Source of the DNA: Alkalihalophilus pseudofirmus
GTDB lineage: Bacteria > Bacillota > Bacilli > Bacillales > Bacillaceae_D
DNA: 64,000 nt
Assembly: GCF_029094545.1 (NCBI RefSeq)
Contig: NZ_CP117835.1
Location: 2,708,001-2,772,000 of the forward strand
Direction of reading: 5' to 3'
Shown here: piece by piece, positions 1 to 64,000 of the stretch
Numbering within the stretch: position 1 is the first letter of the stretch
Layout of the letters: every line of letters begins with the position of its first letter
Made by a program: the position numbers and the translations under genes
The notes under the pieces: generated by a model
Databases searched by the model: none
What the model was told of the DNA's origin: nothing
Seen by the model: only the letters and a program-made list of their open reading frames with translations

Positions 1-2
1 CG

Positions 3-539
3 CATGTAAGCATGAATATATTAGAGCGCTATCAACATCAATACGGAACGTTCCATTCCTGGGATTTATATTTTCCTTTACTCCAGTTTGAAATCGAACG
101 AAGCAGTATCGAACAGCTTCGTGAAATATATGAATGTGAAGAAGGCTTGGAGTACAGAGTGAAAGATACAATCAGTAACGCATCAAATTTCAATGAATGG
201 ATGGAAGCCTTAAAAACGAAACGTTATACTTGGACAAGACTTCAGAGGCTGTTAACCCACATTCTAACAAATACGACAAAACAAGAAATGAAAGCGATAA
301 CGACCGAACCGCTTCCCTATATTCGACTGCTAGGTATGAATCCTAAAGGGAAACAATATGTAAACCTCATAAAAAAAGACTTAGACTGCCCTCTTCTAAG
401 CCGCTTTGCCAAAGCTCGCGGAACGATGGCCGCGCAAGATGATCGTATCGGGAAAATATATGCCTCTCCATTAGCTATGAAAGGGAATATAGCAGCTTTA
501 AAAAGAGACTACACTATGTCGCCTATTATGATTAAGTAA
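3..539 (+). CDS. tmcAL: tRNA(Met) cytidine acetate ligase TmcAL (YlbM), C-terminal part only
   Basis: Only the last 178 residues are present; the frame is open through the left edge (the codons before the ATG at 12 are sense codons), so the true start is outside. The sequence reads as the end of the YlbM/TmcAL family, proteins of about 400 residues that activate acetate with ATP and N4-acetylate the wobble cytidine of elongator tRNA-Met. The N-terminal nucleotidyltransferase domain is not in view. The visible part is basic and helical (segment RYTWTRLQRLLTHIL), as expected for RNA contact. Convergent with ylbL; synteny with ylbK-ylbL-ylbM supports the name. Confidence 0.85.
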   Translation, partial: HVSMNILERYQHQYGTFHSWDLYFPLLQFEIERSSIEQLREIYECEEGLEYRVKDTISNASNFNEWMEALKTKRYTWTRLQRLLTHILTNTTKQEMKAITTEPLPYIRLLGMNPKGKQYVNLIKKDLDCPLLSRFAKARGTMAAQDDRIGKIYASPLAMKGNIAALKRDYTMSPIMIK

Positions 540-545
540 ATAAAA

Positions 546-573
546 AGGACTGCTGGCAAGCGTCAGCAGTCCT
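546..573. terminator. Bidirectional terminator between tmcAL and ylbL
   Basis: Perfect 10-bp inverted repeat AGGACTGCTG/CAGCAGTCCT with an 8-base loop, A-rich on the left and T/C-rich on the right, placed between convergent stops. Confidence 0.75.
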
Positions 574-580
574 CTTCTTC

Positions 581-1621
581 TTATAAAGATTCTAGGAATT
601 CAATGGCTTCTTCAAAACGATTAATTGGAATAATCTCCATGTCGGTCCCAATATCTTCTGCAGCTAATACCGCTTCATTGTAATTTGAATCATCTGCTCC
701 GTCTTCAAACGGTGCTAGAAAATAATCGGCACCTGCTCTATCCGCCGCTACTACTTTTTGGGCAGCTCCGCCGATTCGTCCGACCGTCCCGTCTTCTCTG
801 ATAGTTCCAGTACCAGCCACTAAATATCCTTTCGTCAGATTGCCATCTGTTAGTTGATCATAAATTTCTAGAGAAAACATTAACCCTGCAGATGGCCCCC
901 CTATTTGGCTTGTATCAATATGTACATCAGGATAAAAAGTAACTTCTCGATCCGTAACGGGGGCTTGTATCCCGATCCCCACTCGATCACTTGGTGCGTT
1001 CATCTCTTCAGGGAAGTGTGAAAAACCAACCGTTACCTCCATTAACTCTCCTTCTCTTTCAATCGTAAGAGTTACATTGTCGCCTTTTTCATATCCAGTT
1101 AAACGATCAATCAATTCATCAGCCGTCCGAATACTTTCTCCGTTTACTTGTTGGATACGATCTCCTTGCTCTAATACCTCAATTGCAGGCATTCCTTCAA
1201 TTAATACAGTGACCAGCACACCAAAGTATTCATAGCTTACTTCTTTATTTGCTTGTTCATAAGCTACAATTTTTGCTACCTCTTGTGAATCAGTCATCAT
1301 CATCAGCTGCCTATGTTGATACTCTTCATCTGTTTCATCTTCAAATCGAAGCTGACTCTCTGGATGAAGAATTCGATATGGACTGAACTGAGCCCACGCA
1401 TAAAAAATAGGGTTTGCCTTTCCCATTCTTATTGTCGTAAGCATAAAAGATCCCCCGGCTTCTTCACTTGCTCCATCTACTGAGATGACATCATCTAATA
1501 CTAAGGCATCACCAGGCTGAGAATAGTAATACGGCAGGGGAGTAAAATACAACCCTAATAATAAAATGATTAATATCGGCCAGCGCCACTTTATCCAGTT
1601 ACTCTGTTTTGTCTGCTTCAT
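581..1621 (-). CDS. ylbL: YlbL: membrane-anchored PDZ plus Lon-type (S16) protease
   Basis: 346 residues. One N-terminal membrane anchor (about 13-30) is followed by an extracytoplasmic PDZ domain (about 130-200) and a Lon-like proteolytic domain. The serine-lysine dyad is visible: Ser244 in GGPSAGLMF and Lys289 in GGAAQKVVAA. Family members are SepM/YlbL proteases that trim extracellular peptides or damage-checkpoint inhibitors; in B. subtilis YlbL degrades the cell-division inhibitor YneA together with CtpA. The ATG at 1621 lies 23 bases inside ylbK, with a GGAAGGGG ribosome site in the ylbK coding end, so the two genes are translationally linked. Confidence 0.93.
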   Translation of the reverse strand: MKQTKQSNWIKWRWPILIILLLGLYFTPLPYYYSQPGDALVLDDVISVDGASEEAGGSFMLTTIRMGKANPIFYAWAQFSPYRILHPESQLRFEDETDEEYQHRQLMMMTDSQEVAKIVAYEQANKEVSYEYFGVLVTVLIEGMPAIEVLEQGDRIQQVNGESIRTADELIDRLTGYEKGDNVTLTIEREGELMEVTVGFSHFPEEMNAPSDRVGIGIQAPVTDREVTFYPDVHIDTSQIGGPSAGLMFSLEIYDQLTDGNLTKGYLVAGTGTIREDGTVGRIGGAAQKVVAADRAGADYFLAPFEDGADDSNYNEAVLAAEDIGTDMEIIPINRFEEAIEFLESL

Positions 1622-2411
1622 TCCCGTGCCCCTTCCAGTCGTTTATTATCTGCTTGATCTTGGGCATTTGTTCATATGCGGCTTCTTCCCCCCGCTCAAT
1701 TAACTTCTCGACATTAGAAAAATCTAGTGAGCTTGTATGGGTAACAATAGGCCTAATCATAACTGAGCAATCAAGCTCCATTGGTTTCATCATCTCTCGT
1801 GCCATAATATCCATGCTTTGCATAATGACATCATAAACAGAATTAAACTCTAATTCCTGTCTAAAATAGGACACATCAACTGCTATTGTAATATCTGCTC
1901 CCATTTCTTTTACCACTGATACAGGGACACGATCAATCACCCCTCCGTCAACGAGCACTTGACCATTGCGCTGCTCTGGTACAAAAATCCCCGGTATCCC
2001 AATACTTGCCCTGACAGCCTCGGCTATCGGACCTGTTGTCATGACAACACGTTCTCCCTTTTTCAAATCAGTAGCGATTACAGCAACCGGAATATCCGTA
2101 TGTTCAAGGTGTTTAGATTTGGCTAATAAACGGATCAGCTCTTTTACGCGGTTACCATTTACAAACCCTAATTTCGGCACAGTAAAGTCAATATAATATT
2201 TCCTTCTAAACATGGATGCAAAACGCTCCATTGAAGCCGTTGTTTGTCCAATACCATACAAGCTTGCGACAAGCGACCCCATGCTGCTCCCAGCTAGATA
2301 ATGAATGGGTATCCTCTCTTTTTCGAATGCTTTTAACACACCAATATGCGCAAATCCTCTTGCTCCTCCTGAACCGAGTGCGAGACCGATTTTAGGACAC
2401 GACTTCTCCAT
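1599..2411 (-). CDS. ylbK: YlbK: patatin-like phospholipase family protein (RssA-like)
   Basis: 270 residues. It has the patatin signature in full: the oxyanion loop GSGGARG near residues 13-19, the nucleophile elbow GSSMG with Ser43, and the catalytic aspartate of DGG at Asp155. Such proteins hydrolyse acyl chains of lipids through a Ser-Asp dyad; no specific substrate is known for the YlbK group. No signal peptide or membrane segment, so probably cytoplasmic. Good ribosome site AGGAGAGGG six bases before the ATG. It overlaps the downstream ylbL and is divergent from ylbJ. Confidence 0.88.
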   Translation of the reverse strand: MEKSCPKIGLALGSGGARGFAHIGVLKAFEKERIPIHYLAGSSMGSLVASLYGIGQTTASMERFASMFRRKYYIDFTVPKLGFVNGNRVKELIRLLAKSKHLEHTDIPVAVIATDLKKGERVVMTTGPIAEAVRASIGIPGIFVPEQRNGQVLVDGGVIDRVPVSVVKEMGADITIAVDVSYFRQELEFNSVYDVIMQSMDIMAREMMKPMELDCSVMIRPIVTHTSSLDFSNVEKLIERGEEAAYEQMPKIKQIINDWKGHGNEADKTE

Positions 2412-2455
2412 ACTATACCCTCTCCTATCTTACGGCTTCCCCTGTTCATTTTCAA

Positions 2456-2488
2456 TCATATGGTCTAAACCAAGCCTCTATACGTATA
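2456..2488 (+). promoter_or_regulatory. Possible sigma-E-type promoter of ylbJ
   Basis: A TCATATG element and a TATACGTAT element about 14 bases apart loosely resemble sigma-E promoters, which drive ylbJ in B. subtilis. The match is imperfect. Confidence 0.3.
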
Positions 2489-2577
2489 TTTAATTATGGA
2501 CAAGAATTCAAAAATGCCTTAATCCGATATACAACATTTAAGACCAGCGTTTTAATTAAAAGGAGGCTGCCCCTTCG

Positions 2578-3792
2578 ATGTATTCTTCTAAAATGAAAAC
2601 AATTCTGCTTGCAGCTGTAGCTATATTTCTTGCAGGCTCACTTATGGTTTTTCCAAAAGAATCGTTTGAAGCATCGATTCGTGGAATGACGATGTGGTGG
2701 GATGTCGTATTTCCATCCTTGCTGCCTTTTTTTATTGTCTCTGAATTATTAATAGGGTTTGGTGTTGTTTCATTTATCGGGGCACTCTTAGAGCCATTAA
2801 TGAGACCCCTCTTTCGCGTGCCGGGGGTTGGAGGGTTTGTATGGGCGATGGGGCTAGCATCAGGAAATCCTGCAGGTGCTAAACTGACTGCCCGCCTTAG
2901 ACAAGAAGGAAAAGTGACTCAAATAGAAGCCGAACGCCTCGTCTCATTTACGAACTCTTCTAACCCGCTTTTTATATTCGGCGCCATTGCTGTAGGTTTC
3001 TTTCATAACCCTGCATTAGGTATTGTGCTTGCACTTGCTCACTATCTAGGTAATATCTGTGTCGGGCTGCTATTTCGCTTTCATGGTCGTGACCAAGAAG
3101 AAGACAGCAATGCTAAAAGCAGCAGTCTTTCTATAAAAGAGGCTCTTCGCCTTTTGCATCAAGAACGCTTAAAAGATGGCCGTCCTATTGGAAAACTATT
3201 AGGAGATGCCGTGCAGTCCTCTGTCAAGACCTTGTTAATGATCGGCGGTTTTATCATTTTATTTTCCGTTTTAAATCAATTGCTGTTATTAATTGGAATA
3301 ACATCCATTCTTGCCGCCTTAATCTCTATTATACTGACATTTTTCAAGTTACCAAGTGATTTAAGCATCCCTTTTATTTCGGGATTGTTTGAAATAACAC
3401 TTGGAGCTAAGAAGACTAGTGAGAGTACTGACACCATGCTCCTGCATCAAATCATTGTCACCAGCTTCTTCCTTGCTTTTAGCGGGTTTTCCATCCAAGC
3501 TCAGGTTGCCAGTATTTTAGCGGATACAGATATTCGTTTTAAGCCATTTTTCTTAGCACGAATCATTCATGGTTTTTTTGCAGCTTGTTTTGCATTAGTT
3601 TTATGGGAGCCCCTTTATGTAAATCAGCAAAGTACCCAGGAGTGGGGAGTCATTCCTGTTTTTCTCATCGATCAATCAGAAAGGATTCACCCGATCTGGC
3701 AGCTTGTCGTTGAATATGGTTCCATATTTACTCTTATCACTCTTATTATCTATATCCTGTTAAAAGCTAATCGGGCCATAAAGCACATATAA
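2578..3792 (+). CDS. ylbJ: Sporulation integral membrane protein YlbJ
   Basis: 404 residues and highly hydrophobic, with roughly eight to ten predicted membrane segments, including two nucleoside-recognition (Gate)-like halves around residues 35-160 and 215-350. YlbJ is a mother-cell (sigma-E) sporulation protein in B. subtilis, needed for stable heat-resistant spores; its transported ligand is not established. Ribosome site AAAGGAGG upstream of the ATG. It is divergent from ylbK and convergent with coaD, as in B. subtilis. Confidence 0.9.
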   Translation: MYSSKMKTILLAAVAIFLAGSLMVFPKESFEASIRGMTMWWDVVFPSLLPFFIVSELLIGFGVVSFIGALLEPLMRPLFRVPGVGGFVWAMGLASGNPAGAKLTARLRQEGKVTQIEAERLVSFTNSSNPLFIFGAIAVGFFHNPALGIVLALAHYLGNICVGLLFRFHGRDQEEDSNAKSSSLSIKEALRLLHQERLKDGRPIGKLLGDAVQSSVKTLLMIGGFIILFSVLNQLLLLIGITSILAALISIILTFFKLPSDLSIPFISGLFEITLGAKKTSESTDTMLLHQIIVTSFFLAFSGFSIQAQVASILADTDIRFKPFFLARIIHGFFAACFALVLWEPLYVNQQSTQEWGVIPVFLIDQSERIHPIWQLVVEYGSIFTLITLIIYILLKANRAIKHI

Positions 3793-3793
3793 A

Positions 3794-3826
3794 AAAGCAG
3801 ATCAGAGAATTACTCAGGTCTGCTTT
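3794..3826. terminator. Terminator between ylbJ and coaD
   Basis: Inverted repeat AAAGCAGATC/GGTCTGCTTT (10 bp, one G-T pair) followed by a T-rich run, between convergent genes. Confidence 0.7.
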
Positions 3827-3834
3827 CTTTTTGC

Positions 3835-4931
<1,097 letters not shown>

Positions 4932-5039
4932 ACTATCCACCTAACTTTCTTTAACCATTCTTCATCATCCTACCATAAATCCCCTTAAACAAGCACTATC
5001 AGATCATCTAACTTTTTTAATACATCATGTATATTGCCC

Positions 5040-5213
5040 AAATGTTTTGTTCATAATGACAGATAGCGGCATTGATTCAATGTTGCGACAACCGCGGAGA
5101 AGACTTACGTTTCCCCATAAGTTCTTCCTCCGGTTTCTCCTCTCCCATAGCCTAGTACATACATAGGTATGTTACATGGCACCTCGTAAGTTCATCTTAC
5201 GAGGCTTTTTTTT
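5040..5213 (+). ncRNA. Putative structured RNA divergent from rsmD (position of the Rfam ylbH leader motif)
   Basis: Four successive stem-loops end in a textbook terminator although no gene lies upstream on this strand. Stem 1 is 5066-5074 with 5078-5086 (9 bp, two G-U). Stem 2 is 5095-5107 with 5118-5133 (about 13 bp, two small bulges). Stem 3 is 5157-5162 with 5167-5172 (6 bp). The last is the terminator stem. Rfam lists a ylbH leader motif beside this gene in Bacillus; identity with it is inferred from location only. The 5' end is a guess; no strong promoter was found. Confidence 0.55.
5182..5213 (+). terminator. Orphan Rho-independent terminator
   Basis: Perfect 9-bp stem CCTCGTAAG/CTTACGAGG, 5-base loop, then C and eight T. 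The T tract exists only on the plus strand, so it ends a rightward transcript that begins after rsmD. Confidence 0.85.
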
Positions 5214-5266
5214 GTCTCGACATTCCAATGAAGACATGCTACATTTTTTGTGTGCTGTTTTTCTGT

Positions 5267-5344
5267 TTTTGTAATACATATTTTGTAATACATATTTTGT
5301 AATACATAGTAATACATAATTCGTAATACATATTTTGTAATATT
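5267..5344. repeat. AT-rich tandem repeats, unit TTTTGTAATACATA
   Basis: About five and a half copies of a 14-base unit, some shortened (GTAATACATA) or varied (ATTCGTAATACATA), directly upstream of the gene at 5395. Not a CRISPR: there are no spacers. Confidence 0.85.
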
Positions 5345-5394
5345 AGCGTGCAATTTATTTATTAAATGCTTTGCTGAAAAAGGAGAGACTGGAA

Positions 5395-5784
5395 TTGATT
5401 CAACGATTCATAGAACTTGGCGAGGGGTACTCTGATATTTATGAACTGCTTGAACTAGCTCGTTTGAATAGAGAACGTATCCACCGTTTAATACGTTTAG
5501 ATACAACAATAGGCAACAATGAAAAAACATCTTTAGCTGTGGTGTTAGAGCCTGCTGCACCCGGGAAACTTATGCCGATCTATATTTGCAGAGAAGGCGT
5601 GACAAACCCTGATGTAACTCCTAATCAAAGGTATGATTTATTCTCAGAGATGGCAGAGGAGCTTGACCTTACTATCCATAGTTTATCAGTCAAAGATTCT
5701 AAGCAATTTAAAGAAGACGAATTATACTATCAATATCTTATCGGTATTTTACGTATGAACCGCTATATTCCTCCTCTTCAATAG
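5395..5784 (+). CDS. Conserved Bacillus hypothetical protein (DUF7147-like)
   Basis: 129 residues from a TTG at 5395, chosen because AAGGAGAG ends seven bases before it; the longer in-frame start at 5371 would lie upstream of that site. The sequence starts MIQRFIELGEGYSDIYELL and has no signal peptide. It resembles a small conserved Bacillus family sometimes labelled methylthioribose kinase in old annotations; the length is far too short for that kinase and I see no kinase motif, so the function is unknown. Convergent with the MFS gene. Confidence 0.7.
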   Translation: MIQRFIELGEGYSDIYELLELARLNRERIHRLIRLDTTIGNNEKTSLAVVLEPAAPGKLMPIYICREGVTNPDVTPNQRYDLFSEMAEELDLTIHSLSVKDSKQFKEDELYYQYLIGILRMNRYIPPLQ

Positions 5785-5817
5785 GCATTCGTCGCGGCAC
5801 TATTCAAATCAAAAGCA

Positions 5818-5850
5818 AGAAAGCTGCTCTCTAATGAGAAGCAGCTTTCT
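5818..5850. terminator. Bidirectional terminator
   Basis: 11-bp perfect stem AGAAAGCTGCT/AGCAGCTTTCT and T run. It overlaps the stop of the leftward MFS gene. Confidence 0.8.
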
Positions 5851-7063
5851 TTTTTTGATGAAATTCCCTCATAAATAACCGTTCTGCTGGCGGCAGAACT
5901 TTAAGCTTTACTATGGCTACATTTACAAGAAGAATTGCAGCACACACTAAAAACAAACCGCGTACTCCAACATTTGCTATGATCCAGCCGCCAATGATTG
6001 GCCCAATCATTGTGCCAAGATACATAGCACTGTTTGAAAAGCCATACGTCCTGCTCTCCATCCCATTCGGGGCATGTAGACGTATTAGTGTATTAGCTGC
6101 TGGCAGAAGGCCTCCTAGACAAAGACCTACCATAAACCTCAAGGCAATTAACTGCCATATGTCTGCAACAAAAGCTTGAGGGATTGAAAACATGGCAACG
6201 CCAAGCATAGAGTAAATCAAAACATGATGAGCGCCTTTTTTATCACTCAGCTTACCAAGAAACGGAGCGGTCATCATATTAGCAAATCCCATTACAGATA
6301 TAGCTAGCCCTGCAAAGAATGCCACATTTTCTGCAGGTGTTAATTCTGTTACGAACAAAGAAAGCAGCGGGTTCACACCCATAATCGCTAATTGAATTAA
6401 AAAGATAACTAAATAAAGAGATAATACAGGTTTTTGCTTCGTTACAGCTATAAAGTCCTCTTTCGTGCTAGTTTTCTGTTCCTTAGAAACTGGGGTAAAT
6501 GACTCACGTACGAAGAACAACACGCCTAAAGCAGCAACCAAAATACATAATCCAGTTAAAAAGAAAACCATTTGATAACTGAAGGCCTGTGCCATTACAC
6601 CTCCAATTAAAGGGCCGCATATAGCTCCTGCTACAGTTCCTGATTGCAGCACACCTAAAGCATAGCCCACTTTTTCCTTTGGAGTATTAGTGGATACAAG
6701 ACCAATCGAGGCTGGGATAAAACCAGAGATCACCCCGTTTAATAGTCTTAAAATCAAAAGAGAAACCGGACCTGTAGCAAATCCAGTTAAACTAATAACT
6801 AAAGCCATACCAAAACCCGACCGTAAGATCATCATTTTTCGTCCATGTCGATCAGCCATTCTTCCCCAAAATGGTGAAAATAAAAAGGCCGTTAAAAAGT
6901 TAGCCCCAAAAATAATACCAGCCCACAGACTTAACGTCTGTGGGTTCGTCACACCAAGTTCTTTTAAATACAGGGGAAGAAAAGGGATAATCATAGTCAT
7001 AGCACTCATTACGATAAATTGACAGACAACTAAAATACGTAAATTTCGTTTCCAACCGTCCAC
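5831..7063 (-). CDS. MFS transporter, DHA1-type drug efflux
   Basis: 410 residues from GTG at 7063, preferred because AGAGGAAGT lies seven bases upstream; the longer ATG at 7093 has no ribosome site. Twelve predicted membrane helices. The MFS motif A, GRMADRHGRKMM, is between helices 2 and 3 (about 67-78), and motif C-like GLLQSGTVAG-type glycine spacing is seen in helix 5 (LGVLQSGTVAGAICGP). This fits proton-coupled multidrug exporters of the 12-helix DHA1 family, but the substrate cannot be told. Monocistronic between two terminators. Confidence 0.85.
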   Translation of the reverse strand: MDGWKRNLRILVVCQFIVMSAMTMIIPFLPLYLKELGVTNPQTLSLWAGIIFGANFLTAFLFSPFWGRMADRHGRKMMILRSGFGMALVISLTGFATGPVSLLILRLLNGVISGFIPASIGLVSTNTPKEKVGYALGVLQSGTVAGAICGPLIGGVMAQAFSYQMVFFLTGLCILVAALGVLFFVRESFTPVSKEQKTSTKEDFIAVTKQKPVLSLYLVIFLIQLAIMGVNPLLSLFVTELTPAENVAFFAGLAISVMGFANMMTAPFLGKLSDKKGAHHVLIYSMLGVAMFSIPQAFVADIWQLIALRFMVGLCLGGLLPAANTLIRLHAPNGMESRTYGFSNSAMYLGTMIGPIIGGWIIANVGVRGLFLVCAAILLVNVAIVKLKVLPPAERLFMREFHQKKKAASH

Positions 7064-7218
7064 AACGATCACTTCCTCTTCTATTACACCCATTATATAT
7101 TTCGATTCACGAAGTATTCAACAAGTAAAAACAGCCCTTTAACGCGTAAAAGAAACTGTAACAGCAGTTTAACTTCCGGAACCTCTTCGAATCTCTAAAT
7201 TTCTAATTTACATAAAAA

Positions 7219-7238
7219 AACCAGGTTATCACCTGGTT
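7219..7238 (-). terminator. Terminator of ylbG
   Basis: AACCAGGT/ACCTGGTT stem with a 4-base loop and a T run on the minus strand; it includes the last bases of ylbG. Confidence 0.75.
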
Positions 7239-7509
7239 AAATACCCATTTTATAATCATATTCTTTAGCCTTATCCGGCTTAGCATTTTGAAATTCAGTC
7301 TTGATGAAAGGTCTCATCGAAGGTTGAACATCACGCACGTAATGAAAGGATTGCAGCTTTTTTGTAATTTCCTCTACTTTATCCTGGTCACAATAGAAAA
7401 TAACATACTTCATCTTCTTAGAAACATATTGTACGTTTCCAAAACGCCTAAGCTGCCTTGCAAACTTAAGAGAAGTCAGCCATACAGCTATCCCTTGACG
7501 GTTCCCCAT
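7237..7509 (-). CDS. ylbG: YlbG family protein (DUF2129)
   Basis: 90 residues from the ATG at 7509, the B. subtilis length. An ATG seven codons earlier is rejected because AAGGAG lies between the two. The protein is small, soluble and basic, with aromatic-rich strands (KKMKYVIFYCDQD) in a DUF2129 fold, and its function is unknown. In B. subtilis it lies between ylbF and rsmD; here an MFS gene and a hypothetical gene have been inserted into that block and separate them. Confidence 0.9.
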   Translation of the reverse strand: MGNRQGIAVWLTSLKFARQLRRFGNVQYVSKKMKYVIFYCDQDKVEEITKKLQSFHYVRDVQPSMRPFIKTEFQNAKPDKAKEYDYKMGI

Positions 7510-7669
7510 AATTTCGTTCTCCTTTTTCATCTACTTACTTTAGTCTAGCATGCATTAACACCGAGAGCAACTTCATCTGCCGGCTGAAAGTATGGATGAT
7601 ATTCAAAAATTACGATACACTTATTATATAATGAACATAGCGAGCACCCTACTTTAAAGGATGAAGTGT

Positions 7670-7990
7670 ATGAATTTAGACGTCATTTGGGAGAAGTTTA
7701 TGACTATGACTTCTACAGAACCTGCGATTGAGAGTATTAGCAAGAAAATTTTTAGCGGCTTTCCGTTTCTATATATTCACTCTTATATCACAAAAGAGGA
7801 TATAGAACGACTATTGTTCTATAATGCAGCGACCGTAATGAAAGGTAAACGATTACAGGCTGATATTATTTTTGTCAGAGAACAAGACCAAACTTTTGTT
7901 TACAGAATGAGATTTTACGTACCAAATGAGAAGCTTGTTTGCTGCGGCAGAGGCTGCAAAGATTGTATCAGATTTCGTGAGGCCACATAA
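7670..7990 (+). CDS. Hypothetical protein with C-terminal CC-x3-C-x2-C cysteine cluster
   Basis: 106 residues from the second ATG at 7670 (AAAGG nine bases upstream; the ATG at 7661 overlaps that site). I do not recognise the family. It is predicted soluble and mixed alpha/beta. Cys91, Cys92, Cys96 and Cys99 sit in CCGRGCKDC near the C terminus, a plausible metal or iron-sulfur site. It is convergent with ylbF (ricF), whose product also ends in a cysteine cluster; any functional link is speculation. Confidence 0.7.
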   Translation: MNLDVIWEKFMTMTSTEPAIESISKKIFSGFPFLYIHSYITKEDIERLLFYNAATVMKGKRLQADIIFVREQDQTFVYRMRFYVPNEKLVCCGRGCKDCIRFREAT

Positions 7991-7993
7991 AAA

Positions 7994-8018
7994 AAACAGG
8001 CGCTTATTGCGCCTGTTT
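7994..8018. terminator. Bidirectional terminator
   Basis: Perfect 10-bp stem AAACAGGCGC/GCGCCTGTTT with a 5-base loop, A-rich left flank and T-rich right arm, between convergent genes. Confidence 0.85.
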
Positions 8019-8019
8019 C

Positions 8020-8460
8020 CTATCCACAACTGCATCCTCCGCCAGACCCACATCCACCACTGCAAGACATTTGATCAAAATACGGGTTTCCTGTAGGAAC
8101 TTTTATTGATTTTGAAATAGAATGAGCAATCAGCTCACTTACTTCATTTAACAGCATCTCTAGTTCACGCTCTGCTGCTTTAAATTCCTTTACTGACTCC
8201 ATTACATCTACCTTTCGTTTCAACTGTCGTATTTCTGTTGAAACCGTATCATAGTCAGGATGATAACGTCCGAAGCGCTGTACCTCTTCATGCCGCTCTT
8301 TCATTTCTGTGAACTCAACGATAAGCTTTTGGGCTGGCTGGTCGTTCTCAAGTGCCTTTTTGGCATGTATATATTGAATAAACACATCGGACTGTCCGAT
8401 TGATTTAGCTAGTTCTTCTGATTGATCCATCAATTCAATGGTTGACATCGTAAGAAGCAT
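8020..8460 (-). CDS. ricF: RicF (YlbF), Y-complex regulator of RNase Y and sporulation/competence
   Basis: 146 residues, close to the 149 of B. subtilis. Helical YlbF/YmcA domain (about 5-115) and a C-terminal cysteine cluster with Cys133, Cys137, Cys143 and Cys145. In B. subtilis RicF joins RicA (YmcA) and RicT (YaaT) in a complex carrying [4Fe-4S] clusters; it is needed for RNase Y-dependent maturation of operon mRNAs and for competence, sporulation and biofilm development. The cysteines match that role. Ribosome site GGAGGTG six bases before the ATG. Confidence 0.92.
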   Translation of the reverse strand: MLLTMSTIELMDQSEELAKSIGQSDVFIQYIHAKKALENDQPAQKLIVEFTEMKERHEEVQRFGRYHPDYDTVSTEIRQLKRKVDVMESVKEFKAAERELEMLLNEVSELIAHSISKSIKVPTGNPYFDQMSCSGGCGSGGGCSCG

Positions 8461-8526
8461 AACGACACCTCCTAACTGCCATTATACCATGTCTTGCACG
8501 TAAACACATCCTGCACACTACTTTCC

Positions 8527-9516
8527 TTATGTGGAATAGTACTCTATTTGGGCATTTGCTACCTTCCGAACAGAGCGAAAAGCTTGCAGATCCTCCATTA
8601 ATTTAATTAATGCAACATCCTTTTCTTTTGCTTCAATCATAATATCAACTTGACTCGTCGTTCCGCTTATCTCTCTTAAAAACCGTTCTAGGCGGCCTGC
8701 ATCAATATAATCAGCATGAGACCTGTCAAGCGGACCATCTTTTGGACTGGAGACATGCATCTTAATCGGATGAGGACTGTTTTCCCAAGTAGCTACCACT
8801 CTGTTCCATAATGCGTGCAGGTCCGTATCTCTTTGATAGACATCAAAATGGTGTAAATCAAATACCACAGGAATTCCTACTTTTTCTCCTAAATAAAGAG
8901 CATCTTCAACCGCGTAGTTTTTATCATCATTTTCAAGTATCAACATATTAACTAGAGCATGAGGAACATCTTGGATATTTGTAATAAATTGTTCTAATCC
9001 CCCTTCAATCCCTTGCTTTTTTCCACCAATATGAAGAACACAACGATGAGTTGGATCAATATTCATCCCTTTTAATAATTTATAATGATACAACAGGGTT
9101 TTGACCGATTGCTGTAATATTTCTTTCGATGGAGAGTTTAAGACGACAAAATGATCTGGATGGAAACCTGTCCTAATTTCAAACTTATTAATATACTCCC
9201 CCAATTCTTTTAAATAGGGTGCTAAAACACGTTCATATTTCCAATCTTCTGTAAGCGGATGATTTACAAGGGGAACTAAGCGTGAGCTTAACCTAAAAAA
9301 ATGAATTTCCTCTGCTTTGTTATGTTTCATTAACCGAATACAATTTTCAATATTACTTTTAGCTATACGTTCAAGTTTCTTTATCGCAGCTTCTTTGTCA
9401 TCAATTTCCATAAACTGTTTAACAGTCATAGTTTGTGAAGGTGATGCGTTAGATAATTGTTTGCTCATCGCCACGTAACCAAAGCGTATCTTCATGGGGC
9501 AACCTTGATGTGTCAT
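8527..9516 (-). CDS. uvsE: UV DNA damage endonuclease (UvdE/UvsE)
   Basis: 329 residues from the ATG at 9516, preceded by GGGAGGGGG; the upstream TTG at 9537 lies before that site. It is a TIM-barrel metalloenzyme that nicks 5' to UV photoproducts and starts alternative excision repair. UVDE-type motifs seen in order: RFGYVAMS near the N terminus, HFFRLSSRLVP, a metal-site glutamate in LENDD, FDLHH, KMHVSSPKDG and IEAKEKD. Not part of the B. subtilis ylb block, where uvsE (ywjD) is elsewhere. Divergent from the ATP-grasp gene. Confidence 0.93.
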   Translation of the reverse strand: MTHQGCPMKIRFGYVAMSKQLSNASPSQTMTVKQFMEIDDKEAAIKKLERIAKSNIENCIRLMKHNKAEEIHFFRLSSRLVPLVNHPLTEDWKYERVLAPYLKELGEYINKFEIRTGFHPDHFVVLNSPSKEILQQSVKTLLYHYKLLKGMNIDPTHRCVLHIGGKKQGIEGGLEQFITNIQDVPHALVNMLILENDDKNYAVEDALYLGEKVGIPVVFDLHHFDVYQRDTDLHALWNRVVATWENSPHPIKMHVSSPKDGPLDRSHADYIDAGRLERFLREISGTTSQVDIMIEAKEKDVALIKLMEDLQAFRSVRKVANAQIEYYST

Positions 9517-9590
9517 TGACAACCCCCTCCCTTCCAACTATAATTCTTTCGTCTGCAAATTACGTCCTTAAAAGAAAAGGTGAATTTAGA

Positions 9591-10364
9591 ATGAAATTTG
9601 TCACGTTTAACCCGTTTCGCACGATAGGCATTCCAGGAATACAGTATGTGAAGCCTGAACATCTGTTTTCTGAAAGAGAAAAAATTGATCAAGCTGATGT
9701 GTGCTTATTCCCTGAAAACTGGCAGGTAAATGCTCTTGTATACGGCATGAAAAAACCTATTTTCCCAAGTATTCAATCTATTCAACTAGGCTTTAATAAA
9801 GTAGAAGTAACTCGTGCTCTTTGGAGTGTGTGTCCCGGGCATGTTCCTTATACACAAATACTAGGACATAGTGAGGACAGCATCCAGAAAATCCTTCAAA
9901 ACTTCCCTTTCCCGTTTGTTGCAAAAGAAATAAGAAATTCAATGGGAAATGGGGTATTTCTGATTCATAATGAAGAAGAACTAAGAGAATACGCTGAAAA
10001 CAACCCTACAATGTACATTCAAGAATACTTAGAAATAGACAGAGATCTGCGAGTTTGTTTTGTGGGTGATGAAGTCATTGCGAGCTATTGGCGCATAAAT
10101 GAATCAAACAGTTTTCATAACAATGTAGCCAAAGGCGGAAAAATCTCCTTTGAAAATATTCCACAAGAGGCCATTGAATTGGTTACAGAGACCGCACGTG
10201 CACTAGGGATCGATCACGCTGGGTTTGATTTAGTATTTGCAAATGATCAATTTTACTTTCTAGAATTCAATACACTATTTGGAAATCAAGGTTTTCAACA
10301 GCTTGGTATTTCGATTGAACAAAAGATTTACACGTATCTTCAAACGAAACACTCTACAATGTAA
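9591..10364 (+). CDS. ATP-grasp family protein (RimK-like ligase)
   Basis: 257 residues from the ATG at 9591 with AAAAGGTG upstream; a longer in-frame start at 9510 would overlap uvsE. The C-terminal two thirds form an ATP-grasp domain: a lysine strand (PFVAKE), a glycine-containing loop (GNGVFL), QEYLEIDRDLRV, then FDLVF and the metal-binding LEFNTLFGNQG at the end. RimK-like ligases join a carboxylate to an amine with ATP; the substrates here are unknown. The stop overlaps the convergent gene by 11 bases, so there is no intervening terminator. Confidence 0.8.
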   Translation: MKFVTFNPFRTIGIPGIQYVKPEHLFSEREKIDQADVCLFPENWQVNALVYGMKKPIFPSIQSIQLGFNKVEVTRALWSVCPGHVPYTQILGHSEDSIQKILQNFPFPFVAKEIRNSMGNGVFLIHNEEELREYAENNPTMYIQEYLEIDRDLRVCFVGDEVIASYWRINESNSFHNNVAKGGKISFENIPQEAIELVTETARALGIDHAGFDLVFANDQFYFLEFNTLFGNQGFQQLGISIEQKIYTYLQTKHSTM

Positions 10365-10785
10365 TCGTCACTGAGTCTTCACTACCATAAGGGGTACGAT
10401 CATTTTTCACTAACACCACTCTAATCGTATGCTCACCCCGAGGCAATCCTTCTATGACAAAGCTGTTAGTAAATAACGTAGCAGCGTGCTCATCATTAAT
10501 ATAAAGCCGGTAATGCCCTTCAGCGTCTTGGTGGAGGGCTCCTTCTTTTTCTTCAGTTACGACCACCCCTCTAATCACACAATCAATGAAGACATCATTT
10601 TCTCTCAATGAATAGGACAATGAAATATGCGGCTCACTTGTACCCGAAATAACTTCGATAGGTAGGGAACGATAGAGCGGTTTAATAGAAATTGATTCTA
10701 GATCAATCTGCCCTGCCACACCATTAGCTGGATAGATCACTAAGAAAAAATAAATCATTATAACGACTCTAGCCAAAAGCTTCAT
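10354..10785 (-). CDS. Hypothetical exported protein
   Basis: 143 residues from ATG 10785, eight bases after GGAGAG; the earlier start at 10803 lies before that site. A signal peptide is clear: MKLLARVVIMIYFFLVIYP, with probable cleavage near ANGVAGQ. The mature part is beta-rich with a segment GLPRGEHTIRVVLV near the C terminus, recalling Ig-like or fibronectin-type folds of surface proteins. I do not recognise the family. Its last 11 bases are shared with the convergent ATP-grasp gene. Confidence 0.65.
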   Translation of the reverse strand: MKLLARVVIMIYFFLVIYPANGVAGQIDLESISIKPLYRSLPIEVISGTSEPHISLSYSLRENDVFIDCVIRGVVVTEEKEGALHQDAEGHYRLYINDEHAATLFTNSFVIEGLPRGEHTIRVVLVKNDRTPYGSEDSVTITL

Positions 10786-10875
10786 ACACAGCTCTCCATT
10801 CACAAATCATCTATCATAAGCATGTGTCATCAAGGCTTACTTTATGTACACCGATATATAAACAAAAAACAAAAA

Positions 10876-10895
10876 GACCACTTATTGAAGCGGTC
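10876..10895 (-). terminator. Terminator of ylbE
   Basis: GACCGCTT/AAGTGGTC stem (G-T pairs) overlapping the ylbE stop, followed on the minus strand by five T. Confidence 0.6.
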
Positions 10896-11148
10896 CTTGT
10901 GCTGCTTGTGCCACTGTTTGCTGGCCCATTTTCAACATTTCAATCATCATCATTGCTAGACCTAAGTGATTTTGCATCTTTTCTACACGTTGCGGTATCG
11001 TTTTGCCGTAAAAGAAGTTTGCCTCTTTTTCAAGCGCTGGAATTAAACTCGGATCTCTTCCTAACTTCCTGTACCATATCGGATTCTGCCGGATGAATTG
11101 CCGTAATTCAGGTCTTTCATTTAACAGCTGCTGGATTTCTGCTCTCAA
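10882..11148 (-). CDS. ylbE: YlbE-like protein
   Basis: 88 residues from a TTG at 11148 with GGGGGAAAG upstream. It carries the YlbE signature of short helices with RPELRQFIRQNPIWYRKLGR in the first third. Proteins of this family are small, soluble and of unknown function; YlbE is encoded next to the coat protein YlbD in many Bacilli. It starts 18 bases after ylbD ends, so both are likely on one transcript, and a sporulation role is possible by association. Confidence 0.88.
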   Translation of the reverse strand: MRAEIQQLLNERPELRQFIRQNPIWYRKLGRDPSLIPALEKEANFFYGKTIPQRVEKMQNHLGLAMMMIEMLKMGQQTVAQAAQGPLQ

Positions 11149-11166
11149 TTGACTTTCCCCCTTTTT

Positions 11167-11631
11167 TTAATCTCGTCTAAATGAAAAAGGCTGATCTTGG
11201 GTAGGTCTTGATTGAGAATTTGTAGGCTGTTGGAATGTCTGCATCACATTTTGTACATTGGAGAGGACTGAGCTAAATTGTGCTAGATGATTCTGTAAAT
11301 CTTGCACATTAAAGCGTCTCATCATATTCATTAATTGGCCAAGAGTATCTGTTGCATTTTGCTGTTCCGATTGTTGTGTAGAATCAGAATTTGGTTGGGC
11401 AGTTGATTGTTGATTCATCTCTTGACTCGATTGCTGAAATGTTTCAGCTTGTTGATCCATGGTTTTGTACGGAATCCATTGTTCGTGATCAGCACCTAAA
11501 ACTGACCATTCCTCATAAAATTGCTGTAAACTTTTTTGATTGGAACGGATTTCCATACTTATTTTAGGATGTTCTTTTACAAAATGCTTAAACTGTTCAA
11601 CAGAAGGATGCATGCCCTCATGTTGTGCCAT
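11167..11631 (-). CDS. ylbD: Spore coat protein YlbD
   Basis: 154 residues from the ATG at 11631; the ATG at 11637 touches the ribosome site AAGGAGGAGG and is too close. The N-terminal third (HPSVEQFKHFVKEHPK, EEWSVLGADHEQW) is conserved in the YlbD coat family. The rest is a low-complexity Gln/Ser/Asn region followed by a helical tail, typical of coat proteins. Longer than the B. subtilis protein because of the Gln-rich middle. It is followed by ylbE. Confidence 0.85.
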   Translation of the reverse strand: MAQHEGMHPSVEQFKHFVKEHPKISMEIRSNQKSLQQFYEEWSVLGADHEQWIPYKTMDQQAETFQQSSQEMNQQSTAQPNSDSTQQSEQQNATDTLGQLMNMMRRFNVQDLQNHLAQFSSVLSNVQNVMQTFQQPTNSQSRPTQDQPFSFRRD

Positions 11632-11812
11632 CTTCATCCTCCTCCTTCATTCTGCTACTTGGTTTTCCTGCCTATTTTAATCGAGTAAAAACATACCCTT
11701 CTCTTCTATCCTATACATCTGCCCAGTCCAATGTGCAGCTTAATATGATTGCAGGAAGCTTTTTCTTTTTGCTACAATATCAATAGGCAGTTAAAACAAG
11801 TGGAGGCTCTAA

Positions 11813-12322
11813 ATGATGACAACATTAAAGCAAGAATTAAATGATACGTTTCAAGAATTAATTAGCACAGCGAATGATGAAGAATTACATGTTCTTTCTT
11901 CTATGTTAAGAGGCCTCAATGATAAAAAAGAACAGAAGTACGCAACTTATTTATCAGCTCTAACTCAGATACAAACACGCTTTTTAGATAATGGTGATTA
12001 TGAAGTGGTTTTACCAATTCAGCCTCTGATTAATAATCCACTACAAATGGTGCACGGGGGAATAACCGCTACACTGCTTGATACAGCTATGGGATCGATG
12101 ATTAACCGTATTTTACCTGAAGATAAAGCAGCGGTGACCGCTGAAATGAATGTTCATTACATAAAACCAGGTGTTGGCAGCAACCTTAAATGCGTAGCTC
12201 ATTTGGCGCACAAGGGTAACAGCTTATGTGTTACGGAAGCGAAAGTATACGATGATCGAGAGAAATTAGTTGCAATGGCAACTGGAACATTCGCTGTTAT
12301 TAATCGCCCGCATGTAAAATAA
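11813..12322 (+). CDS. PaaI-type hotdog thioesterase
   Basis: 169 residues. A helical N-terminal extension (about 1-45) precedes a single hotdog domain with the signature MVHGGITATLLDTAMG; the HGG loop and following acidic residue are the active-site region of PaaI/YuxO-type acyl-CoA thioesterases. It probably hydrolyses an acyl-CoA, of unknown identity, in the cytoplasm. Ribosome site GTGGAGG about eight bases before ATG 11813 (a second ATG follows at once). Divergent from ylbD, convergent with ylbC. Confidence 0.85.
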   Translation: MMTTLKQELNDTFQELISTANDEELHVLSSMLRGLNDKKEQKYATYLSALTQIQTRFLDNGDYEVVLPIQPLINNPLQMVHGGITATLLDTAMGSMINRILPEDKAAVTAEMNVHYIKPGVGSNLKCVAHLAHKGNSLCVTEAKVYDDREKLVAMATGTFAVINRPHVK

Positions 12323-12358
12323 ACAAGCAGGTCAGGGTACTTACCCGACCTGCTTGTT
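12322..12358. terminator. Bidirectional terminator between thioesterase and ylbC
   Basis: Perfect 12-bp stem AACAAGCAGGTC/GACCTGCTTGTT, extended inside by GGGT/ACCC, with T tract. Confidence 0.85.
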
Positions 12359-12364
12359 TGCTTT

Positions 12365-13477
12365 TTAGAATCCCCACCCAGTCATAAAGTTTTGCGTGTA
12401 AAAATCTTTGTACACCCCAACTCCTAATTCTTCAAATTCTTCGTGTAACACATTTACTCTATGCCCTTCACTATTTAACCAGCCTTCTGTAGCCGCGAGC
12501 CCATCTACATATTGTGCAGCAATATTTTCCCCTGCGAGTCTGTAATTTAACTCACCACGATCAAATCGATCAGATAACTCGCCATATATAGGGGAGGTGT
12601 GTGAAAAATATTGCTCTTCTTGCATGTCCCTGCTATGAAGATAGGCTACGTCTGAGACTTCACCGTTCCAGGTAAACGGTTCTAAACCGTGACGTTCTCT
12701 CAACACATTGGTGAAGCTAAAAATATGCCTGGCTTGTCCTGCTTCAATCTCCTCCCATTCAGCTTCCTTTACATTCTCTTCCTCAGGAAGGGCTCCTCGA
12801 TACGAAACAGAATAAGGTCTTTGTTTTAACAATACCTCATCTGTCAGATAACGGATACTTGATAATTCATTTGTATGAATATCGAAATATAGCTGCATCC
12901 ATCCATCATCCACTTCTACGATTGGCCGCATATTACGGTCTTCTGGGGTCAATTCGAATTGGTAATGGTTACCTCCCGCTCGTAATTCAACTTGTTGAGT
13001 AAACGTATAACGTTCGTCTAAGGTCTGATAGCTCTCTCCAAACATTGTTTCTTCTGAATTAAGTTCTGACCAGCTAGTAAATGTAGTAACTACCTGCTCT
13101 TGTTCTATCCCAATTAGATGATAATAATCTTCTTCTTCATAAACCCACCAATCATAGCCAAAAGCTGAAGGATCTATTCTTGAAGGTTCGCCAAACAATT
13201 CCTTAACCTCTTCTACCCCAGCCCCAAGCAGCGGCTCATCTGACTCAAAGTTTCCTGTAGTTGAAGTTGTTTTAGACTCGTTTTCGTTTTCCACTGGTGC
13301 AGTTTCTACGACTATTTCATCAGCAGCAGCTATTGCTTCTTCCTTGTCATCTTGCATAAACACAGATTGATCGTCGGCTTGAAACCATTCTTTAATTTCT
13401 GCTTCAAATTGGTATTCAAATACAGCCATACTTAGAAAAAGAGCTAACATGATCCCAATAAACACCTTTTGCTTCAT
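12365..13477 (-). CDS. ylbC: YlbC: CAP-domain exported protein
   Basis: 370 residues from ATG 13477, with AGGAGGAG upstream; an earlier start at 13504 lies before that site. Signal or anchor helix at about 4-20, a highly acidic linker (about 25-80), a CAP-associated domain (about 80-225), then a C-terminal CAP/SCP domain (about 245-370) with HSRDM...SHTSP, GENIA and EGHRVNVL motifs. Role in the family is unknown; B. subtilis YlbC is similar. The acidic bias suits an alkaline exterior (inference). Monocistronic. Confidence 0.88.
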   Translation of the reverse strand: MKQKVFIGIMLALFLSMAVFEYQFEAEIKEWFQADDQSVFMQDDKEEAIAAADEIVVETAPVENENESKTTSTTGNFESDEPLLGAGVEEVKELFGEPSRIDPSAFGYDWWVYEEEDYYHLIGIEQEQVVTTFTSWSELNSEETMFGESYQTLDERYTFTQQVELRAGGNHYQFELTPEDRNMRPIVEVDDGWMQLYFDIHTNELSSIRYLTDEVLLKQRPYSVSYRGALPEEENVKEAEWEEIEAGQARHIFSFTNVLRERHGLEPFTWNGEVSDVAYLHSRDMQEEQYFSHTSPIYGELSDRFDRGELNYRLAGENIAAQYVDGLAATEGWLNSEGHRVNVLHEEFEELGVGVYKDFYTQNFMTGWGF

Positions 13478-13701
13478 AGGCTTCTCCTCCTGCTTTTCCC
13501 TCATCTATATCTATTCTTATTCCTTTTGCACATTTCCTTCAGCTAGTTATGTAGTCTGCTGTCAATCCTTTAAACGATTCTGTCGAATTTTAACGCCATT
13601 ATATCATCAATCTGTTAGAACTTCGCTCGATATACATAAAACATTCACCATTATCCGTTGCAACAAACGCCTTTTCATACTATTATTAGGAGGGTATAGT
13701 A

Positions 13702-13719
13702 ATGAAGCAGACGAAATAA
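13702..13719 (+). CDS. Five-codon upstream ORF (MKQTK) ahead of yugN
   Basis: ATG at 13702 is preceded by a perfect AGGAGGG (13688-13694) seven bases upstream; after five codons a TAA stop overlaps the AAGGAGGG used by the yugN-type gene. The arrangement suggests a translated leader or coupling device rather than a functional peptide. Confidence 0.4.
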   Translation: MKQTK

Positions 13720-13731
13720 GGAGGGTTCCTG

Positions 13732-14082
13732 GTGAAATTTGAGCAAATTAACTTAGCAGATAAAGAAGTGAAATTTGAAACATTAAGACATGCTGCAGAA
13801 TCAATTGGTTTAGTACATGCAGGTCAATGGGATTATGAGCGCGTTACATTTGATTACAAAATTGTTAATCAAGGAGATACATACTACCTACGTGTTCCTG
13901 CTTATGCTATTAAAGGTGACATTCCTCACGACGATGCAATCGTCAAATTAATGACGCCTATTTTAGGTAAGCACTATTATCCGCATGGGGTTGAATACGA
14001 TGGTGAAACGTTCCCTAAATCAATCATTGACAAATGTGCAAAAAAACTAGAACTACTTAACACAAACCTAGAAGCAAAATAA
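13732..14082 (+). CDS. YugN-like family protein
   Basis: 116 residues from GTG 13732, six bases after AAGGAGGG. Recognised as the YugN-like family by overall sequence ([34 protein letters not shown]). The fold and function are not established; small and soluble. In B. subtilis yugN lies far away near the yug genes, so this placement is specific to the present lineage. A five-codon ORF immediately upstream overlaps its ribosome site. Confidence 0.8.
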
Positions 14083-14113
14083 GAAAAAGCCAAGCAACCT
14101 GCTTGGCTTTTTC
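14083..14113. terminator. Bidirectional terminator
   Basis: Perfect 13-bp stem GAAAAAGCCAAGC/GCTTGGCTTTTTC with a 5-base loop, between convergent genes. Confidence 0.9.
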
Positions 14114-14132
14114 TTATTTATTGGTTACGATC

Positions 14133-14594
14133 CTATGATTTAACATGTCTGATCGTTACGATACGAAAAGAGTCAGCTCCACCCTTAGTCAACTCAAACC
14201 GTACGTCACGTTCAACTTCATTCGCTTGACCATGCTCTATCACTTCAACTCGTTCTGTTGCATCCACATATAAATCACCCTCAGGGTCTTCAAACACCTG
14301 ATGAACTTGAAAGTCTAACAATTCCTTCGTGTTTCCCTCACTATGTGAATCAGAGACATAACGTCTTAAAGAATGATAAAAGCTGTTATTAGTAATCAGA
14401 AAAGGTTCTAATTCGTTGAAATTACCCGTGTTATAAGCCTCTACCATGGTTTCTTTATATTCTGTCACAAACTCACGAACAAGATCTTCACGTTCATCTG
14501 TTACTAGTGTTAAATTCGTATCATCCGAACCACATGCTGCTAATATACTTAGAATTAAAAAGACCATACTTGTCCGTATCCAGTACTTATTCAT
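14133..14594 (-). CDS. Small lipoprotein, possibly NTF2-like fold
   Basis: 153 residues from ATG 14594 with GGTGAGG upstream; a start at 14618 lacks a site. Lipoprotein signal peptide with lipobox LAAC and Cys about residue 21, followed by GSDD. The mature part is a single domain of helices then strands (VREFVTEYKETMVEAYNTGN ... VEVIEHGQANEVERDVRFEL) resembling the extracellular NTF2-like domain of TcaA-type proteins. That likeness is my reading and unproven. Probably anchored on the outer face of the membrane. Confidence 0.65.
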   Translation of the reverse strand: MNKYWIRTSMVFLILSILAACGSDDTNLTLVTDEREDLVREFVTEYKETMVEAYNTGNFNELEPFLITNNSFYHSLRRYVSDSHSEGNTKELLDFQVHQVFEDPEGDLYVDATERVEVIEHGQANEVERDVRFELTKGGADSFRIVTIRHVKS

Positions 14595-14818
14595 TACATA
14601 CCTCACCTTTTTCACCATCTTTACAAATTGCTTTACTTATAGTAAGCACACAACTAGTAAGCACACAACCCATTATATCACACCAAAAAATGAATTCTTT
14701 TTCATCCTAGAGCGGATTTGTGAACAAAGTAAATAAAATAAACGCATATACTTGTTCAAGTTTTCAACTTCATACTATAATGAAGATAAGCTTTTATGTA
14801 GTAGAGAGGGGTTTCGAA

Positions 14819-15877
14819 TTGGCAGCTTTCTTCACGAGACGTACGATTTGGATTATTATTTCTATTCTTTTATTTTTAGTCGCTGCATACTTTATTTTAC
14901 CAGTGTCACTTCCATTAGTTGCCGCATTATTAACAGCTCTAATCCTAACACCTGCTGTTAATGCACTACAAAGGAAGACCAAGATAAAGCGAAATGTTGC
15001 GGTTATGCTTGTATTTACCGTTTTTGTTGTGTTTATCGGCCTAAGTGGTTACTATATTGCAACGAAAGCGATCACACAAGGTACACAAATTGTTGAAAAT
15101 AGTCCGCAATATATTAGCGATATAAACAGAGCTTGGTTAAACTTCCAACGGAATTTAGAAGAAAAATATGAGAATCTCCCTCCTGAATTGGTGCAAGAGA
15201 TTAATATTACAGTGACCAATACATTAAGTGACCTGCGTTCAAATATTAGTGACCGTAATCTTATTCAAGATATTACCTCATTAATATCAAGTATACCGGG
15301 TTATCTTGTTACATTTCTTGTTTATCTGATTGCGTTATTTTTATTTATGCTTGAACTGCCTAGACTGAGAGAAAAGCTGTATAGTTACCTCTCTGAGAGA
15401 ACAAAAGAGAAAGTAAACTTTATGACATCACGTCTTTCTTACGTGATCTGGGGTTTTTTCAAAGCACAATTTTTAGTTAGTATTATTATCTTTATTGTAA
15501 CGTTGATCGGCCTGCTCTTCATTGCTCCTGAAGTAGCTTTATTAATGGCATTTATAATTTGGCTGATTGACTTTGTCCCTATTATAGGATCAATCGTCAT
15601 TTTAGCACCATGGGCCATTTTTCAATTAATTGTCGGTGATGTGAATACAGGTTCTAAGCTGCTTATCCTGGCTGCTGTCTTATTGATTATTCGGAGAACA
15701 GTAGAACCAAAAGTAATGGGAAAACATATCGGTTTATCTCCACTTGCTACACTTATTGCGATGTACCTTGGGTTAATGTTATTTGGAGTAATCGGCTTTA
15801 TTATTGGCCCCCTCCTTGTTATCGCCTTTACATCAGCTAAAGAAGCAGGAATTATTAAATTGAACTTTAAATTATAA
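14819..15877 (+). CDS. AI-2E family transporter (YtvI-like permease)
   Basis: 352 residues from TTG 14819, seven bases after AGAGGGG; the open frame reaches back to 14720 but has no site there. Membrane helices at the N terminus (about 8-40, 62-82), a periplasmic-type helical segment (about 90-165), then five C-terminal helices with IWLIDFVPIIGS and the C-terminal HIGLSPLATLIAMYLG typical of the AI-2E/PerM family. Some relatives export autoinducer-2 or act as Na+(Li+)/H+ antiporters; the B. subtilis YtvI relative is sporulation-linked. Substrate unknown. Confidence 0.85.
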   Translation: MAAFFTRRTIWIIISILLFLVAAYFILPVSLPLVAALLTALILTPAVNALQRKTKIKRNVAVMLVFTVFVVFIGLSGYYIATKAITQGTQIVENSPQYISDINRAWLNFQRNLEEKYENLPPELVQEINITVTNTLSDLRSNISDRNLIQDITSLISSIPGYLVTFLVYLIALFLFMLELPRLREKLYSYLSERTKEKVNFMTSRLSYVIWGFFKAQFLVSIIIFIVTLIGLLFIAPEVALLMAFIIWLIDFVPIIGSIVILAPWAIFQLIVGDVNTGSKLLILAAVLLIIRRTVEPKVMGKHIGLSPLATLIAMYLGLMLFGVIGFIIGPLLVIAFTSAKEAGIIKLNFKL

Positions 15878-15905
15878 TCGGTTCGATTCAATTGCATCCT
15901 ACAAG

Positions 15906-15936
15906 AAAAAGCATCATGCTCTGCATGATGCTTTTT
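15906..15936. terminator. Bidirectional terminator
   Basis: Perfect 14-bp stem AAAAAGCATCATGC/GCATGATGCTTTTT with a 3-base loop, between convergent genes. Confidence 0.92.
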
Positions 15937-15942
15937 ATCGCT

Positions 15943-16500
15943 TTAATAATAAGGTGATATCATTACATACACTAACACACCAGTTAAACTTACATAAAGC
16001 CAGATCGGCATCGTCCAGCGTGCAATTTTACGGTGACGCTCATTTTCCATATTCCATGCTCTAGCTACTGAAGTTAGAGCTAATGGGACAATAATTGCTG
16101 CTAGTACGATATGAGTTATTAAGATGAAGTAATAGATCCCAGCCATGATGCCTGATCCCCCGTACGGTGTCGATGCAGATAAGAAATGATGCGCGACATA
16201 CGTAACCAGAAATAAAGTAGTTGTAATAAAGGCTGCATAAATAAAACGTCGATGAACAACTACATTCTTCTTTAAAATAGCAATCAATGCTGCTAGTAAG
16301 AATAAGAATGTGAAACTATTAAAAATAGCATTCATAAGCGGCAGAACCTTTACATCAAAAGCATTAAAGTTCTCATAGCCTGGCATCCCTGATAATAATA
16401 CAACTAAACCGTTGATGACGATCGTTACAATAATAATAAAAGGTTTATAATTTCGTTTCTTAAACGAAGGGTTGTCTGCTGCGTATTGGTGATTACTCAC
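15943..16500 (-). CDS. ctaM: DUF420 membrane protein (YozB/CtaM type), heme-copper oxidase maturation
   Basis: 185 residues from GTG 16500 after AAAGGAG. Five predicted helices; conserved histidines in RRFIYAAF-FLVTYVAHHFL and ILITHIVLAAI. DUF420 proteins correspond to B. subtilis YozB and Staphylococcus CtaM; CtaM is required for activity of the heme-copper quinol oxidase. It stands directly downstream of ctaF, where B. subtilis has ctaG, and is separated from ctaF by a terminator, so it has its own promoter or is reached by read-through. The symbol is by homology. Confidence 0.8.
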   Translation of the reverse strand: MSNHQYAADNPSFKKRNYKPFIIIVTIVINGLVVLLSGMPGYENFNAFDVKVLPLMNAIFNSFTFLFLLAALIAILKKNVVVHRRFIYAAFITTTLFLVTYVAHHFLSASTPYGGSGIMAGIYYFILITHIVLAAIIVPLALTSVARAWNMENERHRKIARWTMPIWLYVSLTGVLVYVMISPYY

Positions 16501-16624
16501 AAATCACAACTCCTTTCACTGCTGTATCAATTCTTTTGACTCGTACATATGAGTAGTACACATATATTATACAATAGAAAGATTATCTTTACTTAAATTT
16601 GATTGTCACAATCTCATGAACAAA

Positions 16625-16655
16625 AAAGCTCTCATTCATTATGAATGAGAGCTTT
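16625..16655 (-). terminator. Terminator after ctaF
   Basis: AAAGCTCTCATTCAT/ATGAATGAGAGCTTT inverted repeat (15 bp); T run on the minus strand. Ends the ctaBCDEF transcript. Confidence 0.85.
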
Positions 16656-16666
16656 GAAGTATAACC

Positions 16667-17011
16667 TTAGATTTTATTGACTCCAAGCAGCAGCATTAAA
16701 GCAGCAATTGTTGGAACGGTAATGAAAATACCAGAAATCATGAACGCATTTGCCCAGCCATGGTCTTTATCCTTCATATGCATAAAGAAGAACAATTGAA
16801 GAGCAAATTGAATCACGGCAAGGATGAAAATAAATGGAATAGCAAATGAACGTGGAACCACATCCGTTGCGACAGCCATAAATGACATCAATGTTAAGAA
16901 AATCATAAGAGCAAATACGACAATTTGCTTACGAATTTCTTTTTTAATGTGACGTCTTTCTTCCTCAGTCATTGCACTTTTATCAAATGATTGACTTAAA
17001 TTATCTGCCAT
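16667..17011 (-). CDS. ctaF: Cytochrome c oxidase subunit IVB (CtaF)
   Basis: 114 residues, three predicted helices (about 28-48, 55-76, 86-108), with the motif LQLFFFMHMKDKDHGW characteristic of bacterial small subunit IV (COX4/CyoD family). It is an accessory membrane subunit of caa3-type cytochrome c oxidase. ATG preceded by AGGAGGTTG; four bases separate it from ctaE, so it is co-transcribed as the last gene of the cta operon. Confidence 0.95.
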   Translation of the reverse strand: MADNLSQSFDKSAMTEEERRHIKKEIRKQIVVFALMIFLTLMSFMAVATDVVPRSFAIPFIFILAVIQFALQLFFFMHMKDKDHGWANAFMISGIFITVPTIAALMLLLGVNKI

Positions 17012-17015
17012 GTGA

Positions 17016-17636
17016 TCAACCTCCTACTCCCATAAGATAGACAACTGTGAAGATGAATACCCACACAACGTCGATAAAGTGCCAGTATAGACCAGCCACA
17101 TAGAACTTAGGAGCATTTGTCAACGTAATTCCACTCTTTCTGTAACGGATTAAGAGGACAATAATCCAGCTTAAACCAAAGGCAACGTGGGCACCATGCA
17201 GTCCAACTAAGGAATAGAATGCCGATGCAAATGCACTAGTTGAGAATCCAAATTGATAATCAACCACATAATGATGGAACTCATAAATTTCAAAGCCTAA
17301 GAATGCAAGACCTAATACAACTGTAATCCACATCCAAATCATCATGGCTTTGAAATTATTTTTCTTCATCGCAAACATTGCTAACACACTTGTTAAACTA
17401 CTTGTTAAAAGCAGCATTGTCATAATAAAGACAAGATCTAGAGCAACGAGGTCAGCTGAAGTAGGACCATCAGCTGTACCACCGCGAAGACCCAAGAATG
17501 TACCAAAGAATGTTGCAAAAAGGATGGTTTCACCACCAAGGAAGAACCAGAAACCAAGGAATTTATTTTTCCCTTCAAGTGTAGCCCTCTCCGGATGAGA
17601 AGGAAGACCTTTTGACGTATCAACTGCACCTGCCAT
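17016..17636 (-). CDS. ctaE: Cytochrome c oxidase subunit III (CtaE)
   Basis: 206 residues, five predicted helices, the short form of subunit III seen in Bacillus caa3 oxidase (no first two helices of the mitochondrial type). Family motifs include the helix 3-4 glutamate region FLGFEIYEFHHYV and GLHGAHVAFGLSWI, and the end GLYWHFIDVVWVFIFTVVYL. It stabilises the catalytic subunit in the membrane. Three bases after ctaD. Confidence 0.96.
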   Translation of the reverse strand: MAGAVDTSKGLPSHPERATLEGKNKFLGFWFFLGGETILFATFFGTFLGLRGGTADGPTSADLVALDLVFIMTMLLLTSSLTSVLAMFAMKKNNFKAMMIWMWITVVLGLAFLGFEIYEFHHYVVDYQFGFSTSAFASAFYSLVGLHGAHVAFGLSWIIVLLIRYRKSGITLTNAPKFYVAGLYWHFIDVVWVFIFTVVYLMGVGG

Positions 17637-17639
17637 TTC

Positions 17640-19517
17640 CTAGTTCCCTCCTTTCTTTAATTCCGCTAAATCAGCTTTCACTTGTTCAGCTGGAATATGG
17701 TAACCATGATCTTCTTTGATCGAACGAACAAACATACAACCGAATGTAAGAGCAAGACCGCCAATTGCTACGATCCATGGATTAATAATAGGATTATCCA
17801 TGTTTAACATGATTAAACCAAAGCCTGCAAAGAACAAGCCGATGGACATAATGAAAGGCAGGATTGAACCGTTAGGCATGTGAATGTCTGTTACAGGTTC
17901 AGCCGGTTTCATTGTGCCGTCACCATGAATTTTTTCATAGAACAATGGATCAAGAGAACGTACTTGCGGCGTTTGCGCAAAGTTGTACTCAGGAACCGGA
18001 GTTGGTGTTGCCCACTCAAGAGTACGAGCATCCCATGGATCTGCTACCGTTACACGCTCACCCTTGAATGCAGAGTAGATAACGTTGATAACAAGTAAGA
18101 TAACACCAGCAGACATGAAGAATGTACCGATTGTACTGATGAAGTTAAATGCATCAAGACCTTGGTCGCCAAGATATGTGTAAACACGACGAGGCATACC
18201 CATTAGACCTAATAAATGTTGTACAAAGAATGTTAAATGGAAACCAATGTAGAATACCCAGAAGAATAGTTTACCTAGTGTTTCATTTAACATATGACCA
18301 AACATTTTCGGGTACCAATAGAATAGACCCGCGAATAATGAAAGAACGATACCACCAACGATAATGTAGTGGAAGTGAGCTACTACAAAGTACGTATCAT
18401 GATATAGGTAATCAACAGGTGCCATAGCAAGCATTACCCCTGTTACCCCACCAAGTACGAATGTCGGTACGAAAGAAGATGCAAATAACATCGCTGTGTT
18501 AAATGTGATCTTACCGCCCCACATTGTAAATAGCCAGTTAAAGATCTTGATACCGGTTGGTACCGCAATCGTCATTGTTGCTACCGCGAAAATAGAGTTA
18601 GCAACAGGACCCATACCTACTGTAAACATGTGGTGAGCCCAAACCATGAATCCTAAGAATGCAATGATCATTGTAGCGAATACCATCGCTGTATAACCAA
18701 ATAGACGCTTTCTTGAGAAAGCTGGAATAACTTCAGAAATAATCCCGAATGCCGGCAATACTAAGATATATACCTCAGGGTGACCGAAAATCCAGAAAAT
18801 ATGCTGCCATAATACTACGTTACCACCCATGCTCGGAATGAAGTATTGAGCTTCAAATAAACGATCTAACATTAGTAGTGCAAGACCAGCAGCAAGTGGT
18901 GTAAACGCGAATAAAATTAATGTAGACGAAATGAATGACGTCCATACGAATAATGGCAGACGCATCATTGTCATACCTGGTGCACGCATATTAACGATTG
19001 TAACAAGGAAGTTAATCGCTGAAATAAGCGTACCAATACCAGAAACCTGTAAACCTAGTACATAGAAATCAATTCCAAGTCCGCCGTAATCACGACTAGA
19101 TAGCGGCACATAAGCTGTCCAACCAGCGTCAGGACCGCCGCCAAAGAACCAGCTTAAGCTAAGAAGTAATCCACCGAAAAAGAAGATCCAGAACCCGAGA
19201 GCGTTGACAAATGGAAATGCAACGTCACGAGCACCGATTTGTAGTGGAATAACATAGTTCATAAATGCAAACAATAATGGTGTAGCTGCTAAGAATAGCA
19301 TAATCGTACCATGCATCGTAATGAATTCATTAAATGTTTGACCACTTAAGAAGTTCATTTCTGGATACATAAGCTGAATACGCATGAATAGCGCCATTAC
19401 ACCAGCTTTTACAAAGAAAAGTGTTCCTGCAATTAAATACATAATCGCAATCTTTTTATGGTCAACTGTTGTTAACCAATCCCAGATAACACTTTTTTCT
19501 TGTTTCTGTGTAGCCAA
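17640..19517 (-). CDS. ctaD: Cytochrome c oxidase subunit I (CtaD)
   Basis: 625 residues from TTG 19517 after AGGAGGTTAACCCA. It is the heme a/a3-CuB catalytic subunit that reduces oxygen and pumps protons. Twelve core helices carry the signature block: HPEVYILVLPAFG with the CuB histidine, HHMFTVG with the CuB His pair, and HDTYFVVAHFHYI with the heme ligands near the C-terminal core. About 85 extra residues (540-625) form two more helices typical of caa3-type subunit I. Encoded between ctaC and ctaE in one operon. Confidence 0.98.
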   Translation of the reverse strand: MATQKQEKSVIWDWLTTVDHKKIAIMYLIAGTLFFVKAGVMALFMRIQLMYPEMNFLSGQTFNEFITMHGTIMLFLAATPLLFAFMNYVIPLQIGARDVAFPFVNALGFWIFFFGGLLLSLSWFFGGGPDAGWTAYVPLSSRDYGGLGIDFYVLGLQVSGIGTLISAINFLVTIVNMRAPGMTMMRLPLFVWTSFISSTLILFAFTPLAAGLALLMLDRLFEAQYFIPSMGGNVVLWQHIFWIFGHPEVYILVLPAFGIISEVIPAFSRKRLFGYTAMVFATMIIAFLGFMVWAHHMFTVGMGPVANSIFAVATMTIAVPTGIKIFNWLFTMWGGKITFNTAMLFASSFVPTFVLGGVTGVMLAMAPVDYLYHDTYFVVAHFHYIIVGGIVLSLFAGLFYWYPKMFGHMLNETLGKLFFWVFYIGFHLTFFVQHLLGLMGMPRRVYTYLGDQGLDAFNFISTIGTFFMSAGVILLVINVIYSAFKGERVTVADPWDARTLEWATPTPVPEYNFAQTPQVRSLDPLFYEKIHGDGTMKPAEPVTDIHMPNGSILPFIMSIGLFFAGFGLIMLNMDNPIINPWIVAIGGLALTFGCMFVRSIKEDHGYHIPAEQVKADLAELKKGGN

Positions 19518-19552
19518 TGGGTTAACCTCCTTCTAAATCAAGTTCGCTAGTC

Positions 19553-20581
19553 TTATTCCATTACTTTTAATGAACGAAGGTATGCAATTAGTGCTTCCAT
19601 ATCTTCCTCGCTCATATCTGGGTATGCTGGCATAACATTACCTTGTTTTAGAGATTGAGGATCACGAATCCATGCCTCTAGGTTCTCATCGTTATTCTCA
19701 AGATAACCAGCAATTACTTCACGCTCTCCAAAGTTAGTGAAAGCCGGACCTGCTGCAGTTCCAGTTCCACCTACCGCGTGACATCCAATACATGAGTTTT
19801 CTTCAAATACTTGACGACCTTGGTTAGCAAGAGTTTCGGTAGGCTCTTCTACCTCAGCTGACATACCTTCTACCCAAGCATCGTATTCATCACGCTCAAG
19901 AGCGATCAGTTTAAAGTCCATTAAGGCATGTGAAGGACCACAAAGCTCAGCACATTTACCTTTAAAAACGCCGGGCTCATCTGCTTCTAACCACATGTGG
20001 TTGGTGATACCAGGAACGGTATCAATTTTACCACCTAGAGCAGGTACCCAGAATGAGTGAAGAACATCTTGCGCGTGAAGCTCAAAGATTACTTTCTCTC
20101 CTACTGGAATGTAAACATCTTGCCCAGCAGTAAATCCTTCGTTTTCGTAATCAAACTGCCACCAGAACTGATGACCTGTTACTTTGATGTAGACAGTGTT
20201 ATCCCCTACTTCAGGGTCTGGATCCTTATCCGCAAACATAAACGTACCGGTAATTGTAGGTACCGCTAAGATTACAAGCAGGATAATCGGAATCACTGTC
20301 CACGTAATTTCGAGTGCCGTATTCCCGTGAACTTGTTTAGGAATCTCGTCGTCACCAGGCTTGCGACGATATTTTGCAAGAATGATGAAAAAGATTGCAA
20401 ATACGACAATACTCACAAGGGCCATGACAATTATTGAAAGAATCATATTATCATAAATCCATTGTGCTTGAGGACCCTTAGGATCAAGAGCCGTTAGGTT
20501 TTCCTCCCCCAGACACCCTGTCAAGAAAAGGGTTAAAAATGAAAGAGGTAGAAAACGCGATGCTGTTTTCCAAAGTTTCAT
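19553..20581 (-). CDS. ctaC: Cytochrome c oxidase subunit II with fused cytochrome c (CtaC)
   Basis: 342 residues from ATG 20581 (AAGTGAGG upstream; an in-frame TTG at 20608 is possible). Lipoprotein signal with lipobox FLTGC, two membrane helices (about 45-70 and 90-112), a CuA cupredoxin domain with CAELCGPSH and the following methionine (HALMDF), then a C-terminal cytochrome c domain with heme motif CIGCH and a distal methionine in GNVMPAYP. The fusion defines a caa3-type oxidase, which takes electrons through its own heme c. Confidence 0.97.
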   Translation of the reverse strand: MKLWKTASRFLPLSFLTLFLTGCLGEENLTALDPKGPQAQWIYDNMILSIIVMALVSIVVFAIFFIILAKYRRKPGDDEIPKQVHGNTALEITWTVIPIILLVILAVPTITGTFMFADKDPDPEVGDNTVYIKVTGHQFWWQFDYENEGFTAGQDVYIPVGEKVIFELHAQDVLHSFWVPALGGKIDTVPGITNHMWLEADEPGVFKGKCAELCGPSHALMDFKLIALERDEYDAWVEGMSAEVEEPTETLANQGRQVFEENSCIGCHAVGGTGTAAGPAFTNFGEREVIAGYLENNDENLEAWIRDPQSLKQGNVMPAYPDMSEEDMEALIAYLRSLKVME

Positions 20582-20696
20582 CTGACAATCCAACCTCACT
20601 TTCGTCAAGTAGTCATGACTACATAAAAATATTTATCATCAAAAATTCATTTCTAATGAGTTAGGTTCTCTAACTTAGTTAGATATCTCTAATAAA

Positions 20697-21635
20697 TTAG
20701 AAATGAACTATGACCATAAGAACAAATAGAATCGTTAAATAATTTAACGAATAAACAAACATTAATCTTGCCCACTTAATATCATCTTTCATCTTAAAAC
20801 CAGCAATTCCAAGAGCAAGCCAACCTACTCCTAAAACAGCTGCGACGATTGTGTAGACAAGTCCAAAAGGGTAGAGCATTAAAGAAACTGGCAGAAGTGC
20901 AGCTACATAAACGACCATCTGACGTTTAGTCATTTCAAAACCTGCAACTACCGGCAGCATTGGAATTCCAGCTGCTCTGTATTCTTCTACACGCTTCATT
21001 GCTAATGCAAGGAAGTGTGGAGGCTGCCAAAGAAACATGATAAAAAATAGCAACCAAGCATACAAGTGTAAACCGCCATCGATCGCTGCCCAACCAATTA
21101 ATGGAGGAACTGCTCCTGAAAAGCTTCCTACAATTGTATTTAATGTAGTAGTTCTCTTAGTCCACATAGTGTATAACACTACATAAATAAACAAACCAAT
21201 TAACCCGATAACAGCTGCAGTCGGTGTTGTAAGCGCTAAAAAGATTATCCCTAAAGCAGCCTGTGCAAGTCCAACCAGCAGCACATGTTTAGCAGAAAAG
21301 CGTCCAGTTACAGTAGGCCTTTCTTTTGTTCGTTCCATAAGATGATCTATGTCACGATCAATATAGTTGTTTAATGTACAACCGCCTGCCATGACTAATG
21401 CTGCTCCTAAGAGCGCAAAAATCATTGTATCAAGATGCATCGTAAACACTGTACCGGTATAAACAATTGCCAAGTAAATCCCGGCAAAGGTTGTAATTAG
21501 ATTAGAAGTAACGATCCCTTGCTTTGCAAGCACAAGATAGTCTTTCCATGATTTTTGCTGAACGTCAGCAACTGATGAATCAGGACCAGCTTCGATTACA
21601 TTTGTCGGATCGATGGCTGTATTAGACTTATTCAT
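20697..21635 (-). CDS. ctaB: Protoheme IX farnesyltransferase, heme O synthase (CtaB)
   Basis: 312 residues from ATG 21635, after GGGGGTGAAG; the open frame to 21671 precedes that site. UbiA-type prenyltransferase: the first Asp-rich motif [12 protein letters not shown] with following KERPTVTGR, and a second Asp motif in the [12 protein letters not shown] segment. Nine predicted helices. It adds farnesyl to heme b to make heme O, the precursor of heme A for CtaD. The first gene of the ctaBCDEF run; divergent from ctaA, which performs the next step. Confidence 0.97.
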
Positions 21636-21738
21636 CAATTCTTCACCCCCTTTGTAGAATGAACCATTCATACAGACATTTCTACAAAAAATAAATTAGG
21701 CGCCGTTTTCACACACACCTAATATCTGTCACAAACAC

Positions 21739-21744
21739 ATTATA
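21739..21744 (-). promoter_or_regulatory. Possible -10 box of the ctaBCDEF promoter
   Basis: A consensus TATAAT on the minus strand lies about 100 bases before ctaB. No good -35 is seen at 17 bases, so an activator such as ResD may be required (inference). Confidence 0.4.
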
Positions 21745-21833
21745 TCTCAAAATCTCAATTGTTTCAGCAAAATCATGAGTTTCACATTTTCTTCACATTT
21801 AGGATTCGACATAAAATATTCACGGTGAGGAAA

Positions 21834-21862
21834 TTGACTTTTATTTGCTTTATTTTTAAGAT
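21834..21862 (+). promoter_or_regulatory. Sigma-A-type promoter of ctaA
   Basis: TTGACT (21834-21839), 17-base spacer, TAAGAT (21857-21862), about 80 bases before the ctaA start. Confidence 0.6.
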
Positions 21863-21940
21863 CAAAAGGAGACAAATGTTTTTCTCTTTGCTTACTCTAG
21901 CATATATTTAGATAATTTTATAGAAGGAAAGGTGAAATTA

Positions 21941-22834
21941 GTGCACAAACGATTGAAGATTTATAGTGTCATCACCTCAATTGGGGTGTTAATCGTCCTC
22001 TTACAAGGTGCACTTGTTACTAAAACTGGTTCAGGTGAAGGTTGCGGAGCAACTTGGCCGCTTTGTTTTGGCGAAGTGATTCCGACAAACCCTGCCATTG
22101 AGACGATTATTGAATATAGTCATCGAATTGTATCAGGTTTAGTAGGTGCAATGATTATTATTCTTGCTATTTGGGCTTGGAAGCAACTAAAGCATATGAG
22201 AGAAGCGAAAGCATTATCAATCGCTGCTGTCATACTTATTATTTTTCAAGGTCTGCTAGGAGCAGGCGCCGTCGTATTTGGTCAATCAAAGGCGATTCTT
22301 GCCCTCCACTTTGGAATTTCTGCTATGTCTCTTGCTGCAGTCGTATTGCTAACCATTCTAGCATTTGAAGATGGCAGAGCGCATACAATGGCTCCTAAAG
22401 TAAGCAGAGGCTTTAAGTATTATGTATTCTTTGTTATTACTTATTGTTATGCAGTAATCTATTCAGGAGCATATGTAAAGCATTCAGAAGCTACATTAGC
22501 CTGCGCCGGTTTTCCATTATGTAACGGCCAGATTTTCCCTGGACTGTACGGTCCGATCGGGGCACATTACTTCCATAGAGTTGTGGGAACGATTCTCTTA
22601 CTCTTTTTACTCATTCTTATGATTTGGACTTTATCTCGTTATCGACATTACAGAGTACTGACTTGGACAGCTGTGTTATCTTTCTTATTAGTTGTCGGCC
22701 AATTTATTAGCGGTATTTCGATTGTATTTACTCAAAATGCTTTATCTGTAGGTCTTATTCATGCATTAATTATCTCAATACTTTTCTCGGCCTTGTCTTA
22801 CATGACTATGATTATTACAAGGCCTTCACATTAA
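21941..22834 (+). CDS. ctaA: Heme A synthase (CtaA)
   Basis: 297 residues from GTG 21941; a GTG at 21932 is in frame but lies on the ribosome site AAGGAAAGGTG. Eight predicted helices in two homologous halves. Heme ligands and functional residues: Glu58 and His61 in EYSHR, His123, His212 in HYFHR, and a C-terminal His in GLIHALIIS. Two cysteine pairs in outside loops, Cys35/Cys42 and Cys188/Cys194, as in B. subtilis CtaA. It oxidises heme O to heme A for caa3 oxidase. Divergent from ctaB. Confidence 0.96.
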   Translation: MHKRLKIYSVITSIGVLIVLLQGALVTKTGSGEGCGATWPLCFGEVIPTNPAIETIIEYSHRIVSGLVGAMIIILAIWAWKQLKHMREAKALSIAAVILIIFQGLLGAGAVVFGQSKAILALHFGISAMSLAAVVLLTILAFEDGRAHTMAPKVSRGFKYYVFFVITYCYAVIYSGAYVKHSEATLACAGFPLCNGQIFPGLYGPIGAHYFHRVVGTILLLFLLILMIWTLSRYRHYRVLTWTAVLSFLLVVGQFISGISIVFTQNALSVGLIHALIISILFSALSYMTMIITRPSH

Positions 22835-22864
22835 TTACAGTATTTAACTACAATAATTAACCAC

Positions 22865-22899
22865 AAAAAAATGACAGCAGTCTATTGCTGTCATTTTTT
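22865..22899. terminator. Bidirectional terminator
   Basis: 14-bp stem AAAAATGACAGCA/TGCTGTCATTTTT with T tract, between convergent ctaA and photolyase. Confidence 0.88.
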
Positions 22900-22939
22900 A
22901 TTTATACCCATATTTATCTATTTCATACACCCTCATTCC

Positions 22940-24379
22940 TCATTCCTCATCGTCACCTTTAAAAAACGATAAAGCTTTCTTCCTTTGCTTACTGTGGTCA
23001 ACGATAGGCAGAGGATAATCCTCATCTAGCCTGCATTTATACTTGACTTGTTCTTCTTCACTCATTTTCCACGGCTCATGAATATATTGATCAGGCACAT
23101 GATTAAGCTCAGGGATATAGGTCCGTATATAGGTACCATTCTCATCAAATCGTTTTGATTGAGTAACAGGATTAAAGATTCTAAAATAAGGTACAGCATC
23201 CGTCCCTACTGAGGCGGCCCATTGCCAGCCTCCGATATTAGAAGAAGGATCGTAATCAATCAGCATGCGTTCAAAATACCGCTCCCCCAACCGCCAATCA
23301 ATTAACAAATCTTTGGTAAGAAACGAGGCAGTGATCATTCTAAGCCGATTATGCATCCAGCCTTCTTTCGACAATTGCCTCATCCCCGCATCTACTATCG
23401 GAAAGCCAGTTTCTCCACGTATCCATGAAGTTAAATCGTCTTGATTTTGACTCCACTTCAACTCTCGGTACCCCTCCATTATTTCACGGTCTTTACAATC
23501 TGGCTCGTAAAAATGAACCATACGATAAAAATCTCTCCATGCTAACTCTTTTAAAAATGTTTCGGCACTATAGGAATCTGCTTCAGCATTTAAAATATGA
23601 TAATAAATAGTTCTACTAGACACGGCGCCAGTTTTTATATATGGTGAAAGCTGGCTGGTCCCGGTTATACTTGGAAAATCACGATTCGCCTTATAGCCTG
23701 AGAGCCTTTTTTTCGTAAACATTTGAAGTCTCTTTATTGCATGCTCCTCGCCTATGGCAGACCAATCATAGCTGCATTTCTTTATTAGGTTGTTAAATAA
23801 AGTTTCCGCCTCCCGGTCGGGTGCAGTACCTTTATGAACTGAACCTAACAACACATCTCTCTTAATAACAGCCGGGGTACGCTTCCTTTCTTTTGCCCAA
23901 GCCTTATAATATGGGGTAAATACTTTGTAAGGAGTGCCGTCTTTTTTTAATACTTGATCAGGCTCTGTTAAATAAGCATCCTCAAATGTATAGAAGGGTA
24001 TCGATTGTTTAGTAAGGAAATGTTCTGCCGCTTCATCTCTTAGCCTTCCATCCCCTACACGATCATCGTTTGCATACACGGCATCTATTTCAGGAAAAGC
24101 TTGGAGCAATTTAGAAAGTGCGTCTTCAATTGTACCCGTAATAATGTAGAGATCTCCATCATTTGCTTTAAGGGTTCGTTTAAAATGCATGACGGTTTGA
24201 AAAAAGTAATCGTGATGAACCGGCTCAACTGATGCTGTTTGAGGAGCTAAATAGAAAAAGGCCAGCCACTTGCCACTCTGTTGTTCAATCGCCTCTATTG
24301 CATGATTTAATGCCGTATGATCATGCAGTCTAAAGTCTCTCCGAAACCAAACTGCTTTAAGTGTATCGTTATTCCCCAA
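22940..24379 (-). CDS. phr: Deoxyribodipyrimidine photolyase (CPD class I)
   Basis: 479 residues from TTG 24379, six bases after GGAGGTG; other in-frame starts overlap that site. N-terminal photolyase alpha/beta domain (about 8-130, beginning AVWFRRDFRLHDH) and C-terminal FAD domain with TSQLSPYIKTGAVSSR, ELAWRDFYR, DAGMRQL, WMHNRLRMI and the late DYDPSSNIGGWQWAASVGTD block. It repairs cyclobutane dimers with light. With uvsE, the second UV-repair gene in the window; B. subtilis 168 lacks a photolyase here, so it is an insertion relative to that order. Confidence 0.95.
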   Translation of the reverse strand: MGNNDTLKAVWFRRDFRLHDHTALNHAIEAIEQQSGKWLAFFYLAPQTASVEPVHHDYFFQTVMHFKRTLKANDGDLYIITGTIEDALSKLLQAFPEIDAVYANDDRVGDGRLRDEAAEHFLTKQSIPFYTFEDAYLTEPDQVLKKDGTPYKVFTPYYKAWAKERKRTPAVIKRDVLLGSVHKGTAPDREAETLFNNLIKKCSYDWSAIGEEHAIKRLQMFTKKRLSGYKANRDFPSITGTSQLSPYIKTGAVSSRTIYYHILNAEADSYSAETFLKELAWRDFYRMVHFYEPDCKDREIMEGYRELKWSQNQDDLTSWIRGETGFPIVDAGMRQLSKEGWMHNRLRMITASFLTKDLLIDWRLGERYFERMLIDYDPSSNIGGWQWAASVGTDAVPYFRIFNPVTQSKRFDENGTYIRTYIPELNHVPDQYIHEPWKMSEEEQVKYKCRLDEDYPLPIVDHSKQRKKALSFFKGDDEE

Positions 24380-24471
24380 CACTTTCACCTCCAATTACAC
24401 AATAGTTTACACATACAATGAACAAAACATATACAATTATAGTATATCATCTTACCCGTCCACAAGAAAAA

Positions 24472-24498
24472 ACACAACCTGCCAATGACAGGTTGTGT
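24472..24498 (-). terminator. Terminator of pyc
   Basis: 10-bp stem ACACAACCTG/CAGGTTGTGT with T run on the minus strand. Confidence 0.85.
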
Positions 24499-24505
24499 CG
24501 GTAAC

Positions 24506-27500
24506 TTATACTAATTCAATGAGCAAATCACCAGTTAAGATTGGGTCTCCATCACTTACAAATACTTCTTTTACTTCTCCATCAAATGAGGCTTGAACCG
24601 TCGTCTCCATCTTCATTGCTTCTGTAATCATGAGATGGTCGCCTTTTTGTACTTTATCGCCTTTTTGTACTAATGTTTTTACAACTGTACCTGGCATGGA
24701 AGCCCCAATTTGATTAGGATTGTCTTTATCAACTTTCGGTCTTGCTACAGTCGTACTTGCCACATTCATATCTTTAATAACCACTTCACGCGGCTGGCCA
24801 TTTAATTCGAAATAGACAATTCGTGTTCCATCGTCTTGTGGTTTTGAAAGGGAAACCAATTTCACAATTAATGTTTTTCCTTTCTCGATCTCCACTTCTA
24901 TTTCTTCTCCGAGCCTCATGCCGTAGAAGAAAGTCAGTGTATCAAGAACTGAGACATCGCCAAATTGATTTCTAAATGCCTCAAACTCAGTAAACACCTT
25001 TGGATAAAGTGCATAAGAAAGCATATCATGGCTTGTCACTTGACGATCAAGCTGCTTAAATAATTTTTCCTTAATTTCTTGGAAATCGACAGGCTCCATA
25101 TTTTCACTAGGGCGGCCTTCAATCGGCTTGCGGCCTTTTAAGATAATCTTTTGGAGTTTCTCAGGGAAACCTTGATACGGCTGGCCTAACTGACCTTCAA
25201 ATAATTCAACCACAGAATCTGGGAAGTCAAGTGACTCTCCTTTATTGTAGATGTCTTCTTCAGTCAAGTTATTTTGAACCATGTATAATGCCATATCCCC
25301 TACTACTTTAGAAGAAGGTGTTACTTTCACAACATCTCCAAACATATCATTAACCGTACGATACATTTTCTTTACTTCATTCCAGCGAGCAGCTAGTCCT
25401 ACTGCTTTTGCTTGCTGCTGAAGGTTGCTGTATTGTCCCCCTGGCATTTCATGCTCATATACTTCCGTATGAGGAGCGTTCATGCCGCTTTCAAAACCAG
25501 CATAATATTTTCTAGTCCCATCCCAGAACTCGCCTAACTGCTCTAAGGCTTTAATGTCTACATTCGGCTTGCGCTCTGAGTGACTTAGTGCATAGTACAA
25601 GCTGTTTGCACTTGGCTGAGATGTAAGGCCAGCCATAGAACTTACAGCTACATCGACGATATCTACGCCTGCCTCAATCGCTTTGGCATACATAAATAGT
25701 CCGTTGCCGCTTGTATCATGAGTATGCAGGTGAATAGGGATATCGACCGTTTCTTTAAGGGTAGAGATCAATTGATATGCTGCTTCAGGCTTTAATAATC
25801 CTGCCATATCTTTAATTCCTAAAATATGCGCACCTGCTTGCTCTAACTCTTTAGCTAGATTTTTGTAGTAGACAAGATCATATTTTGGTCTTGACGAATC
25901 GAGAATATCTCCTGTATAACACATGGCAGCTTCAGCAATTTTGTTGTTATTTCGCACAGAATCAATGGCTAAAGTCATACCTGGCACCCAGTTTAAACTG
26001 TCAAAGATACGGAATACATCAATGCCGGCATTGCTTGATTTTGCTACGAACTCTTCAATAACGTTATCCGGGTAATTCTTGTATCCTACCGCGTTTGATG
26101 CACGAAGCAACATTTGAAAGAGGACATTTGGTGCTTGCTTACGCAGCGTAATTAAACGCTCCCAAGGGTCCTCATGCAAGAAGCGCATCGCAACATCAAA
26201 TGTAGCTCCGCCCCACATCTCCATTGAGAATAAGTTTGGAAGCATACGAGCTGTTGGCTCTGCGATTTGCTTAAGATCATGTGTTCTCACTCGGGTTGCA
26301 AGTAATGACTGATGAGCATCACGGAAAGTGGTATCAGTAAGAAGGACGTCTTTTTGTTCTTTAACCCATTTCGCTAAGGCTTCAGGTCCTTCCTTATCTA
26401 AGATTTGCTTTGTTCCGTCCGGGATAGGCTCTGTCAATTTCAGTTTTGGCACTTGCGGCTTATCTAAAATTGGTTTTTTGGCTTTTTCAAGTCCTGGATA
26501 ACCATTTACAATCGTTTCTCCAATAAACGAAAGCATTTTGGTACCACGATCTTTTCGCTTAGGGAAAACGAATAATTCTGGTGTCGTATCAATGAATGAT
26601 GTATTATATTCACCGTTTAGAAAACGAGGGTGTTGAACCACATTCTCTAAAAACGCAATATTCGTTTTAATACCGCGGATTCGGAATTCTTTTAGGTTAC
26701 GAAGCATTTTCGCTGCGGCGCTTTCAAATGTTAAAGCCCAAGTCGATACTTTCACTAACAAGGAATCATAGTAAGGAGTGATAACCGCTCCTTGGAATCC
26801 GTTTCCAGCATCAAGTCGAACACCGAACCCTCCACCCGTACGATAGGCATTAATACGGCCAGTATCAGGCATAAATCCGTTACTTGGATCTTCAGTTGTT
26901 ACTCGAGACTGTATAGCAAAACCATTACAAACGATTTCTTCTTGAGCTGGTATTCCAACCTTTGCACTGTGCAGCTGCTCGCCGTCAGCAATCAAAAGCT
27001 GTGATTGTACAATGTCAATACCTGTGACCATTTCGGTAATGGTATGCTCTACCTGTACTCTAGGGTTCACTTCAATAAAATAAAACTCTCCCGTATCAGT
27101 TACAAGAAACTCAACCGTACCTGCATTTAAATAGTTCACATTTTCCATCAATTGTACAGCCGCAGCACAAATTCGTTCGCGCAGTTCTATATCTAATGAA
27201 ACACTCGGTGCAATTTCAACTACTTTTTGATGACGTCTTTGTACGGAACAATCGCGATCATATAGATGCACCGTAGAACCATGTTTATCTGCTAAGATCT
27301 GTACTTCAATATGTTTAGGGTTTTCAATAAATTTCTCTACATAAACCTCGTCGTTACCAAAAGCAGATTTAGCTTCTGATTTTGCACGCTCGTACGATTC
27401 CTTCATTTCAGACTTTGAACGGACAATTCTCATCCCACGTCCGCCGCCGCCTAAAGAAGCTTTAATAATAAACGGGTAGCCGTGATCCTCTCCAAATTTC

Positions 27501-27952
27501 TCCACTTCCTCAAGGCTTAATACAGGCCCGTCACTTCCAGGAATGACAGGTAGATTTGCTTTTACAGCCTGGGTTCTAGCCTGTACCTTATCTCCAAACA
27601 TAATGAGATGTTCAAGTTCAGGACCGATAAAGATAATACCTTCTTCTTTACAGCGAGTAGCAAAGTCAATGTTCTCTGATAGAAATCCGTATCCAGGGTG
27701 AATTGCATCTACATCATGTAACTTAGCCACTTCGATGATGTTTTCGATATCTAAATAGGCATCGATTGGCTTTTTACCTTCTCCAACCAAATAGGCTTCA
27801 TCCGCTTTATATCTGTGGTAAGCACCCGCATCTTCTTTTGAGTAGATTGCGACCGTACGAATATGTAATTCAGTACAAGCACGGAATATACGAATTGCAA
27901 TTTCTCCTCGGTTAGCTACTAAGACCTTTTTAATGTTGTTTAAACCATTCAT
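24506..27952 (-). CDS. pyc: Pyruvate carboxylase
   Basis: 1148 residues, full length. It carboxylates pyruvate to oxaloacetate with ATP and bicarbonate, feeding the TCA cycle. Domains: biotin carboxylase with ATP-grasp (about 1-460; glycine loop KASLGGGGRGMRIV), carboxyltransferase TIM barrel (about 530-800; TTFRDAHQSLLATRVRT, metal site HLHTHDTSGNG), tetramerisation region, and biotin carrier domain with Lys1114 in EAMKMET as the biotin site. Ribosome site GGAGGAG. Single gene with its own terminator. In B. subtilis ftsW precedes it; here ylaN does. Confidence 0.98.
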   Translation of the reverse strand: MNGLNNIKKVLVANRGEIAIRIFRACTELHIRTVAIYSKEDAGAYHRYKADEAYLVGEGKKPIDAYLDIENIIEVAKLHDVDAIHPGYGFLSENIDFATRCKEEGIIFIGPELEHLIMFGDKVQARTQAVKANLPVIPGSDGPVLSLEEVEKFGEDHGYPFIIKASLGGGGRGMRIVRSKSEMKESYERAKSEAKSAFGNDEVYVEKFIENPKHIEVQILADKHGSTVHLYDRDCSVQRRHQKVVEIAPSVSLDIELRERICAAAVQLMENVNYLNAGTVEFLVTDTGEFYFIEVNPRVQVEHTITEMVTGIDIVQSQLLIADGEQLHSAKVGIPAQEEIVCNGFAIQSRVTTEDPSNGFMPDTGRINAYRTGGGFGVRLDAGNGFQGAVITPYYDSLLVKVSTWALTFESAAAKMLRNLKEFRIRGIKTNIAFLENVVQHPRFLNGEYNTSFIDTTPELFVFPKRKDRGTKMLSFIGETIVNGYPGLEKAKKPILDKPQVPKLKLTEPIPDGTKQILDKEGPEALAKWVKEQKDVLLTDTTFRDAHQSLLATRVRTHDLKQIAEPTARMLPNLFSMEMWGGATFDVAMRFLHEDPWERLITLRKQAPNVLFQMLLRASNAVGYKNYPDNVIEEFVAKSSNAGIDVFRIFDSLNWVPGMTLAIDSVRNNNKIAEAAMCYTGDILDSSRPKYDLVYYKNLAKELEQAGAHILGIKDMAGLLKPEAAYQLISTLKETVDIPIHLHTHDTSGNGLFMYAKAIEAGVDIVDVAVSSMAGLTSQPSANSLYYALSHSERKPNVDIKALEQLGEFWDGTRKYYAGFESGMNAPHTEVYEHEMPGGQYSNLQQQAKAVGLAARWNEVKKMYRTVNDMFGDVVKVTPSSKVVGDMALYMVQNNLTEEDIYNKGESLDFPDSVVELFEGQLGQPYQGFPEKLQKIILKGRKPIEGRPSENMEPVDFQEIKEKLFKQLDRQVTSHDMLSYALYPKVFTEFEAFRNQFGDVSVLDTLTFFYGMRLGEEIEVEIEKGKTLIVKLVSLSKPQDDGTRIVYFELNGQPREVVIKDMNVASTTVARPKVDKDNPNQIGASMPGTVVKTLVQKGDKVQKGDHLMITEAMKMETTVQASFDGEVKEVFVSDGDPILTGDLLIELV

Positions 27953-28130
27953 ATACTTTCTCCTCCACTCTCCTAAATAATCCTGTTATATCTTTCTCAT
28001 CATGCTTGTATTCTAGTATAGAGAAAATGTGATCGATTTGGCAAATAAATTTTTGACAATTTTGATTCATCGGGTAATTAAAAGCGTTTACAAAATATTT
28101 TTCAATCCAGCGATAATTAGGATTGAACAT

Positions 28131-28168
28131 AAAAAAGTCAAGCATCCTAAATGGAGCTTGACTTTTTT
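28131..28168. terminator. Terminator after ylaN
   Basis: Perfect stem AAAAAGTCAAGC/GCTTGACTTTTT with T run on both sides; ends at the ylaN stop and isolates ylaN from pyc. Confidence 0.85.
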
Positions 28169-28449
28169 TATTTGCGTAATGATGCTTCGTGAAGGGCTGC
28201 TAACTTACGTTCTAATTCATTTAACAGCTGTTTACCTTCTTCTTCCCTAACAAGCTCAAGGCGAATGGCAAAGTCAATTTCTCTAGACAAACCAAACATC
28301 TGTGTATCTAAAACCTCTTCATAAAGAGGACACTGTGGCATCGTTAAATTTTCCATTTGCACTTCGATAAGCTGTTGGATCTTCTCAGCATCGGATTTTA
28401 GAAGGGCATACGCTCGTTCATTATGCTTATTGACCATCTCTTGAGACAC
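28168..28449 (-). CDS. ylaN: YlaN family protein (UPF0358)
   Basis: 93 residues from GTG 28449 with AAGGAGGGGG upstream. All-helical small protein with the family core [20 protein letters not shown] and [15 protein letters not shown]. YlaN is needed for growth of B. subtilis under iron limitation and is reported to bind iron and interact with the Fur repressor; the single conserved cysteine is in MPQCPLYE. In B. subtilis ftsW follows ylaN; here pyc does. Confidence 0.95.
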
Positions 28450-28564
28450 GAGATCCCCCTCCTTACTTATTTATATCAATGATTTAATAGTATCTTTTAT
28501 ATACTAAAAATGCAATGATTTTAAGACTAATTAACGATTTAGTTGCAAATGATTTTCAAACTCA

Positions 28565-29488
28565 TTAGAAAATACTTAAGTGATAATAACTAGACAATGC
28601 CTCAAGCAGCTTCATTCCAGCCACACTATTCCCCTTCTCATCTAATGCCGGGCCATAAATACCTATACCAATGCTATTAGGTACAGCACCAACAATTCCG
28701 CCAGACACACCGCTTTTTGCCGGAATTCCTACTCTGATAGCAAACTCTCCTGATGAATTATACATGCCGCAAGTGACCATAAATGTTTTCACAAGTCTTG
28801 CAATTTCAAACGGAATAATCTCTTCACCTTCTTCATTTTTACCGCCATTAGCTAACACAAATCCGATTCTCGCCAAATCATCACAATCGACTTCAATGGC
28901 ACACTGCTTAGTATAAAAGTCTAATAATTGGTCAACGTTTTCATCAATAATGCGATGTTGCTTCATAAAAAAAGCAAGGGAGCGATTAAGATCAGCTGTG
29001 TTAAATTCAGATTGTGCTACTTCACGATTATAGGTCACACTAGGACGTGCGCTCATTTTTCTAATCAATTGAAGAAGCCTCTCAAGCCTCTCTTCTGTTG
29101 ATTCACCTTTTATGAGGTGACTGACGGCCAAGGCTCCTGCATTGATCATTGGATTAAGCGGTTTGGCGACAAGCGACTCTAATTTTGCTATTGAATTGTA
29201 AGGATCTCCCGTAGGTTCCATCCCTACTTTATCAAAAACGACTTCCTCCCCATGGTCCATTAAGGCAAGGGCTAAAGTAAGCACTTTCGAAATACTTTGT
29301 AATGTGAACATCTCGGTTGAGTGACCTGCTGAAAAACATGTTTCTTTGCCATCGAAAATTGAGACGGCTAAAATACCTTGATCTGCTTTAGCTAGCGCAG
29401 GTATATAATCTGCCACTTTGCCCTCTGCAGCATATGGTTCTGCTTCTTTTACTAACTTCTCTAACTGTTCACCGTACTGACAGACCAT
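28565..29488 (-). CDS. glsA: Glutaminase (GlsA/YlaM type)
   Basis: 307 residues from ATG 29488, eight bases after GGAGTGAG; the in-frame GTG at 29497 overlaps the site. Serine-dependent beta-lactamase-like fold: catalytic Ser65-x-x-Lys68 in QSISK, plus NAGALAVSHLI, the YNREVAQSE region and the C-terminal KSGVSGGIVGAVP loop. It hydrolyses glutamine to glutamate and ammonia. Position next to ylaN corresponds to B. subtilis ylaM (glsA2). Own promoter likely, since ylaL-like is divergent. Confidence 0.95.
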   Translation of the reverse strand: MVCQYGEQLEKLVKEAEPYAAEGKVADYIPALAKADQGILAVSIFDGKETCFSAGHSTEMFTLQSISKVLTLALALMDHGEEVVFDKVGMEPTGDPYNSIAKLESLVAKPLNPMINAGALAVSHLIKGESTEERLERLLQLIRKMSARPSVTYNREVAQSEFNTADLNRSLAFFMKQHRIIDENVDQLLDFYTKQCAIEVDCDDLARIGFVLANGGKNEEGEEIIPFEIARLVKTFMVTCGMYNSSGEFAIRVGIPAKSGVSGGIVGAVPNSIGIGIYGPALDEKGNSVAGMKLLEALSSYYHLSIF

Positions 29489-29627
29489 CGCACTCACTCC
29501 AAAAAGATTATTTCTTTTATTATACCCAGATGTGACAAATACATGGTAACGCTTTATACTTGATAGGAAGATGGAGATGAAATTAGAGTACGAATGAAAG
29601 ATTAACTAGATTGGAGGAATTTCAGCA

Positions 29628-30137
29628 ATGGAGGAATTTGTTATTTTTATTGAAGGGAATGTAGACCATCCCTTAACCATTGACCCAAGTGTTTGGATCT
29701 TTGATGAGCGAAAAGTAGATTTAACTACATACTTTACAGAGGAAAGAATAGTGGAAGATAAGGATGAAGCTTATACCAAAGCCATCTCGGCTCAGTGGGA
29801 TAAAGAGATTATCGAGGGCTCTGCTCCCCCAAACCCAAACTCAAATGACAACAAAATTCAATACAACAAAGAAGAATTAACAACAGGCTCTTTTGGCATG
29901 CCGCTAGCTCCCTTCTTACAAAATGTGAAACCGAATCAAGACGTTCGTGAGGTTTTAGTTGAACAAGAAGGCGGAACGATTCAAACCATACCATTATCAG
30001 AAGCGATGGAAATGGTCGCTGGGTTCTCAAAAGAAGGGAAGCCGCTTATAGAAACCGGCCCTATTCACCTTTATTACGGAGACGGCCGTAACAGAGAAGA
30101 GCCAATTACTCATGTAAGAAAGCTTGTATTAAAATAA
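29628..30137 (+). CDS. YlaL-like protein of unknown function
   Basis: 169 residues with GGAGGAATTTCAGCA before the ATG. Predicted soluble; two halves with a beta-rich start (EEFVIFIEGNVDHPLTIDPS) and an acidic, proline-containing centre (SAPPNPNSNDNK). Named by position between phoH (ylaK) and glutaminase (ylaM) as in B. subtilis and by likely length; I cannot confirm the homology by eye. No enzyme motif seen. Confidence 0.6.
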   Translation: MEEFVIFIEGNVDHPLTIDPSVWIFDERKVDLTTYFTEERIVEDKDEAYTKAISAQWDKEIIEGSAPPNPNSNDNKIQYNKEELTTGSFGMPLAPFLQNVKPNQDVREVLVEQEGGTIQTIPLSEAMEMVAGFSKEGKPLIETGPIHLYYGDGRNREEPITHVRKLVLK

Positions 30138-30144
30138 GGTACAG

Positions 30145-30330
30145 CGCGGGGTGAGACAATACCATTTGCAACATGCAATGCCTGCTAACTGATGGATTTC
30201 GCATTGCACTTCTCCTAAAATATACTACGTCTTCCGCGGGAAGCTGGTGAGCCTCCTCGTGCTACTGCACTGCGGGGTCTCACCTTTGCTTTTGCTTCCA
30301 CCGGAGCCTACGTATATTTCATCCGCTAAG
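30145..30330. repeat. GC-rich interspersed repeat-like element with a 39-base hairpin
   Basis: Between the YlaL-like gene and phoH the base composition changes sharply. The stretch at 30246-30284 folds into a near-perfect hairpin (GGTGAG/CTCACC outer stem, GTGC-tact-GCAC inner stem), and GCGGGGTGAGAC at its left end echoes GCGGGGTCTCACC within it. Similar GC-rich elements are scattered between genes in Bacillaceae; only one copy is in this window. Confidence 0.6.
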
Positions 30331-30382
30331 TTATCACACTTTCCCCATTCTAGTTATAGAATTCTTTAAAACAGCATCAATT

Positions 30383-31714
30383 TTATAATAAATCTGCTGC
30401 TAATTGGGCTAAGCCTGATCGTTCCCCTTTAACGAGCTTCACATGACCGCTTACAGTTTGATCCTTGAATTTCTCTACTACATAGGTCAGGCCATTATTA
30501 TATTCATCAAGGTACGGATGATCGATCTGCTGAGGGTCACCCATCAGGACAATTTTACTTCTTTCCCCTACCCTGGTTAAGATCGTTTTCACTTCGTGTT
30601 TTGTTAAATTTTGAGCTTCATCAATAATGATAAATTGGTCTGGTATACTTCTTCCTCTAATATAGGTAAGTGCTTCTACTTGAATTGACCCCATACCAGC
30701 TAAGATCTGATCAATCTCTCCTGGCTTCTTTGTATTGAACAAAAATTCAAGATTATCATAAATAGGCTGCATCCAAGGTCTTAATTTTTCTTCTTTTTCT
30801 CCTGGAAGATAACCTAAATCTTTTCCTAACGGGACAACAGGTCTCGCTACGACTAGCTTTTTAAACTTACCCATATCTTCTGTTTGCATTAATCCTGCAG
30901 CAAGAGACAATAACGTCTTACCTGTTCCTGCTTTTCCAATCATAGTAATGAGACTGATATCATCTCTAAGCAATAATTCAAATGCCATTCTTTGCTGTAC
31001 ATTTCTTGGCTTAATTCCCCACACTTGATCAGGGTCACTTACAAAAGGCTTCACTTTCTTCCCATCAGGCTCTACTTTACCTAGTGCAGAGCTCGAACTG
31101 CCGAGCGCATCTTTCATAATGATAAACTGATGGGGGTAAAAAGGATGCTTGGTCAATTCTGAGATGGCCAGCTCTCCTTGGGAATAAAAGCGTTTCATCA
31201 CGTCTGCATCAACATAAATTTCTACATAACCAGGATAGACTGAATCAAATTCTACAACACGATCACTTAAAAAATCTTCTGCCGGAAGGCCAAGTGCATC
31301 TGCTTTTACTCTAACTAGGGCATCCTTGCTCACTAAGATTACATGTTTCCCTTCAACACGCTCTTGTTCCTCTAGCATTAAGTTCAAGGCTACAGCAATA
31401 ATCCGATTATCATTTGACATTTCTGCAAATGAATCTTTTAATCGTTGAAAGGAGCGATGATTTAATTCCACTCGGAGTTTTCCCCCGCCTTCTAATGGTA
31501 CACCCTCATGCAGCTTACCCTTTGTCCGTAATTTATCTATAAGTTTTGAGAAATGGCGGGCATTTCTGCCTACCTCATCCATATACCTCTTTTTCGAATC
31601 CACTTCTTCTAATACAACGGCTGGAATAACCACTTCATTCTCTGCAAATGAGAAAATGGAGTGAGGGTCCTGTAGTAGTACGTTTGTATCTAAAACGTAG
31701 ATTTTATTCAACAT
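30383..31714 (-). CDS. phoH: PhoH family ATPase with N-terminal PIN domain (YlaK)
   Basis: 443 residues. The PIN nuclease domain (about 4-140; Asp9 in YVLDTNVL, acidic residues in EEVDSKKR and SNDNRIIAVA) is followed by a PhoH P-loop NTPase (about 240-440; Walker A GKAGTGKT, Walker B FIIIDEAQN, DPQQID). PIN-PhoH proteins of other bacteria act as RNA helicase/RNase; a role in RNA turnover is likely. Ribosome site AGGAGG. Monocistronic. Confidence 0.92.
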   Translation of the reverse strand: MLNKIYVLDTNVLLQDPHSIFSFAENEVVIPAVVLEEVDSKKRYMDEVGRNARHFSKLIDKLRTKGKLHEGVPLEGGGKLRVELNHRSFQRLKDSFAEMSNDNRIIAVALNLMLEEQERVEGKHVILVSKDALVRVKADALGLPAEDFLSDRVVEFDSVYPGYVEIYVDADVMKRFYSQGELAISELTKHPFYPHQFIIMKDALGSSSSALGKVEPDGKKVKPFVSDPDQVWGIKPRNVQQRMAFELLLRDDISLITMIGKAGTGKTLLSLAAGLMQTEDMGKFKKLVVARPVVPLGKDLGYLPGEKEEKLRPWMQPIYDNLEFLFNTKKPGEIDQILAGMGSIQVEALTYIRGRSIPDQFIIIDEAQNLTKHEVKTILTRVGERSKIVLMGDPQQIDHPYLDEYNNGLTYVVEKFKDQTVSGHVKLVKGERSGLAQLAADLL

Positions 31715-31911
31715 TCCGCCTCCTGACTCAAGTATCGTTACGCTGCTTGCTATTAATTTATGCGAGTGCCTGTAATAATGTCTCTAATTCATTTACTCTT
31801 TCTCATTAACACTATATGTCTAAGCCCTATAAGATAGACGAGGAATCTATAAATAGCTTGGAATGATTATATGAAATAAGATCATATGAAATGAAGAACA
31901 AGTGAAAGCTA

Positions 31912-31946
31912 AAGGCGGCCTGCACAAATACTGCGCAGGCCGCCTT
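31912..31946 (-). terminator. Terminator of the PNPOx-like gene
   Basis: Perfect 12-bp GC-rich stem AAGGCGGCCTGC/GCAGGCCGCCTT; the T tract on the minus strand is short. Confidence 0.7.
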
Positions 31947-31949
31947 CTC

Positions 31950-32414
31950 TTATTCATTATTATATGTTTTTAATGCTTCCATCACTTGACGGTCTAACTT
32001 CGCTGCCGCCTCAGCATCATAAGTTTTATCATATTCAGGATTTTGTACAATTTTTGCACCATAAAACATAACATCACGTACTTCTTCCACGTCCACTTCA
32101 ATTAATGACAGCTTTAATGGAACAGAATCCATTTTTTCACTTTTAATCATTGCTTTTCCTGAAACTGAATAGGTCGAACCATTGGCAATGATCGTCAAGA
32201 CCACACCAGGCTCATCTTTAATATTTGTAATAATGCGTGATCGGTTATCAATCGCAAAACGGAGCTTTTTATTTGTAGGCGCATACACCCAGGATATCGC
32301 ATTTACATTCGGAGATTTTTTCTCAAAGTCTACTGTAGCTAGAGTAACATACCGCTCTTTCTGTAAATGAGGCAGCAGTTCGTTTGTCAACTCATGTTCT
32401 ACTTGATTAGCCAT
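31950..32414 (-). CDS. Pyridoxamine 5'-phosphate oxidase family flavin-binding protein
   Basis: 154 residues. Split beta-barrel of the PNPOx-like superfamily (about 10-130): ERYVTLATVDFEKKSPNVNAI and RFAIDNRSRIITNIKDEPGVVLTI are the usual flavin-contacting strands. Too short for true PdxH and lacking its C terminus, so it is a general flavin- or F420-type binding protein of unknown substrate. Ribosome site GGGGGG upstream of the ATG. Isolated between terminators. Confidence 0.8.
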   Translation of the reverse strand: MANQVEHELTNELLPHLQKERYVTLATVDFEKKSPNVNAISWVYAPTNKKLRFAIDNRSRIITNIKDEPGVVLTIIANGSTYSVSGKAMIKSEKMDSVPLKLSLIEVDVEEVRDVMFYGAKIVQNPEYDKTYDAEAAAKLDRQVMEALKTYNNE

Positions 32415-32611
32415 ATTGATCCCCCCTATAATTAGTTACTTATAAGTATACTATACCTATATTAATCATTTTTTAAAACTTGTTTCTTTTTTTTGAAGAT
32501 CCCTTTACAATAAAGATAGAATCCCATTTCTTATAGACAGCGATCAGACTTAAAAAGTTGATGAATTATGTTGATAGGACCCAAGGGTTAACCGATTGGA
32601 GTGATAAGGTC

Positions 32612-32815
32612 ATGAGAGTAAAATGTGTACTCTGTGATAAAATTGACAAAATAGATGACCAGCTCCCATTAGCAAAACGCTTACGCAATCGTCCGATTCA
32701 TACGTATATGTGTAATGAATGTGACGAGCGGATCAGGGAGCGGACACTAGAAAGACAAGCAAGCGGGAATTTCACTTTAACCTATAAAACTGAAAAAGAA
32801 AGCGAGTGGCTATAA
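32612..32815 (+). CDS. ylaI: YlaI: small two-CxxC zinc-ribbon-like protein (DUF2197)
   Basis: 67 residues from ATG 32612, after GGAGTGATAAGG; the longer frame from 32558 has no site. Cys5/Cys8 (CVLC) and Cys34/Cys37 (CNEC) can hold one zinc. The linker is basic (LAKRLRNRPIH), which suits nucleic acid or ribosome contact. Family function unknown. Last codons lie inside the shared terminator. Confidence 0.85.
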   Translation: MRVKCVLCDKIDKIDDQLPLAKRLRNRPIHTYMCNECDERIRERTLERQASGNFTLTYKTEKESEWL

Positions 32816-32828
32816 ACCACTCGCTTTC
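32798..32828. terminator. Bidirectional terminator between ylaI and ylaH
   Basis: Perfect 12-bp stem GAAAGCGAGTGG/CCACTCGCTTTC, 7-base loop, T-rich tail. Confidence 0.88.
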
Positions 32829-32849
32829 TTTTATTTTATCCTTATTATT

Positions 32850-33179
32850 TTAGCCTTCCTTTTTCTCTTCCCGGTGTCTGTACAAACGGTAACGATAAAT
32901 CGCAAGGATTAGTGCAGAAATAATAAGAACGACAATAATCGGTGCGCCGAATGCAAATTCCATCAGCCACAATACAAAGCAGCCGATAATAAGCATAATA
33001 TATACAACGACCTTTTTTAGGATTGGCAGTTCTCTTGCAAATCCAAGGTTAAAAACCAAGATAGCCAAAATCACAATCGCTATATATGCTAACAGCCCAT
33101 ACCATGGATTCTCAGCAGTTGCCTGCATCAGCCACGAATAGCCTTCAAGATCTGCCTCTTGTAATTGTTGGTTGTCCAC
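32850..33179 (-). CDS. ylaH: YlaH-like membrane protein
   Basis: 109 residues from GTG 33179 with GGGGAGATAG. Three predicted helices (about 26-46, 54-74, 78-95), and basic ends YRYRLYRHREEKK facing the cytoplasm. YlaH family, unknown function, regularly encoded after typA. Starts 29 bases after typA ends, so probably co-transcribed with it. Confidence 0.88.
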   Translation of the reverse strand: MDNQQLQEADLEGYSWLMQATAENPWYGLLAYIAIVILAILVFNLGFARELPILKKVVVYIMLIIGCFVLWLMEFAFGAPIIVVLIISALILAIYRYRLYRHREEKKEG

Positions 33180-33208
33180 CTATCTCCCCAACCTTTCATG
33201 CCTTTTTA

Positions 33209-35044
33209 TTACTTAGCAGCAAGCTTCTTACGCTTCTCTGCACGCTCACGCTCTGTTTTCACTAAAATCTTCTTACGTAAGCGGATTGATTCTGGTGTTA
33301 ATTCACAGTACTCGTCCTCGTTCAAGTACTCTAGAGCTTCTTCAAGAGTCAAAATACGAGGCTTTTTCATCGTTACTGTCGTATCTTTAGTAGCTGAACG
33401 TACATTTGTCTGTTGTTTCATCTTTGTGATGTTAACAACCAAGTCATTATCACGTGTATGCTCTCCGACAATCATACCTTCATAAATTTCAGTACCTGGC
33501 TCAACGAAAATTGTACCACGGTCTTCTACTTGCATAATACCATATTGACTTGCTTTACCTGTTTCCATTGAAACAAGAACCCCTTGGCGGCGCCCGCCTA
33601 CTTGTCCTTGAGCCATTGGCTGATAACTGTCGAATGAGTGGTTAATGATACCATAACCGCGCGTTTGCGATAGGAATTCAGTTGTGTATCCAATCAATCC
33701 ACGTGCAGGTACCATAAACTCAAGTCGAACTTGACCTGTTCCAGTATTTGTCATATTAACCATCTCGCCTTTACGCTCACCCAATGATTCCATGACAGAT
33801 CCAGTATATTCTTCCGGAACATCAATCTGCACACGCTCAACCGGTTCACATTTCACACCATCAACTTCACGAATAATTACTTCAGGCTTTGAAACTTGAA
33901 GCTCATATCCTTCACGACGCATATTTTCAATTAAAATTGATAAATGAAGTTCTCCACGGCCTGATACAATCCACACATCTGGTGAATCTGTATCTTCAAC
34001 TCTTAAACTAACATCCGTTTCAAGTTCAGCACGAAGACGTTCTTGGATTTTTCTGCTTGTCACAAATTTTCCTTCACGTCCAGCAAAAGGACTGTTATTA
34101 ACTAGGAATGTCATTTGTAGAGTCGGCTCATCGATACGAAGGATTGGAAGTGCCTCTTGGTGTTCTACAGGACAAACCGTTTCACCAACATTAATTTCTT
34201 CCATCCCTGAAACAGCAATTAAATCCCCAGCTTTTGCTTCTTCAATTTCTGTACGTTTTAAGCCTAGGAAACCAAATAATTTCGTTACACGGAATTGTTT
34301 TACTGAGCCATCAAGCTTCATTAAAGATACTTGCTGACCTACTTTAATTGTTCCGCGGAATACTCGTCCAATACCGACACGACCTAAGTAATCATTATAA
34401 TCAAGCATAGTTACCTGGAACTGAAGCGGCTCATCGCTGTTATCGATTGGAGCTGGAATTTCATTAACAATCGTTTCAAATAATGAAGCCATATTTTCAT
34501 CTTGTTTTTCTGCATTCATGCTGGCAGTACCATTAATAGCTGATGCATAAACAACAGGGAAATCAAGTTGGTCTTCATCTGCACCAAGGTCAATGAATAA
34601 GTCAACAACCTCATCAACCACTTCAGCCGGACGAGCAAAGTCACGGTCAATTTTATTAACAACAACAATTGGTGTTAATTTCTGTTCAAGTGCTTTCTTA
34701 AGTACGAAACGAGTTTGAGGCATACAGCCTTCATATGCGTCAACGACAAGAAGCACACCATCAACCATTTTCATAATACGTTCAACCTCGCCGCCGAAAT
34801 CCGCGTGACCAGGTGTGTCCATAATATTGATACGTTTATCTTCAAAGTTAATTGCAGTATTTTTAGCAAGGATTGTAATACCACGTTCTTTTTCTATAGC
34901 ATTTGAATCCATTGCTCTTTCTTCTACTTGTTCATTTTCACGAAATGTCCCAGACTGCTTTAAAAGCTCATCAACCAATGTTGTTTTACCATGGTCAACG
35001 TGGGCAATAATTGCGATATTACGTATATCATCACGATGTGTCAT
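33209..35044 (-). CDS. typA: Translational GTPase TypA/BipA
   Basis: 611 residues. GTPase domain with G1 AHVDHGKTTLVDELL (about 14-28), G3 DTPGHADFGGEVERI and G4 NKIDR, followed by EF-G-like domains II, III and V and the BipA-specific C-terminal domain. It binds the ribosome and helps 50S assembly, especially at low temperature and under stress. Ribosome site AGGAGAG. The gene equals B. subtilis ylaG with ylaH downstream and ylaF divergent. Confidence 0.98.
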   Translation of the reverse strand: MTHRDDIRNIAIIAHVDHGKTTLVDELLKQSGTFRENEQVEERAMDSNAIEKERGITILAKNTAINFEDKRINIMDTPGHADFGGEVERIMKMVDGVLLVVDAYEGCMPQTRFVLKKALEQKLTPIVVVNKIDRDFARPAEVVDEVVDLFIDLGADEDQLDFPVVYASAINGTASMNAEKQDENMASLFETIVNEIPAPIDNSDEPLQFQVTMLDYNDYLGRVGIGRVFRGTIKVGQQVSLMKLDGSVKQFRVTKLFGFLGLKRTEIEEAKAGDLIAVSGMEEINVGETVCPVEHQEALPILRIDEPTLQMTFLVNNSPFAGREGKFVTSRKIQERLRAELETDVSLRVEDTDSPDVWIVSGRGELHLSILIENMRREGYELQVSKPEVIIREVDGVKCEPVERVQIDVPEEYTGSVMESLGERKGEMVNMTNTGTGQVRLEFMVPARGLIGYTTEFLSQTRGYGIINHSFDSYQPMAQGQVGGRRQGVLVSMETGKASQYGIMQVEDRGTIFVEPGTEIYEGMIVGEHTRDNDLVVNITKMKQQTNVRSATKDTTVTMKKPRILTLEEALEYLNEDEYCELTPESIRLRKKILVKTERERAEKRKKLAAK

Positions 35045-35240
35045 TAAATTCTCTCCTTATTTGTTGATTAACTGTCTAAGTATAGCACATATTGAAGGCA
35101 AGTCCATAATTATGTGTAAAAGCCAGCTTAATTCTGTGCTTTATGCTTATCTTTAACTTATTTGTCACATTGTCAGGCTTTTTCTTTAAAGCATTTCACG
35201 ATACACTTATAGATAGTGATTGAATCTTAGGGGGATTTAT

Positions 35241-35423
35241 ATGAAGAAGGAGAATGTACTTTTTTTATTATTAGCTGTTATTACAGTTATTTGCATTATG
35301 AGTATTGGAGTAGCTGTAGCTGAACGGAGTATTGTTATTGCTCTCTTAGCTCTTATCGGTATAGTCATTGCATTATTTTTAGGGATTTCACTGCGAAAGA
35401 AAGTAAACGAAGCTAGTGAATAA
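35241..35423 (+). CDS. ylaF: YlaF-like small membrane protein (DUF5325)
   Basis: 60 residues from ATG 35241 with GGGGG eight bases before. Two hydrophobic helices (about 6-26 and 31-50) with a short turn AERS, and a charged C-terminal tail. No function known. Divergent from typA as in B. subtilis; ends in a strong terminator. Confidence 0.82.
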   Translation: MKKENVLFLLLAVITVICIMSIGVAVAERSIVIALLALIGIVIALFLGISLRKKVNEASE

Positions 35424-35462
35424 AAAAAGCTTGAGTAAGAAAAATCTTACTCAAGCTTTTTT
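35422..35462. terminator. Bidirectional terminator between ylaF and yktC
   Basis: Perfect 18-bp stem AAAAAAGCTTGAGTAAGA/TCTTACTCAAGCTTTTTT with a 4-base loop. Confidence 0.93.
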
Positions 35463-36261
35463 AATATTCTTCTCCTATATATACGGAAATAATTTCTTTA
35501 TGTAAGATCGGTTTTGATGCAAATAAGGTTCCAGGCTCAGTTAAAGATAATGGATCTCCTTGAAAATTAGAAGCCACACATCCCACTTCATTCAGGATCA
35601 CAATACCAGCAGCATAGTCCCAAGGCGATAACTGGACACTCAAATACCCGTCTAATCGATCAGATGCTACATAAGCCATCTCAAGAGCAGCAGACCCATA
35701 AGATCGTATGCTTCTTACATCTCTAACCAAGGCTTTCAACGGATTGCGATATTGATTTTTTTCCTCGACGAGCCATCTAGCATTTAATCCAATCACTGAT
35801 TCGTGCAGAGGTCTTTCTTTTACAGGAGGGAGTTCAACATTGTTAAGATAAGCTCCGTCTCCTCTCACTGCATGGAATAACTCATCTCTCATCACATCGT
35901 AAATAATCCCTATCATGCCTACTTTGTTATGATAGACCGCGACAGATATAGCAAAATTCTGCTTTTGATGAATAAAGTTCATTGTTCCGTCTATAGGATC
36001 AATAATCCATACGGTTCCCTCTAATGAAGGTTCCTCACTTGCAATCCCTTCCTCACCGAGAAAGTAGTGCTCTGGATATGTCGTTTGAATTTTCTCATAG
36101 AAGAACTCCTCAATTGAGCGGTCTACTTCAGTTACAAGGTCATCTGGGTTCGACTTTGTTTCAATATCTATTGGGCCAGCTAATGTCTTTTTGATTTTTT
36201 GACCTGCTTCATATACCCAACTTGTAGCAACTTTTTCAAGTTCTGACCAATTCATTGACAT
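35461..36261 (-). CDS. yktC: Inositol monophosphatase family protein (SuhB/YktC)
   Basis: 266 residues. Mg2+-dependent phosphatase: metal residues in GEEGIASEE (about 69-77), DPIDGTMNF (88-96, both aspartates present) and the late WDYAAG. It hydrolyses inositol-1-phosphate or related sugar phosphates; the physiological substrate in Bacillus is unclear. Ribosome site AAGGGGG before ATG 36261. Confidence 0.94.
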   Translation of the reverse strand: MSMNWSELEKVATSWVYEAGQKIKKTLAGPIDIETKSNPDDLVTEVDRSIEEFFYEKIQTTYPEHYFLGEEGIASEEPSLEGTVWIIDPIDGTMNFIHQKQNFAISVAVYHNKVGMIGIIYDVMRDELFHAVRGDGAYLNNVELPPVKERPLHESVIGLNARWLVEEKNQYRNPLKALVRDVRSIRSYGSAALEMAYVASDRLDGYLSVQLSPWDYAAGIVILNEVGCVASNFQGDPLSLTEPGTLFASKPILHKEIISVYIGEEY

Positions 36262-36371
36262 AATGCTGCCCCCTTTTCTATCTTACAGCTATTATGACAT
36301 AACTTTCCTAGAATGAAAATCATCCAGCCTTTAATACCTTATAGTTGTCACAATCGCCAATAAATCATAAA

Positions 36372-36395
36372 GAAGCGAGGGAGAACCCTCGCTTC
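36372..36395 (-). terminator. Terminator after ykzI
   Basis: Perfect 10-bp stem GAAGCGAGGG/CCCTCGCTTC with a weak T run to the left. Confidence 0.65.
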
Positions 36396-36422
36396 AAATT
36401 CTTTTATTTGGTTAAGTACTGT

Positions 36423-36620
36423 TTAATGAGTATGTCCTTTTAATTGTACAAGTTCTTCTCTTAGTAGCTCAAGAATGCGTTTGGCTTCATTCATTTGATC
36501 AATATCTTCTTGAATCATCGCATCATGAAGTGTCATTAGTTCGTAATCAATTTCAAGCTTCAAAGCTGGAATTCGCTTACCTACATCGATTCGCTTAACC
36601 TCTTGGATCACTTGTTTCAT
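36423..36620 (-). CDS. YkzI-like small protein
   Basis: 65 residues from ATG 36620, with AAAGGGGTG upstream; the frame further out has no site. Wholly helical and charged, with heptad-like leucines (EAKRILELLREELVQLKG), so probably a coiled coil. Named by position between yktB and yktC in B. subtilis; function unknown. Confidence 0.68.
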   Translation of the reverse strand: MKQVIQEVKRIDVGKRIPALKLEIDYELMTLHDAMIQEDIDQMNEAKRILELLREELVQLKGHTH

Positions 36621-36863
36621 TGCCCAACACCCCTTTAACGTAGAGTTTAGCAGATAGGATAAGTTCATGAGAGATTTTACTAAATTTTCAGTAAATTTAG
36701 TTATTTATAGTATAGCATATGTTAAGACAAGATAAAATGCAACCAATGTTTTAATTTTCTGTGAAATTTTTGGCATCAAGTTAAAGTGTGTGGAGCATAG
36801 TTTATGATTAAAAGTAAGCTGTTATGATAATATAAGGAAATAAAGACTTCAGGAGGTTAAACG

Positions 36864-37505
36864 ATGGCTGAAATCGAATTTACACAAGAGGATTTTGATG
36901 TATTTGACATCGAGGGATTAGATGCAAGAATGGAAGCATTAAAAACAAGAATCCGCCCAAAATTTGAAGCTTTAGGAATAGAGCTTGCTCCCACCCTATC
37001 TTCAATGACTGGCGATGAATTTTTTACACATGTAGCTAAGCATGCTAGACGAAAAGTAAACCCTCCAAATGATACGTGGGTGGCATTTGCTGCGAATAAA
37101 CGAGGGTATAAAAAATTACCTCATTTTCAGGTTGGGTTATTCGGTACTCATTTATTTGTCTGGTTTGCAATGATTTATGAAGCACCTGCTAAAGGGGAGT
37201 TTGCAGAGAGGCTCTTAGATAACCCTGGCGAATGGCTTAAAAAGGTCCCTAAAGATTTTGTCTGGTCTATTGATCATATGAAACCTGAAGCGATCTCGCA
37301 AAGTGATGTCGATGCTGACGAATTCACATCAATGCTCACACGCCTTCGCGATGTAAAAAAAGCCGAATTATTATGCGGGATTCATATTGACCGTCAAGAT
37401 CCAATATTAAAAGATGGGGATGCATTGTTAAAACGCATTGAAGAAACGTATCAACATCTGCTCCCCCTTTACCAAGAAGCACAGAAAGCATCCGTTCCTT
37501 CCTAA
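36864..37505 (+). CDS. yktB: YktB family protein (UPF0637/DUF1054)
   Basis: 213 residues with CAGGAGG seven bases before the ATG. Soluble alpha/beta protein; family signatures [16 protein letters not shown] at the N terminus and [20 protein letters not shown] centrally. Structures exist for relatives but no function. Divergent from ykzI and convergent with yktA, as in B. subtilis. Confidence 0.92.
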
Positions 37506-37515
37506 AATGATAAGC

Positions 37516-37546
37516 AAAAGGCTGACCTTAAATAGGCCAGCCTTTT
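37516..37546. terminator. Bidirectional terminator between yktB and yktA
   Basis: AAAAGGCTG/CAGCCTTTT stem with inner CC/GG pairing and T tract. Confidence 0.8.
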
Positions 37547-37549
37547 TAG

Positions 37550-37822
37550 CTACTTCATCTTCACGACGGTATTTTCGTCTTGTTCTCTCGCTTTTTTTAC
37601 TGTGTGATAGCAAGATACATCAGCTTGTTGTTCAAACTCTTTAAATACTTGTTTTTCTTCACTTTTTGAAGGGACAATTTCCTTAAAGCGGCGGTATTTA
37701 GCTAACAGTTCATCCCTGCCTATGCCTTTTTGATAAGCTTTTTCAATTGCTTGGAAAAATTCCACCACATCAATCACTTCTTCTGTAGACCAATCGAGTG
37801 AGATCGGCATATTCATTTCCAT
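37550..37822 (-). CDS. yktA: YktA family protein (UPF0223)
   Basis: 90 residues from ATG 37822 with AGGAGAGG. Helical small protein with the family core [19 protein letters not shown] and [20 protein letters not shown]. No known function. It lies 29 bases after the nitronate monooxygenase-like gene on the same strand (which is upstream), so the two may share a transcript. Confidence 0.92.
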
Positions 37823-37851
37823 AAAAACCTCTCCTGCCTGCTGACACTAGT

Positions 37852-38802
37852 TTAGTGCCAGCGTTTTCTTATGTCTAGACCTTCTGAAATCATACGGTCC
37901 ATCAACTCTTGTACAGTTGGAATATCATGAATTCGTCCCATCACTTGCCCAGCCCAGCCAAATCCTGATTCTTTCCCATCATAAATATAGGCTTTGTTAG
38001 CTTCCCCGCTAATATACTGCTTTAACGCTTCATATGTAGGAGTTTTCTCCTCTATTTCTAATATTTTATCCGTCCAGCTATTTTTAATTGCACGAGCAGG
38101 TGCGCCGAGTGAGCGCTTAATCACTACAGTATCTTCTTCAGATGCTTCAACAAGACGTTCTTTATATTCTGAACTAGCATGAATACATTCCTTCGTTGCA
38201 ATAAATCTGGTCCCCATTTCTATTCCCTCTGCACCAAGAGCCAATGCAGCCATCATACCACGACCATCCCCAATTCCTCCAGAAGCAATGACGGGTATCT
38301 TTACTGAGTCTACGACTTGAGGGATCAACACCATCGTTCCCGTATCGCTGCGCCCAAGATGTCCTCCTCCTTCTTGACCAACTACCATTACCGCATCAGC
38401 ACCTAACTCTTCGGCTTTTTCTGCTTGCCTTCTTGCAGCTACTAAAACGAGGGTTTTTATGGATGTCCCTTTTAACATGTCAAAAATCGGTGTGGGGTTT
38501 CCACCTGTCATTGATACAACAGGCACCTTTTCATCAATCGCAACTTGAAGCATATGTTCAAATGGGCGTCCATGCTGGCCGATTGCAAAGTTTACTCCAA
38601 ATGGTTTAGATGTTTTTTTCCTAACTGCATGAATTTCATCTCTTAAAGCTTCAGGAGACTCTAGCGACATAGCTGTAATTTGTCCAAGCCCCCCTGCTTC
38701 TGATACGGCAGCAGCCAAGTCAGAATATGCTAAATAAGCAAGCCCCCCTTGAATAATTGGATATTCAATACCTAATAGTTTTGTCACTCTCGTTTCCCAC
38801 AT
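37852..38802 (-). CDS. Nitronate monooxygenase / FabK-like FMN enzyme
   Basis: 316 residues from ATG 38802 after GGAGGG; the open frame to 38829 precedes that site. FMN-dependent TIM barrel of the 2-nitropropane dioxygenase/FabK superfamily: PIIQGGLAYLAYSDLAAAVS at the start, VGQEGGGHLGR (catalytic His) and the phosphate-binding IPVIASGGIGDGRG, with ALGAEGIEMGTRF. It could oxidise alkyl nitronates or act as enoyl-ACP reductase II; sequence alone does not separate these. Confidence 0.85.
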   Translation of the reverse strand: MWETRVTKLLGIEYPIIQGGLAYLAYSDLAAAVSEAGGLGQITAMSLESPEALRDEIHAVRKKTSKPFGVNFAIGQHGRPFEHMLQVAIDEKVPVVSMTGGNPTPIFDMLKGTSIKTLVLVAARRQAEKAEELGADAVMVVGQEGGGHLGRSDTGTMVLIPQVVDSVKIPVIASGGIGDGRGMMAALALGAEGIEMGTRFIATKECIHASSEYKERLVEASEEDTVVIKRSLGAPARAIKNSWTDKILEIEEKTPTYEALKQYISGEANKAYIYDGKESGFGWAGQVMGRIHDIPTVQELMDRMISEGLDIRKRWH

Positions 38803-39053
38803 CGTCCATCCCTCCAAGTGTAATTGCACATTTTAAATTGTAAGCGTAATCAAAATAGAATGAATAATTAGACTTCATTACTTATAGTTTAACACAGCTT
38901 TTTATGAGTCGCATATAAGTACTAAATTTGAATCTATGCAGAGTGCTCTATGATTTGGTATACTCTAATTTGTTTTATAAAATATGAAAGAACACAATTG
39001 AAATCAACTTTAGTAAAGATTATTATTCGATGATTATAAATGAGGTGAACGTG

Positions 39054-40526
39054 TTGTCACGACAAGATATAACTCCTTTATTTACAGGGGTAAAAGAGCA
39101 TGCAGAACAAAACCCGATCCAATTTCATATCCCGGGACATAAAAAAGGAACAGGCATGGATCCTGAATTCAGACATTTTATTGGAGAGAATGCATTATCA
39201 ATTGATTTAATAAATATTGCCCCATTAGATGACCTCCATCATCCACATGGAATCATTAAGGAAGCACAGGAACTTGCAGCAGAGGCATTCGGCGCAGATT
39301 ATACCTTTTTTTCTGTACAAGGGACAAGCGGGGCTATCATGACGATGATCATGTCCGTTTGCGGACCGGGAGATAAAATTATTGTACCGAGGAATGTTCA
39401 TAAGTCTATTATGTCAGCGATTATCTTCTCTGGTGCAACACCTATATTTATTCATCCCGAGATTGACCCGGACCTCGGGATCTCTCACGGAATTACATTA
39501 GATTCTGTGGAGAGAGCTTTAGAATCACATCCCGATGCAAAAGGGCTGCTCGTTATTAACCCAACATACTTTGGAATCTCAGCTAATTTGGAGGCAATTG
39601 TTGAAGTTGCCCATTCTTATTGCATTCCTGTTCTAGTAGACGAAGCACACGGTGTCCATATTCATTTTCATGATAAACTTCCGCTATCAGCGATGCAGGC
39701 TGGTGCTGATATGGCAGCTACAAGTGTTCACAAACTCGGGGGATCGATGACTCAAAGTTCAGTCCTTAATGTTAAAGAAGGGTTAGTTTCACCTAAGAGA
39801 GTGCAGTCCATTATTAGTATGTTGACAACCACGTCTACCTCTTATCTACTATTATCATCTTTAGATGTGGCTAGAAAACGGTTAGCGACAGATGGTGAAG
39901 CTTTAATCGACCATACGATAAAACTAGCTCAACAAACAAGAGCTCGCTTAAATGAAATTCCGGGAATTATATGTGTCGGCAGTGAAATTCTTGGCACAAA
40001 GGCAACTTACGATATGGACCCTACCAAATTAATCATATCTATTAAAGAATTAAGTATGAATGGGTATGAGGTTGAGAATTGGTTAAGAGAGCGTTATAAA
40101 ATCGAAGTTGAACTTTCTGACCTTTACAATATATTGTGCATCGTATCTTTGGGGGATACCGAAGAAAAAATGGAGATCCTTGTGCAAGCTCTCAGTGAAT
40201 TAGCAAAAGCTCATCAACGTTCAGAGAGCCTAGAACCAAAAGCTGTCTATGTACCAAATATCCCGACATTAGCCTTATCACCGCGTGATGCGTTTTATGC
40301 AGAAACGGAAGTGATTCGATTTGATGAATCTGCAGGCCGAATCATTGCTGAATTCATTATGGTCTATCCGCCAGGCATACCTATTCTTATTCCTGGTGAA
40401 ATCATCTCACAAGAAAACTTAGCTTATATAAAAGAAAATTTACAAGCAGGCTTACCAGTACAAGGGCCTGAAGATGCTACATTTAATACATTAAGAGTCA
40501 TTAAAGAACATCAGGCGATCAAATAA
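39054..40526 (+). CDS. speA: Orn/Lys/Arg decarboxylase family (arginine decarboxylase SpeA)
   Basis: 490 residues from TTG 39054, six bases after GAGGTG; the upstream ATG at 39030 lies before the site. PLP fold type I short-form decarboxylase: N-terminal IPGHKKGTGMDPEF, the PLP lysine in SVHKLGGSMTQSS, the phosphate-site TSGAIMTMIMS, and a C-terminal domain ending in YPPGIPILIPGE. Likely makes agmatine from arginine for polyamines; lysine specificity cannot be excluded. Located beside sr1P as in B. subtilis, with a shared terminator. Confidence 0.9.
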   Translation: MSRQDITPLFTGVKEHAEQNPIQFHIPGHKKGTGMDPEFRHFIGENALSIDLINIAPLDDLHHPHGIIKEAQELAAEAFGADYTFFSVQGTSGAIMTMIMSVCGPGDKIIVPRNVHKSIMSAIIFSGATPIFIHPEIDPDLGISHGITLDSVERALESHPDAKGLLVINPTYFGISANLEAIVEVAHSYCIPVLVDEAHGVHIHFHDKLPLSAMQAGADMAATSVHKLGGSMTQSSVLNVKEGLVSPKRVQSIISMLTTTSTSYLLLSSLDVARKRLATDGEALIDHTIKLAQQTRARLNEIPGIICVGSEILGTKATYDMDPTKLIISIKELSMNGYEVENWLRERYKIEVELSDLYNILCIVSLGDTEEKMEILVQALSELAKAHQRSESLEPKAVYVPNIPTLALSPRDAFYAETEVIRFDESAGRIIAEFIMVYPPGIPILIPGEIISQENLAYIKENLQAGLPVQGPEDATFNTLRVIKEHQAIK

Positions 40527-40531
40527 CAAAA

Positions 40532-40561
40532 AAGCATGCCCCCGTTATGAGGGGCATGCTT
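40532..40561. terminator. Bidirectional terminator for speA and the SR1-like RNA
   Basis: Perfect 11-bp stem AAGCATGCCCC/GGGGCATGCTT between convergent ends; T-rich both ways. Confidence 0.88.
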
Positions 40562-40570
40562 CTTTTATAA

Positions 40571-40696
40571 TTATTTTTGCTTCTTAGCTGATTTGCAGTC
40601 AATACAGTTATGTCCTTGAGCATAAAGTTTTGTAACCTTTTCACCTTCAAAATGTTCGATCGTCTTGTTGCAGTTTTGGCAAATGATTGTACCCAT
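40571..40696 (-). CDS. sr1P: GapA-binding peptide SR1P (SR1 dual-function RNA)
   Basis: 41 residues, starting MGTIICQNCNKTIEHFEGEK, closely like B. subtilis SR1P (MGTIVCQDCNEAI...). CxxC pairs at 6/9 and 31/34 form a probable zinc site. In B. subtilis SR1P binds glyceraldehyde-3-phosphate dehydrogenase GapA and promotes its interaction with RNase J1, while the RNA also represses ahrC translation. Ribosome site AAAGGGGATG. It is encoded beside speA, as known for SR1. The transcript (about 40740 to 40532) would be roughly 210 bases, near SR1 size. Confidence 0.9.
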   Translation of the reverse strand: MGTIICQNCNKTIEHFEGEKVTKLYAQGHNCIDCKSAKKQK

Positions 40697-40747
40697 GAGA
40701 GCATCCCCTTTATGCGTTTTTGTAAGCGGTTTATTTTCTATAAATCT

Positions 40748-40776
40748 ATAATAATATGTCACATTAAATTCGTCAA
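40748..40776 (-). promoter_or_regulatory. Sigma-A promoter of the sr1P gene
   Basis: On the minus strand TTGACG (40776-40771), 17-base spacer, TATTAT (40753-40748). Start expected near 40740, about 45 bases before the peptide ATG. Confidence 0.75.
40753..40763 (-). promoter_or_regulatory. CcpN-type operator overlapping the sr1P promoter spacer
   Basis: TGTGACATATT fits the CcpN consensus TRTGHYATAYW at all 11 positions and abuts the -10 box. Confidence 0.65.
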
Positions 40777-40785
40777 CCATTAATT

Positions 40786-40796
40786 TGTATGTCACA
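40786..40796 (-). promoter_or_regulatory. CcpN-type operator upstream of the sr1P -35 box
   Basis: TGTGACATACA fits TRTGHYATAYW fully, 33 bases (three helical turns) from the first site and just upstream of -35. Confidence 0.65.
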
Positions 40797-40840
40797 TTAA
40801 AAAAATTTTTATAATTATGTCCTACCTTTTTGGCATAAAA

Positions 40841-40870
40841 AATAAGAGAGCCGATAACGGCCCTCTTATT
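40841..40870 (-). terminator. Terminator of the GAF gene
   Basis: 13-bp stem AATAAGAGGGCCG/CGGCTCTCTTATT with one G-T pair, then six T on the minus strand; overlaps the GAF stop. Confidence 0.88.
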
Positions 40871-41309
40871 CGTAGTATTTATAATTTGCCTCAATAAAAT
40901 TTGTAACTTCTTGAATAAAGATAAGATCATCCTCGCCTATTTCATAAAATTCTCTTGGGATTTGAAAAGATAACAGACCAATCAAGTGATGCCCCTTATA
41001 AAATGGAGCAATAATGTACTGTTTATCAGCCTTTTTTTCAAAAATCATTTCCCCTCGAATAGCTGCAATACTGTGCAGTCCTTCTCCATATGGAATAACA
41101 GCCTCCTCACATGGAGCCACCCCAGCAAACGCCGCTTGAGTAAAGTTCGCTTCACTTGCTGTATATAAGCACACTGAAAATTGTTGATCCATTTTGCTAA
41201 CAAGCTTATGTACAATCCCACGATAAAAATCTGGCAATGTTCTAGCATAATCAGGTACAGAGCCCACAGCAAGTCTTAATTCATCTAGGAGTTGTGATTT
41301 ATCAACCAA
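40866..41309 (-). CDS. GAF domain-containing protein
   Basis: 147 residues from TTG 41309, seven bases after AGGGGGG. A single GAF-like sensor domain (about 25-145): strands FSVCLYTASEANFTQAAFAG, EGLHSIAAIRGEMIFEKKA and HHLIGLLSFQIPREF. No output domain, so it may act through a partner. A single-domain free methionine sulfoxide reductase is possible, but I see one cysteine only in the central region (Cys82-type GVAPCEEAV) and another in VCLY, not its usual set. A terminator-like hairpin stands directly before its ribosome site. Confidence 0.75.
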   Translation of the reverse strand: MVDKSQLLDELRLAVGSVPDYARTLPDFYRGIVHKLVSKMDQQFSVCLYTASEANFTQAAFAGVAPCEEAVIPYGEGLHSIAAIRGEMIFEKKADKQYIIAPFYKGHHLIGLLSFQIPREFYEIGEDDLIFIQEVTNFIEANYKYYE

Positions 41310-41327
41310 GCCCTCGCCCCCCTAAAA

Positions 41328-41362
41328 AATAATCATAAACCAAAGAATGGTTTATGATTATT
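41328..41362 (-). terminator. Terminator or attenuator between the M23 lipoprotein and GAF genes
   Basis: Perfect 15-bp stem AATAATCATAAACCA/TGGTTTATGATTATT, 5-base loop, then a T run that leads straight into the GAF ribosome site AGGGGGG. Confidence 0.85.
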
Positions 41363-41448
41363 ACAATAGCATATTATAGTAAAAAAAGGTTGTAAGCTTC
41401 AGTCGAAACGTGTCGAACCCCTCATTAATGCCAAATTCAATGCCTAAT

Positions 41449-42513
41449 TCAATCCCAAATTCGTTGAAGTACTTCTTTTACTTCTTCTTGATTAAGAGGT
41501 TTCCAAAACAGCTCTCCGTATATTAATAAATCTTGATGAAGGTGAAGCTCTGTTAAATCTTGATTAACTGCCCCGCTTGTCCCAGAGTTTCCAACATAGC
41601 CAATAATTGATTCTGCATTTACTCGGCTGCCGACTTGAATATCTTCTGGGATATCGTATAAATGAGCAAAACGATTCATCACACCATTTGGATACTGCAC
41701 CCATACTTGTCTGCCTCTTAAGCGGTCAAATATATACTCAGGTGTTTCGCCTAGCTGAGAAGTCAATGCTAAGTCTTGATTTCGAACTTCAGGCGACGGG
41801 TATTCTACAAAGTCGTGATCGGCCCGAACGACAATCCCCTCACCCATAGCATAAATAGGGGTGTCTGTGTAGATGTTACCTCCTGAAGAATGATCATACC
41901 AATCAATCCCTTCATGAAAGCCGTTACGATACGTTCTTGGCGCACCAGGAAGATGACTAGCAATGGTACTTACTTCAGCCCCTTTAATAGGCTTTTCAAG
42001 AAAGTCTAAATAATCAACCATCTGATCTACATTCCACTCTTCAAAATTAAATGACTCAGGCGGCCCTCCTACTGCTTCAGCTGGACCAAACCATGAGAAC
42101 GTTGCAGTCTCTTCTTTAAAGGTAACTGGAGTGTTTAAGCCTTTTTCAATAAATGCAATAGGTAAGTACACTTCATCTTCTTCATTTATAACTAAATAAA
42201 TATCATCAGTAGCTAAGTATTCTCCGTTTCTTTCTAGAACAGGCACTTCATCTATCATATAAAACTGATCTTCATCGATCGTAAGCTGCAATGTACGATG
42301 TAATTCATCAAAGGAATATTCCCCTCCTGTGATTTGAACTAAATCATCAATATGGACTACTGCCTCGTTTTCTAAAACTTCAATCGGAATCTCTGCTAAA
42401 GCTTCTTCATTTTCTGCCACTTCTTCTACTTCTTCATTCTGCTCTGTTTCTTGCTGACACCCAGCAGCTATAGCTCCCAAAAGGAGCAAACTAACCAAAA
42501 AACGTTTCACCAT
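41449..42513 (-). CDS. M23 family (LytM-type) peptidase lipoprotein
   Basis: 354 residues. Lipoprotein signal with Cys19 (AIAAGC), an acidic linker (Glu-rich, about 20-50), a copper-amine-oxidase-like or unknown N-terminal domain (50-150), then a peptidase M23 domain (about 205-340): metal residues HEGIDWYD and HLHQD, with GVMNRFAHL and the GYVGNSGTSG loop in between. Predicted to cut peptidoglycan cross-links or act as a regulator of wall hydrolases outside the membrane. The deacetylase gene lies just upstream on the same strand. Confidence 0.87.
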   Translation of the reverse strand: MVKRFLVSLLLLGAIAAGCQQETEQNEEVEEVAENEEALAEIPIEVLENEAVVHIDDLVQITGGEYSFDELHRTLQLTIDEDQFYMIDEVPVLERNGEYLATDDIYLVINEEDEVYLPIAFIEKGLNTPVTFKEETATFSWFGPAEAVGGPPESFNFEEWNVDQMVDYLDFLEKPIKGAEVSTIASHLPGAPRTYRNGFHEGIDWYDHSSGGNIYTDTPIYAMGEGIVVRADHDFVEYPSPEVRNQDLALTSQLGETPEYIFDRLRGRQVWVQYPNGVMNRFAHLYDIPEDIQVGSRVNAESIIGYVGNSGTSGAVNQDLTELHLHQDLLIYGELFWKPLNQEEVKEVLQRIWD

Positions 42514-42597
42514 TCATGCCTCTCATTTCTGTTTAAAATAGGATTCTTTATTTCTTACCAGTATAACCCGAGAATGTCTTAATAGACGTATAGATGA

Positions 42598-43458
42598 TTA
42601 TTCTAAGCCTTTAATTTCCCTAGGATCAACAATATCGTAGCCTTTCTCTTTTAAGCCAGTAACAATGTCTTCTATGGCCTCCATCGTCCACTCTCGATCA
42701 TGCATAAGAATATTAGCTCCATTCGTTAATAGTGGGGTATTCACCATAATGTCTGCTAGAGCTTCCTTTTCCATATACTCAGCTTCCCAATCATAGCCGT
42801 ATGTCCAGTTCATCAGAATCATTCCCTCGTCGCGAACGACAGACTCAGTATACGCTGTATTCGCCCCAAAAGGTGCTCTGAAAAACCTTGGGCGCTCCCC
42901 AGTAACCTCTTCTATCAAATCGTTTAACTCGACAATTTCTCTATGTTGTTCCTCTTCGCTTAACTCTTTTAAGTTAGGATGATTCATTGTGTGATTGCCA
43001 ATCTCAAAGCCCATATCGTGTATCCTTTTTAAGTCAGCTTGTCCTTTTTCACTTTCAATAAAATGGCCGTTAACAAAGAATATTGCGCCAGCCCCTAGTT
43101 CATTTAACGTATCTGCCATGTCTGTACTATATTTATCAGGCGCATCATCAATTGTCAGCAAGACGATATTTTTTTCACTTTCAGTTAATGATTCTACCTT
43201 CCAATTTGTTTCATTTACCTTATATAGAGCTTTAGGTTCCTGCTCAGAAATGTTATCTTCAGTTTGCTGATCTTTGCTTTTAGACTCACCTTCTCCTGAC
43301 TCGAATTCTTTGGAATCAGAATTTCCTTGCTCTTTTTCTTCGATTTCTTCTACAGCTTCTTGATCACTAATCTCTTCTTGTTCCACAGTAGTCGTACAAC
43401 CCGCTATGATGATCAGTACAGCAAAGATAATCACTAGGTAAAAAGATGACTTACTCAA
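42598..43458 (-). CDS. Polysaccharide deacetylase (NodB domain) lipoprotein
   Basis: 286 residues from TTG 43458; the in-frame GTG at 43470 overlaps the AAAGGGTG site. Lipobox IAGC, acidic Glu/Ser/Lys linker (about 25-75), NodB domain (about 95-280): LLTIDDAPDKYS holds the metal aspartate pair, IGNHTMNHPNL the metal histidines, RPRFFRAPFGAN and ILMHDREW the further active-site motifs. Likely N-deacetylates cell-wall sugar on the outer face. It may form an operon with the M23 gene (84-base gap without a terminator). Confidence 0.9.
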   Translation of the reverse strand: MSKSSFYLVIIFAVLIIIAGCTTTVEQEEISDQEAVEEIEEKEQGNSDSKEFESGEGESKSKDQQTEDNISEQEPKALYKVNETNWKVESLTESEKNIVLLTIDDAPDKYSTDMADTLNELGAGAIFFVNGHFIESEKGQADLKRIHDMGFEIGNHTMNHPNLKELSEEEQHREIVELNDLIEEVTGERPRFFRAPFGANTAYTESVVRDEGMILMNWTYGYDWEAEYMEKEALADIMVNTPLLTNGANILMHDREWTMEAIEDIVTGLKEKGYDIVDPREIKGLE

Positions 43459-43593
43459 CTTGAAACACACCCTTTCTTAACTAGACCTTGTAAATCATAT
43501 CAAACTTTTTCCTAACTTGGTAGATGTGTATAACTTTTTTCGACATGCATCATACTAAATATGATTCAAGGCTGGTGCAAAAAGAGGGATATT

Positions 43594-44640
43594 ATGCGAA
43601 AAAAAGTTGTTATTGGGAGAAGAGTGCTCAAAACAGGGCTCGCCGTATTTTTAACAGCCCTACTATGTCATTGGTTTGATCTCCCGGCCACCTTCGCTGT
43701 GATCACAGCGATTGTTACGACAGAACCGACTGCAGTGGACTCGCTAAAGAAGGGGTTAGTCCGTCTGCCGGCAGCGTCTATCGGTGCAATATTTGCTATC
43801 GTCCTTGATGTTACACTTGGACAATCTGCTTTGACCTATGCATTAGTAGCTATGTTAACCATATTTACTTGCTCTAAATTAAAATTAGATACAGGCACTC
43901 TTGTAGCCACCTTAACCGCTGTTGCCATGATTCCAGGTACGACCGACCATGTTATAGCTGATTTTTTTACCAGAATGTCTGGAACATCAACCGGTATTAT
44001 TGTCTCTACATTGGTTAACTTTGTTATTCTTCCTCCTAAATTTGGGCCGATCCTTGTAAATAAAGTGGACAGTTTATTTGAAAAGACGGCTCACACCTTA
44101 GAAAAGACTGTAGAACATCTCTTAGATAATGAAGAAAACGATCGAACTCATTTATACAGGGATTTACATAACCAGCTGACGACTACTTATCAATTGACTC
44201 AGTTTCAATATGATGAATGGCGTTATCGTAAATCAAATGAATTTGAAAGACGTTCTTTCGGCTTTCTTAAACGCAAACTAGATTACTTACACTTAGTCCT
44301 TTTTCACATCGGGAAGATTTGTCACTTGCGTGTAAACCACCATATTTCAGAAAAAGAAAGAGAAGAAATGATTGCAGCCGTGCGGTCATTCAAAAAAATT
44401 ATCGCTGACCCTCTTCACCAAATCGCAACAAGTCATCATGTGGTGATCGAGGATCTAAAACAAAAGAGAGGTTTTCACACAACCGAAGAAGAGACGATTT
44501 CTTTAATGACACTTGAATTATTATCGCTGCATAAAGCAACCGAGGAGCTCGCCCATATTACTCAAGATGAGCGACGGTTTTCTATTCAGGAATCCTCATA
44601 CCCTGACTATATTTTTAAACGAGCCATTCAATATGAATAA
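43594..44640 (+). CDS. Aromatic acid exporter/FUSC family membrane protein
   Basis: 348 residues from ATG 43594 after AAAGAGGG; the frame to 43561 has no site. N-terminal half with about six helices and the FUSC-like motif AIVTTEPTAVDSLKKGLVRLPAASIGA; C-terminal half soluble, helical and charged (about 165-348). Matches the ArAE/DUF939 group that includes B. subtilis YqjA. Substrate unknown; export of aromatic acids is the family's assigned role. Its stop is followed by a tandem 23-base duplication. Confidence 0.8.
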   Translation: MRKKVVIGRRVLKTGLAVFLTALLCHWFDLPATFAVITAIVTTEPTAVDSLKKGLVRLPAASIGAIFAIVLDVTLGQSALTYALVAMLTIFTCSKLKLDTGTLVATLTAVAMIPGTTDHVIADFFTRMSGTSTGIIVSTLVNFVILPPKFGPILVNKVDSLFEKTAHTLEKTVEHLLDNEENDRTHLYRDLHNQLTTTYQLTQFQYDEWRYRKSNEFERRSFGFLKRKLDYLHLVLFHIGKICHLRVNHHISEKEREEMIAAVRSFKKIIADPLHQIATSHHVVIEDLKQKRGFHTTEEETISLMTLELLSLHKATEELAHITQDERRFSIQESSYPDYIFKRAIQYE

Positions 44641-44643
44641 AAA

Positions 44644-44689
44644 AATAAAACCCTTATGAATAAAACAATAAAACCCTTATGAATAAAAC
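44644..44689. repeat. Perfect tandem duplication of a 23-base unit
   Basis: AATAAAACCCTTATGAATAA plus AAC occurs twice without a break, right after the exporter stop. The unit contains a piece resembling the end of that gene (TATGAATAA). Confidence 0.85.
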
Positions 44690-44780
44690 ATATAAAACCA
44701 CACACAACGAACCATTTAATGTCGTTTTAGTAAATAACAGTCTAAAGTGGTGTTTTTTGTGTAAAATTATCAAAAAATAT

Positions 44781-44806
44781 GTTTAATATAATCCAAAAGC
44801 GGTTAA
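44781..44806 (+). promoter_or_regulatory. Possible sigma-B promoter of the BCCT gene
   Basis: GTTTAA, 14-base spacer, GGTTAA; sigma-B consensus is GTTTAA-N12-15-GGGTAT. The -35 is exact, the -10 matches at 4 of 6. Confidence 0.4.
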
Positions 44807-45013
44807 AGAATATAGTCCATCTGCTTTATCGTCGTATCTAAGGGTTATTGGTTGTTATTTAGCCCAAAGATATGTTAGTTTAGAGATTGTGATTTTACGC
44901 ACATACAAAGGGCAGGCTTATACTTAACAGGATTATCGAAACAATTTGTTCCAACGTCCAAAATTGGTACTACTAATTTGTAGCCACTAAAACTGAATAG
45001 GAAGGTGATATGA

Positions 45014-46630
45014 ATGAAAAAGCTTACGCCTGTTTTTATTATTTCTGTCGCTATAGCTTTTGCTTTTATTGTTTGGGGTGTAGTTGCCCCTGAAAATCTT
45101 GAAGCTGTTACTTCAAGTACACAAGGATTTATCACAAACGAATTAGGCTGGTTTTACCTGCTTGCCGCTACAGGATTTTTAATCTTTTCTCTTTATTTGA
45201 TCTTTAGTCCTTACGGAAAAATTAAACTTGGTAAACCTGATGAAAAGCCTGAATACAATTACCTCACATGGTTCTCATTCTTATTTACAGCTGGTATGGG
45301 GATTGGGCTTGTTTTTTGGGGTGTGTCTGAGCCTATGTATCATTTCTTTGAACCCCCGAGTGCTGATCCCGCTTCAAATGCCGCTGCCGGAGAAGCTATG
45401 AGGTACTCGATTTTCCACTGGGGATTACATCCTTGGGCGATTTATTCTGTCGTTGCCCTAGCACTAGCTTATTTCAAATTCAGAAAAGGTGCTCCAGGTA
45501 TTATGAGTGCTGTTTTCCAACCTCTATTAGGTGATAGAGTGAACGGGAAAATTGGTACGACAATTAATGTCATTGTTGTATTTGCGACTATTTTCGGGGT
45601 TGCTACATCCCTTGGCTTTGGTGCTGCCCAAATTTCTGCTGGTCTTGCTTATCTTATCCCCGGGCTAGGAAATTTCAGTGATGCTGCACTCCAATTAATT
45701 GTCATATTAATTGTCACTGTTCTATTTATGGTTTCTGCCCAAACAGGGTTAAATAAAGGGATTCGAATTTTGAGTAAGACAAATGTATATTTAGCAGTTA
45801 TTCTTTTGTTATTTGTCTTATTCTTAGGACCTACAAGCTATATTATGGGTGTGTTTACTCAGGGTGTAGGCAGTTATATTCAAAACCTGGTTGGCATGAG
45901 TTTTAGATTAGACGTTTACAATGCAGAGACAAGCTGGGTTGAAGGATGGACGATCTTCTACTGGGCTTGGTGGATCTCTTGGGCTCCTTTTGTAGGAACG
46001 TTTATCGCACGGGTTTCACGAGGTCGTACCATTAGAGAATTTGTTATTGGGGTTCTTGCTGTTCCCGCTACGTTTGGCGCATTATGGTTCAGTGTTTTTG
46101 GCGGAACAGGAATTTATATGCAGCGTGAAGGAATTGCCGATATTAACGGTATTATGACAGACTCAGGTATGGAAGTAGCTTTATTTGCTGTATTAGAACA
46201 ATTTCCTCTTGGTCTAATCATGTCTATCGTGGCGGTTTTCTTAATTTCTTCATTCTTTGTTACATCTGCGGACTCTGCTACAGTTGTTCTTGGAATGCAG
46301 ACAACGAATGGAAGCTTAAACCCGCCTAACTCTGTGAAATTCGTGTGGGGGTTAATTATTTCAGCTTCTGCAGCTGTTTTATTAACTTCTCCAGAAGGAC
46401 TCGGAGCTTTGCAAACCGCAGCCATTATCGCGGCTCTGCCTTTTACAGTGATTATGATCTTTATGATTATATCAGTCATGAAAGCATTAAAAGAAGAAAA
46501 GCCTACTCTAGCAACAGAAAAAGAACGTATTAGACAAGAACGATTTGAGTTAAAACAAGAAAGAGAAAAGCTAAAGCAAGAGAAAATACTTTTTAAAGAA
46601 GAAAAAACGGCAAATAAAAAGAAAAAATAA
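45014..46630 (+). CDS. BCCT family betaine/choline transporter (OpuD-like)
   Basis: 538 residues, twelve predicted helices. The BCCT tryptophan segment is clear: GWTIFYWAWWISWAPFVGTF (about residues 312-331), followed by RVSRGRTIREF, plus the N-terminal GMGIGLVFWGVSEPMYHF. It takes up glycine betaine or a related osmolyte with Na+ or H+. The C-terminal 45 residues are a charged coiled coil of R/E/K (KERIRQERFELKQEREKLKQ), a possible osmosensory tail. Ribosome site GGAAGGTGAT. Confidence 0.93.
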   Translation: MKKLTPVFIISVAIAFAFIVWGVVAPENLEAVTSSTQGFITNELGWFYLLAATGFLIFSLYLIFSPYGKIKLGKPDEKPEYNYLTWFSFLFTAGMGIGLVFWGVSEPMYHFFEPPSADPASNAAAGEAMRYSIFHWGLHPWAIYSVVALALAYFKFRKGAPGIMSAVFQPLLGDRVNGKIGTTINVIVVFATIFGVATSLGFGAAQISAGLAYLIPGLGNFSDAALQLIVILIVTVLFMVSAQTGLNKGIRILSKTNVYLAVILLLFVLFLGPTSYIMGVFTQGVGSYIQNLVGMSFRLDVYNAETSWVEGWTIFYWAWWISWAPFVGTFIARVSRGRTIREFVIGVLAVPATFGALWFSVFGGTGIYMQREGIADINGIMTDSGMEVALFAVLEQFPLGLIMSIVAVFLISSFFVTSADSATVVLGMQTTNGSLNPPNSVKFVWGLIISASAAVLLTSPEGLGALQTAAIIAALPFTVIMIFMIISVMKALKEEKPTLATEKERIRQERFELKQEREKLKQEKILFKEEKTANKKKK

Positions 46631-46634
46631 GGTT

Positions 46635-46667
46635 AAAAGAGTGCATCCAAAAAAGATGCACTCTTTT
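46635..46667 (+). terminator. Terminator of the BCCT gene
   Basis: Perfect 13-bp stem AAAAGAGTGCATC/GATGCACTCTTTT plus T run. Confidence 0.92.
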
Positions 46668-46827
46668 TTTATTAATTAATTCTCAATTTCCCCTTTATCA
46701 TCGAACTCTTTGTCATAGTCTTTGCTTTTCGTTTACAGTTCTATTACGCCTGCTCTAATAAGGTTTGATCCATGCTAAAATGAGGTATCTTACTTTAACG
46801 GATATTTTATGCAAGGAAGTGACATAC

Positions 46828-47226
46828 ATGGAAAAGCTACTTTTATCAATGCTTCTTGCCCCAATATTCATGTTATCAGCCTGTGTCTCTTCTGCTTCAA
46901 ATGAAGGCAACCAACCATTTTACGAAGAATCTAATATGGTCACTTTATTCTTTTCTGACCCTAAAGCTATAGATAAAGAACACACGTATTACGACGCTTT
47001 ATTAGAGTTTCAAACAAATCACCCTGAACAACTTTCTTCATTTTATGTAATAGAAGCTGAAGACAAGGATAAGGTCAAACAGTATGACATTGAAACGTTT
47101 CCGACGATGCTCATTTTAAGTGGTGAACATATACATTTAAGACTAGAAGGACCGCAGAGAAAAGATAATATTATATCTAACCTAACAAATATGATTAATA
47201 CTCAAAAAAACCAATTAGAATTATAG
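46828..47226 (+). CDS. Small lipoprotein, thioredoxin-like fold, Slp position
   Basis: 132 residues from ATG 46828 after AAGGAAGTG. Lipobox LSAC with Cys19. The mature region has thioredoxin-like order: MVTLFFSDPKAI as first strand, an alpha segment, then YDIETFPTMLIL with the cis-proline after TF; the usual CxxC is missing. It occupies the place of the B. subtilis small peptidoglycan-associated lipoprotein gene slp between pdhD and speA; orthology is inferred from place. Confidence 0.7.
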   Translation: MEKLLLSMLLAPIFMLSACVSSASNEGNQPFYEESNMVTLFFSDPKAIDKEHTYYDALLEFQTNHPEQLSSFYVIEAEDKDKVKQYDIETFPTMLILSGEHIHLRLEGPQRKDNIISNLTNMINTQKNQLEL

Positions 47227-47233
47227 CTGTAAT

Positions 47234-47269
47234 GAAAAAAAGGATGCTTCAAAAGAAGCATCCTTTTTT
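47234..47269. terminator. Bidirectional terminator
   Basis: Perfect stem AAAAAGGATGCTTC/GAAGCATCCTTTTT with a 4-base loop. Confidence 0.92.
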
Positions 47270-47570
47270 ATATGATTGGAAACGGTCCGTATGGTCGTTG
47301 AGAGAAATAAAATTCTTCAGCTGCTTCAATCATCTCTTTTCCACTAGAGAACGCCGTTGAATGTTGGATAAATTGCGTCCAACTTTCATCTTCTACTTCA
47401 AAGTCCTTAATGGTAATGATATTTTGATTGCTTTGTGCGACCCATTCATTCCACTCATTATAAGCCGTATATTTCTTCATAAACTGATTTGAAAAGAGAA
47501 TAGGTAGTGGAACTTGCCCGAAGGATGTTAAGGCATCCAGCGTCCATTTAAAGAGAGATTTATGTTTCAT
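47268..47570 (-). CDS. Hypothetical protein
   Basis: 100 residues, start ATG 47570 preceded by a weak GAGGTGATC. Soluble, rich in Trp, Phe and Tyr (KWTLDALTSFGQVPLPILFS, YNEWNEWVAQ), no cysteine, ends FYFSQRPYGPFPII. I do not recognise the family. Convergent with the lipoprotein gene and upstream-adjacent, on the same strand, to the 3' side of the pdh operon region but separated by its own promoter region. Confidence 0.65.
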   Translation of the reverse strand: MKHKSLFKWTLDALTSFGQVPLPILFSNQFMKKYTAYNEWNEWVAQSNQNIITIKDFEVEDESWTQFIQHSTAFSSGKEMIEAAEEFYFSQRPYGPFPII

Positions 47571-47690
47571 ACGATCACCTCATTAAGATTTAAGACGTAT
47601 TTAGGAGTCCCTTCGGTTGTCCGATCAGTTACCTTAGTCTTACTATAAATCATATTAATCCGAGTTGTCAAATGTGAATTAAAAAAAGAA

Positions 47691-47718
47691 AAAAGCCACT
47701 TGAAAACAAGTGGCTTTT
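47691..47718 (-). terminator. Terminator of the pdhABCD operon
   Basis: Perfect 12-bp stem AAAAGCCACTTG/CAAGTGGCTTTT, 4-base loop, long T tract on the minus strand. Confidence 0.92.
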
Positions 47719-47725
47719 AAGAAAG

Positions 47726-49135
47726 TTATTTTACAATGTGAATAGGTGTACCAATAGCAACTTCAGCAGCTTCCATTGTGATCTCACCTAATGAAGGATG
47801 CGCATGAATAGTAAGAGCAATATCTTCAGCTGTCATGCCCGTTTCAATTGCAAGTCCAAGTTCTGCAATCATATCAGAAGCATTTGGTCCAGCAATTTGA
47901 GCTCCGATCACTAGTCCATCTTCTTTACGAGTGATTAGCTTCATAAAGCCATCAGTATCGTTAAGAGATAGAGCACGTCCGTTAGCTGCAAATGGGAACT
48001 TAGCTGCTACGATATCATAGCCTGCATCTTTTGCTTCTTGTTCACTGTAACCAACTGTAGCAAGCTCTGGATCAGAGAATACAACAGCCGGAATAGCTAA
48101 GTAATCAATTTCTGATTTTTCACCAGCAATAGCTTCAGCTGCAATCTTACCTTCGTAAGAAGCTTTGTGTGCTAATGCAGGACCTTCAATAATGTCACCA
48201 ATTGCGTAGATGTTGCTTACATTTGTACGACATTGCTTGTCCGTTTTAATTAAACCGCGTTCTGTCATTTCCACACCGATTTGTTCAAGGCCAAGCTCTT
48301 CAGTGTTTGGTTTACGACCAACTGTTACAAGAACATAGTCTGCTTCAAACACTTCTTCTTTCCCTTTAACTTCAGCTGTAACTTTAACGCCGTTTTCTGT
48401 TTCTTCCACGCCTTTAGCTAGAGCTTCGGTATGGAATGCAACACCGTTCTTTTTAAGTCTCTTCTCAACAAGTTTACTCATTTGCTTTTCGAAGCCAGGA
48501 AGGATTTGTTTGCCGCCTTCTAGAACTACTACTTCAGTACCCATGTTAGAATATGCACCAGTAAGCTCGATACCAATGTATCCACCACCGATTACAACCA
48601 TTTTCTTAGGTACTTCTTTAAGAGCAAGAGCTCCTGTTGAGTTGATAACACGCTCAGTGTATTTGAAGCTAGGAAGTTCAATCGGGCTAGAACCTGTTGC
48701 AATGATACAATTTTTGAAGTTGTATGTTTGCGAACTTTTCTCGTCCATAATACGTACAGAGTTCTCAGAAGCAAAGTATGCTTCCCCTTGTACGATCTCA
48801 ACTTTGTTTCCTTTAAGAAGGCCTTCAACACCGCCTGTTAATTTCTTAACGACAGAGCCTTTCCACTCTTGAACTTTATCAAAGTTGATTGAAACGCCTT
48901 CTGCAGTAACTCCCATATCCTCAGAATGCTTAGCATTGTGATAACGGTGTCCAGCTGAGATAAGTGCTTTTGATGGGATACAACCTACATTAAGACATAC
49001 CCCTCCAAGAGTTCCTTTTTCAACGATCGTTACTTTTTGTCCGAGTTGGGCTGCACGGATTGCTGCAACATATCCTCCTGGACCTGAACCAATGACAAGT
49101 GTGTCTACTTCATTTGCGAAATCTCCAACAACCAT
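47726..49135 (-). CDS. pdhD: Dihydrolipoyl dehydrogenase (PdhD, E3)
   Basis: 469 residues. FAD site [19 protein letters not shown] at about 14-32, redox disulfide [16 protein letters not shown] site [17 protein letters not shown] and the C-terminal His-Glu pair in HAHPSLGEI. It reoxidises dihydrolipoyl groups of E2 with NAD+. ATG 49135 uses GGAGGGG located in the last codons of pdhC; three bases separate the genes, so translation is coupled. Confidence 0.98.
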
Positions 49136-49138
49136 TCA

Positions 49139-50440
49139 TTACCCCTCCATTAATAGTAATTGTGGATCATTTAACAGACGCTTAACGTGGTTTAGAGCAT
49201 TCTGAGCTGTTACGCCATCAATTAAACGGTGGTCATAGCTAATAGAAAGAGCCAACACTGGCGCGGCTACAATCTCGCCATTTTTAACGACTGGCTTCTC
49301 TTCAATACGACCAATACCTAGAATAGCAACTTCTGGGTGATTGATAACTGGTGTAAACCATAGACCACGAGCAGAACCAACATTAGAAATTGTTGCTGAT
49401 CCGCCCTTCATTTCTGCACCACTAAGTTTACCATCACGAGCTTTAACTGCCAACTCATTAATTTCATCCGCTAATGCAAAAATAGATTTACGATCCGCAT
49501 CTTTAACTACAGGGACGAATAAACCGTGCTCTGTATCCGCTGCGATACCGATGTTGAAGTACTTTTTGTAAACAATCTCATCATTTGCATCATCGATTGA
49601 CGCATTTAATGCAGGGTATTTACGTAATGCAGCTGTAAGTGCCTTCACTACATATGGTAAATAAGTAAGCTTAGTACCTTGCTCAGCTGCGATTTCTTTA
49701 TATTGCTTACGGTGAGTAACTAAAGCTGAAACCTCTACTTCATCCATGTGAGTAACATGAGGAGCAGTGTGCTTCGAGTTAACCATTGCTTTTGCAATAG
49801 CTTTACGTACACCTTTGAATGGTACACGCTCTTCCATTTCGCCAGCTGGAATTGCCGTTGGTTCACTCTTAGCAGCTGCTTGATCTTGTTTAGTATCAGC
49901 AGTTTCTACTTTAGCATCAGAAGCAGTGTCTGCACCGCCGCCGTTTAGGTGGTTTTCAATATCTTCTTTCAGAATACGGCCATTTTTACCCGTACCGCTT
50001 ACTTGCTTGATGTTTACACCTTTTTCACGTGCAAACTTACGAACTGAAGGCATCGCAATAACACGTGTGTCGTCGTTGTCATCATTCGTATTGTCAGCTT
50101 TAGGAGTTTCTTCTTTTTTCTCTTCTTTTGGTTCTTCCTTTGGCTCTTCCTTTGCAGGCTCTGCTTCTTCTTGTGAAGCACTTTCTTCAGCAGGGTTTGC
50201 ATCACCAGCGTCAATTGTTACAAGAACATCACCAACTATGCTTACTGTTCCTTCTTCAACTTTCACTTCGAGAACTTTCCCGTCAACTGGAGAAGGGATC
50301 TCAACAACTGCTTTATCATTTTGAACTTCTAAAAGAATATCATCTTCTTTAATTTCATCGCCTGGTTTTACAAACCATTTTACAATTTCACCTTCGTGAA
50401 TTCCTTCACCAATATCAGGCAGTTTAAATTCATATGCCAC
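49139..50440 (-). CDS. pdhC: Dihydrolipoamide acetyltransferase (PdhC, E2)
   Basis: 433 residues from GTG 50440 after AAAGGAGG. One lipoyl domain (1-80; the lipoyl lysine in [14 protein letters not shown]), a Glu/Lys/Pro-rich linker (about 80-125), a peripheral subunit-binding domain (about 128-165, [15 protein letters not shown]), a second linker, and a catalytic domain ending in SYDHRLIDG. It forms the 60-mer core and transfers acetyl to CoA. Confidence 0.98.
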
Positions 50441-50542
50441 TTTGAAGTGCCTCCTTTATTTAACCATTTACATGAAATATTAAAATGAGTGAAAAGGAAA
50501 GACGTTCATCTTTCCTTCTCAATGCTTGTCTATGTTTAATAA

Positions 50543-51520
50543 TTAGAAGTTAACAACTTTCTTAGCTGCTTCAATTATTTCTTGATAATCAGGTAACCAC
50601 TCATCTTCTACTGCAGCAAACGGATAAACCGTATCAGGTGCAGCAACGCGAAGAACTGGAGCTTCAAGACTAAGAATTGCACGCTCAGTGATTTCAGCTA
50701 CCACGTTTGCTGCGATTCCAGCTGCCTTTTGAGCTTCTTGCACTACGATTGCACGGTTTGTTTTCTCAACAGATGCAATAATTGTATCAATATCTAGCGG
50801 GCTGATCGTCATTAAATCGATAACTTCAGCATCGATTCCTTCTTTTTCAAGCTCTTCTGCTGCTTTTAGAGAAGAGTGAACCATCGCGCCGTATGTGATA
50901 ATAGAAACATCTTTACCTTCACGCTTCACATCAGCTTTACCTAATTCAATTGTGTACTCCTCTTCAGGAACTTCTCCACGGAATGAACGATAAAGTTTCA
51001 TGTGCTCTAAGTAAACAACTGGATCGTTATCACGGATCGCAGAAATTAATAATCCTTTTGCATCGTATGGAGTTGAAGGAATAACCACTTTTAAACCAGG
51101 AGTTTGAGCCATAAGTCCTTCTAAGCTGTCTGCGTGCATTTCAGGCGTTTTTACTCCACCGCCAAATGGTGAACGTACAGTAATTGGTGCATGCTGCTTA
51201 CCTGCTGTACGGTAACGAAGTCTGTTCATTTGACCTGCGATTGAATCGAATACTTCAAACACGAAACCAAAGAATTGTACTTCCATTACCGGACGGAAAC
51301 CAGTAAGACCAAGACCAATAGCCAAACCACCAATACCAGACTCAGCAAGAGGTGTATCGAATACGCGCTCTTCACCGAATTCTTTTTGTAAGCCTTCAGT
51401 CGCACGGAAAACCCCACCGTTTTGACCAACGTCTTCTCCAAACACAAGAACATCTTCGTTATTCTTAAGCTCATTACGCATAGCATCCGTAATCGCTTGG
51501 ATCATTGTCATTTGTGCCAT
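50543..51520 (-). CDS. pdhB: Pyruvate dehydrogenase E1 beta (PdhB)
   Basis: 325 residues. Transketolase-like pyrimidine domain (about 1-180; the catalytic-loop region [17 protein letters not shown] and [13 protein letters not shown]) and a C-terminal transketolase domain. With PdhA it makes the alpha2beta2 E1 that decarboxylates pyruvate on thiamine diphosphate. Four bases after pdhA; 102 bases before pdhC, without a terminator. Confidence 0.98.
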
Positions 51521-51523
51521 CGC

Positions 51524-52609
<1,086 letters not shown>

Positions 52610-53123
52610 CTACCTTCACCTCTACCTTTCTTTTAGCAAATTCACACAATCGTGAATATAGTCTTCATCTGAAACAGTCTTGTTGATTATCTCTTCGGCA
52701 AAACTCTTCATTAGGATACCCATTCATAGAAGTTAAATAACCTTCTTTTGTATGAATAAAACGTTTTTCTAGAAAGTTTTTCGGGTATATATGTAGTTTT
52801 TGTCGAATTATGTAACTTTTCACGATTGCTTAATCAATATAGATAAGCTAACACGTCTCCTGTATTAGTCTAATCTAAATCAAATTAATACAATTATTCT
52901 TTCGGAATTAAGTCTACAACACTAAATCTAAATCCGTCAATCCTTTTGTTTATCGTTTTCTTTGCATATTTTTTCACAAACATTTCGTTCTACTAAAAAA
53001 ACTGTGTTATAGGTCAATCGTCAAAAGAATAATACAGATACCCCTTTCCACCTTATAATCATTCTTGTTAAAGGCGTTTCATCGCCCTTGCTTTTGAAAC
53101 AAGAAAAAAAGCGAACTAAAAGT
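52610..53123. other. 514-base leader/promoter region before pdhA
   Basis: AT-rich with no ORF of coding quality. A weak minus-strand pair TTGACG (52940-52935) and TAGACT (52916-52911) with 18-base spacing is the best promoter candidate, which would give a leader near 290 bases. The ykyA terminator is at its right end. I see no riboswitch or strong hairpin. Confidence 0.45.
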
Positions 53124-53127
53124 TCAC
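53111..53127 (-). terminator. Weak terminator of ykyA
   Basis: Short stem GTGAAC/GTTCGC (one G-T) followed by a seven-T run on the minus strand. Confidence 0.5.
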
Positions 53128-53780
53128 TCTTCATACTGAACTTCTAACTCCGCTTTTTCATAGAAATCTCGTTTTAATTGATTGTACTTTTGTGTATGTT
53201 CATTAAAGCTTTCTTTGTATTGTTCTACCACTTCATATTGCTCATTTACTGTGTTTATCTGCGCTTGAAGCTCATCTATTGATAACTCTTCATCCTTTAA
53301 CAGCTCAAACAACGTACGATCCTCACCCATTGCTTCTATGTAATTTGTATATAAACCATGATACGCATCAAATCGATTATTCATTTCTTCTTCTAAACGA
53401 GTAACAAGCTCGACTAATTCTTCTTGATCCAACTCAGTTGCTGCTTCATTGATCCGGTCAAATTCCTCTTTGCTTTGTTCAATACTTTCTTTTTCCTCTT
53501 CTATGAGCTCTTCTCTTTGTTCAATAGATGTTATTGCTTCATCTGCAAGCTGCTCAATCTCAACTAAATCATCTGTCCCCATCGTAATCATTTGTTCATA
53601 CAGCTCATATTCTTTTTCTTCCGCTTCTTGAAGTGCTTGTTGATTTGATACAAATGGTTCTTCTAGTTCGACTGCACTCTCTAAATGTTCATAAATCGTT
53701 TCAGTCGCACTGCTGCCACACCCAGCAAGCAGCCCAACCGCTATTGCTAACGAAACAAATCCGTATCTTTTCCTAAACAT
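53124..53780 (-). CDS. ykyA: YkyA: cell-wall-binding lipoprotein
   Basis: 218 residues. Lipobox LLAGC with Cys21, then an almost continuous, strongly acidic helical region (Glu-rich from 30 to 215) predicted as a coiled coil. YkyA-family members are annotated as putative cell-wall-binding lipoproteins with little experimental support. Position between def and pdhA matches B. subtilis. Confidence 0.87.
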   Translation of the reverse strand: MFRKRYGFVSLAIAVGLLAGCGSSATETIYEHLESAVELEEPFVSNQQALQEAEEKEYELYEQMITMGTDDLVEIEQLADEAITSIEQREELIEEEKESIEQSKEEFDRINEAATELDQEELVELVTRLEEEMNNRFDAYHGLYTNYIEAMGEDRTLFELLKDEELSIDELQAQINTVNEQYEVVEQYKESFNEHTQKYNQLKRDFYEKAELEVQYEE

Positions 53781-53967
53781 AAATCCGGTTTCCCCCTAAC
53801 CTATTAACTGTCTTTAGCTACCTAAAACAGTATATGAACCGACAATAAATAACAAGTGTTAACCATTGTGGAAATAACATCTAATTAAACTCTATGTCCA
53901 AAAAATATAGTTATGTGCCTGTATTTTAGTTTTTTTAATCTTTTTTTGAAAAATGGGCATTCATCCA

Positions 53968-53995
53968 ACCACCCACCTAGGTTCTGCATAGAGTA
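53968..53995 (+). promoter_or_regulatory. Sigma-K-type promoter of the yjcZ-like gene
   Basis: AC (53968), 17 bases, CATAGAGTA (53987-53995), which matches the sigma-K -10 consensus CATANNNTA fully; 53 bases before the start. Confidence 0.5.
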
Positions 53996-54047
53996 GATAG
54001 TGAGTCGCACCTGATGCGATGGCTTTCAACAAAAAGGAGGAATTCAA

Positions 54048-54230
54048 ATGTACGGATACAATTATGGCGGTCAAGGTTGTTACGATCCATGTGGATACGG
54101 TTATGGTGCACCAGTAGCAGGTTATGCAGGTGGCGGATGCGGTAAAGGCTTCGCGTTAATCGTAGTATTATTCATCCTATTGATTATCGTGGGTGCGTCT
54201 CGCTTTGGTCACGGCGGACACTGCTGCTAA
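54048..54230 (+). CDS. YjcZ/SscA-type small sporulation protein
   Basis: 60 residues after AAAGGAGG. N-terminal half rich in Gly, Tyr and Cys ([18 protein letters not shown]), then one hydrophobic helix [15 protein letters not shown], the hallmark of the YjcZ family, and a short tail GHGGHCC. Such peptides are made in sporulating cells and help spore assembly. A sigma-K-like promoter upstream agrees. Confidence 0.88.
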
Positions 54231-54241
54231 TTAGTACAACG

Positions 54242-54269
54242 AGAGTGAGCCTTGTGCTTGCTCTTTTTT
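54242..54269 (+). terminator. Terminator of the yjcZ-like gene
   Basis: AGAGTGAGC/GCTTGCTCT stem (two G-T) with T run. Confidence 0.75.
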
Positions 54270-54341
54270 CTTTCAAAATAACTTGCTATTTCAGTTTATT
54301 CTTCTTAAAGTAAGAATAGAAATAAAAGGAGTGATACATAC

Positions 54342-54881
54342 ATGCTTACGATGAAGGATGTAGTCCGTGAGGGACATCCCGTATTAAGAGAAGTTGCTAA
54401 AGAAGTTCCTCTTCCTGCTTCAAAGGAAGATAAAGAAACATTGCAGCGCATGCTTGACTTTGTCATCAATAGTCAAGACCCGGAGCTTTCAGAGAAATAT
54501 CAATTACGTCCAGGTGTCGGGATCGCTGCCCCTCAAATCGGCATCGCAAAAAGAATGTTTGCTGTTCATGTTGCTGATGACAATGACAATTTATACAGTA
54601 TGGGGTTATTTAATCCGAAGATTATAAGCCATTCTGTTGAAGAAACGCATCTAGAAAGCGGCGAAGGGTGCTTATCAGTTGACCGTGACATACCTGGGAT
54701 TGTTCCAAGATATGCCAGGATCACTGTTAAAGGAACCAATCTTGACGGAGAGGAAGTTACCTTACGTCTTCGCGGGCTTGTTTCCATTGTTTTTCAACAT
54801 GAAATGGACCATTTAAACGGAATTATGTTTTATGATCGAATAGAAGGTTTTAAAGACCCATTTAAAAAAGAATTACCATAA
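54342..54881 (+). CDS. def: Peptide deformylase
   Basis: 179 residues. It removes formyl groups from nascent proteins with a Fe2+/metal centre. All three motifs are present: GVGIAAPQIG (about 58-67), EGCLS with metal ligand Cys110, and HEMDH with His153, Glu154 and His157. The insertion before motif 1 marks a type 2 (Gram-positive) enzyme. Ribosome site AAAAGGAG. Position agrees with B. subtilis ykrB. Confidence 0.97.
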   Translation: MLTMKDVVREGHPVLREVAKEVPLPASKEDKETLQRMLDFVINSQDPELSEKYQLRPGVGIAAPQIGIAKRMFAVHVADDNDNLYSMGLFNPKIISHSVEETHLESGEGCLSVDRDIPGIVPRYARITVKGTNLDGEEVTLRLRGLVSIVFQHEMDHLNGIMFYDRIEGFKDPFKKELP

Positions 54882-54906
54882 AAGGATGCTCAACCCGGGC
54901 TTCCTT
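54882..54906 (+). terminator. Possible terminator of def
   Basis: Imperfect AAGGA..GC/GC..TCCTT stem followed by T tract. Confidence 0.5.
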
Positions 54907-55054
54907 TTTTTCTTTTTCTTCTTTAATCCAATGGCAGGATTACCTCTCCCATATTTTACCTCGAAAAACAATAATTCGACGACACATACTAAAGGTATAA
55001 AAATATATCGATTGGCGCTTCGTTCGTCAAACAAGAACTAAAGGAGGACCTATT

Positions 55055-55132
55055 ATGTTAAAGCGTATTCGTAAAAAACTGCTTAAAGGCTGTCGTCATC
55101 TTTTACCAAAAAATCGTTTGTTGGAAGTATAA
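55055..55132 (+). CDS. 25-residue strongly cationic peptide, unknown
   Basis: ATG 55055 follows a perfect AAAGGAGG with a seven-base gap. The product begins MLKRIRKKLLKGCRHLL and ends in LLEV: nine Lys/Arg and one Glu, one cysteine at 13, amphipathic if helical. A possible -10 TATAAA with TTCGAC upstream lies at 54975-55001. Not a family I recognise; could be a membrane-active peptide, leader or regulator. Coding status is inferred from the ribosome site and composition only. Confidence 0.5.
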   Translation: MLKRIRKKLLKGCRHLLPKNRLLEV

Positions 55133-55346
55133 CTCTTTTTTATTCTGACGAGAATGACATGAATGACTGGTTAAGGATTAGACAAGCCATTTATGTCTAT
55201 TTTCCATAGATGAAAATATCGTTTAGAATTCAACGTTTGGTTCTTTGCATTTACTTGGCTGATGCTACTTTAAAAGAAAAACATGAAAAAGAGCGGCATT
55301 TGCTTTATAATGAAAATATAACCAACGTTAAGGAGAGGTTTTATTT

Positions 55347-55556
55347 ATGATTTTTAAAGTATATTTCCAAAAGAACTTTCACCAAGTTCCAGTGCGTGAA
55401 TTAACAGAAACTATTTATGTCGAAGGTGAATCAGAATCCGATGTACGTAAAAAACTCGTACCTCGTGAATATAATATTGAATTCGTTACACCTGTCTCTG
55501 GGGCATATCTTGAGTATGAAAAACAACATGAAGACTTTAAAGTGGAGTCTATCTAA
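55347..55556 (+). CDS. rpoY: RNA polymerase epsilon subunit RpoY (YkzG)
   Basis: 69 residues. The DUF1447 family core MIFKVYFQKNFHQVPVRE, ESESDVRKKL and FVTPVSGAYLEYEKQ is intact. Epsilon is a small Firmicutes-specific subunit of RNA polymerase. Ribosome site AAGGAGAGG. Three bases before rnjA, so translationally coupled. Confidence 0.95.
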   Translation: MIFKVYFQKNFHQVPVRELTETIYVEGESESDVRKKLVPREYNIEFVTPVSGAYLEYEKQHEDFKVESI

Positions 55557-55559
55557 CAA

Positions 55560-57227
55560 ATGAAACAAATGAAAAACAATCAAACAGCTGTATTTGCATT
55601 AGGCGGATTAGGTGAGATCGGTAAGAATACCTATGCTGTGCAGTTTCAGGATGAAATTATTCTTATTGATGCCGGAATAAAGTTTCCAGAGGACGAGCTT
55701 CTTGGTATTGATTACGTAATTCCTGATTATTCTTTCTTAGTAAAAAATGAAGATAAAATTAAAGGCCTTTTTATTACTCACGGACACGAAGACCATATCG
55801 GTGGAATCCCTTATTTATTAAGAGCTGTTAATATCCCAATTTATGGCGGTAAGCTTGCTCTTGGTTTATTAAAAGGTAAACTTGAAGAACATGGGTTATT
55901 ACGTAAAGCTAAACTTCATGAAATCCATGAAGATCAAGTGGTTAAGTTCACCAAAACTTCTGTTACATTTTTTAGAACAACGCATAGTATCCCAGACTCA
56001 TACGGAATTGTCGTGAAGACACCTCCAGGAAATGTTGTTCACACAGGGGATTTCAAATTCGACTTTACACCTGTAGGAGAACCAGCCAACTTAACTAAGA
56101 TGGCAAAGATCGGTGAAGAAGGTGTTCTTTGTTTATTATCTGATAGTACAAACAGTGAAATTCCTGAATTTACAATGTCGGAGCGTAAAGTTGGCGAAAG
56201 TATCGATTCCATCTTCAGAAAAGTCGATGGCCGCGTAATCTTTGCTACATTCGCTTCAAACATTCATCGATTGCAGCAAGTGGTTGAAGCTTCAGTGGAG
56301 CACGGTAGAAAAGTAGCGGTGTTTGGACGCAGCATGGAAAATGCTTTGACAATCGGCCAAGAGCTTGGTTACATTAAAGCTCCTAAAAATACCTTCATTG
56401 AACCTTCGCAGTTAAACAAACTGCCAGACAATCAAGTTACGATTTTATGTACAGGTTCACAAGGAGAACCAATGGCAGCTCTTTCAAGAATTGCTTTTGG
56501 GACGCACCGTCAAATTCAAATTATTCCTGGAGATACAGTTGTGTTTTCTTCTTCCCCTATCCCAGGTAATACATTGAGCGTGAGTAAGACAATTAATCAA
56601 CTTTACCGTGCTGGCGCAAACGTGATTCACGGAGCATTAAGTGATATTCACACGTCAGGTCATGGCGGGCAAGAAGAGCAAAAATTAATGCTTCGCTTAA
56701 TGAAGCCGCAATATTTCATGCCGATCCACGGAGAATACCGCATGTTAAAAATGCATGTGAAACTAGCAACGGATTGCGGTGTGGAAGAAAAGAACTGCTT
56801 TATTATGGATAATGGTGATGTATTAGCTATTCACCCTAATGAGGCTGGTATTGTAGGGAAAATCCCATCTAGCTCAGTCTATGTAGATGGAAACGGTATT
56901 GGTGATATTGGCAACATTGTATTGCGTGATCGTCGAATTCTTTCTGAGGAAGGACTTGTCGTTGTAGTAGTAAGTCTGGATATGAAAGAATTCAAGGTGA
57001 CGGCGGGGCCAGACATTATTTCACGCGGATTTGTGTACATGCGTGAATCCAGTGACTTAATACATGAAGCTCAAAAGCTGCTAAGCAAGCACCTTGATGA
57101 GGTCATGGCAAGAAAAACATCGCAATGGTCCGAAATTAAAAATGAAATGACAGATCTTTTAGGACCGTTTTTATATGAGAGAACAAAACGTAAACCAATG
57201 ATCTTACCAATTATTATGGAAGTGTAA
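55560..57227 (+). CDS. rnjA: Ribonuclease J1
   Basis: 555 residues, with high visible identity to B. subtilis RNase J1. Metallo-beta-lactamase motif HGHEDH at residues 74-79, beta-CASP domain (about 200-370; [14 protein letters not shown]), [11 protein letters not shown] and the late C-terminal helical domain. 5'-to-3' exoribonuclease and endonuclease that matures 16S rRNA and drives mRNA decay. Encoded with rpoY. SR1P, also in this window, modulates GapA-RNase J1 contact in B. subtilis. Confidence 0.99.
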
Positions 57228-57236
57228 GAAAGTACG

Positions 57237-57260
57237 AGCGGATATCAAATGATATCCGCT
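57237..57260. terminator. Bidirectional terminator between rnjA and ktrC
   Basis: Perfect 10-bp stem AGCGGATATC/GATATCCGCT with a 4-base loop and T-rich tail. Confidence 0.85.
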
Positions 57261-57261
57261 T

Positions 57262-57927
57262 TTATTTGGTATCATCAAACATCTGTTCAAACCTCTTAAT
57301 ATCTTCATCTGCTCCAAGCACAATAAGAAGGTCATCTTGCTGTATCAATTGGTCTGCTTTAGGTGAAACAATCATTTCTGCTCCACGCTTTATAGCCATT
57401 ACATTACAGCCGAACGAAGCCCGCACATTTAACTCGACAAGTGTTTTTGCATGCATTTTACTTCCAGCAAACATCTCTATAATACTATACTTATCAGAGA
57501 CTTCTAGATAATCAAGTACGTTTTTAGACATCAAATGATGAGCGATTCTAGCACCCATATCTCTTTCCGGGTGGACAATCCTCTCTGCTCCTATTTTTAC
57601 GAGCACTTTTTCATGATAATCATTTTGTGCTTTAACTGTGATATGCTCTACCCCTAATTCATCGAGAATCAGTGTTGTTAAAATACTAGCTTGAATATTA
57701 TCACCAATCGCAACAATGACATGTTCAAAATTACGTATTCCGAGATGCCTTAATGCTTGTTCATCAGTCGAATCAGCCACTACCGCATGGGTCACTACAT
57801 CACGATATTGATTGACTTTTGCTTCACACTGATCAATCGCTAACACTTCTACTCCTTGTTCAATAAGAGCACAACAAACGCTCCCTCCAAAACGCCCCAA
57901 ACCAATGACAGCAAATTGCCTCTTCAT
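57262..57927 (-). CDS. ktrC: K+ uptake regulatory subunit KtrC (RCK domain)
   Basis: 221 residues. RCK_N Rossmann domain (about 1-130; GLGRFGGSVCCALIEQG at 8-24, acidic end of strand 2 in LAIDQCEAK) and RCK_C domain (about 140-221). It gates the KtrD channel on ATP/ADP and c-di-AMP binding. B. subtilis ykqB is beside rnjA in the same way. Ribosome site GGAGGTGATG. Confidence 0.93.
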   Translation of the reverse strand: MKRQFAVIGLGRFGGSVCCALIEQGVEVLAIDQCEAKVNQYRDVVTHAVVADSTDEQALRHLGIRNFEHVIVAIGDNIQASILTTLILDELGVEHITVKAQNDYHEKVLVKIGAERIVHPERDMGARIAHHLMSKNVLDYLEVSDKYSIIEMFAGSKMHAKTLVELNVRASFGCNVMAIKRGAEMIVSPKADQLIQQDDLLIVLGADEDIKRFEQMFDDTK

Positions 57928-57976
57928 ACATCACCTCCAATAGGACCTATCTCATCATATTTTCCAGGCAAAATAA

Positions 57977-58002
57977 AAAGACCTCTTTGAAGAGAGGTCT
58001 TT
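57977..58002 (-). terminator. Terminator of ykuU
   Basis: Perfect 10-bp stem AAAGACCTCT/AGAGGTCTTT with T run on the minus strand. Confidence 0.85.
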
Positions 58003-58098
58003 AGCATGACTATTCTTTTGTCTCTAACACACGATTATTTGTGGAATAAGCGAAAAAAAGTCTAACATGAAAGCTAAATCATCATTATGGTTTAAATC

Positions 58099-58650
58099 TT
58101 ATAATGAAAGTGTTTTCTGACCAGGCTTCCAATTTGCTGGACAGAGTTCCCCTGTTTGCAGTGCTTGCAGGACACGTAGGGTTTCATCTACATCTCGACC
58201 GACATTGTTATGATTTACAACTGAATACATTAACTCTCCCTCTGGACTTATGATGAATAGACCCCGAAGAGCAATCCCTTCTTCTTCAATCAGCACACCA
58301 TATTCACGCGATACTATATGATTTGTATCTGCCGCTAATGGATATTTCAACTCGCCAAGACCATTATCATCACGCGAGGTGTTGATCCATGCTTTATGAG
58401 TATGAATGGTATCAGTTGATACACCAATTATTTCAGCATCTAAGTCATCAAATTTCTCGTATCGATCACTTAAAGATATAATTTCTGTCGGACAAACATG
58501 CGTAAAGTCCATTGGGTAAAAGAAAAGCACGGTCCACCTATCATCTTTCATATTATCTTCAAGGCTTACTTTAGAAAATTCTTTGTTTGGCATCACCGCA
58601 TCCATTTCAAATCGCGGGGCTTGCTTTGCAACCATACGCTTATCTGACAT
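58099..58650 (-). CDS. ykuU: 2-Cys peroxiredoxin (YkuU)
   Basis: 183 residues. Peroxidatic Cys53 in FTHVCPTEI and resolving Cys170 in GELCPANWKPG give a typical 2-Cys AhpC/Prx1-type enzyme that reduces hydrogen peroxide and organic peroxides. Ribosome site AGGAGG ten bases before ATG. Divergent from the MscS gene; an inverted repeat lies in its upstream region and may be an operator. Confidence 0.94.
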   Translation of the reverse strand: MSDKRMVAKQAPRFEMDAVMPNKEFSKVSLEDNMKDDRWTVLFFYPMDFTHVCPTEIISLSDRYEKFDDLDAEIIGVSTDTIHTHKAWINTSRDDNGLGELKYPLAADTNHIVSREYGVLIEEEGIALRGLFIISPEGELMYSVVNHNNVGRDVDETLRVLQALQTGELCPANWKPGQKTLSL

Positions 58651-58980
58651 ATGTAGTACCTCCTAAAAATAGTTGAACTTTTTATTCATTTTTATGACAA
58701 CAAAAACACTAAACAATAGTTGAATAAACTATTATAACCATAACCCTTAAACGCTGACTCTTTACTATTTTCACCCGTAAGTAAACGAATCATTCACGCT
58801 CTTGCCTACACCTGCTGTATGAATATTTCTCAATCTTTCCATACAAAAGAGAGTGGTTTCTAATTTGTAGTTTAATTGGACTTATGCTACGATTTTTAAC
58901 GTATTCGGTTAAATACGCGTTTTATTTAGTCGCAATAGGTTATTACTAAATTAGAGAACAGAATGTCAGGAGTGGGTAAA
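58651..58980. other. 330-base divergent intergenic region, ykuU and MscS gene
   Basis: Contains the ykuU ribosome site, AATAGTTGAA twice (58668 and 58715), the second being half of a 19-base inverted repeat, and the MscS ribosome site. No ORF. Confidence 0.55.
58715..58733. promoter_or_regulatory. Candidate operator, AATAGTT-N5-AACTATT
   Basis: Perfect 7-5-7 inverted repeat 65 bases before ykuU, with the half-site AATAGTTGAA repeated at 58668-58677. Not a PerR or Fur box by sequence. Confidence 0.45.
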
Positions 58981-59814
58981 TTGGATCAATGGACCAGTTA
59001 TTTAACAGAAGGAGCATTTTTAACAGCTGTTTTATTAGTAATCGGACAGCTTTTTATTGCCATTATTGCATTTTTAATTGTTCGTGCAATTGGTAGGAGA
59101 ATTATTAGTTCCGGTTTTGAAAGAATGCAGGCTCAAAAAAACATGACTCATGGAAGAATGAAAACCCTCGAGAAATTAACTCTAAATATTTTTTCCTACA
59201 TATTAATTTTTGTCTTCGTAACGATCATAGCAGGAATTTTTGAGCTGCCCATCGGAGGTTTAATAGCGGGTGCCGGGGTTGTAGGTCTTGCGATTGGTTT
59301 TGGAGCTCAAGGTCTTGTAAGTGATGTAGTAACAGGTTTCTTTTTACTTCTAGAAAAACAGATTGACGTAGATGATTACGTAACTGCCGCTGGTATTGAT
59401 GGAGTGGTAGAAGAAGTAGGCCTTCGCACGACTCAAATTCGCGGATTTGATGGAACGCTCCACTTTGTACCAAATAGAGAGATCTCAAGTGTCAGCAATC
59501 ACTCCCGCGGTAACATGCGTGCGTTAATTGATATGAGTATTTCTTATGATGATAATATTGATGAAGCAATTGCTGTTATGCAATCGGTATGTGACAAGAT
59601 TGCTTTAGAGGATGAAACAATTAAAGAAGGTCCTAACGTGATCGGCGTCCAAGGACTTGGGGACTCTGATGTAGTCATTCGAGTGATTGCCAAAACAGAA
59701 AATATGATGCAATGGGCTGTTGAACGAAAACTGCGTAAGGAACTAAAAGAAGCATTAGATGCAAATAATATAGAAATACCTTATCCTCATCAAGTTTATA
59801 TTGAAAAAAAATAA
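58981..59814 (+). CDS. ykuT: Small-conductance mechanosensitive channel, MscS family (YkuT)
   Basis: 277 residues from TTG 58981 (CAGGAGTGG a few bases upstream); the ATG at 58963 precedes the site. Three N-terminal helices; the pore helix carries the Gly/Ala pattern GAGVVGLAIGFGAQGLVSDV, followed by VTGFFLLLEKQIDVDDYV and the beta domain. Opens at high membrane tension to release solutes on osmotic down-shock. Place next to ykuU and ykuS agrees with B. subtilis ykuT. Confidence 0.93.
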   Translation: MDQWTSYLTEGAFLTAVLLVIGQLFIAIIAFLIVRAIGRRIISSGFERMQAQKNMTHGRMKTLEKLTLNIFSYILIFVFVTIIAGIFELPIGGLIAGAGVVGLAIGFGAQGLVSDVVTGFFLLLEKQIDVDDYVTAAGIDGVVEEVGLRTTQIRGFDGTLHFVPNREISSVSNHSRGNMRALIDMSISYDDNIDEAIAVMQSVCDKIALEDETIKEGPNVIGVQGLGDSDVVIRVIAKTENMMQWAVERKLRKELKEALDANNIEIPYPHQVYIEKK

Positions 59815-59829
59815 CTTGTTCTCCACATC

Positions 59830-59859
59830 AAAGGAAGGCTCACACAGCCTTCCTTTTTT
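59830..59859 (+). terminator. Terminator of the MscS gene
   Basis: AAGGAAGGCT/AGCCTTCCTT stem (10 bp) with T6. Confidence 0.9.
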
Positions 59860-59890
59860 CTTTATGACGAAATTAGATTTAATACCTAAC

Positions 59891-59917
59891 ACCCTTTGGT
59901 GAAAGTTTCATACGTTT
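59891..59917 (+). promoter_or_regulatory. Sigma-K-like promoter of the first coat-cassette gene
   Basis: AC, 16 bases, CATACGTTT; one mismatch to CATANNNTA. About 32 bases before the start. Confidence 0.45.
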
Positions 59918-59948
59918 ATAGTATTCCTATTATGTAAGGAGGGTAAAA

Positions 59949-60119
59949 ATGGGGAAACATCAACGTGATCTAATTAACCTCATGGTTAAAAATGTATTAA
60001 AAAAGCATCAGGCTGACCTCAACTTAGACAATATCAGTTCTGAACAAAAGCGTGAGATCCGTGCCATTGTAGAAAATATTCAAGCAGAAGTAGAGCAATT
60101 TCTAGATAAAAAGAAATAA
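59949..60119 (+). CDS. Small hypothetical protein linked to cotX
   Basis: 56 residues, with AAGGAGGG before ATG 59949. Highly charged helical peptide: MGKHQRDLINLMVKNVLKKH, LNLDNISSEQKREIRAIVEN, ending FLDKKK. Similar short helical proteins precede cotX-type genes in other Bacilli, so a coat-associated role is likely; I cannot assign a family name. It has its own sigma-K-like promoter and a terminator, so it is a separate unit from cotX. Confidence 0.75.
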   Translation: MGKHQRDLINLMVKNVLKKHQADLNLDNISSEQKREIRAIVENIQAEVEQFLDKKK

Positions 60120-60141
60120 ATTCTAGAACAACCTACGGACA

Positions 60142-60170
60142 AACCATTCTCTATGTGAGAGTGGTTTTTA
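60142..60170 (+). terminator. Terminator of the small coat-linked gene
   Basis: AACCATTCTC/GAGAGTGGTT stem (one G-T) and T run. Confidence 0.75.
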
Positions 60171-60202
60171 TTTTGTGCTTTTTCCTCTGTTAATCTGTCC
60201 AG

Positions 60203-60229
60203 ACCATCTTCCTTTTCTTACATATGCTG
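60203..60229 (+). promoter_or_regulatory. Sigma-K-like promoter of cotX
   Basis: AC, 16 bases, CATATGCTG; one mismatch to CATANNNTA at the last base. 28 bases before the start. Confidence 0.45.
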
Positions 60230-60256
60230 AACTATAACTCGAAAGGAGGAAAAACC

Positions 60257-60745
60257 ATGAAAAGAATGTATGTTTACAACGGAGAAGCAGCAGCCCAAAC
60301 AAATAACAGAAGGTGGTCTGCTCTAGATGCAGCTTCGAACCACCGAATTTGTGATGCAAATGACATCGATAACCAAGAAAATGTAGAACAAGGTGCTGCT
60401 CAAGCAAATAAGACTTTACAATTATCAGAGGAACATATCATCATTAAGGATTCTACCGATGTTAATGTCATCTCTACTGATGTGAAAGCAGCATTATCAC
60501 TTCAAGCATCCTTACAAGCAGCCATTGCGATCGTAGTACGTCTTGCATTTGATAATGGTGAAACTGCAGAGCTAGTTACACAAGATTTATTACAAACGGC
60601 TAAACTCAAACAACTCTCTTATCAAAAAACAGTGATTGAGAATAGCCATAATGTTGAGGTTATAACTACAGATGCACAAGTTACAGCAAATATTCAACTT
60701 TTAGTTCAGTTATTGATAGCGTTACTTGTTAACTTGGATCTGTAA
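60257..60745 (+). CDS. cotX: Spore coat protein, CotX/CotV C-terminal family
   Basis: 162 residues from ATG 60257 with AAAGGAGG. N-terminal 55 residues polar with Asn/Gln; then two copies of a CotX-type repeat: IIIKDSTDVNVISTDVKAAL with LQAAIAIVV, and VIENSHNVEVITTDAQVTAN with LLIALLV. The pattern (xDSxxVxVxTTDxxAAxxLQ) defines the CotX/CotV crust family, which forms the hydrophobic outer layer of the spore. Expressed late in the mother cell by expectation. Confidence 0.88.
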   Translation: MKRMYVYNGEAAAQTNNRRWSALDAASNHRICDANDIDNQENVEQGAAQANKTLQLSEEHIIIKDSTDVNVISTDVKAALSLQASLQAAIAIVVRLAFDNGETAELVTQDLLQTAKLKQLSYQKTVIENSHNVEVITTDAQVTANIQLLVQLLIALLVNLDL

Positions 60746-60756
60746 TACTGCATTAT

Positions 60757-60790
60757 ATGCAGGCAGCTATATGAGTGCCTGCATTTTTTT
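60757..60790 (+). terminator. Terminator of cotX
   Basis: Perfect 9-bp stem ATGCAGGCA/TGCCTGCAT and T7. Confidence 0.88.
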
Positions 60791-60806
60791 CTAGGCTTTC
60801 GTGGAA

Positions 60807-60840
60807 AAAAGGACTTCGATTGACCAATCGAAGTCCTTTT
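60807..60840. terminator. Second, bidirectional terminator before ykuS
   Basis: Perfect 16-bp stem AAAAGGACTTCGATTG/CAATCGAAGTCCTTTT with a 2-base-plus loop; serves ykuS and backs up cotX. Confidence 0.88.
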
Positions 60841-60843
60841 CCT

Positions 60844-61098
60844 TTATTGCTGCTGACGTCCTAGTTTAGCTTCTACTTGCTGACAAACATCTTGAGCCGT
60901 CATTCCATCAGCGTTAATAACTGACCCATCAAAAGCCGCATTTTGCATACCCATTACATTTTGATCTTGGCCTGTAATGACGCAACAGTCACAGCCTTGT
61001 GAATCTTGTTCATTTCTTAATTGAACGATCTCATACCCCTTAGATTGAAGTTCTTGTTGTACATCTGTAAGCGATTGTTCGACACCAATTTTCGGCAT
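60844..61098 (-). CDS. ykuS: YkuS family protein (UPF0180)
   Basis: 84 residues from ATG 61098 after GGAGGTG; the open frame to 61158 precedes the site. Small soluble protein, signatures [35 protein letters not shown] and [12 protein letters not shown]; three clustered cysteines at CDCC. Function unknown. Usually found near ykuT and dapL as here. Confidence 0.92.
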
Positions 61099-61210
61099 CA
61101 GATACACCTCCGTATGAATATAAATTGTTACATCTATAGAGTAACCAACATTCACCAAAGTATGTATATCTTACTCATTTAAAAAGATAAGGCAAATGAA
61201 AACCGTGAAC

Positions 61211-62332
61211 TTATTTTGTATTGATAAAACTAATTAAATGATGGACAGCAAATTCGATCGCTTCTTCATCTGGTTCTAATCTAGCATCATGGAGGCCATA
61301 TTGATTATTTACCCCTAACCAAAACATAAATCCAGGAATTTCTTCTAGAAAATAACCGAAATCTTCACCTGTCATAGCTTCAGGACTCTCAATAAATACT
61401 GCTTCTGGACGATTTTTTGTAAACTCTATAAATTCTTCTGTTCTTTCTTGTTCATTATATACTTGGCAATAATTTGCGCCATAGTCAATGGAAGCTTTAC
61501 ATGTAAAACCCACTTCTACTCCTTGCACCAATTGCTCAATTCTCTGTTTAATAATCTGCATTGTCTCCATGGACTTTGTACGTATGGTCCCTTCAATAGT
61601 CGCCTCTTCTGCAATAATATTTTGCTTTGTACCACCTTTAATGACACCGATTGTCACTACACCTGCATCAAGCGGGTTAATATTTCGTGAGACAACACTC
61701 TGTAACTGAGTAACTAAATGACTTGCTGCCACAACCATGTCATTTGCCGTGTGGGGATAGGCTGCGTGCCCTCCCTTCCCCCTCAAAGTAATAAATAGCT
61801 CAGAAGTATTGGCAAAAAGCATACCGACTCTCGTGGAAATCGTTCCTACCGGGTATTCAGGTGCAATATGTAAGGCCATGATCTCATCAGGCCACCACTC
61901 ACGAAGTTCTTGAGAGCTGAGCATAGGTTCCGCTCCCCCTGGACCTTCTTCAGCCGGTTGAAAAATAAAGAGGAGGTTATGGGCAGGCTGGTTGTTACTA
62001 TAGTAGCCAAGGACCCCTAGCGCGATGGTCATATGAAAATCATGTCCGCAGGCATGCATAAATCCATCATGAGTAGATTGATAACCTATACAATTTGTTC
62101 TCTCTTTTATTGGAAGTCCGTCAATATCAGCACGGTACGCAATGGTTTTTTCAGAGTGACTACCATTCACCTTAACTAAAATACCCGTTCTCCACGTTTT
62201 GATCTCTAAGAAGTTTTGAGGCAGCTCATTAATTTTATTAAGTAAGTAAGCTTGCGTCTTAAATTCATTAAATCCAATCTCAGGAATTTGATGTAAATCT
62301 CTTCTTATTTTAATAAGGTCTGAAGCATTCAA
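61211..62332 (-). CDS. dapL: N-acetyldiaminopimelate deacetylase (YkuR)
   Basis: 373 residues from TTG 62332, with GGGGAGGGG upstream. M20D metallopeptidase fold: metal-ligand motifs HACGHDFHM (about 93-101) and [10 protein letters not shown], dimerisation domain insertion, and a C-terminal MTGEDFGYF with HDARLEP. It deacetylates N-acetyl-LL-diaminopimelate in the acetylase route to lysine and peptidoglycan. Follows dapH on the same strand, separated by a terminator, so the coupling is loose. Confidence 0.93.
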
Positions 62333-62428
62333 AAGGCCCCTCCCCTTTCTTTTAATAACTATCTCTTCTAATTATATCATCGACTTGTCTTCAGTTGGAG
62401 GATAGTGAATGTATGGAAATGGAAAAAG

Positions 62429-62457
62429 AGCTTTGCTCTAAAATATAGAGCAAAGCT
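62429..62457 (-). terminator. Terminator after dapH
   Basis: Perfect 12-bp stem AGCTTTGCTCTA/TAGAGCAAAGCT followed by T5 on the minus strand. Confidence 0.85.
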
Positions 62458-62474
62458 GCTTTCTTTCCTAATTA

Positions 62475-63191
62475 TTAATCGTTAAGGCGGCGAAGTTCTT
62501 GCTTGATCTCCGTTTTACCTTTTGTTTTTTCATCAATCTCTTTAATCACGCGAGCTGGTGTACCTGCTACTACCGTGTTTGGAGGTACATCCTCTGTTAC
62601 AATAGCTCCAGCTGCTACTACAGCTCCCTTACCTACTGTAACCCCTTCAAGGATAACACAGTTAGCACCAATCACTACATCGTCTTCTACAACAACAGGC
62701 TTTGCAGAAGGCGGCTCAATAACTCCAGCTAAGACAGAACCTGCACCAACGTGACAGTTCTTCCCTACTGTAGCTCGTCCACCAAGTACAGCGTTCATAT
62801 CGATCATTGTACCTTCACCAACAACTGAACCAATGTTAATACTTGCACCCATCATGATAACAGCATTATCACCGATCTCTACTTGATCACGAATGATAGC
62901 ACCTGGCTCAATGCGTGCTTTGATGTTTTTCATATCAAGAAGCGGAATAGCTGAATTGCGACGGTCATTTTCTACAACAAAATCTTCAATTTTTGCTTCA
63001 TTTTCTTTTAAAGCCGGTTCAATTTCTTCCCACTCACCAAATAATACGCCTGTATTTCCTGTAACGAATGATTTTGTATTTGCACCAAAATCGATTCCTT
63101 CAATTTCACCTTTAATATGTACTTTTACCGGTGTCTTCTTTTGACTGTTTGAAATAAATTGAATAATTTCATTAGCATCCATCATTTTCAC
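62475..63191 (-). CDS. dapH: Tetrahydrodipicolinate N-acetyltransferase (DapH/YkuQ)
   Basis: 238 residues from GTG 63191 with AGGAGG; sequence begins [10 protein letters not shown] as in B. subtilis DapH. N-terminal alpha/beta domain and a left-handed beta-helix of hexapeptide repeats (about 90-215; [34 protein letters not shown]). It acetylates tetrahydrodipicolinate with acetyl-CoA, committing to the diaminopimelate branch used for lysine and wall peptides. Confidence 0.96.
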
Positions 63192-63293
63192 GTAAAAAAC
63201 CTCCTACATCTTTATAAAACACTTCTTCATTATGATAAAGAAACCTGTACAAAATTGCAATGATGTTGCTGATAAAGTTAAAGAAAATCCATT

Positions 63294-63998
63294 TTACCCT
63301 AACCAAATAAGCAACCCTGTAATGGTCAGTACACTGCCTATTGTTGTCATAAGAGTAATACTTGAAACAAGTCTAGGTTCTGCTTGGAATTGGACCGCAT
63401 ACATAACAATCGTTGCAGCTGACGGCATAGCGGCAGATACAATTAATACTTTACTCAGGAGCGGGTCAACAGGAAGAAATAGTAAAATTAGAAAAGCTAA
63501 AGCAGGTGAAATAAACAATCTTGTCAAAAATCCAAAAGAAAGATTAGGCCAATCAAAATCTCCCCACTTAATAAGTGCTAGCTGCATTCCTAATATAAGC
63601 ATCACAGTTGGTACAGTTGCCTCAGCTATCATATCGATCGTCAATATTAATGGATTTGGCATCTCTAGTGCTAACACATTAAATAGCAGCGCAACAATTA
63701 CAGCATACGTTGCCGGCATAGCAAGTACAGCCTTCTTAGCAATCTTTATGCCGTCTTTACCTTTCGCTGCGTAATACACCCCAAAAAAGTTCATTATAAT
63801 CGCTTGTAGAACCATAAATGATACAGAATAAGCAAATCCCGCTTCACCGTATGCAAAAAGGATAATAGGCGCGCCGTAATTTCCTGAATTCATAAAGGCA
63901 GTGGCTAGGATCATCCCGCTCTCTTCAGAAGTTGATAGTCTTCTAATCTTTGCATATAGCTTGTTAATGAAAATTAAACCAAATAACAATGCCATAGC
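63294..63998 (-). CDS. AEC (auxin efflux carrier-type) family transporter, C-terminal part
   Basis: The frame runs out of the right edge (the codon before the internal ATG at 63995 is sense), so only the last about 234 residues are visible of a normal 300. Membrane helices throughout; family features NSGNYGAPIILFAYGEAGF (the conserved Asn-Asn/Pro crossover) and VMLILGMQLA. Permeases of this family export or import organic acids such as malate; substrate unknown. The gene before dapH in this orientation, not part of the B. subtilis ykuQ neighbourhood to my knowledge. Confidence 0.85.
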   Translation of the reverse strand, partial: AMALLFGLIFINKLYAKIRRLSTSEESGMILATAFMNSGNYGAPIILFAYGEAGFAYSVSFMVLQAIIMNFFGVYYAAKGKDGIKIAKKAVLAMPATYAVIVALLFNVLALEMPNPLILTIDMIAEATVPTVMLILGMQLALIKWGDFDWPNLSFGFLTRLFISPALAFLILLFLPVDPLLSKVLIVSAAMPSAATIVMYAVQFQAEPRLVSSITLMTTIGSVLTITGLLIWLG

Positions 63999-64000
63999 AA

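Follow-up and report, generated by a model that had tools for sequence, protein, structure and literature searches.

Introduction

CsfG, a small RNA (sRNA) of spore-forming Bacillus relatives, was reportedly described in 2011 by Marchais. According to excerpts of PMC3574147, csfG in B. subtilis sits between ylbG and ylbH (rsmD); northern blotting for the leader strand of ylbH gave nothing, the reverse complement gave a strong signal, and the RNA detected was equated with CsfG. An RNA-seq table for B. licheniformis also lists CsfG as antisense at ylbG/ylbH (excerpt of PMC3871023). CsfG is controlled by sigma F and sigma G and resembles the sRNAs RoxS and FsrA (excerpts of PMC8216469 and PMC4409812). 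The designation S547 stands for a Bvs196 homologue in the excerpted text of PMC9147052 and for CsfG in that of PMC8216469.

The accounts of what CsfG does differ. The passages available from PMC8216469 and PMC9147052 give no known target, and those of the latter add that disrupting such sRNAs led to no obvious sporulation defect. The excerpt of PMC12456014 differs, having CsfG, jointly with KrrA, regulate sporulation, germination and competence mRNAs. The DNA itself is also listed under another name, as PMC4342826 and PMC3766115, in excerpts, count ylbH among the cis-regulatory motifs, at odds with a plus-strand reading of the locus. In an excerpt of PMC4634765 the ylbH leader was unseen, which was there ascribed to low expression.

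Results

A very probable copy of CsfG in A. pseudofirmus

The window analyzed here is the whole stretch of 64,000 nucleotides from Alkalihalophilus pseudofirmus. Based on our analysis, the element at 5063-5213 on its plus strand is very probably a copy of CsfG. An earlier note, made from the letters of the window, had taken this RNA for an orphan, which is wrong as the RNA is the known CsfG; the gene itself is an orthologue of a published sRNA and nothing unusual. The features of the locus are as follows.

4374..4940, minus strand: rsmD (ylbH), the divergent neighbour (PF03602, E 1.3e-60)
5029..5057, plus strand: promoter, forespore-type, sigma F/G-like GTATA-N18-CATAAT, exact pattern match (-35 GTATA at 5029-5033, -10 CATAAT at 5052-5057)
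5063..5213 (about), plus strand: predicted CsfG transcript, its start placed from the -10 box and its end from the terminator
5066..5086, plus strand: hairpin H1, which covaries and has plus-strand G.U pairs; 5 of 9 pairs changed on both sides
5087..5137, plus strand: hairpin H2, the strongly conserved core, with the C-rich loop GUUUCCCCA; loop 9-mer GTTTCCCCA identical in 127 of 150 loci
5132..5146, plus strand: C/U-rich segment GGUUUCUCCUCUCCC, a likely pairing seed; 5138-5149 unpaired in the predicted fold
5150..5180, plus strand: hairpin H3, whose sequence and length vary (alignment and predicted fold)
5182..5213, plus strand: intrinsic terminator and T tract; 8 of 9 pairs changed on both sides
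5092..5215, minus strand: RF00516 "ylbH leader" match, the reverse complement of CsfG (92.5 bits)
5371..5784, plus strand: DUF7147 protein gene, downstream of and co-directional with CsfG (PF23648, E 6.3e-54); starts at 5371 in the list of open reading frames, or at 5395 as the earlier note has it

The sole Rfam match at the locus, RF00516 (5215-5092, minus strand), scored well over the gathering score of 50, and so agrees in sequence and structure with that family. It and CsfG are the same DNA, with the Rfam model built on the opposite strand. The earlier note was right to prefer an independent RNA over a leader; the Rfam motif that it set apart from this RNA is not a separate thing. It had also named beforehand a match on the minus strand only as refuting, and the search returned just that, which is not taken as a refutation because it is attributed to Rfam having modelled the other strand. 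With the apparent novelty removed, what emerges is that an Rfam family in routine use for annotation still presents a conserved sporulation sRNA as an opposite-strand leader.

Our own covariance model, R1, matched 5060-5213 on the plus strand at 141.7 bits (E 3.2e-34), the R1 alignment containing the sequence of this element; R1 scores for members of alignment A1 (see below) are not independent. The 150 loci compared are 130 from the order, including the window copy (L001) and near-identical relatives, and 20 from the class, drawn from the better R1 matches, with class loci of weak matches lying outside the sample. The element adjoins ylbH (rsmD) on the opposite strand, as described for CsfG, and has the promoter, of the sigma F/G type by its sequence, the 3' intrinsic terminator and the unpaired C-rich regions. 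Its identity as CsfG is backed by sequence and locus, and its strand is supported by several indirect tests.

Two other observations concern the surroundings. Between the CsfG terminator and the DUF7147 gene, 5267-5342 holds a 14-nt unit (TTTTGTAATACATA) repeated in tandem about 5.7 times. Elsewhere in the window, 40528-40744 on the minus strand matches the SR1 sRNA of Rfam (RF02376, 76.1 bits, gathering 45).

Fold, terminator and covariation

The predicted transcript, taken as 5063-5212 on the plus strand, folds at -50.3 kcal/mol (z -7.06), with none of 200 shuffles as good; the longer interval 5040-5213 folds at -52.7 kcal/mol (z -5.15). The structured RNA and the terminator seen by the earlier note are real, its four stem-loops being revised to three hairpins and a terminator hairpin. 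A weak hairpin at 5040-5062 is unlikely to be in the RNA, as this stretch is mostly promoter, including the -10 box; the interval of 5040-5213 given before thus starts about 23 nt too early. The terminator-like hairpin (5182-5204) has 9 pairs, 5 of them G-C, and is followed by the T tract. Such sites numbered 7 in a scan of 3800-7500 against 2.4 in shuffles, and across the 130 loci the longest T run is 5-10.

Alignment A1 comprises 41 of 80 representatives, the most divergent being left out. Within it 97.2% of cells pair and 13 of 31 pairs changed on both sides; there are 94 cells with both-side changes compared to 24.7 in shuffles, a signal lost when the partners were slid. The compensatory changes among relatives to which the earlier note had looked are therefore present, and they sit in H1 and the terminator, no pair of H2 having both-side changes within A1. 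A putative switch, in which the 5' arm GGAGAA would pair with the linker UUCUCC, was tried and dropped on reading the alignment, because some lineages, such as f14 and L129-L131, alter the 5' arm with the linker the same or one base different.

Strand and orientation relative to rsmD

Folding alone leaves the strand undecided because the minus strand (5085-5215, z -5.62) folds about as well as the plus strand. As a strand test, single-sequence folding energy was uninformative, the plus strand being lower in 64 of 129 loci (the 130 with L103 left out). RNAalifold on the alignment gave -32.77 for plus and -32.50 for minus, with covariation terms of 2.91 and 1.97. G.U pairs, set against A.C combinations, lean to the plus strand. 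On A1, with the helices predicted for plus, the ratio of G.U to A.C was 34:2 in H1, 7:0 in H2 and 11:3 in the terminator, a count that omits 4 of the 31 pairs, among them 57-79, which is always G.U or unpaired. Over whole structures, plus had 92 G.U against 5 A.C, and minus, on its own structure, 49 against 20. Wobble thus favours the plus strand, though the test is not clean and gives a lean, not a proof.

The promoter lies outside the model used to choose the loci. Exact matches of the GTATA-N18-CATAAT type number 2 in the window against 0.16 expected. The second, GTATA-N17/18-CATAMT at 43528-43556 on the plus strand, is just 5' of a 359-aa ORF at 43561 and could be chance. In the looser form G.AT[AG]-N15-19-.ATA[AC]T at 45-130 nt 5' of the loop, the promoter pattern occurs in 112 of the 130 related loci and in 64 of the 80 that are non-redundant, compared to 1.9% of shuffles, 4 of 520 windows farther upstream and, for the reverse strand, 2 of 130 loci. 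Just 5 of the 20 class-level loci fit, though a GTATA-like -35 is visible by eye in most of them; therefore, it is the -10 box that does not keep to this spacing.

An RsmD gene adjoins the element in all 130 loci, divergently in 128. CsfG is co-directional with rsmD in L060, L095, L168 and L169, where the orientation of DUF7147 and ylbG to rsmD is unchanged. Among the best 80 of 421 named RsmD loci, CsfG is divergent in 73 and runs with rsmD in six; one locus (L304) is without the linker motif. The six are those of Metabacillus idriensis, M. indicus, M. mangrovi, M. kandeliae, Bacillus sp. SJS and a record under the title Peribacillus frigoritolerans F-D2, the last probably the same genome as the source of L060. 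Eight further loci titled Metabacillus are divergent. The F-D2 record (L236) is possibly misnamed: its CsfG is flipped, and its RsmD is 99% identical to the L060 query, with M. idriensis next at 97%.

Given the above, a leftward, cis-acting rsmD (ylbH) leader, which is how Rfam describes the element in RF00516, is a highly improbable alternative. The leader reading would explain the minus-strand match of 92.5 bits, the constant company of rsmD and a minus strand that folds as well as the plus. Against it, however, wobble leans to plus, the terminator with its T tract is oriented plus and the forespore-type promoter is conserved on that strand; in B. subtilis, per the excerpts of PMC3574147, the leader strand went undetected by northern blot. 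An in-place flip of an element with its own terminator, as in some Metabacillus, is also not expected for an rsmD leader. Of 14 genomes chosen for the absence of CsfG, 13 keep rsmD, with no CsfG-like stretch seen by eye in the 420 nt that precede it. On this indirect evidence, the RF00516 element is very probably not transcribed with rsmD as its 5' leader. Less probable still is a small protein-coding gene read from the minus strand, where the core does hold a good ribosome-binding site and start codon, a GGAGG-spaced ATG that would begin a peptide MGKRKSSPR...; the length of the frame varies between 3 and 70 codons across the 130 loci, the start codon is missing in 2, and the 15 translations compared diverge after the first residues. 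The independent rightward sRNA with its own terminator is the reading that promoter, terminator, wobble, orientation and literature support.

Conservation and association with sigG

The C/U-rich 15-mer GGTTTCTCCTCTCCC is identical in 149 of the 150 loci, a count in which losses of the core would go unseen because the loci were found with models containing it. Around this constant core, H1, H3 and the terminator vary. In the 20 class loci aligned, about 60 nt of core, paired arms included, are nearly unchanged.

RF00516 is present in all 41 genomes of the family and, at E <= 0.001, in 362 of 397 from the order, 358 of them over the cut-off. With sigG as a proxy for sporulation, a genome was called sigG-less if it had no TIGR02850 match stronger than 1e-43, where other sigma factors score; above this come values of 1e-87 and stronger. 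None of the 15 sigG-less order genomes has RF00516 over the cut-off, one (G285) having a sub-threshold match, and 24 of the other 382 also have no match over it. In the class sample, R1 matches occur in 237 of 267 genomes with sigG compared to 2 of 131 without, kinship being uncorrected; the two sigG-less matches are marginal (G714, E 3.1e-4; G739, E 1e-3). The curated sigG cut-off was passed by only 238 of the 398 class genomes. The 30 class genomes with sigG that have no R1 match belong mostly to family f49, where sigG is divergent. CsfG thus tracks sigma G and, by the sigG proxy, is restricted to endospore formers.

In genera g45 and g90 (20 of 36 genomes searched), R1 matches are weak only and do not exceed those of the sigG-less genomes. 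One of these genomes, G078, still has a shortened CsfG-like stretch, with linker and terminator, at its rsmD locus; among the seven further g45/g90 genomes examined, none was seen by eye to have such a stretch there. L172:1287-1425(-) is a shortened CsfG-like RNA that keeps linker and terminator and adjoins rsmD, in a host with divergent sigG. L235:1435-1587(-), from the 6.5-Mb class genome G493 of f50, is a CsfG-like stretch of 17.3 bits, treated as a possible decayed copy because no terminator was found.

Discussion

CsfG expression in A. pseudofirmus, its mode of action and its targets we infer as follows. In sporulating cells, mainly in the forespore, transcription would proceed rightward from the sigma-F/sigma-G-type promoter and would end at the RNA's own intrinsic terminator. 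The conserved C/U-rich loop GUUUCCCCA and the segment GGUUUCUCCUCUCCC may then pair in trans with the purine-rich Shine-Dalgarno regions of mRNAs, which would reduce translation of these mRNAs, a mode of action also proposed for the C-rich sRNAs RoxS/RsaE and FsrA; such trans-acting pairing is likely. Taken jointly, a rightward CsfG of about 150 nt, made mainly in the forespore from such a promoter, ended by its own terminator and pairing in trans, is the reading that we hold with good confidence.

Read from the sequence, the CsfG core is complementary to a good ribosome-binding site with its start codon, GGAGG-N8-AUG. Complements of the linker with up to 2 mismatches were not enriched in 10 genomes, at 100 sites (10 CsfG loci included) compared to 111 for a reversed control; therefore no target is named and none is excluded. 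Single linker-complement matches before possible starts occur in L219 and L225. The conservation of the paired arms of H2 exceeds the needs of seed pairing, which counts against the pairing mechanism. It is accordingly conceivable, though unlikely, that CsfG works mainly by binding a protein, such as an RNA chaperone, or the ribosome and not by pairing to individual mRNAs. The near-identical core of the class loci, arms included, and the lack of enrichment of complementary sites would fit protein binding, as would the co-immunoprecipitation of CsfG with Hfq in B. subtilis (excerpt of PMC3574147). However, the most constant parts of CsfG are C/U-rich and largely unpaired, like those of known pairing sRNAs, and the excerpt of PMC3574147 has the CsfG level just modestly lower without Hfq. 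That CsfG might slow translation initiation in the forespore as a whole, or bind a dedicated conserved partner, in place of regulating a handful of mRNAs is quite unlikely; we consider it because the core exactly complements an ideal start (GGAGG-N8-AUG-GGG-AAA) and is near-constant over about 60 nt, paired arms included, in the class loci aligned. The alignment, the sigG association and the Metabacillus flips form a compact data set on an sRNA for which the excerpts of PMC8216469 and PMC9147052 give no known target. In the literature searched, no mention was found of the flips or of the size of the sigG association, part of which the 2011 CsfG paper may cover.

Comparison with known systems

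The window copy is like B. subtilis CsfG, as known from the literature and from B. subtilis-group loci (g49 is taken as that group), in its rsmD-side locus, strand, core sequence, promoter type, terminator and C-rich regions. Unlike in four g49 loci, where ylbG adjoins CsfG, the window has the DUF7147 gene and an MFS gene between CsfG and ylbG. The RF00516 ylbH leader is the same DNA as CsfG; it differs in lying on the opposite strand, in being typed 'Cis-reg; leader' and in stopping before hairpin H1. RoxS/RsaE and FsrA have, like CsfG, several C-rich unpaired segments, and the likeness drawn here rests on these segments; unlike CsfG, they are under the control of ResDE and Fur, according to the excerpted text of PMC8216469.
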